33,601 bases of DNA, taken from contig CACLCV010000010.1 in assembly GCA_902605525.1 (NCBI GenBank), forward strand, positions 1 to 33,601, in the 5' to 3' direction. A program made the translations under genes and the position numbers. The DNA is from an uncultured Gammaproteobacteria bacterium (GTDB lineage Bacteria; Pseudomonadota; Gammaproteobacteria; GCA-002705445; GCA-002716945). Under the pieces are notes generated by a model, which was given only the letters and a program-made list of their open reading frames with translations, was not told where the DNA came from and searched no databases. Positions 1-33,601 of this stretch are shown here, in pieces (within the stretch, counting starts at the first letter, position 1; each line of letters opens with the position of its first letter).

Positions 1-1
1 T

Positions 2-1714
2 GACGATAAGGATGGCCTAGATATACTTAGACATACATGTGCCCATATATTTGGTCACGCAATAAAACAAATCTATCCTGAAGTAAAAATGGTCATTGGT
101 CCTGTAATAGAAAACGGGTTTTATTATGACATTTTATCAAAAAATCCAATCACGGAAAAAGATCTACAAATAATAGAAAATCGAATGAGAAAGCTTGCAA
201 AAAAGAACTATTCAATCAAACGAGAAGTTGTATCGAAAGATAAAGCTATTAGTATATTTAAAGATAGAAAAGAGCCCTATAAGATTGAATTACTTAAAGA
301 AATTAATGAGCAAGAAATCATTGCTGTATACCATCATGAGGAATACGTCGATATGTGTAGAGGTCCTCATTTAACTAATACAAAACATATCAAAGCCTTT
401 AAGCTTATGAAAACATCGGGTTCTTATTGGAAGGGTAATTCTGAAAATCAAGCACTTACGAGGATATATGGAACAGCATGGCCAGATACAGACTCACAAG
501 ATGCATACCTTAAATCTCTAGATGAGGCAGAAAAGAGAGATCATAGGCTTTTAGGTAAAAAACTTGATCTCTTTCACTTTCAAGAGGAGTCACCAGGTAT
601 GGTATTTTGGCATGATAAGGGATGGACAGTATTTAATCTTATCAAAGACTTCATCACGCACCATTTAAGAAAAAACAGCTATAAGATCATAAATACACCA
701 CAAATACTTGATAAATCTTTATGGAAAAAATCTGGGCATTTGGATAAATTTGGTGATTTAATATTCGACGTTGGCTCAGAAAAGAAGGAATTTGCCATCA
801 AACCTATGAGTTGTCCTGGACACATCCAGGTATTTAATCAAGGATTAAAGAGTTATAAGGACTTGCCACTAAAATATGCAGAATTTGGTGTGGTTCACAG
901 GAATGAACCATCAGGCACTCTTCATGGCTTGTTACGTATAAGAGCTTTCACTCAAGATGATGCGCATATTTTTTGCACATCTGATCAAATTGAACATGAA
1001 ATATCATTATTAATCAATGATATAAAGAGCATTTATGAAAAATTTGGGTTCAATGATTTGAAAATTGAGTTATCTACTCGACCAGAAAAAAGAGTTGGGT
1101 CAGAAGAAATATGGGATAAAGCTGAAAGTAGCCTCAAAAAAGCTTTGGAGTCAAATAAGATTGATTTTACTGTGAACCCTGGTGATGGGGCATTTTACGG
1201 ACCTAAGATTGACTTCTCACTTAGAGACTCTCTAGGAAGGGTGTGGCAACTAGGCACTATACAGCTTGATTTTTCTATGCCCGGGCGTTTAGATGCATCA
1301 TATATTGATTCAGATGGAAATAAAGAGGTTCCTGTCATGATACATCGAGCAATTCTTGGATCATTAGAGAGATTTGTTGGTATATTGATTGAACATTATT
1401 CAGGGAATCTACCTTTATGGTTGTCACCCGTTCAAGTCATATTACTTAATCTTACAGATAGTCAAAGAGAATACACATCGTCTCTCAATGAACAATTACA
1501 AGGATTGGGTCTTAGGTCAGAATGTGACTTAAGTAATGAAAAGATAGGTTATAAGATTAGAAATCATGCAATGACTAGGGTACCATACATGATTATTATT
1601 GGTGATAAGGAGCTTCAGAGTAAAACAGTAAGCGTCAGAGACAGAGCTGGCAATGATTTAGGCACCATGAGCACCGAAGAATTTAGTGAATTGATTAAGA
1701 AGGAGATAGATTAA
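2..1714 (+). CDS. thrS: Threonyl-tRNA synthetase, 5'-truncated by window edge
   Basis: Charges tRNA-Thr with threonine in the cytoplasm and edits mischarged serine. The frame is open from base 2, so the listed ATG at 89 is not the true start; the upstream codons read LRHTCAHIFGHAIKQIYP, the start of the editing domain with its HxxxH motif. The matching VDMCRGPH motif lies about 85 residues after position 89. The class II core follows: motif 2 around FGVVHRNEPSGTLHG, the zinc-binding MSCPGH cysteine and DDAH histidine, and motif 3 near MIHRAILGSLERF. The C-terminal anticodon-binding domain is complete. About 570 residues are visible against roughly 640 in the family, so essentially only the N-terminal TGS domain is missing. 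It heads the infC-rpmI-rplT-pheST operon, as in many gammaproteobacteria. Identification is secure. Confidence 0.97.
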   Translation, partial: DDKDGLDILRHTCAHIFGHAIKQIYPEVKMVIGPVIENGFYYDILSKNPITEKDLQIIENRMRKLAKKNYSIKREVVSKDKAISIFKDRKEPYKIELLKEINEQEIIAVYHHEEYVDMCRGPHLTNTKHIKAFKLMKTSGSYWKGNSENQALTRIYGTAWPDTDSQDAYLKSLDEAEKRDHRLLGKKLDLFHFQEESPGMVFWHDKGWTVFNLIKDFITHHLRKNSYKIINTPQILDKSLWKKSGHLDKFGDLIFDVGSEKKEFAIKPMSCPGHIQVFNQGLKSYKDLPLKYAEFGVVHRNEPSGTLHGLLRIRAFTQDDAHIFCTSDQIEHEISLLINDIKSIYEKFGFNDLKIELSTRPEKRVGSEEIWDKAESSLKKALESNKIDFTVNPGDGAFYGPKIDFSLRDSLGRVWQLGTIQLDFSMPGRLDASYIDSDGNKEVPVMIHRAILGSLERFVGILIEHYSGNLPLWLSPVQVILLNLTDSQREYTSSLNEQLQGLGLRSECDLSNEKIGYKIRNHAMTRVPYMIIIGDKELQSKTVSVRDRAGNDLGTMSTEEFSELIKKEID

Positions 1715-1720
1715 TTTTAA

Positions 1721-1735
1721 AGGAGAAATACCATA
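1721..1735 (+). promoter_or_regulatory. infC ribosome-binding site with ATA start codon
   Basis: AGGAG followed by 7 bases and ATA decides the infC start. No ATG, GTG or TTG in frame has comparable spacing. A discriminated start codon is the known autoregulatory element of infC, because IF-3 rejects initiation at non-canonical codons. Confidence 0.75.
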
Positions 1736-2248
1736 TCGAATATTAAAAGGATGCGAATTAATGATCGTATCAATGCCACAGAAGTACGCTTAATATCTTC
1801 CTCAGGCGATCAAGTAGGTGTTGTTACAAAAGCAAAAGCACTTGAGATAGCCAAAAGCGAGGAATTAGATCTTGTAGAAATAGTTGCTAACCAAACACCT
1901 CCAGTCTGTAGAGTTATGGATTTTGGCAAATATAAGTTTGAACAATCTAAAAAAGCTCATGCAGCAAAGAAAAAACAGAAACAAATTCAAGTAAAAGAGA
2001 TTAAGTTCAGGCCAGGGACTGAAGAAGCAGATTATCAGGTTAAACTAAAAAATCTAATCAAATTCTTACAAGGTGGAGATAAAGCTAAAATCACTATGAG
2101 ATTTAGAGGAAGGGAAGCAGCGCATCAAGTAATTGGTCGTGAATTTCTTGAAAGAGTAGAAAAGGACCTATTTGAATATGGTTTAATAGAACAAAAGCCA
2201 GCATTTGAAGGCAGACAAATAGTAATGGTTATAGCGCCCAAGAAATAA
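1733..2248 (+). CDS. infC: Translation initiation factor IF-3, ATA start codon
   Basis: IF-3 binds the 30S subunit, prevents premature 50S joining and checks start-codon and initiator-tRNA choice. The protein matches the family throughout ([47 protein letters not shown]-terminal MVIAPKK). The ORF track starts at ATG 1751, but that codon has no spaced ribosome-binding site. A clean AGGAG at 1721-1725 lies 7 bases before ATA at 1733, giving (M)[19 protein letters not shown], about 171 residues. An in-frame ATT at 1742 is a weaker alternative. Known infC genes use rare AUU-type starts so that IF-3 represses its own synthesis; ATA here fits that logic. It follows thrS by 18 bases. Confidence 0.96.
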
Positions 2249-2286
2249 ATAGGCTATACTACCCGAAATATTTAGTAAGAGAGATT

Positions 2287-2481
2287 ATGCCAAAAATGAA
2301 ATCACATAGCGGAGCTGCAAAAAGGTTTAAAAAAACACCGACCGGTAGCGTAAAAAGAGGTCAATCTCACCGAAGTCACATTCTTACTAAGAAAAGTACT
2401 AAAAGGAAAAGACATTTAAGAGATGATTTGGTAATCAGTCCTGCGGATAAAGCTGCAATAAACCGCATGTTGCCTTACTAA
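2287..2481 (+). CDS. rpmI: 50S ribosomal protein L35
   Basis: Small basic large-subunit protein of 64 residues, the usual length. It starts [20 protein letters not shown] and contains the lysine/arginine-rich [11 protein letters not shown] segment typical of L35. It lies 38 bases after infC and 12 bases before rplT, the standard infC-rpmI-rplT order. In other bacteria L20 represses this operon through the rpmI leader; I could not confirm such a fold here. Confidence 0.98.
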
Positions 2482-2493
2482 GGAGAATAAGAG

Positions 2494-2844
2494 ATGGCAA
2501 GAGTCAAAAGAGGGGTAATTGCAGGAGCGAGACATAAAAAGATACTCAAACTCGCTAAAGGGTATAAAGGCGCAAGAAGCCGCGTATACAGAGTTGCAAA
2601 ACAAGCTGTTATCAAAGCCGGGCAATATGCTTACCGTGATAGAAGACAGAAGAAAAGACAGTTTAGATCTCTTTGGATTACTAGAATAAATGCTGCAGCT
2701 AGACTTAATAACTTATCTTACAGTCAATTTATGAATTATCTTCATAAGTCTGAACTTGAAATTGACAGAAAAATGTTAGCTGAAATAGCAGCAAATAATC
2801 CAGAAAAATTTACTAATATCGTTAAGACAGTAATTCCAAATTAA
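2494..2844 (+). CDS. rplT: 50S ribosomal protein L20
   Basis: Large-subunit assembly protein that binds 23S rRNA; 116 residues, full length. Diagnostic stretches are [36 protein letters not shown] and [21 protein letters not shown] good AGGAG ribosome-binding site (about 2482-2486) precedes the ATG. It is part of the infC-rpmI-rplT unit and in other bacteria is its translational repressor. Confidence 0.98.
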
Positions 2845-2858
2845 GACTTCTTTTTGTT

Positions 2859-3842
2859 ATGGATATAAACCATACTGACCTAGAAAAATTACTAAAAGAA
2901 GATCTCGATTCGTGTAACAAAGAGCATGATTTACTTCAAATTAAATCTAAGTATCTTGGGAAAAAAGGACACCTTACTTCATTATTTGCATCACTAAAAA
3001 ATATTGACTCAGATAAACGTAAAACTTTTGGTGCTGAACTTAATAATATTAAAAATACTCTCTCTTCCATGATAGAGATTAAACTTATTAGTTTAAGATC
3101 TTCGAATGAAGTACCAGAAAAAATAGATTTAGATGTACCAGCTAGACATCACAACAATGGATCCCATCACCCGATTTCATTGATTATAAAAAAGATAGAA
3201 AATATTTTTTTAGAGTATGGATTTGATATTCATGATGGACCTGAAATTGAAACTGAACATTACAATTTTGAATCACTAAATATAGCAAAAAATCATCCTG
3301 CCCGTGATATGCATGATACATTTTATTTTGATAGTCAATTGCTTTTAAGGACGCATACATCTTCTGTTCAAATCCATGCAATGGAAACATCTAATGCTCC
3401 ATTCAGGGTGTTGGCTCCAGGAAGAGTGTACCGTTGTGACTCTGACCCTACACACTCTCCAATGTTTCATCAAATAGAGGGACTATGTGTAGATACAGAT
3501 ATAACTTTCAGTAATCTTAAATGGATTTTAAATAATTTTATAAAAGAGTTTTTCAATAGCAAAAGTATTAAAACTAGATTTAGACCATCATATTTTCCAT
3601 TCACAGAACCATCAGCGGAGATGGATATAATGTTTAATGGTAAGTGGTTAGAGGTCTTAGGGTGCGGCATGGTTCATCCAAATGTTCTAAAGAATGTAAA
3701 TATTAATCCAAAAAAATACTCAGGATTTGCATTTGGATTGGGTATCGAGAGATTTGCAATGCTAGCTTATCAAATAAAAGACTTAAGGATTTTTTTTGAA
3801 AACGATATCAATTTCTTGGAACAATTTAAAAATATTAGATAA
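2859..3842 (+). CDS. pheS: Phenylalanyl-tRNA synthetase alpha subunit
   Basis: Catalytic subunit of the alpha2-beta2 enzyme that charges tRNA-Phe. At 327 residues it equals the E. coli length. The N-terminal coiled-coil tRNA-binding arm (about residues 1-85) precedes the class II core. Visible motifs are FLEYGFDIHDGPEIETEHYN (motif 1 region), LLRTHTSSVQ, FRVLAPGRVYRCDSDPTHSP (motif 2) and FAFGLGIERFAMLAYQIKD (motif 3). The gene sits 14 bases after rplT and 2 bases before pheT, so the two subunits are probably translated together. Confidence 0.98.
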   Translation: MDINHTDLEKLLKEDLDSCNKEHDLLQIKSKYLGKKGHLTSLFASLKNIDSDKRKTFGAELNNIKNTLSSMIEIKLISLRSSNEVPEKIDLDVPARHHNNGSHHPISLIIKKIENIFLEYGFDIHDGPEIETEHYNFESLNIAKNHPARDMHDTFYFDSQLLLRTHTSSVQIHAMETSNAPFRVLAPGRVYRCDSDPTHSPMFHQIEGLCVDTDITFSNLKWILNNFIKEFFNSKSIKTRFRPSYFPFTEPSAEMDIMFNGKWLEVLGCGMVHPNVLKNVNINPKKYSGFAFGLGIERFAMLAYQIKDLRIFFENDINFLEQFKNIR

Positions 3843-3844
3843 TT

Positions 3845-5830
3845 ATGAAGATAAGTAAAAATTGGCTTGCTGAATACATTGCTCCACTCAAGAGTAATAA
3901 CGCTCTTGAAAGCGACTTAACAAAGCTTGGCCTTGAAGTTGATACTATAGTTAAAAATAAAAATGATTATATTATTGATATAGAATTTACTCCAAATCGA
4001 GGTGATTGTTTATCTGTTTATGGTACGGCAAGAGATCTTGCAGCATATAATAAAAAAGATATAAAAAAACCAATCAACTCTCCATTTACATCTGTAAAAG
4101 AAAATAAAAAAATAAAGAATATTGATTCATCTATTTCTCCAGAATATAGATATATGGAGCTTAAGAATATAGATGTTAAAGCCAAGACTCCCAAATTTAT
4201 TGTTGATAGACTTAATAAATCTGATATTGCATCCATAAATATTATTGTAGATATTTCTAATTATGTAATGCTAGAGATTGGTCAGCCTACTCATGCATTC
4301 GACTTAGACAAAATACATGGAAAACTCAGTATAGAAAAGATTCAGAAAAAAAACAATTTCATAGGCATAGATAATAAAGAATATATAGTAGAAAAAGGAA
4401 CCGAAGTCATAGCAGATGAGAAAAATATAATTCATGCGCTACCAGGTGTAATTGGAAGCAATATCTCTAAAGTTGATATTGAGACAAAAAATATCCTTTT
4501 TGAGGGCGCATTTTTTCTACCAGATGTAGTCAGAGCATTATCAAGAAAATATAGAATACAAACTGATTCTTCTTACAGATTTGAAAGAGGTGTCGATTAT
4601 AACTTAGCCGATTTCGCTCTTTCAAGAGTGCATTATTTATTATCACAAGTTACTGATATAGCTAAATGTAAAATTATTAAGATAAGTCATAAACATCAAC
4701 TAACAAAAATGAAATCATTTGACTTTGATGCTAAGCTTTTTAAAAGAATATTGGGAATTGACATCGGTGTCAAAAAGATTAAATCTATACTCATTGATTT
4801 AGGTATATCTTTCAAAGCTAAAAAAGTTATCATCCCGAGTTATAGATTTGATATAACAAATAATTATGATTTAGTAGAAGAAGTCAGTAGAATCTATGGC
4901 TTTGACAATATACCCGAAGTTCCGTTAGATGCTCATTACAGTAAGCCATGCAACAAGTTAAACATAAATGAAAAGCTCGTGACGCTTGGTTATAAAGAAG
5001 TTATTAATTTTACCTTCATATCTCGTAATTACATGAAAAATACTAGAGAGTTAAAACTTGAAAATCCAATATCAAAGGAGAAAGCTGTTATGAGAGAATC
5101 TTTGATACCAGGATTATTATCAAATATTGCATATAACGCCAATAGAAAACATAAAAGCATTAACATCTTTGAAAGAGGAAAGACATACCATAGGGATAAA
5201 TCTAAAATTATAGAATCAAACATAATATCAGCAGTAATATATGGCAACAAAGCATCGACAGACTTAGTGTCTAATAATTATAAATATGGAATTGGCGATT
5301 TAAAATCAGATATATTGTCCATTCTCCCGAATGTTACTTTTATGGCATCTGATGTCTCAACATATTTTGATAATGACAACTCTCTAACTTTGCTTTTGTG
5401 CAACAAAATTATTGGACAATGCGGGCTTGTTTCTCATAACATAATTAAGGATTTTGATATCAGAGGTAATATTTTTGGATTTGAGATGTTGGAAGATGAT
5501 CTGAATCATGAGGACAATGTAATATTCGCTGAAATTTCTCAGTTCCCAGCCGTATACAAAGATATTACATTAATGACAAATAATGATAATAATATGTTAA
5601 AGATCATTGATGAAATCAGAAAAGATAGCTATAAATATATGAAAAATATAAGAATAAAAGATATATTTATTAATAAAGATAATTTACAATCAAATAATAG
5701 AAGCGTTACTTTAGAAATATGTCTGCAATCTAGTAGTAAAACTCTGACAGATAAAGATATCAGTGTTGATATCAATAAGGTAGTAGAAGATTTGAAAAAT
5801 ATACATAAAATACGCTTAAAAGAAGCTTAA
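3845..5830 (+). CDS. pheT: Phenylalanyl-tRNA synthetase beta subunit, lacking the EMAP-like domain
   Basis: Beta subunit of PheRS, responsible for tRNA recognition and tyrosine editing. It is 661 residues long against about 795 in E. coli. The N-terminus [15 protein letters not shown] continues to LGLEVD as usual, then passes almost directly to [20 protein letters not shown]. The roughly 110-residue OB-fold (EMAP II/Arc1p-like) tRNA-binding insert that normally separates these two stretches is absent. The B3/B4 editing region ([15 protein letters not shown]), the B5 and core-like domains, and the C-terminal ferredoxin-fold anticodon-binding domain ([13 protein letters not shown] onward) remain. 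The frame is intact and fused cleanly, so this looks like an evolved domain loss, not decay. It is followed by ihfA after 2 bases. Confidence 0.97.
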
Positions 5831-5832
5831 AT

Positions 5833-6129
5833 ATGACAATAACAAAAGATTCTCTAGTTGAAATGGTTCACAATGAAGTAGGGCTGAATAAAAGAGAAGC
5901 AAAAGAGTTGATCGAGTGCTTTTTTGAGCAGATTAAAACATCTCTCGAAAATGGAAATGATATAAAATTATCTGGTTTTGGCAACTTTATACTCAGAAAT
6001 AAGTCACCTAGACCGGGCAGAAATCCAAAAACTGGCGAGGAGGTAACTATTTCAGAGAGAAGGGTGGTTACATTTAAATCAGGATTAAAGCTAAAGTCTA
6101 AGTTAGAGGCCTATGATGGAAACGAATAA
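5833..6129 (+). CDS. ihfA: Integration host factor alpha subunit
   Basis: DNA-bending nucleoid protein, partner of IhfB. At 98 residues it has the normal length. HU/IHF features are [20 protein letters not shown] at the N-terminus, the [25 protein letters not shown] arm (with the DNA-intercalating proline in GRNP) and the [14 protein letters not shown] end. pheT-ihfA-merR order is the common gammaproteobacterial arrangement, supporting IHF-alpha over HU or IhfB. It overlaps the next gene by 17 bases. Confidence 0.95.
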
Positions 6130-6454
6130 CTCTATTGAGATACCTAATAAAAGATATTTCACGATAGGAGAAGTTTCAAAAATAACACACATAAAAACTC
6201 ATATTTTAAGATATTGGGAAAAAGAGTTTGAAGTTTTAGAGCCAATAAAAAGAAAGGGAAATAGGAGGTACTACACTCAAAATGACATACTAACGATACT
6301 TAAAATAAGTGACCTTATTTCATCCCACGGATTCACAATTGAGGGAGCAAAACAAAAATTACATTCAACATCAAATTCCTCTAACGAAGAGAATCCTACT
6401 TTATTATTATTAAAAAAAGATATTCAAAAAATAATAGATGTCCTTGATAAATAG
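6113..6454 (+). CDS. MerR-family transcriptional regulator
   Basis: Predicted DNA-binding regulator of 113 residues. The N-terminal winged helix-turn-helix is clear: [20 protein letters not shown], then [20 protein letters not shown] and a dimer-helix region. The C-terminal part is short and has no metal-binding cysteines, so it is not a classic metal sensor. A MerR-like gene of this type routinely follows ihfA in gammaproteobacteria; its targets are unknown. Start could be either of two adjacent ATGs (6113 or 6116). Confidence 0.9.
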
Positions 6455-7103
6455 GGATATTATATATTCACCTTCCTTCGAGTATAGCAAACAGGAAGTC
6501 GTCAAACAAAATGATTTCAGATATTACAAATTCAGTGATTTCTTGGTTCCGAGCGTTACATCGATACTAAGAATATCAAGGCCTAAACAAACATTTAATC
6601 ATTCATCAAAACAAGCTGATTCATATGAAATAGGAAATCTTATGCATGAATACCTTGATTATTATGTAACGGATAAGAAAATAGAGGATCTAGACTCAGA
6701 AAACTCGAAAATCGCACTAAAACTTAGTGAAGTAATAATAAATAATATTTTCCCAAAAATTGATTCCTTTATCTCAACTGAAGCAACAGTCCATAATAAT
6801 CATGAATATGCAGGAACACTTGATTTACTGGCTATGGTGGATGGTAAACTTACTATTATCGATTACAAATCGTCGTATAGACCAAAAAGTAGCCTTCAAA
6901 TTGATGAACATTTTCAACAACTAGCTGCATATGCTCAAGCTCATGACAATATGCATAATACACAGATAGAACAAGCAATGATATTTGTAGTATATAAAGA
7001 ATCTTATAAATATGAGATACTTACGTCAGATTCATTATTATTAAATAAATATAAGTTAATGTGGAATGAAACACTAGACTTTTATAAGGAGATATCTTTA
7101 TGA
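6438..7103 (+). CDS. PD-(D/E)XK nuclease-superfamily protein (RecB/Cas4/MGME1-like)
   Basis: Predicted single-domain nuclease of 221 residues. The signature is in the second half: GTLDLLAMVDGKLTIIDYKSS gives the catalytic Asp and the D-x-K (IDYK) of the PD-(D/E)XK fold, followed by a QLAAYAQAHD motif that matches the QxxxY helix of RecB-family exonucleases. The N-terminal GNLMHEYLDYY matches the histidine-containing motif I of this group. It overlaps the MerR gene by 17 bases and its TGA overlaps the prfB ATG (ATGA), so it is co-translated with translation genes. No helicase or CRISPR genes are nearby, so a Cas4 role is unsupported. The exact substrate is unknown. Confidence 0.82.
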   Translation: MSLINRDIIYSPSFEYSKQEVVKQNDFRYYKFSDFLVPSVTSILRISRPKQTFNHSSKQADSYEIGNLMHEYLDYYVTDKKIEDLDSENSKIALKLSEVIINNIFPKIDSFISTEATVHNNHEYAGTLDLLAMVDGKLTIIDYKSSYRPKSSLQIDEHFQQLAAYAQAHDNMHNTQIEQAMIFVVYKESYKYEILTSDSLLLNKYKLMWNETLDFYKEISL

Positions 7104-8222
7104 CTAAACTTAGAGAGCAGGCAATTGAAACTCTAGAGCATATCAAAGAAAATAAAGTGAAATTTTCTGAGTTAAGGGGGTTGGTTTGACTATAACTCTC
7201 TTGATAAAAAAATCAGCAACATAAATAATGACCTTAATGACCCTCATGTATGGGAAGATAGAAACTTAACGACAGAACTCAACAAAAAGCTGAAGCTTCA
7301 CACAAACTTGAAAAATAGCATTGATTCTATTAGCTCAGATTTAGAATTAGTTTCATATACCCTTGAGTCAATTATTACTGATGCAGATAATATCGAAGAT
7401 GATAATTTAATTAATGAAATGATAGAGCTATATAAAAAAGCCTCAAAAGAGCTTGATAGACTCTCATTTAGACAATTATTCAAAGGAGAAAATGATCACG
7501 CAGATGCCTATATTGACATTCAATCAGGCTCTGGTGGAACAGAAGCTCAAGACTGGGTAGCAATGATAATGAGGATGTATCTAAAATGGACAGAGAAACA
7601 CTCATTTGATACAGAAATAACTGAATCGAACGAAGGTGATGTAGCTGGCTTTAAAAATGTCACCATTAAAGTTAATGGCGATCATGCATACGGATGGTTA
7701 AGAACAGAAACAGGCGTTCATAGATTAGTCAGGAAATCTCCATTTGATTCTGGCAATAGAAGACATACATCCTTTGCATCTGTTTTTATATATCCACAAG
7801 TTGATGATTCTTTTGAAATAGATATTAATCCATCTGATCTTCGAATAGATGTTTTCAGAGCAAGTGGAGCAGGTGGCCAGCATGTGAATACAACTGAGTC
7901 CGCTGTAAGAATAACACATCTTCCTACGAAGCTAGTTGTTCAATGTCAAAATGGTAGATCGCAACATAAAAATAAAGAATCAGCAATGAAACAGTTACGT
8001 GCTAAACTGTATGCACACGAGTTGAATAAAAAAAATGAAATAAAGAATCAAGTTGAGTCTGAGAAGTCTGATATAAGTTGGGGAAATCAGATCAGGTCAT
8101 ACGTACTAGATGATTCAAGAATAAAAGATCTAAGAACTAATTATGAAACTGGAAATACACAATCGGTCTTAGATGGTGACTTAGATAATTTTATTCAGGA
8201 AAGTTTGAAAAGAGGTCTATAA
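7100..8222 (+). CDS. prfB: Peptide chain release factor 2, +1 programmed frameshift
   Basis: RF2 terminates translation at UGA and UAA. The gene is in two frames: 7100-7186, then 7188-8222 after skipping one base. The first frame ends FSELRGLV at TGA (7187-7189); the second continues DYNSLDKKISNINNDLNDPH, aligning with the RF2 sequence LRGYLDYD across the joint. The product is about 373 residues. The stop-recognition SPF motif (RKSPFDSG), the catalytic GGQ (SGAGGQHVN) and the family C-terminus are all present. The ORF track reports only the downstream part from 7308. lysS follows with no gap, as in E. coli. Confidence 0.97.
7175..7190 (+). promoter_or_regulatory. RF2 autoregulatory +1 frameshift site
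   Basis: The site reads AGGGGG TTG GTT TGA C: an internal Shine-Dalgarno-like AGGGGG, a 3-base spacer, a slippery codon, and an in-frame UGA followed by C (a poor termination context). The layout is the same as the E. coli site AGGGGG UAU CUU UGA C, except that the slippery codon is GUU, not CUU. Low RF2 lets the ribosome pause at UGA and slip +1. Confidence 0.93.
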
Positions 8223-9692
8223 ATGTCAGAAGATAATAAATTAATTATTGAGAGAAAAAAGAAATTAGAAGAGCTTTCATCTTTAACAAAATTATATCCA
8301 AACTCTTTCAAACGTAATTGTAATAGCCATGATCTAAGACAAAAATTTGATAAAAAAACCAAAGAGGAGTTAGAATCAGAAGAAGGAATATTTTCTGTAA
8401 GTGGAAGATTATTAAGCGTAAGAAAGATGGGTAATTCAACTTTTGCTAACCTCCATGATGACTCCGGCAAGATACAACTGTTTTTATCAAAAAATGGAAC
8501 TGGCAAGGATATGTATAAGCTTCTTGATCACACTGATTTAGGAGATATAATTGGAGCGAAAGGAAGAATTTTCAAAACAAAAACTGGTGAGTTGTCGATC
8601 AACGTCGCAGAATATGTCGTCCTATCGAAATCATTAAGACCTCTTCCAGAGAAATACCATGGACTATCTGACATTGAGATAAAATATCGTCAAAGATATT
8701 TGGACTTAATGATTTCTGAGGACTCTAGACAAGTATTTAAAGATCGTATCAATATTGTTTCACAGATAAGAAAATTCTTTGAAGGGGAAGCCTATTTAGA
8801 AGTTGAAACACCTATGATGCATCCTATAGCAGGAGGTGCAGCAGCTAAACCTTTTGTGACTCATCATAATAGTTTAGACATGGATTTATATTTAAGAATT
8901 GCTCCCGAATTATACTTAAAAAGACTAATTATAGGCGGATTTGAAAAAGTTTTTGAAATCAATAGAAGCTTTAGAAACGAAGGACTTTCTGTAAAACATA
9001 ACCCTGAATTTACTATGATTGAATTCTACGCGGCTTATGAAGATTACAATTATCTTATGAATTTTATAGAACGACTAATTCGATCTCTGATTAACTCTGT
9101 TGGTTTAAATGAATTATTTAAATATCAAGATTTTGAGATAGATATAAAAAACTCATTTGAAAGACTGAATTTTCATCAATCTATAATCAAGTATTGTGAT
9201 GGTATAGCTAATGAGAATATAAATGATTATTCTGCACTTGAGAGCTTTTGTAAATTAAACGACATAGACATAACAATCAAAGGATCCATACATAAAACAC
9301 AGTTAGATATTTTTGATAAAATAGTTGAAAGTAAGCTTATCAACCCAACTTTTATCACAGAATATCCAACAGCAGTTTCACCTTTATCGCGAAGATCAGA
9401 TGATAATCCTGAAGTTGTTGAAAGATTTGAGTTATTTATTGCTGGAAGAGAAATTGCTAATGGTTTCTCTGAACTTAATGATCCAAAAGATCAAGCGCAA
9501 AGATTTAGCGAACAGTTAGAAAAAGATGATGAAAAAATGAATTTTGATTCTGATTTCATTACTGCTATGGAGTATGGTATGCCACCAACAGCTGGAGCAG
9601 GAATCGGGATAGATAGACTTGTGATGTTACTGACTAACTCAGCATCCATCAGAGATGTATTATTTTTTCCATTAATGAAGCCTAAGACTTAA
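8223..9692 (+). CDS. lysS: Lysyl-tRNA synthetase (class II)
   Basis: Charges tRNA-Lys. 489 residues, close to the usual 500. The N-terminal OB-fold anticodon-binding domain (FSVSGRLLSVRKMGNSTFAN) precedes the class II core: KYRQRYLDLM, ETPMMHPIAGGAAAKPF, motif 2 FEINRSFRNEGLSVKHNPEF and motif 3 GAGIGIDRLVMLLTNSASIR. ATG follows the prfB stop directly, so coupling is likely. The stop TAA overlaps the stop of the convergent gene on the minus strand. Confidence 0.98.
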   Translation: MSEDNKLIIERKKKLEELSSLTKLYPNSFKRNCNSHDLRQKFDKKTKEELESEEGIFSVSGRLLSVRKMGNSTFANLHDDSGKIQLFLSKNGTGKDMYKLLDHTDLGDIIGAKGRIFKTKTGELSINVAEYVVLSKSLRPLPEKYHGLSDIEIKYRQRYLDLMISEDSRQVFKDRINIVSQIRKFFEGEAYLEVETPMMHPIAGGAAAKPFVTHHNSLDMDLYLRIAPELYLKRLIIGGFEKVFEINRSFRNEGLSVKHNPEFTMIEFYAAYEDYNYLMNFIERLIRSLINSVGLNELFKYQDFEIDIKNSFERLNFHQSIIKYCDGIANENINDYSALESFCKLNDIDITIKGSIHKTQLDIFDKIVESKLINPTFITEYPTAVSPLSRRSDDNPEVVERFELFIAGREIANGFSELNDPKDQAQRFSEQLEKDDEKMNFDSDFITAMEYGMPPTAGAGIGIDRLVMLLTNSASIRDVLFFPLMKPKT

Positions 9693-9916
9693 GAAATCAA
9701 ACTTTGTAATTGAGAAAAGAAATTATTATTAATTTTGTCAAAGCTATATTCTTTTGCTTGAGAAATAATCTCAATTTCACTGTTATTAAACTTAATTCTT
9801 ATGACACTCTTATCAAGAGGGTAAATCTCAATATTATTACCATGAACTTGATACTCAGCATTATTGATATCTAAATATTGTTCGATCAATGAAATTGAAT
9901 CATGAACATTATTCAT
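9689..9916 (-). CDS. Small hypothetical protein downstream of purB
   Basis: Unrecognised. The track gives 97 residues from 9982, but that start lies far inside purB. The more natural start is the ATG at 9916, which overlaps the end of purB and gives about 75 residues beginning MNNVHDSISLIEQYLDINN. The sequence alternates short predicted strands (EYQVHGNNIEIYPL, VIRIKFNNSEIEII) and a final helix, with no cysteines, signal peptide or membrane segment. It is probably co-translated with purB. Its stop shares TTAA with the lysS stop. No function is proposed. Confidence 0.6.
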   Translation of the reverse strand: MNNVHDSISLIEQYLDINNAEYQVHGNNIEIYPLDKSVIRIKFNNSEIEIISQAKEYSFDKINNNFFSQLQSLIS

Positions 9917-11270
9917 CACATAGTTTCGAAGCATAACCGATGTATTTTCTCGGAGTAAGTTTCGCAAGATTATTTTTTTCACTTTCAGGAATGTTTAAGC
10001 TATTAATAATCTTCAATATTATTTCCTGATTAACTTTTTCTCCTCTTGTAAACTTTTTTAAGTACTCATAAGAATCAGGTATGTGATGTTTTCTAGCTAC
10101 CATCTGTATTGGTTCTGCTAAAATCTCCCAACTATTGTCAATATCTTTATTAATATTGTCTTTGTTAATATCAAGTTTATTTAATCCTATTAATATATTT
10201 TTATAGGCAATTATAGAGTATGCAAACGTTAATCCAAGATTCCTCAAGACTGTTGAATCAGAGAGATCTCTTTGTAGTCGTGAGATAGTAAGTTTGTTTG
10301 CAAAAAAATGACTCAAAGCGTTGCTCATCCCAAGATTCCCCTCAGCGTTTTCAAAATTAATCGGATTGATTTTATGCGGCATCGTCGAAGAACCAATTTC
10401 TCCAGAAATATTTTTCTGAGTGAAATACCCTTTAGATATATATGACCAGATATCTTGTGTAAAACCTATTAGAATAGAATTTATATGATTAATCCTATTG
10501 CACAATTCAGCAATATAATCATGGGGCTCTATTTGAGTTGTATGAGAATTTAATTCAATTTTAAGACTTGAGAGATATCTTTTGATATTTTTTGGCCAAT
10601 CTACATTTGGATAAGCAACACTATGTGCAGAATAGTTACCAGTTGCACCATTAAACTTACCTTTTATCTTGATTTCTTTAAGACCATTTATTTGAATCAA
10701 TAATCTTTTTTGAAAATTAACAAATTCTTTTCCCATGGTTGAGGGTGAAGCTGGCTGACCATGTGTATGTGATAATATAGGAATATTCTTATATCTCTTA
10801 CTCATTATTTTAAGTTTTTTTTGTAACAAATCGGTTTGAAGCAATAGAATTTCTCTCGCATCTTTAAGCATCAAAGCATAAGCAATATTATTTATGTCTT
10901 CAGATGTACAACATATGTGGATATGTTCTTTATGCTTATATATATTTTTATTTGATTTGATTTTTTCTTTAATAAAGTATTCAACAGCTTTAACATCATG
11001 TTTAGTCGTTTCTTCAATCCTTTTTACCCTTTTAGAATCTTGATTACTGAAATTTAAATACAGCCCTCTAAGTGTTTTAATTTGATTATTAGAGTACTTG
11101 GGAAGAGATTTAATGCCAGCAAGATTCGATAAAAATATAAGCCATTCAATTTCAACTTTTACACGAGTTTTTATTAGATTATGTTCAGAAAAAATCTTGT
11201 TAATATCATCACATAAGGTTTCATATCTTCCGCCTGTAGGAGAAGCAATATTGAGATTATATTTTTTCAT
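9909..11270 (-). CDS. purB: Adenylosuccinate lyase
   Basis: Catalyses two fumarate-releasing steps of purine synthesis (SAICAR to AICAR, and adenylosuccinate to AMP). 453 residues, matching the E. coli-type enzyme (456). The superfamily signature is GEIGSSTMPHKINPINFENA, with catalytic HTHGQPASPSTMGKE and the TSEDINNIAYALM region upstream. In E. coli purB follows mnmA-hflD; here it is on the same strand as that pair but about 6 kb away. It is transcribed divergently from fumC, another member of the same superfamily. Confidence 0.97.
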   Translation of the reverse strand: MKKYNLNIASPTGGRYETLCDDINKIFSEHNLIKTRVKVEIEWLIFLSNLAGIKSLPKYSNNQIKTLRGLYLNFSNQDSKRVKRIEETTKHDVKAVEYFIKEKIKSNKNIYKHKEHIHICCTSEDINNIAYALMLKDAREILLLQTDLLQKKLKIMSKRYKNIPILSHTHGQPASPSTMGKEFVNFQKRLLIQINGLKEIKIKGKFNGATGNYSAHSVAYPNVDWPKNIKRYLSSLKIELNSHTTQIEPHDYIAELCNRINHINSILIGFTQDIWSYISKGYFTQKNISGEIGSSTMPHKINPINFENAEGNLGMSNALSHFFANKLTISRLQRDLSDSTVLRNLGLTFAYSIIAYKNILIGLNKLDINKDNINKDIDNSWEILAEPIQMVARKHHIPDSYEYLKKFTRGEKVNQEIILKIINSLNIPESEKNNLAKLTPRKYIGYASKLCDE

Positions 11271-11293
11271 ATTAAACAGCTTTTTAAAATGGT

Positions 11294-11299
11294 ATTATA
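11294..11299 (-). promoter_or_regulatory. Candidate -10 element for purB
   Basis: On the minus strand the 65-base purB/fumC gap contains a perfect TATAAT 24 bases upstream of the purB ATG. I see no good -35 at the right distance, so this is only a suggestion. No clear fumC promoter or Shine-Dalgarno is visible in the same gap. Confidence 0.35.
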
Positions 11300-11335
11300 A
11301 CACATAATTAACATTAATAATATTTAGCGTGTTAA

Positions 11336-12715
11336 ATGAAAAAAAATAATAATAGGATTGAATCTGACTCATTAGGAAAAGTTAAAGTTCCAAAAAATGC
11401 TCTGTACGGTGCCCAAACACAAAGAGCGATAGATAATTTTAAAATTAGCGGCATTACTTTTGATCCTGCTTTTATTCAAGCTTTAGCTAGTCTAAAAAAT
11501 GCCTGCGCAAATGCTAATCTAAAATGTAAAACATTAACTAATACAAAAGCATCATGTATTTCAACAATTACTCAGAAAATATCTAATAATCCTCTAGATT
11601 ATATTGATCATTTTCCAATTGATATTTTTCAAACAGGTTCAGGCACTAGTACGAATATGAATATGAATGAGGTTATCTCTGAGATTGCTAAAAGGGTTCA
11701 TAAAAAATCAATACACCCTAATGATGATGTTAACATGTCCCAAAGCTCAAATGATGTAATTCCAACTACTATAAACATATCCAGTTTAACAATGAGCAAA
11801 ACACTTTCAACTTCATTAAACTTTTTATGTGAATCAATAAACATGAAAGCTAAATCTTTATCACATATTATTAAATCTGGAAGAACTCATTTAATGGATG
11901 CCGTTCCAATATCTTTTGAACAAGAGCTTAATGTTTGGGAAGAGCTGGTTAGAGCATCTCAAGCTCAAGTCGACCTTTCTTGTGAAGAAATATCTTACTT
12001 ACCTATAGGGGGGACTGCTATTGGAACTGGAATCAATGCTCCCAAGATGTTTGCAAGAAATGTCTGTAGTGAATTAAACAAAATTTATAAAGAACTCAAA
12101 ATTAAATTCAAACCTTTAATGGTAAAAGGCGAAATGATGAGCTCACAAAACCATATACTAACTTTAAGCTCCGCTTTAACAAGATATGCATCTTCTTTAA
12201 CTAAAATAGCCAATGATATTCGCTGGATGAATAGTGGACCTATTTCAGGATTATCTGAAGTATCACTGAAACCACTCCAGCCTGGAAGCAGCATCATGCC
12301 AGGAAAGATTAATCCTGTAATATCCGAATCAATCATGATGGCTGCTGCTCATGTTAATGGAAATCACGTTACTATCATGCAGGCAAGTAGCAGTGGAAGT
12401 TTTCAGCTGAATACGATGTTACCTGTGATAGCGCATAATATCATCGAGTCGCTATATCTAATGATTAATTGTACATTTAGTATGATTGAACTAATTGATA
12501 GTTTTAGTGTCAATGAGGATAAAGTTAAAGACAATCTATTTAGAAATCCTATTATTGCTACAAAACTTAATGAGGTCATTGGATATGATTTAGCTTCTAA
12601 AATAGTCAAAGAGGCCTATAAAACAAATAAATCTATTTTTGATATTGCAGAAAAAATGACGTCTTTAACTAAGACAGAATTGATTAAGATACTAGATCCA
12701 AAAAAACTTATATAA
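11336..12715 (+). CDS. fumC: Fumarate hydratase, class II
   Basis: Interconverts fumarate and malate in the TCA cycle; the class II enzyme has no Fe-S cluster. 459 residues, normal length. Family stretches are KNALYGAQTQRAIDNF, FQTGSGTSTNMNMNEV, HPNDDVNMSQSSNDV, SGRTHLMDAVP and the signature GSSIMPGKINPVISES. The C-terminal NPIIATKLNEVIGYDLASKI favours fumarase over aspartase. No Shine-Dalgarno is obvious before the ATG. Its TAA is followed directly by the ATG of the next gene, so the downstream membrane cluster is probably co-transcribed. Confidence 0.94.
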   Translation: MKKNNNRIESDSLGKVKVPKNALYGAQTQRAIDNFKISGITFDPAFIQALASLKNACANANLKCKTLTNTKASCISTITQKISNNPLDYIDHFPIDIFQTGSGTSTNMNMNEVISEIAKRVHKKSIHPNDDVNMSQSSNDVIPTTINISSLTMSKTLSTSLNFLCESINMKAKSLSHIIKSGRTHLMDAVPISFEQELNVWEELVRASQAQVDLSCEEISYLPIGGTAIGTGINAPKMFARNVCSELNKIYKELKIKFKPLMVKGEMMSSQNHILTLSSALTRYASSLTKIANDIRWMNSGPISGLSEVSLKPLQPGSSIMPGKINPVISESIMMAAAHVNGNHVTIMQASSSGSFQLNTMLPVIAHNIIESLYLMINCTFSMIELIDSFSVNEDKVKDNLFRNPIIATKLNEVIGYDLASKIVKEAYKTNKSIFDIAEKMTSLTKTELIKILDPKKLI

Positions 12716-13363
12716 ATGAATAAATCGAGCATAGATAATATTTTTATCTACTGGGTTTATTTTATATCTCTTATTTTTATAGTCTCTTATGCTTTAGAAT
12801 CTCTAGGATTTTTATCTAGTATATTTCAGGAAGATATTAGCTATTTATCATCCCTGATTACTTTTATTCTTATCTTTTACTTATTTCAATGTGGATATTA
12901 TTTATATAAGCTCAGAGATGCAGTATTTTTCATTGAAACAAAAACTCATTATGATGACAGCAATCCTTTTATTATCATCTTGAGCGAATTTCAAATCGCA
13001 AACGATATTTTAAAAGATAAGCCTAAAGCATCACTATATGAAGAGTTTAAACTCAAACTTTATGAATTTGTTGATAATGGTTTTTTTGTTTCTGATCTCT
13101 TATTAAAACTAGGAATTATTGGAACAGTAATAGGCTTTATAATTATGTTAAGCTCTCTATCTGCTATAGATGAAATGAATTTATCTAAAATGAACAATTT
13201 ATTGCTAAGTATGAGCGCAGGAATGAAAGTTGCTCTATACACAACTCTAACTGGATTAATTGGGTCAATACTTTTATCAATTCAGTATAACTTTTTTGAA
13301 AGCAAAATTAATATATTTATTAATCAAGTTATTAATATAGATAATAATGAGAAGAAAAAATAG
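12716..13363 (+). CDS. MotA/TolQ/ExbB-family proton-channel-like membrane protein
   Basis: Predicted inner-membrane channel subunit of 215 residues. Four membrane segments can be seen: about residues 9-30, 42-64, 128-150 and 169-190, with a roughly 60-residue charged cytoplasmic stretch between the second and third. The last two carry the family signature: LLLKLGIIGTVIGFIIMLSS and GMKVALYTTLTGLIGSILLS, matching the LGxxGTVxG and TTxxGL motifs of ion-conducting MotA/ExbB/TolQ subunits. The four-segment layout is closer to MotA than to three-segment ExbB. It abuts fumC and overlaps the ExbD-like gene by 17 bases. It is not tolQ, exbB or motA by context, since no tol, tonB or flagellar gene is near. 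Confidence 0.85.
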   Translation: MNKSSIDNIFIYWVYFISLIFIVSYALESLGFLSSIFQEDISYLSSLITFILIFYLFQCGYYLYKLRDAVFFIETKTHYDDSNPFIIILSEFQIANDILKDKPKASLYEEFKLKLYEFVDNGFFVSDLLLKLGIIGTVIGFIIMLSSLSAIDEMNLSKMNNLLLSMSAGMKVALYTTLTGLIGSILLSIQYNFFESKINIFINQVINIDNNEKKK

Positions 13364-13952
13364 AATTAGAACAGAACCTTTTACGGATTTATTATTTAAT
13401 ACACTTCTAGGTTTCACATTTCTATTCTTTATAACAGTTCTTTTTATTAATCCTATTTCAAAAATAGGTAATGTTAATATGAAGGCAGAATATATTGTAA
13501 CTGTTGATTGGAAAGACAGCTTACCAGATGACGTTGATATATGGGTACAAGACCCAAATGGAGAGACAGTTTCTTACCTAAAAAAAGATGCAGGCTGGCT
13601 ACATCTTGATCGAGACGACCAAGGTATAGTGAATGATGTAGTAACAATTGACGGTGAGGATATTATATATCCTATTAATAGAGAGGTTGTAACTCTGAGG
13701 GGTATTATTCCAGGTGAATATATTTTAAATCTATATTTATATGAACATAAAAGTGATCATCCAATCGATGTAAAAGTGATAATTGAAAAAGTAAATCCAA
13801 CTTTGAAATTAGTCTATGCAAATAATATTACATTAGAAAAAAAAGATTCTGAAGTTACAGTAACTAGATTCTTTTTGGATGCGAAAGGAGAGTATTCATC
13901 TGGTGATAACCAAAAGAAAATATTAACTCCATACAACTTAAAAGGATTTTAA
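13347..13952 (+). CDS. ExbD/MotB-like protein with extracytoplasmic beta domain
   Basis: Predicted partner of the preceding channel; 201 residues. A short basic N-terminus (MRRKNRIRTEPFTDLLFN) leads into one membrane helix at about residues 13-33 whose start holds an aspartate (FTDLLFNTLLGFTFLFFITV), the position of the proton-carrying Asp in ExbD/TolR/MotB. The rest is extracytoplasmic and beta-rich, with VDWKDSLPDDVDIWVQDPNG, AGWLHLDRDDQGIVND and VVTLRGIIPGEYILNLYLY. It lacks an OmpA-type peptidoglycan-binding domain and does not look like the ExbD/TolR periplasmic domain. The family looks conserved but, as far as I know, uncharacterised. Confidence 0.75.
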   Translation: MRRKNRIRTEPFTDLLFNTLLGFTFLFFITVLFINPISKIGNVNMKAEYIVTVDWKDSLPDDVDIWVQDPNGETVSYLKKDAGWLHLDRDDQGIVNDVVTIDGEDIIYPINREVVTLRGIIPGEYILNLYLYEHKSDHPIDVKVIIEKVNPTLKLVYANNITLEKKDSEVTVTRFFLDAKGEYSSGDNQKKILTPYNLKGF

Positions 13953-13954
13953 AA

Positions 13955-14383
13955 ATGATATTATATCTTTATTTAATAGTTCTTCTAATAATATATATCA
14001 TTCTTATTAACCACTTTATCAAAGGCAAGAAATATAAACATAAGATATTAATAGTTTTAAGTATTTCAATATTATTTTCTTTTTTTTATGAAAGTATAAG
14101 AAAGAATGAAGGTTATGCTGTTACAGAGAATCTACCCAAAAGTTTTTATGTACTAAATAGTTATGTATATGGAGACAACATCTTAATTTTAATCAAAGAA
14201 AACAATAATCAACCAAGATTATATAAATTAAAAAAATCACTTAAACTAAATAAATTTCTAAAAAAATACAAAGGATTAAAAAATAATGGTCAAGACGTAA
14301 TGGTAAAAAAGAATAATTCAAAGAGTGAAGACTCATTAGGCATGTATATTGAAAGTGTTCAAAAGAAGTTGCCCCTCAAGTAA
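13955..14383 (+). CDS. Small two-helix membrane protein, third gene of the channel cluster
   Basis: Unrecognised 142-residue protein. Two hydrophobic segments at about 3-22 and 29-47 are joined by a short basic loop (KGKKYKHK); the second is followed by ESIRKNEGYAVTENLPKSFYV and a soluble C-terminal part of about 90 residues rich in Lys and Asn. It starts 2 bases after the ExbD-like gene, so it belongs to the same unit. By position it may be an accessory or anchoring subunit of the putative channel complex; this is inference only. Confidence 0.65.
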   Translation: MILYLYLIVLLIIYIILINHFIKGKKYKHKILIVLSISILFSFFYESIRKNEGYAVTENLPKSFYVLNSYVYGDNILILIKENNNQPRLYKLKKSLKLNKFLKKYKGLKNNGQDVMVKKNNSKSEDSLGMYIESVQKKLPLK

Positions 14384-14409
14384 GACATAGAATTCCAGAG
14401 TTTTATTTG

Positions 14410-14430
14410 TTAGAATACGGCAGATTCTAA
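14410..14430. repeat. Perfect 7-bp inverted repeat upstream of acnA
   Basis: TTAGAAT-acggcag-ATTCTAA lies about 20 bases before the acnA ATG. It could be an operator for a dimeric repressor or a small hairpin in the leader. The TAGAAT arm could also act as a -10 element. No T-run follows, so it is not a standard terminator. Confidence 0.5.
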
Positions 14431-14449
14431 CTAGAGGGAAAAGGGAATA

Positions 14450-17035
14450 ATGTCAGAAAAATCAGAAATAACTATAAATAATAACAACTTCGAAGTTTTT
14501 AATATAAAAAAATACCAAATAAATCACTTACCTTATTCTCTAAGGGTATTATTGGAAAATTATTTAAGAAATGAATCTGATAATATTATGTTTGATTCTA
14601 TTATTGAAAAATTTACAAAATGGAATGGAAGTGCTGATGCTAATACAGAACTAACTTTTTATCCTAGTAGAGTTATTATGCAAGATTTTACAGGTGTACC
14701 TGCAGTAGTCGACTTAGCGTCAATGAGAGATGCAATGACATCCTTAGATGAAAGTAAAGCTGACGCAGTCAATCCACAATGTCAAACTGATCTAGTGATA
14801 GATCACTCTGTCATGGTTGATCACTTTGGCACCTCTGATTCTAAAGATCTTAATACCAAGCTTGAATATGAGAGAAATACTGAGAGATATAAACTCTTAA
14901 AATGGGGTCAACAAGCATTCAAAAATCTAAGAATTGTTCCACCTAATAACGGAATTATCCATCAGATCAACATTGAATATATTGCAAGAGTAATATATGA
15001 AAAAGAAGGACAACTTTACCCTGACACGGTGGTCGGGACTGATTCACATACGACAATGGTTAATGGTCTCGGAGTTCTTGGATGGGGAGTTGGAGGAATT
15101 GAAGCTGAAGCTGCTATGTTAGGGCAACCTATTCCTATGTTACTTCCAGAAGTAATTGGTTTTGAATTGACCGGTAAGCTTGGTCAAACAACTACGGCAA
15201 CAGATCTTGTACTCACAATTGTCCAGATGCTTAGAGAAAAAAATGTTGTTGGCAAATTTGTTGAATTTTATGGTTCAGGACTAGATAACTTGAGTATAGC
15301 AGACAGATGTACAATCTCTAATATGGCTCCTGAGTATGGTGCTACTTGTGGATTTTTCCCTGTAGATGCTTTGACAATTGATTATCTGAAAATGACTGGT
15401 AAAGATGAAGATCATCTTGCAGTAGTAGAACAGTATAGTAAGGCGTGCGGATTTTTTAGAGATGATAGTCAAGATATTAAATATACAGACTCATTATCTT
15501 TAGATATGGGAGATGTTGAAGCTTGTCTTTCAGGTCCTAAACGACCACAAGATAGAGTGCTTCTGTCTGATGTTAAAGATGTATCTGAAAGAGAGATAAA
15601 GAAATTAAAAAAATCCCCCAATTCAAATGGTGCAATTAATGATGGCGATATTCTTATTGCTGCTATAACAAGTTGTACTAATACATCAAATCCAAGTGTG
15701 ATTTTGGGAGCAGGTTTGCTAGCAAAAAGAGCAGTAGAGAGAGGACTGGCAACGAAAGAATGGGTGAAGACATCACTCGCCCCTGGATCTAGAGTTGTAG
15801 AAAACTATTTGAAAAAAGCAAATCTTTTAGATTCACTTAATAAGTTAGGTTTTAATATTGTTGGTTATGGGTGTACCACATGCATAGGGAATTCTGGACC
15901 GCTTGATAATGAATTCGTAAAAGAAATTAACGATAGAGATCTTGTTGTGAGCTCCATACTTTCTGGAAACAGAAACTTTGAGGGAAGAATTCATCCAGAA
16001 ATCAAAATGAACTTCCTTGCAAGTCCAATGCTAGTTGTAGCTTATTCACTTGTAGGAAAAATTAATGTTGATATCAGTACAACCTCTTTAGGCAAAGACT
16101 CAAATGGTAATGATGTCTATTTAAAAGATATTTGGCCAAGTAATGATGAAATTAATGAAGTTATGAGCAAAACTATTGATGGAGAAATGTTTAACCAGTC
16201 ATACAAAAATCTTTTTGAAGGGGACAGTAATTGGATGTCTATTCCAACTTCTGACTCTGATAGATTTGATTGGGATGAAAAATCTACATATATTCAACCA
16301 TCTCCATTTTTTGGTAAAGAGAAAGATGATCAAGAAAAGTTGCCTGCAATTGAAAATGCTTATCCACTTGTTATTTTGGGAGATAGTGTTACTACAGATC
16401 ATATTTCACCTGCAGGATCTTTTAAGGATACAACTCCAGCAGGTAAACATTTGATTGATAATTCTGTGAATATTAAAGACTTTAATTCTTATGGATCCAG
16501 AAGAGGTAATTTCAAGATTATGCAAAGGGGTACTTTTGCGAATATCCGTTTAGCAAATAAACTTGTTCCAGAGAAAACTGGTGGGTACACAAAACTTTTG
16601 CCTGAAGGTAAAGAGATGTCAATTTATGATGCAGCTCAAGAATATAAGAAAAGTGACACTAACCTTATAATATTTGCTGGGAAAGATTATGGGTGTGGAT
16701 CATCGCGTGATTGGGCTGCAAAAGGTACTAAGTTGCTTGGCGTGAAAGCAGTCATTGCTGAGAGTTTTGAGAGAATTCATAGGTCAAATTTGGTTGGTAT
16801 GGGAATTATGCCTCTTCAATTTAATAATAATGACAGCTTTGATGCGCTTGGGTTGAGTATGAATTCTTCTTTTGATATTGCCGAGATTAAGAAGGATGCA
16901 GATACTGTTACAATTACAGAAAAAGAATCGGGCAAATCTTTTGAAGCCAAAGTTAGAATTGATACTGCAAAAGAATGGGAATATTTTGTTAGTGACGGAA
17001 TACTAAACTATGTCCTTAAAAAACTTGCCAATTAA
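14450..17035 (+). CDS. acnA: Aconitate hydratase A
   Basis: Isomerises citrate to isocitrate with a [4Fe-4S] cluster. 861 residues, the AcnA/IRP1 type (E. coli AcnA 891), not AcnB. Substrate and cluster regions are visible: VVGTDSHTTMVNGLGVLGWG, cluster cysteines in AAITSCTNTSNP and VGYGCTTCIGNSGPL, and the swivel domain with GDSVTTDHISPAG and GKDYGCGSSRDWAAKG. It is preceded by GAGGG and an AAAGGG stretch near the ATG. It supplies isocitrate for the aceA-icd pair about 2 kb away. Its stop overlaps that of hflD on the opposite strand (shared TTAA). Confidence 0.98.
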   Translation: MSEKSEITINNNNFEVFNIKKYQINHLPYSLRVLLENYLRNESDNIMFDSIIEKFTKWNGSADANTELTFYPSRVIMQDFTGVPAVVDLASMRDAMTSLDESKADAVNPQCQTDLVIDHSVMVDHFGTSDSKDLNTKLEYERNTERYKLLKWGQQAFKNLRIVPPNNGIIHQINIEYIARVIYEKEGQLYPDTVVGTDSHTTMVNGLGVLGWGVGGIEAEAAMLGQPIPMLLPEVIGFELTGKLGQTTTATDLVLTIVQMLREKNVVGKFVEFYGSGLDNLSIADRCTISNMAPEYGATCGFFPVDALTIDYLKMTGKDEDHLAVVEQYSKACGFFRDDSQDIKYTDSLSLDMGDVEACLSGPKRPQDRVLLSDVKDVSEREIKKLKKSPNSNGAINDGDILIAAITSCTNTSNPSVILGAGLLAKRAVERGLATKEWVKTSLAPGSRVVENYLKKANLLDSLNKLGFNIVGYGCTTCIGNSGPLDNEFVKEINDRDLVVSSILSGNRNFEGRIHPEIKMNFLASPMLVVAYSLVGKINVDISTTSLGKDSNGNDVYLKDIWPSNDEINEVMSKTIDGEMFNQSYKNLFEGDSNWMSIPTSDSDRFDWDEKSTYIQPSPFFGKEKDDQEKLPAIENAYPLVILGDSVTTDHISPAGSFKDTTPAGKHLIDNSVNIKDFNSYGSRRGNFKIMQRGTFANIRLANKLVPEKTGGYTKLLPEGKEMSIYDAAQEYKKSDTNLIIFAGKDYGCGSSRDWAAKGTKLLGVKAVIAESFERIHRSNLVGMGIMPLQFNNNDSFDALGLSMNSSFDIAEIKKDADTVTITEKESGKSFEAKVRIDTAKEWEYFVSDGILNYVLKKLAN

Positions 17036-17640
17036 ACAGTAATAGCTATTTCTGCTATCTTCTTTTTAAAGAGGAAGATTCTAAATTTAGTACCACCTGA
17101 TTGTTGCCATAAAATGTATGATCTAATTGCAGATAAAAGTAAGGCTCTAATCATCGAAGCATTTTTATTATCTGTGAGATATTTATTGTCACCATTTACT
17201 ATAATTCTAGGATTGATTTTACTTATTGTTCTTAAATAAAGATTTGATAAAAATTCAGCATGTTCATGTAAATTATCTTCGGTCACGTTTTTTGCATGAT
17301 TAGACAATTCATCTCGTAAATTAGAAATAATTTCATTTTTTTTATTCATATTTCTTACTAATATAGCTATCGCTTCAAAATATCTTGTTACTTCTGCGTC
17401 TCTTGAAAAGGCATCTCCAACTAATTGTTTCCTCAAGAAATCTAAACCAGTATTAAGACGTTTTAGATCAATATAAATATCTTCAATTTCATCAGATGTA
17501 GTTTGATATACGCTGTATATAAGAGGTTCAATAATTTTATTATTAATTTTTCCTTCCCAGGCTATCTTTTTAATTTCACCACTTGCTTGATAGATTGCTC
17601 CGAGCGATATTGCTTCATTTCTTAGTTCTGGTTTAAACAT
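17032..17640 (-). CDS. hflD: HflD family protein
   Basis: Peripheral membrane protein of gammaproteobacteria, known in E. coli as a modulator of lambda CII stability; its normal role is unclear. Recognised by MFKPELRNEAISLGAIYQAS at the start, FSRDAEVTRYFEAIAILVRN in the middle and the C-terminal MIRALLLSAIRSYILWQQSGG. The ORF track starts at 17670; I prefer the ATG at 17640, which aligns with the usual N-terminus and reduces overlap with mnmA, giving about 202 residues. It is translated with mnmA. purB, its usual downstream neighbour, has moved away. Confidence 0.92.
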   Translation of the reverse strand: MFKPELRNEAISLGAIYQASGEIKKIAWEGKINNKIIEPLIYSVYQTTSDEIEDIYIDLKRLNTGLDFLRKQLVGDAFSRDAEVTRYFEAIAILVRNMNKKNEIISNLRDELSNHAKNVTEDNLHEHAEFLSNLYLRTISKINPRIIVNGDNKYLTDNKNASMIRALLLSAIRSYILWQQSGGTKFRIFLFKKKIAEIAITV

Positions 17641-18710
17641 TTTGAAATAACTGTCCCTCCACCGATACATTGTGTTCCAATATATAGTACTGCAGCTTGA
17701 CCCTGAGCAATACCTCTTTCACTTTCTTTTAGTGTTAAAACGTATTTATCATTTTTAATATTTAAAACACAGTCTCTAAGTTCACCACCATGACGAAATC
17801 TAGCTTTAACTTTTTCTCTATCTGATACTTCATTTATAGCATTAAATTGATCCAACTCAATTTCTCCTGTGTAATAAAGATGTGACTGATCTTGGCTGAC
17901 TATGAGTGAATTTTTATTTATATTTTTATCTATGACATACCATGGAGAATCCAAACTATCTTTTATCCCACCAATATCAATACCTTTCCTCTGTCCAATA
18001 GTATATTTGCTTAGACCTTTATGAGTACCTATCATCCTATCGTTATCATAATTAATTATTGGCCCTTTAATCGGCTCTACATAACTGTCTATAAATGTCG
18101 AAAACTTCCTTTTTCCAATAAAACATATTCCCATACTTTCTTTTTTTCTCTCTAGCCCTAATCCCAAGTCTACTGCAATTTTTTTCACATCCTCTTTATT
18201 TAATTCCTCGAGAGGAAATATTGTATTTTTTAATACTGTCTTATTCATTGTGTATAAAAAATAAGTTTGGTCTTTAACTTTATCTTTAGGTGAGTGCAAC
18301 TCAGCATTTTTATTATTAATTTTCTTTGCATAATGCCCTGTAGCAATTAAATCAAAACCTTGGGATAACGCATATTTATAAAATTGATTAAATTTAATTT
18401 CTTTATTACAAAAAACATCTGGATTAGGAGTAAAACCTTTCTTTAAGTCGCTGATAAAAATTTCAAATACATTAGTCCAGTATCTGTCTGAGAAATTAAT
18501 TAGATTCAACTTTATATTAAGAAGTTTACATACTCTTTTTGCATCCTCATAGTCTTCTTTTGAATTACATTCATCCTGATCATCCTCTTCCCAATTTTTC
18601 ATAAATATGCCCTCTACGTCATACTTATCTTGAGCAAGTAGGTATGCAGCTACAGATGAATCAACTCCACCTGACATGCCTATAGCAATTCTTTGCTTTG
18701 ATTTAGTCAT
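17622..18710 (-). CDS. mnmA: tRNA-specific 2-thiouridylase MnmA
   Basis: Makes the 2-thio group of U34 in tRNA-Lys, -Glu and -Gln, using sulfur relayed from a cysteine desulfurase. 362 residues, normal length. The PP-loop IAIGMSGGVDSSVAAYLLAQ is at the N-terminus; the catalytic cysteines lie in TPNPDVFCNKEIKF and MGICFIGKRKF. The C-terminal beta domain ends with ERGIAQGQAAVLYIG. It is divergent from aceA. The sulfur donor gene iscS is not in the window. Confidence 0.97.
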   Translation of the reverse strand: MTKSKQRIAIGMSGGVDSSVAAYLLAQDKYDVEGIFMKNWEEDDQDECNSKEDYEDAKRVCKLLNIKLNLINFSDRYWTNVFEIFISDLKKGFTPNPDVFCNKEIKFNQFYKYALSQGFDLIATGHYAKKINNKNAELHSPKDKVKDQTYFLYTMNKTVLKNTIFPLEELNKEDVKKIAVDLGLGLERKKESMGICFIGKRKFSTFIDSYVEPIKGPIINYDNDRMIGTHKGLSKYTIGQRKGIDIGGIKDSLDSPWYVIDKNINKNSLIVSQDQSHLYYTGEIELDQFNAINEVSDREKVKARFRHGGELRDCVLNIKNDKYVLTLKESERGIAQGQAAVLYIGTQCIGGGTVISKCLNQN

Positions 18711-18776
18711 ATATTCTCTTTTTAGTGCACATTATAATTTAATATCTAAATCATGATAATAATTAGGCTATTTGAT

Positions 18777-18805
18777 TTGTCAAATAATCTTACAAGTAGT
18801 ATCAT
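18777..18805 (+). promoter_or_regulatory. Sigma-70-type promoter for aceA
   Basis: TTGTCA (18777-18782), a 17-base spacer and TATCAT (18800-18805) lie about 35 bases before the chosen aceA start. The -35 overlaps an inverted repeat ATTTGA-tttg-TCAAAT (18770-18785), which could be a repressor site. Confidence 0.55.
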
Positions 18806-18839
18806 CTAGCCAATTATTTTTATGACTAATGAGGTAACA

Positions 18840-20120
18840 ATGAACAAAATGAGATCTGCAGCAGATATTCAAAAAGAGTGGGATAGTAATCCTAGATGGA
18901 AAAATGTAAAACGTGACTATACAGCGGCAGAGGTCGCTAAACTAAGTGGAAGCGTTAACATCGAGTATAGCCTTGCTAAGCAGGGCGCTGAAAAGCTTTG
19001 GAACGAGATAAATAATAGCGATTTTGTAAATGCATTAGGTGCGTTAACTGGAAATCAAGCTATGCAACAAGCTAAAGCTGGTCTAAGAGCAGTATACCTA
19101 TCTGGTTGGCAAGTTGCTGGTGATGCAAATACTGGCATGCAAATGTATCCAGATCAATCATTGTACCCTGTGGATAGTGTACCATCAGTCGTAAAACGTA
19201 TTAACAACTCACTAAGAAGAGCAGATCAACTTAATATTGCCGAAGGTAATGATCCAGTAGACTACATGCTACCTATAGTAGCTGACGCGGAAGCAGGATT
19301 TGGTGGAGTACTAAATGCTCATGAACTTATGAAGGCTATGATTGAAGCAGGTGCTGCCGGCGTACATTTTGAAGATCAATTAGCATCTGCAAAAAAATGC
19401 GGCCACATGGGTGGGAAAGTACTTGTACCTACTCAAGAAGCCGTACAAAAGCTTGCTGCAGCTAGGTTGGCAGCGGATATATATGGAACACCTACTGTCC
19501 TATTAGCACGTACAGATGCTGAAGCGGCTAACTTGCTTACAAGTGATGTCGATGAGAGAGACAGAGAATTTACTACTGGCGAGAGGACAGCAGAAGGGTT
19601 TTATCGAGTAAAAAATGGTATTGATCAAGCAATATCTAGAGGTTTAGCATATGCACCATATGCTGATTTAGTCTGGTGCGAGACAGGAGTCCCTGATCTT
19701 GATTTTGCTAAAAAATTTGCTGAGGCATTAAAAAAAGAGCATCCAGAACAATTACTAGCATACAACTGCTCACCTTCTTTCAATTGGAAGAAAAACCTTG
19801 ATGATGCACAAATTGCTAAATTCCAAAAAGAATTAGGCGCAATGGGATATAAATTCCAGTTCATCACGTTAGCTGGTTTCCATGCATTAAACTACAGTAT
19901 GTTTGAGCTTTCTAAAGGTTACAATGCAGAGCAAATGACAGCATATGTCAGACTGCAAGAAGCTGAGTTTGCTGCTGAAAAAGATGGCTATACAGCTACT
20001 AAACATCAAAGAGAAGTTGGAACTGGTTACTTTGACTCAGTTACTCAAGTAATCACAGGTGGATCATCATCAGTAACTGCTTTAACTGGCTCAACAGAAG
20101 AAGAGCAATTTGATAAGTAA
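18840..20120 (+). CDS. aceA: Isocitrate lyase
   Basis: First enzyme of the glyoxylate shunt, cleaving isocitrate to succinate and glyoxylate. Signature [20 protein letters not shown] contains the active-site cysteine; [33 protein letters not shown] and the C-terminal [13 protein letters not shown] are all family hallmarks. The ORF begins at 18822, but GAGG at 18831-18834 is correctly spaced only for the ATG at 18840, giving 426 residues. icd follows 13 bases later, so the two enzymes competing for isocitrate share a transcript. No malate synthase gene is in the window. Confidence 0.97.
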
Positions 20121-20133
20121 AGGAGTCTATTGA

Positions 20134-21450
20134 TTGAAGCTTAATATTCCATCGGACGGAACCAAGATTGGGCATGACGGCGAGAAGCTTGTTGTGCCTA
20201 ATAATCCTATAATCCCATACATCATAGGAGATGGAATCGGGATAGACGTAACTCCAGTCATGAAGCGCGTATTGGACTATGCAGTCAATAAAGCATATGG
20301 TAATTCTAGAGAAATCAGATGGTTAGAACTATATGCTGGTTCCAATTCTGAAGACTTATACGGATCCATATTGCCAGAAGAGACAATAGAGGCGATGAAA
20401 GAGTATAGAATTTCAATCAAAGGTCCGCTCACTACACCTATTGGGAAAGGCCATAAGTCTATAAATGTTAGGATTAGACAGAAATTAGATTTATTTGCAT
20501 GCGTTAGGCCTATTAAATATTTCCCTGGAACTAGCACACCTATGGCTGAATCAGGCCTTACAGATATGGTGGTGTTTAGGGAAAATACAGAGGATTTATA
20601 TTCTGGCATAGAATGGGAGCCAAATTCCCCTGGGGCTAAAAGAATTATAGATTTTATAAATAAAGAGCTAGGTCGCTCACCATTTAGATTTGAAAATAAC
20701 TGTGGAATTGGAATCAAACCAGTATCTGAAGAGGGTACAAAAAGACTTATAAGGATGGCAATAGATTATTCATTGGCAATGAATAAGTCTAGTATCACCA
20801 TTGTACATAAAGGAAACATCATGAAATATACAGAAGGTGCTTTTCGTGATTGGGCATATGATGTTGTTACAAATGAATATAACGGAATAATCCAAAAGGA
20901 TAATACGTATATTATAGAGAATTCTGAATTTAACTCAGAAATAATAGTCAAAGACTGTATTGCTGATAATTTTCTTCAACAAATTATTCTAGCTCCTGAA
21001 CAGCATGATGTAATTGCAACATTGAATCTTAATGGCGATTACATTTCAGATGCACTAGCTGCACAGGTTGGAGGTATTGGGATGGCTCCTGGAGGTAATA
21101 TAGGAGATGGCTGTGCTGTTTTTGAGGCAACTCATGGTTCTGCTGAGCCATTTGCTGGTAAAAATAGAGTAAATCCTGGCTCTATTATTCTCTCAGGTGA
21201 AATGATGTTGAGATATCTTGGATGGACTGAAGCTGCAGACCTCGTCATTAAGGGTGTCAAAGGTGCTATTCAGAAGAAGCAGCTAACTTATGATCTAGCA
21301 CGAGCTCGTGCAGGTAAGAGGTTAATTAGGGTTAAAACATCTGAAAAACATAAAACTATTGATGTTAAGGAAGAAATAGCAAAATTAGTTCCTGGTGCAA
21401 CGTTAGTGTCAACAAGCGGCTTCGGCGACGCAGTTATCAACAATCTTTAA
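20134..21450 (+). CDS. icd: Isocitrate dehydrogenase, TTG start, C-terminal insertion
   Basis: Oxidises isocitrate to 2-oxoglutarate. 438 residues, E. coli-like along its length (YIIGDGIGIDVTPVM, FRENTEDLYSGIEW, HKGNIMKYTEGAFRDWAYD, NLNGDYISDALAAQVGGIGM). The start is TTG at 20134, 8 bases after AGGAG. Two oddities stand out. About 25 extra residues (around GKRLIRVKTSEKHKTIDVKE) lie between TYDLAR and GATLVSTSGFGDA near the C-terminus. At the cofactor pocket the usual PKYAG of NADP enzymes reads EPFAG, although the TYDxxR tyrosine and arginine are kept. NADP preference is therefore likely but not certain. Confidence 0.96.
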   Translation: MKLNIPSDGTKIGHDGEKLVVPNNPIIPYIIGDGIGIDVTPVMKRVLDYAVNKAYGNSREIRWLELYAGSNSEDLYGSILPEETIEAMKEYRISIKGPLTTPIGKGHKSINVRIRQKLDLFACVRPIKYFPGTSTPMAESGLTDMVVFRENTEDLYSGIEWEPNSPGAKRIIDFINKELGRSPFRFENNCGIGIKPVSEEGTKRLIRMAIDYSLAMNKSSITIVHKGNIMKYTEGAFRDWAYDVVTNEYNGIIQKDNTYIIENSEFNSEIIVKDCIADNFLQQIILAPEQHDVIATLNLNGDYISDALAAQVGGIGMAPGGNIGDGCAVFEATHGSAEPFAGKNRVNPGSIILSGEMMLRYLGWTEAADLVIKGVKGAIQKKQLTYDLARARAGKRLIRVKTSEKHKTIDVKEEIAKLVPGATLVSTSGFGDAVINNL

Positions 21451-21454
21451 TACT

Positions 21455-21673
21455 CTATTTATCCCTAAAAATAATTCGACCTTTGGATAAATCATAAGGG
21501 GTAAGTGCTACCATAACGCTATCTCCTCTGAGTATGCGTATATAGTGTTTTCTTATTTTTCCAGATATATGAGCTGTAACTACATGCCCATTTTCAAGTT
21601 CGACTCGAAACATTGTATTAGGCAGAGTCTCTATGACTTTGCCCGGCATTTCAATCTGTTCTTTTTTTGTCAT
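21455..21673 (-). CDS. infA: Translation initiation factor IF-1
   Basis: Small OB-fold factor that occupies the 30S A site during initiation. 72 residues, exact family length: [56 protein letters not shown]. It converges with icd (4 bases between stops), leaving no room for a conventional terminator. Confidence 0.99.
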
Positions 21674-21724
21674 ATGTAATATATTGGTGTGTATTGTAGC
21701 AAAATATTAAAATTTATAATACAA

Positions 21725-22138
21725 ATGTTTAGAACTGAAGAAAAAAAGAAAAAGAAAGAGTTTAAGGAAATTAAATTCAATCATTTGATGTCTATTTATG
21801 AATTGAATTACCATAATTTTAAACAATTCTTAAATTTTAAAGCCAGAGAATCTTCAGAAAATTTAAATACAAAAAAAAACGTGATTATTGAAGATGTCTT
21901 TAAAGATAAATTCACACGGATTTTCAGAATGTATCATAGATTTAGCTATGATGATCAACTTCAGGCTAACAGAACCTTTTCAATTAAATCACATTTGATT
22001 TTTTATATGTATGATGATGCCCAACTTCTTGAAGTGAAATCATTAAATGACAATAAAAAATTTGAAAGCACAATGTCCCATAAAATTAAATTGAATCTCA
22101 ATTTATTTTATTGGATAAAAAATTATATTAATCAATAA
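21725..22138 (+). CDS. DUF1249/YqiB-family protein
   Basis: Conserved protein of unknown function found in gammaproteobacteria. The resemblance to E. coli YqiB is spread over the length: HLMSIYELNYHNFKQFLN (YqiB MMRLCEMNFSQLRRLLP), a central strand-rich part ending HLIFYMYDDAQLLEVKS, and a C-terminal HKIKLNLNLFYWIKNYI. The track starts at 21689, but the ATG at 21725 (MFRTEEKKKKKEF) lies nearer the conserved region; about 137 residues. It is alone, divergent from infA. Confidence 0.72.
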   Translation: MFRTEEKKKKKEFKEIKFNHLMSIYELNYHNFKQFLNFKARESSENLNTKKNVIIEDVFKDKFTRIFRMYHRFSYDDQLQANRTFSIKSHLIFYMYDDAQLLEVKSLNDNKKFESTMSHKIKLNLNLFYWIKNYINQ

Positions 22139-22209
22139 CTTAACAATATATCTCAATATTTCAATAATTTAACTGTTTTAAATTTATTGTAATAATACAG
22201 TTGACTAGG

Positions 22210-22237
22210 TTGAAATAACGATATTAAACCTTACAAT
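22210..22237 (+). promoter_or_regulatory. Candidate iscR promoter with possible operator
   Basis: TTGAAA (22210-22215), a 16-base spacer and TACAAT (22232-22237) form a plausible sigma-70 promoter, with a 40-base leader. Just upstream, TTGACT (22201-22206), and just downstream, AGTCAG (22241-22246), resemble half-sites of Rrf2/IscR type 1 operators, but their spacing is not the classic one. Autoregulation is therefore only suggested. Confidence 0.45.
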
Positions 22238-22281
22238 ATTAGTCAGGAATTAAGGAAAAACATTTTAACGGAGATTATAAA

Positions 22282-22728
22282 ATGAAACTATCAGCAAAAG
22301 GAAGATATGCTATTAAAGCATTGGTAAATATTGCAACAAGTGACTCTAAGTCACCTAAAACGCTATTAGAAATATCCAAGTATCAAGGAATTTCCTTGTC
22401 ATACTTAGAACAGTTGTTTTCTTTACTCAGAAAGCATGATCTAGTCAGTGGCGTGCGCGGACCAGGTGGAGGTTACAGACTCAAAGATAGTCCAGATAAC
22501 ATCACAATAGCAAAAATCATTAAGGCTATTAATCCAGAGGGAATTAGTCAGGTCGATAATGATAAAACAGACGATGCAGTGTGGGATAAGTTTAGTAAAA
22601 AACTTACTAATTATCTTGATACTGTTACGCTTGGCAGCTTGATTAATGAGACTAAAACTACTAAAAATGATATTGATTTAGAGGAGTTAACAAACTACTA
22701 TCAGCAAGATCAAGATTTAACTGATTAA
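22282..22728 (+). CDS. iscR: Rrf2-family regulator, IscR-like, with no cysteines
   Basis: Transcription regulator expected to control Fe-S assembly genes; 148 residues. The N-terminal winged helix matches IscR closely: MKLSAKGRYAIKALVNIA, ISLSYLEQLFSLLRKHDLV, GVRGPGGGYRLKDSPDNITI. In E. coli IscR the loop with three cluster-binding cysteines then follows (C-x5-C-x5-C before the ALWRDLSDRL helix). Here this loop is shortened to GISQVDNDKTDDAVWDKF and there is no cysteine anywhere in the protein. It therefore cannot bind [2Fe-2S] in the known way and may act permanently as the apo form. It lies 26 bases before iscU, supporting the IscR assignment. Confidence 0.88.
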   Translation: MKLSAKGRYAIKALVNIATSDSKSPKTLLEISKYQGISLSYLEQLFSLLRKHDLVSGVRGPGGGYRLKDSPDNITIAKIIKAINPEGISQVDNDKTDDAVWDKFSKKLTNYLDTVTLGSLINETKTTKNDIDLEELTNYYQQDQDLTD

Positions 22729-22753
22729 TTTAATCTTAGAATAGGGAGATAAG

Positions 22754-23131
22754 ATGGCATACAGTGATAAAGTTTTAGATCATTATGAGAATCCTAGAAA
22801 TGTAGGTACTTTTGATGGTGAAAATAATGTAGGAACTGGCATGGTTGGTGCTCCGGCATGTGGTGATGTTATGAAACTACAAATAAAAGTCAGTGATGAT
22901 GGCATTATTGAAGATGCTAAATTTAAGACTTATGGTTGTGGTTCTGCTATAGCATCAAGCTCGCTACTAACAGAGTGGGTGAAAGGTAAATCATTAACTG
23001 AAGCTTCACTAATTAAGAATACTGACATTGCAGAAGAACTTGCTCTGCCACCTGTAAAGATACACTGTTCTGTTTTGGCTGAAGACGCTATAAGTGCAGC
23101 TATCGAGGACTACAAGAGTAAGAAAAAATAA
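22754..23131 (+). CDS. iscU: Fe-S cluster scaffold IscU
   Basis: Scaffold on which [2Fe-2S] clusters are built and then passed to target proteins. 125 residues, family length. The three ligand cysteines are present at about 36 (GAPACGDVM), 62 (YGCGSAIASSS) and 105 (KIHCSVLAEDA), with the conserved Asp after the first. The LPPVK motif (about 98-102) recognised by the chaperone HscA is kept. Unusually, iscS is missing between iscR and iscU, and iscA, hscBA and fdx do not follow. Sulfur must come from a desulfurase encoded elsewhere. Confidence 0.97.
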   Translation: MAYSDKVLDHYENPRNVGTFDGENNVGTGMVGAPACGDVMKLQIKVSDDGIIEDAKFKTYGCGSAIASSSLLTEWVKGKSLTEASLIKNTDIAEELALPPVKIHCSVLAEDAISAAIEDYKSKKK

Positions 23132-23191
23132 CATTGCGATTGTATATATATTTTAATATTATATAAACAAAGCAAAATAGGAGTAAATATT

Positions 23192-23401
23192 ATGGCAACT
23201 ACACCAAAAACAATGTGTACAAACATTGGCGGTATGGAGAGAATGATTAGGGTGGTAGCTGGTATAGCTATACTTTATATGGGACCTGGTCTTGGACTAG
23301 GCATGTGGTCTCTAATAGGCATTATACCTATACTTACTGGCTCAACTGGATGGTGTCCTATGTATATACCATTTGGAATAAGCACATACAAAAGCCAATA
23401 G
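23192..23401 (+). CDS. DUF2892-type small membrane protein
   Basis: 69-residue membrane protein with one long or two short hydrophobic segments (VVAGIAILYMGPGLGLGMW and SLIGIIPILTGSTGWC). The opening MCTNIGGMERMIRVVAG and the GWCPMYIPFGIST end match the DUF2892/YgaP-membrane-domain family, including two cysteines, one near each end. The family is often found beside sulfur-transfer or Fe-S genes; here it is 60 bases after iscU with its own AGGAG site. Function unknown. Confidence 0.8.
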   Translation: MATTPKTMCTNIGGMERMIRVVAGIAILYMGPGLGLGMWSLIGIIPILTGSTGWCPMYIPFGISTYKSQ

Positions 23402-23412
23402 TAAATATCTTT

Positions 23413-23444
23413 AACGGGCGTGCTTTTGATAAAGTACGCCTGTT
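23413..23444. repeat. 14-bp stem-loop directly before the alkA start codon
   Basis: AACGGGCGTGCTTT-tgat-AAAGTACGCCTGTT can pair over 14 positions (two are G-T). The stem ends at the base before ATG 23445. No T-run follows on either strand, so it is a poor intrinsic terminator. It occupies the place where a ribosome-binding site should be. Confidence 0.65.
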
Positions 23445-24083
23445 ATGAAATCTAAAAAAAATTCAATACCTACTTACTGGCTTTCAGGCATAAAACACTT
23501 ATCTAGAGTAGATCCAATTTTATCTACTATTATAAAAAAACATAAAAAAGATATATGTTTGAAACGCACAAACACTTTGTTTAAAACTTTTTTTAGCATA
23601 ATACTAGGTCAACAAATTTCAATAGAAGCTGCAAATTCAATAGAAAAAAGAATTAAGTCACAAATCAAAAGAATAACACCAAAAAACATACTATATACAA
23701 GCGATAATAATCTTCGTTCGTTGGGTTTATCATTTAGAAAGGTTCAATATATAAAAGGAGTAGCTAATCTAATTATAAAAAACAGAAAATTTTTTTCTAG
23801 TTTATCAAAGATGAATGATGATGATGCTATAGCAGCATTGTCCAATTTATATGGTATTGGGCCCTGGTCATCAGAAATGTTTCTAATATTTCAATATAAT
23901 CGGCAAAATATTTTACCTCTGGGAGATATAGGTTTGATAAATAGTTTTTGTAATAATTATAATATTAATAAAAAAGATTTTTTAAAAATAATACCTCGCT
24001 ATAAAAAAATTTGGGAACCATACTGTACTGTAGCTACTTGGTATTTATGGAGAGATATAGATGAAGATATTGTACAATATTGA
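23445..24083 (+). CDS. DNA-3-methyladenine glycosylase II (AlkA-like, HhH-GPD)
   Basis: Predicted base-excision repair enzyme removing alkylated purines; 212 residues, the short AlkA type without the E. coli N-terminal domain. YWLSGIKHLSRVDPIL and FSIILGQQISIEAANSI open the domain; the helix-hairpin-helix is LSNLYGIGPWSSEMFLIF and the catalytic aspartate lies in NILPLGDIGLINSF. The C-terminal YCTVATWYLWR is also typical. There is no Shine-Dalgarno, only the stem-loop just upstream. It starts a small group with an epimerase and MTA phosphorylase. Confidence 0.9.
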   Translation: MKSKKNSIPTYWLSGIKHLSRVDPILSTIIKKHKKDICLKRTNTLFKTFFSIILGQQISIEAANSIEKRIKSQIKRITPKNILYTSDNNLRSLGLSFRKVQYIKGVANLIIKNRKFFSSLSKMNDDDAIAALSNLYGIGPWSSEMFLIFQYNRQNILPLGDIGLINSFCNNYNINKKDFLKIIPRYKKIWEPYCTVATWYLWRDIDEDIVQY

Positions 24084-24105
24084 AAAAAATAACTATTAAA
24101 ATGAA

Positions 24106-24942
24106 ATGAAAATTTTGATAATAGGCGGCGCAGGTTTTATAGGTTCTCACCTTTGTGAGGCATATACTCAAAAACATGATGTTACTTCTATTGATAATTA
24201 TATTTCCGGAAAGAAAGACAATCATATCAAAGGTGTGAAGTATCTTCATATGGATGCGAAAGACATACTTTCTGTAAAGGATGACTTCAATCTTATCTTT
24301 CACCTCGGTGAATACTCAAGAGTAGAAAAGTCTCTTGAAAGAATTGATTTCGTTCTTAAAAATAACAGTCTACCTATTCTTAATATATTAAAATTTGCAA
24401 AACGCTCTAAAGCAAAACTTATCTACGCAGGTAGTAGCACTAAGTTTGCGGATAATGGCAAAAATAAATTTAAGAGTCCATACTCTTTTTCTAAATGGCA
24501 AAATTCTGAGTTGGTGAAGTTTTATTGTGAGCTCTGTAATATTCCATATGCTATTACTTATTTTTATAATGTCTATGGAGGTAGGGAGAATTCAGATGGT
24601 GAGTACGCAACTGTAATTGCAAAGTTTCTTAATAGATATCGAATGAATAAAAAGTTACATGTAACAAAACCGGGTACGCAAACTAGAAACTTTACATATA
24701 TAGACGATACAATTGATGCGTTAAAAATCATTGCAGAAAAAGGTATAGGAGACGAGTATGGTATTGCTAACTCAAATATATATTCTATAGATGAGGTTGC
24801 AAAATTAATATCTAACAACATCGAATATATAAAAGAAAATCCAGCTAATAGAATGTCATCAAAAGTTATAACTAAGAAAATTTTAGCTTTAGGATGGAAG
24901 CCACGACAGGATTTATCGGACTATATTAAAAATAATTTATGA
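24106..24942 (+). CDS. NAD-dependent sugar epimerase/dehydratase (extended SDR)
   Basis: 278-residue Rossmann enzyme acting on a nucleotide sugar. The NAD-binding glycine motif is at the N-terminus (ILIIGGAGFIGSHL), followed by an Asp after strand 2 (TSIDNYISGKKDN). The catalytic serine/threonine lies in IYAGSSTKF and the YxxxK pair in SPYSFSKWQNSE. YNVYGGRENSDGEYATVI and RNFTYIDDTIDAL match UDP-glucose 4-epimerase/GDP-sugar relatives. The substrate cannot be fixed from sequence. Its TGA overlaps the next ATG (ATGA). Confidence 0.85.
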   Translation: MKILIIGGAGFIGSHLCEAYTQKHDVTSIDNYISGKKDNHIKGVKYLHMDAKDILSVKDDFNLIFHLGEYSRVEKSLERIDFVLKNNSLPILNILKFAKRSKAKLIYAGSSTKFADNGKNKFKSPYSFSKWQNSELVKFYCELCNIPYAITYFYNVYGGRENSDGEYATVIAKFLNRYRMNKKLHVTKPGTQTRNFTYIDDTIDALKIIAEKGIGDEYGIANSNIYSIDEVAKLISNNIEYIKENPANRMSSKVITKKILALGWKPRQDLSDYIKNNL

Positions 24943-25802
24943 AAACAATTGGGATTATTGGTGGTAGTGGATTGTATCTATTAGAGGAATTTGAATACGT
25001 AAAATCACACAAATTGAGTACTCCTTGGGGCAAGCCATCTGATGAAATAATCGAGTATTCTTTTTGTAACAATAAAATTTATTTCTTACCACGTCATCAT
25101 AAAAATCACTCCATAACACCTACAAGAATCAATTCCAAAGCTAATATAGATGCATTAAAGCAAGTTGGAGTTACTGATGTCCTGTCAATCTCTGCCGTTG
25201 GATCACTAAATGAAAAACTATCTCCAGGAACGTTTGTGATTATTGATCAGTACATTGACCAATCTAACAGAAAAGGAGAAACATTTTTTGATGAAGGCAT
25301 TGTAGTACATGTTTCTATGGCACATCCAACAGATAAAAATCTAATGGAAATTGCAAAACATACACTTGAATCACTGAATATTAAGTTTAATTATGGGGGA
25401 ACATACCTTGGTATTTCCGGACCACAATTCTCCACACTTGCTGAATCTAATCTTTATAGATCATGGAAATGTGATGTGATTGGTATGACAAATTTACCTG
25501 AAGTTAACTTATGTAGAGAAGCTGATCTAAGATATTTATCTATTGGGATGGTAACAGATTATGATTGCTGGAATGAAAAATATTCTAACGTCGAAGTTAT
25601 GAATATTGTAGACATTCTTAAGAGTAATATCAAAAATTCAAATATTATGCTTGTTCATTTTCTAAAAAGATACTTCAAAACTAAACTAAACGATAACTTA
25701 AATGTATATAAATCAATAGTTACGCCTTTAAATAAGATAGACAAAAAGACTAAATCTAGACTTAAAAACATAGTTCCAAAACTATATTTAGCTAGTAATT
25801 AA
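24939..25802 (+). CDS. mtnP: S-methyl-5'-thioadenosine phosphorylase
   Basis: Splits methylthioadenosine, the by-product of polyamine and quorum-signal synthesis, into adenine and methylthioribose-1-phosphate. 287 residues, like human MTAP (283). Phosphate-site motifs are IGIIGGSGLY and FLPRHHKNHSITPTRIN; SAVGSLNEKLSPG and GISGPQFSTLAESNLYRSW follow. MVTDYDCW carries the aspartates that select 6-aminopurines, so it is an MTA phosphorylase, unlike the Pseudomonas methylthioinosine enzyme or a plain PNP. It is co-translated with the epimerase gene. Confidence 0.9.
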   Translation: MKTIGIIGGSGLYLLEEFEYVKSHKLSTPWGKPSDEIIEYSFCNNKIYFLPRHHKNHSITPTRINSKANIDALKQVGVTDVLSISAVGSLNEKLSPGTFVIIDQYIDQSNRKGETFFDEGIVVHVSMAHPTDKNLMEIAKHTLESLNIKFNYGGTYLGISGPQFSTLAESNLYRSWKCDVIGMTNLPEVNLCREADLRYLSIGMVTDYDCWNEKYSNVEVMNIVDILKSNIKNSNIMLVHFLKRYFKTKLNDNLNVYKSIVTPLNKIDKKTKSRLKNIVPKLYLASN

Positions 25803-25853
25803 CTTGAATAAATATAGGTTATTTTAAAGACTTTCCTTTTAAATATTTATAGT

Positions 25854-25859
25854 TATAAT
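25854..25859 (+). promoter_or_regulatory. Candidate -10 element of the cold-shock gene
   Basis: A perfect TATAAT sits in the 138-base gap upstream of the csp gene, without a convincing -35. If used, the leader would be about 75 bases, AT-rich, as for other cold-shock mRNAs. I see no clear hairpin or terminator in this gap. Confidence 0.35.
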
Positions 25860-25940
25860 AGCAATTGTAATTAAGCTGTAGTTCGTAAATTTATTTGATT
25901 TGTAAACCTTCTTAATTATTAATTAACTAAGGAGAATATC

Positions 25941-26135
25941 TTGAAAACAGGAACAGTAAAATGGTTTGACACAACCAAAGCATTCGGTTTCATCAAACCA
26001 GATGAAGGCGATAAAGACATATTTGTACATCAATCAGACTTAGTAGACGGCACCATCAGAGAAGATGATAAAGTTGAGTTTGAGACTGAAGATGGACCAA
26101 AGGGCATTAGAGCTGTACAAGTCAAAACAATCTAA
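25941..26135 (+). CDS. Cold-shock protein, CspA family (TTG start)
   Basis: Single cold-shock domain of 64 residues that binds single-stranded RNA/DNA. RNP1 is KAFGFIKP (canonical KGFGFI with Ala for Gly) and RNP2 is DIFVHQS; the opening MKTGTVKWFDTTKAFGFI is typical. The start is TTG 5 bases after GGAGA. The next gene begins 8 bases after the stop, so the sigma 1.1-like protein is on the same mRNA. Confidence 0.96.
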   Translation: MKTGTVKWFDTTKAFGFIKPDEGDKDIFVHQSDLVDGTIREDDKVEFETEDGPKGIRAVQVKTI

Positions 26136-26143
26136 ACTTCTAT

Positions 26144-26419
26144 ATGAGCTTATCTGATCAGATTAAAGATTTGATTAGAACTGGTAAAGATTCAGGATAT
26201 ATCTTGGAGAGTAATCTTACTGATTTAATATCAACTTTACCAGAAGCCGATCAAAATTATATCCGAAATACTATTGATGGTTTCAAAATACAAATCATTC
26301 AATCAAAGAAAGATTATGATGAGCTTAAATATCTATCAGGCGAGGATGCAATACAATTTCTTCAAAACTTAAGTGATGGGAAATATAGTGCATTTAAAAA
26401 AGATGATGAGAACAGTTAA
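26144..26419 (+). CDS. Stand-alone sigma-70 region 1.1-like protein
   Basis: 91-residue protein. Its first 55 or so residues resemble region 1.1 of RpoD: SDQIKDLIRTGKDSGYILES against E. coli SQLKLLVTRGKEQGYLTYAE, continuing with a matching helix pattern to FKIQIIQSKKDYDEL against MGIQVMEEAPDADDL. In RpoD this acidic domain shields the DNA-binding regions and sits in the RNA polymerase cleft as a DNA mimic. None of sigma regions 1.2-4 follows; the remaining 35 residues (YLSGEDAIQFLQNLSDGKYS) are unrelated. It lies 8 bases after the cold-shock gene and 12 before a HAD gene. A role as an RNA polymerase modulator is inference. Confidence 0.65.
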   Translation: MSLSDQIKDLIRTGKDSGYILESNLTDLISTLPEADQNYIRNTIDGFKIQIIQSKKDYDELKYLSGEDAIQFLQNLSDGKYSAFKKDDENS

Positions 26420-26431
26420 TTTAAATATTAT

Positions 26432-26980
26432 ATGACTCAGCAATTGTCGACTGTATTGGCTGTTGATCTTGATCATACTCTCATAAATACAGATATGATA
26501 CTTATGGGCTTAAAATATTTAATGCTACACAAAGCATACCTATTACCTGTCTTGATAATTATATTTTTATTTAAAGGAAGACCTAGTTCAAAAAAGTATT
26601 TATATGATAATACATCTGTATCTATAGAAGATCTCCCGTACAATGATTCTATTATTAATTTTATAAATAAAAATCGTAAAAAATATACTCATATAATTTT
26701 GATATCTGGCTCATATTATAAATATGTAAAATCTATCGCAGATTATCTTGATATATTTGATTCATATAAAGGAACTTCTATAACCGTAAATATGATAAGT
26801 TCAAACAAAACTACTTATTTAAAAAGTAATTTTAATAATTTTGTTTTTGATTATATAGGGGATAGTAAAAAAGATATTCCTATATGGGAAAAATCACGAA
26901 AGGCATTTGTTGTTGATAGAAAAAATATAACTAAGCATTTAAAAAACATTAATTATGAAATTATTCCTTATCATGATTAA
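26432..26980 (+). CDS. HAD-family phosphatase, like the HAD domain fused to UbiA prenyltransferases
   Basis: 182 residues with all four HAD motifs: AVDLDHTLINTD (nucleophile and acid/base Asp at about 12 and 14), ILISGSYYK (motif II), a conserved Lys region, and FDYIGDSKKDIPIWEKS (motif IV). A helical insert KAYLLPVLIIIFLFKGRPSS after motif I is very hydrophobic. The overall pattern matches the N-terminal HAD half of two-domain HAD-UbiA membrane proteins, but the UbiA half is absent. Substrate unknown. Confidence 0.8.
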   Translation: MTQQLSTVLAVDLDHTLINTDMILMGLKYLMLHKAYLLPVLIIIFLFKGRPSSKKYLYDNTSVSIEDLPYNDSIINFINKNRKKYTHIILISGSYYKYVKSIADYLDIFDSYKGTSITVNMISSNKTTYLKSNFNNFVFDYIGDSKKDIPIWEKSRKAFVVDRKNITKHLKNINYEIIPYHD

Positions 26981-26981
26981 T

Positions 26982-27000
26982 AGAAATGATTATCAGTATC
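26982..27000. promoter_or_regulatory. Candidate Fur box upstream of the ferritin-like gene
   Basis: AGAAATGATTATCAGTATC matches 14 of 19 positions of the consensus GATAATGATAATCATTATC by eye. It lies about 80 bases upstream of the ferritin-like gene. The next bases contain another GATAAT. Confidence 0.5.
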
Positions 27001-27082
27001 AATAAGATAATACGAAATAATATTTTCTGAGCTTTTATCTAATACTCTGTATGGTATCATTCAGACTTATGGAGATACATAT

Positions 27083-27523
27083 ATGAATGATAATAAAACA
27101 AATGAGGTAATTGAAGTCCTCAATAAAATAATGGAATATGAACTTTCTGGAGTTGTACGCTACACTCATTACGCACTTATGATTACTGGACGTGACAGAC
27201 TCAGTTTAGCTCAATTTTTTAAAGACCAAGCAACCGAATCCTTGTTACATGCTCAAGAAGCTGGTGAAATAGTAACAGGACTTGGTGGGCACCCTTCACT
27301 AAAAATACAAATTATAGAAGAATCAAATAAACACTCAACAGTAGATCTTCTTAATGAGAGTTCAACTCATGAGGGTGATGCAGTTGCTTTATATAAGGTT
27401 CTACTTGATATTGTTAAAGACGAGAGTATTTATATCGAAGAATATGCAAGAGGAATGATAAAAGCTGAAGAAATGCATGCTATTGAAGTAAAAAAAATGC
27501 TCAAAGACTTTGCTGAAGGTTAA
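27083..27523 (+). CDS. Ferritin-like (bacterioferritin-related) protein
   Basis: 146-residue four-helix protein likely to handle iron. Helix A is IMEYELSGVVRYTHYALMIT, helix B has ATESLLHAQEAGEIVTGLGG, and helix D has KAEEMHAIEVKKML with an ExxH iron-ligand pair. The first pair is atypical (ESLLH, one residue longer than ExxH), and the haem-ligand Met of E. coli bacterioferritin is not evident, so this is probably a non-haem ferritin-like branch. A TTATGGAGA ribosome site precedes the ATG. A possible Fur box lies upstream. Confidence 0.85.
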   Translation: MNDNKTNEVIEVLNKIMEYELSGVVRYTHYALMITGRDRLSLAQFFKDQATESLLHAQEAGEIVTGLGGHPSLKIQIIEESNKHSTVDLLNESSTHEGDAVALYKVLLDIVKDESIYIEEYARGMIKAEEMHAIEVKKMLKDFAEG

Positions 27524-27566
27524 TCTACTTTTGCCATAATTAGTTTAGTATAATTTTTAAAATAGT

Positions 27567-27704
27567 ATGATGAAAAATGATAAGAAACTAATCTTTGGGT
27601 TCATAGATCGTGAAAAACCAGGAACTTGGATATTTGCGATAATAATAGCAATGTTAACCGTGCCATTAGCAGTAACATTAATTCTTTATTTTACTATGCA
27701 ATAA
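27567..27704 (+). CDS. Small single-helix membrane protein (45 aa)
   Basis: Too short for the track. It begins MMKNDKKLIFGFIDREKPGT and has one membrane helix (WIFAIIIAMLTVPLAVTLIL) close to the C-terminus, with a basic N-terminus predicted inside. It fills the space between the ferritin-like gene and the YdjM-like gene, 16 bases before the latter. Function unknown; coding status is supported by its well-formed helix and position. Confidence 0.5.
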   Translation: MMKNDKKLIFGFIDREKPGTWIFAIIIAMLTVPLAVTLILYFTMQ

Positions 27705-27720
27705 AATTGGAACTTATAAA

Positions 27721-28731
27721 ATGGATCCATTAACACAGGGAATAGTAGCAACAACAGCTTCTCAAAGCGTTTCAAGCAAAGAAAAAATTATAATAGCAAG
27801 TATAGTTGGCTTTTTATCTGGGCTAGCTCCAGATATTGATATATTTATTAGATCATCTAATGATCCATTATTGTTTCTTGAATTTCATAGACAATTTACC
27901 CATTCTCTGTTCTTTATACCAATAGGTGGACTGATATGTTCAATAGTATTTTATTATTTTTTTACAAAAAAATTTAATTTCTCTTTCAAAGAAACATATA
28001 TATATTCAACTATTGGGTATGCTACCCATGGAATAATTGATTCATTTACAACATATGGCACTCAGCTTTTATGGCCCTTTACTGATGAGAGACTTGCATG
28101 GAATACTGTATCTGTAATCGACCCTTTGTTTACTCTTCCAGTAATCATTCTTTGTCTTTTAACACTGATAAAAAAGAATAATAAATATTCTTTTTATGCA
28201 ATCACATGGATGCTCATGTATCAGCTAGCTGGTTTTATACAAAAAGACAGAGCTGAAAACATAATATATGATTACGCAAAACTAAAAGGTCATGATATCA
28301 ATGAAATAGAAGCAAAGCCTAGTTTCGCAAATATAGTTGTATGGAAGGTTATTTATTCTGATAATAATAATTATTACGTTAATGCTATTAGACTTGGATT
28401 GTCTCATAAGATCTATCCTGGTGAAATGATAAAAAAATTAGAGATTAGAGAAGATTTTGAATGGCTTGAACCTAGTTCACAACAAGCTATAGATATAGAG
28501 AGGTTTCGATGGTTTTCAAATGACTACCTTGGTATTGCAAAGCATAATGAGAACATAATCTATGATATTAGATTTTCTTCGATTCCAAACGAAGTAGAGG
28601 GTTTATGGGGCATTCAGTTAGACAAAAATAAAGGCAAAGATGAACATATTACTTATGTTACTAATCGAGGTAAGAGTATTAATAGATTTCATGAGTTGAT
28701 AAGGATGATAACAGATCAGTATGTCGATTGA
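27721..28731 (+). CDS. YdjM/DUF457-type membrane-bound metal-dependent hydrolase
   Basis: 336 residues. The N-terminal half is an integral-membrane domain with family motifs MDPLTQGIVATTASQS, GFLSGLAPDIDIFI, EFHRQFTHSLFFIPIGG and GYATHGIIDSFTTYGTQLLW; the conserved Asp and His residues are the presumed metal ligands. About four to five hydrophobic segments run to residue 175, followed by a soluble C-terminal domain (from about 195). The family is called LexA-binding inner-membrane hydrolase, but its substrate is unknown. Stop is in a 47-aa ORF overlap. Confidence 0.85.
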   Translation: MDPLTQGIVATTASQSVSSKEKIIIASIVGFLSGLAPDIDIFIRSSNDPLLFLEFHRQFTHSLFFIPIGGLICSIVFYYFFTKKFNFSFKETYIYSTIGYATHGIIDSFTTYGTQLLWPFTDERLAWNTVSVIDPLFTLPVIILCLLTLIKKNNKYSFYAITWMLMYQLAGFIQKDRAENIIYDYAKLKGHDINEIEAKPSFANIVVWKVIYSDNNNYYVNAIRLGLSHKIYPGEMIKKLEIREDFEWLEPSSQQAIDIERFRWFSNDYLGIAKHNENIIYDIRFSSIPNEVEGLWGIQLDKNKGKDEHITYVTNRGKSINRFHELIRMITDQYVD

Positions 28732-28864
28732 AAAGTATATTAAAACACAGTGCGGTTTAGATAAATTTAATCATCTAAGAGAGCTTGCTGACAAAAGTTT
28801 AATCAACAAAATAAGATTGTATCATTTCGTTATTATTGCGACACTTAGAGATATTTTTAAATAG
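28721..28864 (+). CDS. Short hypothetical ORF (47 aa)
   Basis: Begins MSIEKYIKTQCGLDKFNHLR and ends LRDIFK. It overlaps the preceding gene by 11 bases, a common pattern of coupled genes in this window. It has a basic, helical look, with no known motif. May be real or chance. Confidence 0.35.
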   Translation: MSIEKYIKTQCGLDKFNHLRELADKSLINKIRLYHFVIIATLRDIFK

Positions 28865-28896
28865 AGAGTATTTTTTTATTACATCATATTATTAGA

Positions 28897-29001
28897 ATGG
28901 ATAATTACTACAGAATTATGAATGTCATTGTCTTTGTGCTTTTTGGCATATATATTCTCGTAGGAATTAAATGTGGTTTTGTCAGTTGGCATTGCTCGTA
29001 A
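28897..29001 (+). CDS. Very short hydrophobic ORF (34 aa)
   Basis: Begins MDNYYRIMNVIVFVLFGIYI and continues LVGIKCGFVSWHCS; one membrane helix with two cysteines near the C-terminus. It occupies the gap between the YdjM-like gene and pntA. No Shine-Dalgarno is evident. The 334-base gap 28732-29064 otherwise shows nothing I can assign. Confidence 0.3.
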   Translation: MDNYYRIMNVIVFVLFGIYILVGIKCGFVSWHCS

Positions 29002-29064
29002 TATTTTATGAAATATAAATTCTTTTGTAAGATGTATGCATATATGTTTTAATGGAAAAATTAT

Positions 29065-30578
29065 ATGGAAATAGGCGTTCTAAAAGAGAGTAAACAGCAA
29101 GAAAAAAGAGTAGCAATTACTCCAAAAATTGTCTCTAAAATCAAAAAACTTGGTCATACCGTTAGAGTAGAAAAAGGACTAGGTCTAGATGCCAACTTCT
29201 ATGATTCTCAGTACATTGAAGCTGGAGCAGAAGTAACAGATGCTAGTAGTGTTTGGGCCTCAGATATCATTTTAAAGATTAATAAACCAAATAATGATGA
29301 AGTCAGTAAACTTGATAATAACAAGACTCTGATATCTTTTTTTAGTCCTGCAGTTAATTCAGACTTATTGCAATCCTGCTCCAAAGACAAGATAAACGTT
29401 CTTTCAATGGATTCTGTTCCAAGAATCTCTCGCGCACAAAAAATGGACGCCTTATCTTCTATGGCTAACATTGCAGGTTCAAGAGCTGTTATAGAAGCTG
29501 CTCATAATTTTGGGAGATTTTTTGGAGGACAAATAACTGCAGCAGGTAAAATACCACCTGCAAAGATCTTAATTATTGGTGCAGGAGTAGCTGGTTTATC
29601 GGCTATCGGTACAGCATCAAGTCTTGGTGCGATCGTAACAGCATTTGATACAAGACCAGAAGTTAAAGAACAAGTAGAGAGTCTTGGAGGGCAATTCTTG
29701 ACTGTAAATTTAGATGAGGATGGCTCAAGCACTGATGGTTATGCAAAAACAATGAGTAAAGAATTTATAGATGCTGAAATGGCACTTTTCAAAGAACAAT
29801 GTAAGGATGTGGATATTATAATTACCACTGCACTTATTCCTGGTAAAGAGGCGCCTAAACTTATAACACAAGAAATGTTAGATGTAATGAAGCCTGGATC
29901 AGTAATTGTTGATTTAGCATCACAGCAAGGAGGAAATTGCGTATTATGTAAACGTGATGAGTAGAATATAATGGCATTAAAGTTATAGGCTATACAGATC
30001 TACCATCAAGACTCCCGTCGCAGTCCAGTGAGTTATATGCAAATAATTTGTATCATATTCTTGATGAGCTTACTCCGAATAATGATGGAATAGTTGATAT
30101 TAATATGGATGACGATGTGATTAGAGGTATGACCGTTGTCAAAGATGGAGAAATAACTTTTCCGCCACCTAAGATTAAGGTATCTGCCTCACCTAAAGTA
30201 GAAGAAAAAAAAGTAACACCAAAAAAAGAACAAATTCAAAAAAAATCTTCAATACTACCTGGAGTTATAGCTTTATCAGTTTTATTTTTAGTTGGTGCTT
30301 TTGCACCTGAATCATTTATGAATCACTTTACTGTTTTTGTTTTATCATGCTTTATAGGCTACATGGTTATTTGGAATGTTACGGCATCACTTCATACACC
30401 ATTAATGTCTGTTACAAACGCAGTAAGCAGTATTATTATTATTGGTGCATTAACCCAAGTATCCTCAACTGATACTGTCTCCCTAGTTTTATCTGGTTTA
30501 GCAATATTTATTGCAAGTATAAATATCTTTGGTGGTTTTGCAGTAACTAAACGTATGTTAGGGATGTTCAAAAAATGA
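29065..30578 (+). pseudogene. pntA: NAD(P) transhydrogenase subunit alpha, one-base frameshift
   Basis: PntA is the NAD(H)-binding subunit of the proton-pumping transhydrogenase that makes NADPH from NADH. The first frame (29065-29964) encodes MEIGVLKESKQQEKRVAITP, the RAQKMDALSSMANIAG loop and the NAD-binding LIIGAGVAGLSAIG, and reads GGNCVLCKRDE before a TAG. The next frame resumes at GTA 29961 with VEYNGIKVIGYTDLPSRLPS and continues to the membrane segments and RMLGMFKK. One missing base at about 29959-29961 explains everything; with it restored the protein is full length (about 504). Flanking sequence is undamaged, so this is either a very recent mutation or a sequence error. It overlaps pntB by 4 bases. 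Confidence 0.9.
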
Positions 30579-31987
30579 TATCAGGTTTACTAACTATAGA
30601 AGTTGTTCGTGCGCTGTATGTTATATCCGCAGTACTTTTTATACTTACGCTTGGTGGGTTGAGCAATCAAGAAACTTCTCGAAAAGGGAATGCTTATGGT
30701 ATGACGGCGATGACTATTGCAATTGTTGCAACCGTTTTAGGACCACAAGTTACTGGCAATTATATTGTATTGTTACTTCTAATTTTAATTGGAGGCTCTA
30801 TAGGTTTACTATTATCTAAAAAAGTTCAAATGACCGAGATGCCTGAACTCGTAGCGATACTTCATAGTTTAGTAGGTCTCGCTGCAGTACTTGTAGGCAT
30901 TGTAAACTTTCTTAATCCTACACAAGAATATCTTGGTGTAGAATTAACTATTCATTTAATTGAAATATACATTGGTATATTTATCGGAATGGTTACTTTT
31001 GCAGGGTCAATAATTGCATTTGGTAAACTTAGTGGTAAAGTTTCTGGAAATCCTTTAGTGCTACCTGCAAAACATTATCTAAATCTTTTAATGCTTATTA
31101 GCATTATCTACTTTGGAACAATATTTGTAGGTTCATCATCAATTGATGAGGGCATTATAGCTCTAGGTTTCATGTTAACGATTTCATTATTTTTTGGAAT
31201 ACATCTCGTCGCGTCAATAGGAGGCGCCGACATGCCCGTTGTAGTATCAATGCTAAATTCATATTCTGGTTGGGCTGCATCTGCTACAGGTTTCATGTTA
31301 AGTAATGATTTGTTGATAGTCGTGGGAGCACTTGTAGGAAGTAGTGGAGCTATTTTAAGTTATATTATGTGTCGTGCGATGAATAGAAGTTTTATTTCTG
31401 TTATAGCAGGGGGATTTGGTACAGAGACAACATCAACTCCTGTTGAAGGTCAAGATCAAGGTGAAGTACAAGCCATAAATATTGAAGAATTTAAATCTAT
31501 GATTACCTCATCAAAAAAAATAGCAATTATCCCTGGATATGGCATGGCAGTTGCTCAAGCTCAATTTGTTGTGAATGAAATTATAAGTATTCTTAAAAAT
31601 AAAAATATTGAAGTCATTTTTGTGATTCATCCTGTCGCAGGACGTATGCCTGGCCATATGAATGTATTACTTGCAGAAGCCCAAATTCCATATGATATTG
31701 TTTATGAAATGGATGAAGTTAATGATGACTTTGAAAAGATTGATTTATCAATTGTTATTGGAGCAAATGATATTGTTAATCCATCTGCACTTGAAGATCC
31801 CAATAGTCCAATCGCAGGTATGCCCGTTATTGAATGTTGGAGAGGAACAAGCACGGTCGTTATGAAAAGAGGGATGTCAACCGGATATGCTGGCGTTGAG
31901 AACCCGTTATTTTTTAAAGAAAATACAAAAATGTTATTTGGTGATGCTAAAGAATCATTATCTCAAGTATTAACTTTAAATAATTAG
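30575..31987 (+). CDS. pntB: NAD(P) transhydrogenase subunit beta
   Basis: Membrane and NADP(H)-binding subunit of the transhydrogenase; 470 residues, near the E. coli 462. About nine membrane segments (from [20 protein letters not shown] to about residue 265) carry the proton path, including [20 protein letters not shown]. The C-terminal NADP-binding domain has [14 protein letters not shown] and [19 protein letters not shown]. The ATG overlaps the pntA stop (ATGA). It complements aceA/icd: NADPH can be made from NADH when isocitrate is diverted to the shunt. Confidence 0.97.
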
Positions 31988-31988
31988 C

Positions 31989-32291
31989 CTACACAACTAC
32001 ATTAAAACCCTCAAAGACTGGATGTCCAATATAAATATCTTTATGTTGTCCGGCATTTTTGTGAGCAAGCTTGAATTCTTCAGATTTAGTCCAAGCTACA
32101 AAATCTTCTTGTGATTTCCATGTGCTATGAGACGCATATAAAGTGCATTCATCATCTTTATCGCCTTTAACTAAATTAAAATTTATAAAACCAGGTACAT
32201 TCTCTAGATGAGTATCACGATTCTTCCAAACGTTTTCAAACTCCTCTTCTTTTCCTAGCACGATTCTAAATCTATTCATTGCTATAAACAT
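31989..32291 (-). CDS. Antibiotic-biosynthesis-monooxygenase-fold protein, IsdG-like
   Basis: 100-residue ferredoxin-like (ABM/dimeric barrel) protein. MNRFRIVLGKEEEFENVWKN opens the fold; PGFINFNLVKGD and HSTWKSQEDFVAWTKSEEF complete it. Aligned to Staphylococcus IsdG, whose catalytic residues are Asn7, Trp67 and His77, this protein has Asn6, Trp67 and His77 in the corresponding places. It is therefore a candidate haem-degrading monooxygenase that releases iron. No haem transporter is nearby. It converges with pntB with one base between the stops. Confidence 0.8.
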   Translation of the reverse strand: MFIAMNRFRIVLGKEEEFENVWKNRDTHLENVPGFINFNLVKGDKDDECTLYASHSTWKSQEDFVAWTKSEEFKLAHKNAGQHKDIYIGHPVFEGFNVVV

Positions 32292-32333
32292 AGCTATATT
32301 ATAACAAAGATATTTATTTTATTTGAAGTCTAT

Positions 32334-32600
32334 TTAATTTATCTTAAATCTAGATAAAATCTTTTTTTCCATTGCCCAAAAATATTTAAACTCACCAAAT
32401 AATGTACCTATTATGATAAGTAAAACTTGATAAGTAATTAAAACCATAAAAATTGAAATGATTAAATTCTCAAGCTCTAGAATATCAAGAACATAATCTG
32501 ATATGAACAAGGAAAGAGAGCCGGTTATACCAAAGACAATAAATACTACTACTAACTGGTAAGTAGATGAAACCTTGAACATTTTCTTGAGTTTTTCCAT
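32334..32600 (-). CDS. DUF6787-type small membrane protein
   Basis: About 88 residues from the preferred ATG at 32600 (MEKLKKMFKVSSTYQLVVVF); the track begins at a TTG at 32618. Two membrane helices are seen (VVVFIVFGITGSLSLFIS and LIISIFMVLITYQVLLIIIG), then TLFGEFKYFWAMEKKILSRF. The EKLKK...ITGSxSL...YQVLLxIxGTLFGxFKxFW..EKKxLxR pattern matches a family I associate mainly with Bacteroidota. Function unknown. It lies just downstream of ssrA. Confidence 0.7.
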   Translation of the reverse strand: MEKLKKMFKVSSTYQLVVVFIVFGITGSLSLFISDYVLDILELENLIISIFMVLITYQVLLIIIGTLFGEFKYFWAMEKKILSRFKIN

Positions 32601-32655
32601 AAACATGTTTAGCAACAAAATAGCATACTTATTATGAGTTTGGTACGTTATTAAG

Positions 32656-32999
32656 TGGAGGCGGGGGGAATCGAACCCCCGTCCGAGAGAACTCAGCCAT
32701 TGGTACTACATGCATAGTCTTTAATTAAATTTCATAGTCATGCTGGTTAAAGACAACCTACATAAAAACTAGCTTGTTTAGATTTAATAGTTTGCTAACA
32801 AGCTTACAAACTACGATCTTATCATTATGACCTCTGTTTAGAGCATATAAGCCTACTCTAAGAGAGGCTAGCGGCAGTTAGGCTGCTAGGGCTAAAGGTT
32901 TATTTTCAGCGTTTATATATTTTACAGCAGTTTTACGAGTTACTATCAGCTCGACATGCACCTCCGGTGTCGCAACCCACGTCGAAGCCGGTCGCCCCC
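32656..32999 (-). ncRNA. ssrA: Transfer-messenger RNA
   Basis: Rescues stalled ribosomes by trans-translation. The 5' end is GGGGGCGACCGGCTTCGACG and the 3' end GGGGGTTCGATTCCCCCCGCCTCC plus A. Together they form the tRNA-like domain: a 7-bp acceptor stem (GGGGGCG with CGCCTCC, one G-T pair) and a 5-bp T stem with TTCGATT loop. The internal reading frame is at 32878-32928, ending in GCC CTA GCA GCC TAA, i.e. tag ending ALAA. The CCA end is not encoded. About 344 nt, a normal size for a one-piece tmRNA. Confidence 0.97.
32878..32928 (-). other. tmRNA proteolysis-tag reading frame
   Basis: Within ssrA, minus strand, the frame reads A-V-K-Y-I-N-A-E-N-K-P-L-A-L-A-A-stop if the resume codon is GCT at 32928-32926. 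It is longer than the E. coli tag (ANDENYALAA) but keeps the LAA end recognised by ClpXP/ClpAP. The exact resume codon is inferred. Confidence 0.75.
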
Positions 33000-33012
33000 T
33001 TTAGATAGGTTA

Positions 33013-33041
33013 TTTATACATAATTTACAAAAAACAATCAA
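33013..33041 (-). promoter_or_regulatory. Sigma-70-type promoter of ssrA
   Basis: On the minus strand, TTGATT (33041-33036), a 17-base spacer and TATAAA (33018-33013) are followed 13 bases later by the first G of tmRNA at 32999. Spacing and distance are what a strong stable-RNA promoter should show. Confidence 0.7.
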
Positions 33042-33068
33042 ATTGTATTACTATATTCATACAGATAA

Positions 33069-33601
33069 ATGCAGTATTTCTTTAAAAAAAATAGCTCAAA
33101 AAAAGAAAATCGTCGTAAGAAATACATCATATTTAGAATAACATCACATAAAGATATAAGTGCCGAATTAATTCTCAAGATATCTAAAATAATTAATGCT
33201 AATCTATGCACTGATATTTTTGAAAAAAATCTTAGTTATAATGCAATATTTTACAGAGCAGGAACTAATTCACCTTGGTCAAGCAAGACAAAAGATATAT
33301 TAGATTCTTGTTTAAGTTTTACATCCTATCAGATTGATAGATTCACTCTTATTGAGCACGATAAAGATAAATCAGAGCTTATTACATATGATCCTATGAC
33401 CGAGATTTTATTATCTTCTAATAAATTAATTAAAAAATATTTAAATCAAAACGAAAAAATAAAAAAAACAACTTTCAAGAATATATCAATCAAAAATATA
33501 AAACTAGTAAATAAGAAAATGGGCTTAGCAATGAGTGACCCAGAAATTATTTATCTTGAAAAGATGTATAAGAAGCTTAAAAGAAATCCAACAGATGTTG
33601 A
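33069..33601 (+). CDS. purL: Phosphoribosylformylglycinamidine synthase, 3'-truncated by window edge
   Basis: Fourth step of purine synthesis (FGAR to FGAM, with glutamine as amide donor). About 177 residues of the N-terminal domain are visible; the track missed it because no stop is reached. TNSPWSSKTKDILDSC matches E. coli GTISPWSSKATDIAHNC and KMGLAMSDPEIIYLEKMYKK, then LKRNPTDVE, matches the [28 protein letters not shown] helix. A TAA just before the ATG at 33069 fixes the earliest start. The region before the match is about 16 residues shorter than in E. coli. Divergent from ssrA. Confidence 0.93.
   Translation, partial: MQYFFKKNSSKKENRRKKYIIFRITSHKDISAELILKISKIINANLCTDIFEKNLSYNAIFYRAGTNSPWSSKTKDILDSCLSFTSYQIDRFTLIEHDKDKSELITYDPMTEILLSSNKLIKKYLNQNEKIKKTTFKNISIKNIKLVNKKMGLAMSDPEIIYLEKMYKKLKRNPTDV

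Follow-up and report, generated by a model that had tools for sequence, protein, structure and literature searches.

The three adjacent genes at positions 12716-14383 of the window, the whole stretch of 33,601 nucleotides analysed, probably encode an ion-driven ring-and-axle machine of the MotA/ExbB/TolQ kind. It would consist of the ring subunit P1, the axle-type subunit P2 and the third subunit P3, with a putative target in the envelope. P1 belonged to the already known MotA/TolQ/ExbB superfamily, and the surprising part is that the module is also carried by phages.

Gene organisation and subunits

The ORF check placed P1 at 12716-13363, P2 at 13347-13952 and P3 at 13955-14383, all on the forward strand, with lengths of 215, 201 and 142 amino acids, respectively. 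P1 started with the base directly after the fumC stop codon. P1 and P2 overlapped by 17 bases and P3 started after a gap of 2 bases, so that the three overlapping or 2-base-spaced genes of the initial annotation were recovered. Reading of the window ORFs also agreed with it in that no tonB, tol, flagellar or Zorya gene was found among them. At 22282-23131 of the window, the ORF reading showed an iscR-like gene with an iscU-like gene as the very next one; iscS was absent from the place between the two.

P1 matched MotA_ExbB (PF01618) with 41.3 bits at a gathering cut-off of 22.9, and four membrane segments were predicted by reading of the sequence. The third segment, residues 122-148 (13079-13159, forward strand), contained LGIIGTVIGF, in which T137 (13124-13126) aligned with Thr148 of ExbB. 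The fourth, residues 166-190 (13211-13285, forward strand), contained T177 (13244-13246), aligned with ExbB Thr181. Residues G133, G136, G140, A173, T176 and T177 were invariant among 125 distinct homologues. Position 137 of bacterial P1 was Thr in 122/125 and Lys in three, the latter from three related gammaproteobacteria (L130-L132) in which Asp14 of P2 was kept; position 177 was Thr in all 125. In phage P1, T177 was present in 136/142 and Asn occupied the T137 position in 35/142.

The AlphaFold2 model of P2 (pLDDT 80.8) comprised one membrane helix at residues 11-34 (13377-13448, forward strand) followed by an all-beta, predicted extracytoplasmic domain at residues 46-187 (13482-13907, forward strand). 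The helix bears PFTDLLFNTLLGF with the motif PFTDLL, which aligned with PFIDVML of the ExbD helix and placed Asp14 (codon 13386-13388) at the position of ExbD Asp25. The motifs DDVDIWVQDPNG and GWLHLDRDDQG were located within the outer domain, where D62, D64, R89, D90, D91, G93, E113 and R118 were invariant. For P2, Pfam, NCBIfam and PADLOC gave no family over its cut-off, and PHROGs gave no convincing match. In Pfam, neither ExbD/TolR (PF02472) nor a VWA domain was matched, and no OmpA-type peptidoglycan-binding domain was found in P2. The P2 profile had no match among PDB sequences (best E 0.4) and Foldseek gave no significant fold match for the model in the PDB. By profile and Foldseek searches, P2 was therefore no known ExbD or TolR. 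Weak matches to DUF2135 occurred in 6/18 members of the P2 family (best E 0.0039), the window P2 itself being without a match; because they were weak, the domain is called only DUF2135-like. A stretch at about 421-559 of phrog_1735, an unnamed phage protein family in PHROG with 673 positions, resembled the outer domain. The initial annotation had described P1 as a four-segment protein with the MotA-ExbB-TolQ signature and P2 as an ExbD/MotB-like helix with the expected aspartate and a beta-rich domain unlike ExbD, TolR or OmpA; the profile score, the alignment of PFTD with PFID and the model are in line with these descriptions.

P3 was modelled with a pLDDT of 84.4 as a membrane hairpin at residues 2-51 (13958-14107, forward strand; helices 2-22 and 28-51) and a soluble domain at residues 52-142 (14108-14380, forward strand). 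DSSP assigned the latter the order strand-strand-strand-helix-strand-strand, which is OB-like. The hairpin loop (KGKKYKHK) is basic, which by the positive-inside rule suggests that the soluble domain faces the periplasm. P3 reached the cut-off of no family in Pfam, NCBIfam and PADLOC, and no convincing match came from PHROGs. Several OB folds were among the weak Foldseek matches of the model in the PDB, none of them significant. Matches to TIGR04370 and CPBP were far under cut-off, probably reflecting the membrane helices, and were rejected. P3 had been noted as an unknown two-helix protein; it indeed belonged to no curated family in these searches, but the description lacked the predicted soluble domain of strands and one helix after the hairpin.

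Proposed contact between axle and ring

Direct-coupling analysis was performed with 267 distinct trios, a small set with an effective number of 168. Among the top 50 P1-P2 couplings, 13 joined the third or fourth membrane segment (TM3/TM4) of P1 to the P2 helix, with 1.3 expected. A run with P1 and P2 only placed 10/50 couplings in this box, compared with 0 to 3 in 12 within-group shuffles; the shuffles are the better control because the box was picked after the top pairs had first been inspected. Coupled P1-P2 pairs in the box included 141-21, 170-22, 138-15 and 137-17, the last reflecting co-variation of T137 with the P2 helix. Single pairs are untrustworthy because some other high-ranking pairs were structurally senseless. 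The couplings were thus concentrated at the place expected for an axle helix within a ring, and this sequence co-variation supports the putative axle-ring contact.

Asp14 of P2 was present in 112/127 bacterial and 142/146 phage homologues. The 15 bacterial exceptions comprised one gap and 14 proteins with Val or Ala, and all 14 carried Lys18, one helical turn further on. Loss of Asp14 together with the change from Asn18 to Lys was found in two lineages (L133-L143; L045, L047 and L158). These groups, which were defined from the residue pattern and not from the tree, were apart on a P2 tree built without the columns of positions 14 and 18, and enforced monophyly was rejected (AU test, p 0.001). 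A single origin of the swap was thus ruled out; the two changes occurred together on at least two independent occasions. Lineages in which Asp14 was lost and a lysine gained are natural variants with which ion movement through such channels could be tested.

Distribution and gene neighbourhoods in bacteria

The first 48 loci with P2 contained P1 in 47 cases and an adjoining P3 in all 48, making 47/48 full trios. Together with a P2 identity of 41-56% outside the window's family, this count excluded a trio by chance. The GTDB collection supplied 80 loci, and the titles of almost all of these were Alpha- or Gammaproteobacteria. Clustering gave a single cluster for each of P1, P2 and P3, and each cluster was represented in 75 of the loci. 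One of these loci was titled Flavobacteriaceae, had a P2 identity of 95% and is probably a mislabelled bin. All three genes were on the same strand in 99/102 loci of at least 6 kb, some of which shared a genome. The three families therefore co-occurred across genomes, as their annotation as one system had implied, and did so in several unrelated neighbourhoods.

P2 was detected in 40/369 genomes drawn evenly from the window's class and in 18/399 drawn from the phylum, the latter mostly from one genus. Plasmid searches yielded only distant copies from Azospirillum. Within the window's family, 21/25 genomes held P2, at a single location wherever the flanks were readable. The four genomes without the trio also lacked orthologues of fumC and acnA, which is why their lack of the trio was not taken as a sign of dispensability. 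The order fumC-trio-acnA was specific to the window's own family. A link to the TCA cycle was rejected because the neighbours of the trio differ elsewhere, and the placement between fumC and acnA says nothing about function.

Other neighbourhoods recurred. The trio was accompanied by a gene for a DUF3108-like lipoprotein in 26 loci, and in 13 loci it was located between genes for an L,D-transpeptidase and a DUF302 protein on one side and a VWA-FHA protein on the other. A metallophosphoesterase and a Ser/Thr kinase were encoded next to the trio in six loci, mostly from one genus of another class with large genomes; this neighbourhood was seen at L148, L156, L167, L168 and L171-L173. These partner genes indicate a connection with the envelope and, for two of the lineages, with Ser/Thr phosphorylation. 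In view of the FHA and kinase/phosphatase partners, some bacteria may control the module through phosphorylation. A divergent trio in one bacterial genome (L155, G566) adjoined a gene for a trypsin-like lipoprotein and is possibly a prophage copy.

Trio genes in phages

A tblastn search with the window P2 detected 27 records of Rhizobium and Sinorhizobium phages at E <=0.01, the best at 3e-26. Eight of the records were read out, and in these P2 was flanked by ORFs for a short P1 and for P3. In Pootjesviridae (about 155 kb), the genes around the trio included those for gyrase, a late sigma factor and recombination. The trio was also present in phages of 59-68 kb including the temperate phage 16-3, where it comprised p038, p040 and p042 and was located downstream of immX. 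In L191, a phage of temperate type (trio at 2740-5175), it started just past the annotated attL site; further phage trios spanned 3438-4926 in L185 and 4133-5994 in L187. In the lytic phage RHph_Y68 (Y68), the trio was inside the core replication gene block, and its retention there in lytic Rhizobium phages means that it probably does real work. In phage I1_18, a VWA gene lies 2 kb downstream; by our own reading, it looked unrelated to the bacterial VWA-FHA gene.

Three queries of IMG/VR yielded 5, 196 and 79 relatives, of which at most 80 per query were kept, and many of the loci (L194-L357) carried the trio. The viral status of these contigs rests on IMG/VR itself, and the isolate phages are independent of it. 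Among the viral loci with P2, 160/172 examined held the full trio, and P1 occurred once in each of 164. The MotA_ExbB match was 34.8 bits for P1 of viral contig L214 and 20.5 bits, just under cut-off, for that of phage L185. Profile E-values for the viral trio are not independent because iterative training of the profiles drew on the same viral sequences. A gene for a secreted trypsin-like protease abutted P1 in many temperate-type phages (L187, L190-L192 and L280-L303).

The P2 tree, an unrooted tree of one short protein from a quick search, contained two deep groups. Both were mainly viral, and the 15 bacterial representatives were one clade within the first. On this tree, the bacterial chromosomal genes are a single clade amid greater phage diversity. 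In phages, the module could serve to modify the envelope, to exclude rivals or to assist lysis. We consider it possible, if rather doubtful, that the trio is a three-protein ion-driven motor family chiefly of phages that acts on the host envelope, and that proteobacteria domesticated one lineage as a housekeeping envelope machine able to rewire its ion path from aspartate to lysine. The isolated phages make the work of the module in phages testable.

Proposed mechanism and alternative explanations

In the proposed machine, P1 would form a ring with two P2 helices as the axle within it, putatively in a 5:2 stoichiometry. The flow of protons or another ion between the aspartate of P2 and the threonines of the ring would move one part against the other. 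The DUF2135-like outer beta domain of P2, being neither a peptidoglycan-binding nor a TolR domain, would transmit the movement to an envelope partner. P3 would be the third subunit, an obligate one, and its outer domain would serve to couple or gate the motor. The bacterial module may use exchangeable partners, namely the L,D-transpeptidase, the DUF302 protein, the VWA-FHA protein, the DUF3108-like lipoprotein and the Ser/Thr kinase and phosphatase, and phages would carry it as a self-contained set. The initial annotation had proposed a proton-driven machine doing work on an envelope target. An undescribed trio of the MotA/ExbB type with axle-ring contact indicated by co-variation is in keeping with this, but some lineages may not be 'proton-driven', since 14/127 bacterial P2 replace Asp14.

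A superinfection-exclusion or anti-phage device akin in principle to Zorya, with which phages exclude competitors and of which bacteria keep a domesticated copy, is unlikely. It would suit the distribution among phages, the positions just past attL in L191 and downstream of immX in 16-3, and the weak similarity of P1 to ZorA. However, the ZorA cut-offs (100 to 700 bits) were missed by far, no equivalent of ZorC, ZorD or ZorE was seen and P2 carried no OmpA-type domain. The location in the replication block of Y68 also argues against it. In the window's family, the single place of the chromosomal copy in 21 genomes, wherever its flanks were readable, and its absence together with fumC and acnA in four suggest steady housekeeping, unlike typical defence genes.

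It is quite improbable that the P1-P2 channel acts as an envelope sensor or as a regulated leak for ions, opening on command, for example for phage lysis, with no mechanical work. The two independent replacements of the axle aspartate by a lysine one turn away would be compatible with a leak. So would the trypsin-like protease gene near the trio in 36 viral loci, within 300 bases of P1 in 32 of them, and, in 16 loci, endolysin-like genes no more than 3 kb away. Arguments against it are that phages strictly keep Asp14, that T177 is kept almost throughout, and that the module has a dedicated outer domain whose invariant acidic residues suggest partner contact.

A divergent Ton or Tol energiser for an ordinary receptor or division role is very improbable despite the shared superfamily of the ring subunit, since P2 had no ExbD match, none of the genes recurring beside the trio was recognised as a TonB-, TolA-, TolB- or Pal-like partner, and the genome already held an ordinary ExbB and two ExbD genes (PF02472) beside TonB-dependent-receptor-like ORFs on the separate contig C13 (L147, G000:C13:12000-20392).

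Comparison with known systems

Compared with the known systems, the proposed ring-and-axle machine shared the Pfam family of P1, the ring threonines, the aspartate helix of P2 (PF[T/I]D) and the in-out topology with ExbBD-TonB and TolQR-TolA. It differed from them in the outer domain of P2, which is unlike ExbD and TolR, in the lack of TonB or TolA and in the additional P3. ExbB and TolQ have three membrane segments, whereas four were predicted for P1. A four-segment ring subunit and the axle aspartate are shared with the MotAB stator, and P1 had a PDB match to a MotA (8gqy, E 0.027), but P2 lacks the OmpA-type peptidoglycan domain and flagellar genes were not found near the trio. Membership in the flagellar and Ton/Tol systems was accordingly rejected. 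ZorA of the Zorya ZorAB pair was the closest, but weak, curated relative of P1, which also matched 8vvn in the PDB (E 0.066), an entry that we take to be ZorA. P1 reached 21.5 bits against a 100-bit ZorA cut-off and lacks the long ZorA tail, P2 is unlike ZorB, and no zorC, zorD or zorE was recognised among the window ORFs, so Zorya membership was rejected.

GldLM of type IX secretion and gliding has been reviewed as a 5:2 motor with a special outer shaft (PMC9389320); it had no sequence relation to the trio in family searches, and the GldM shaft is long and multi-domain. Diverse non-flagellar relatives with unknown domains have been described (PMC12505986), as have tolQ-like genes with vWA force transducers, of which more systems are expected to be found (PMC12204202). 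The latter motors resemble the trio in having a non-canonical outer domain on an ExbD-like helix and an adjacent tolQ-like gene, and some trio loci contain a VWA gene. Identity with them was rejected as the vWA-type family is a different one: the outer domain of P2 is beta-rich and DUF2135-like, P3 is new and the VWA gene at trio loci is separate and carries FHA. Limited open-access literature searches retrieved no description of the trio, nor of a complete MotA/ExbB-type module in phages. The likeness of P2 to the DUF2135/YfaP domain was weak, as noted above. To our knowledge, YfaP has no motor helix. Only a handful of ion-driven machines of the 5:2 type are known, and they differ from one another in outer part and in job. 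To these, the trio would add a widespread family whose two outer domains are both new.
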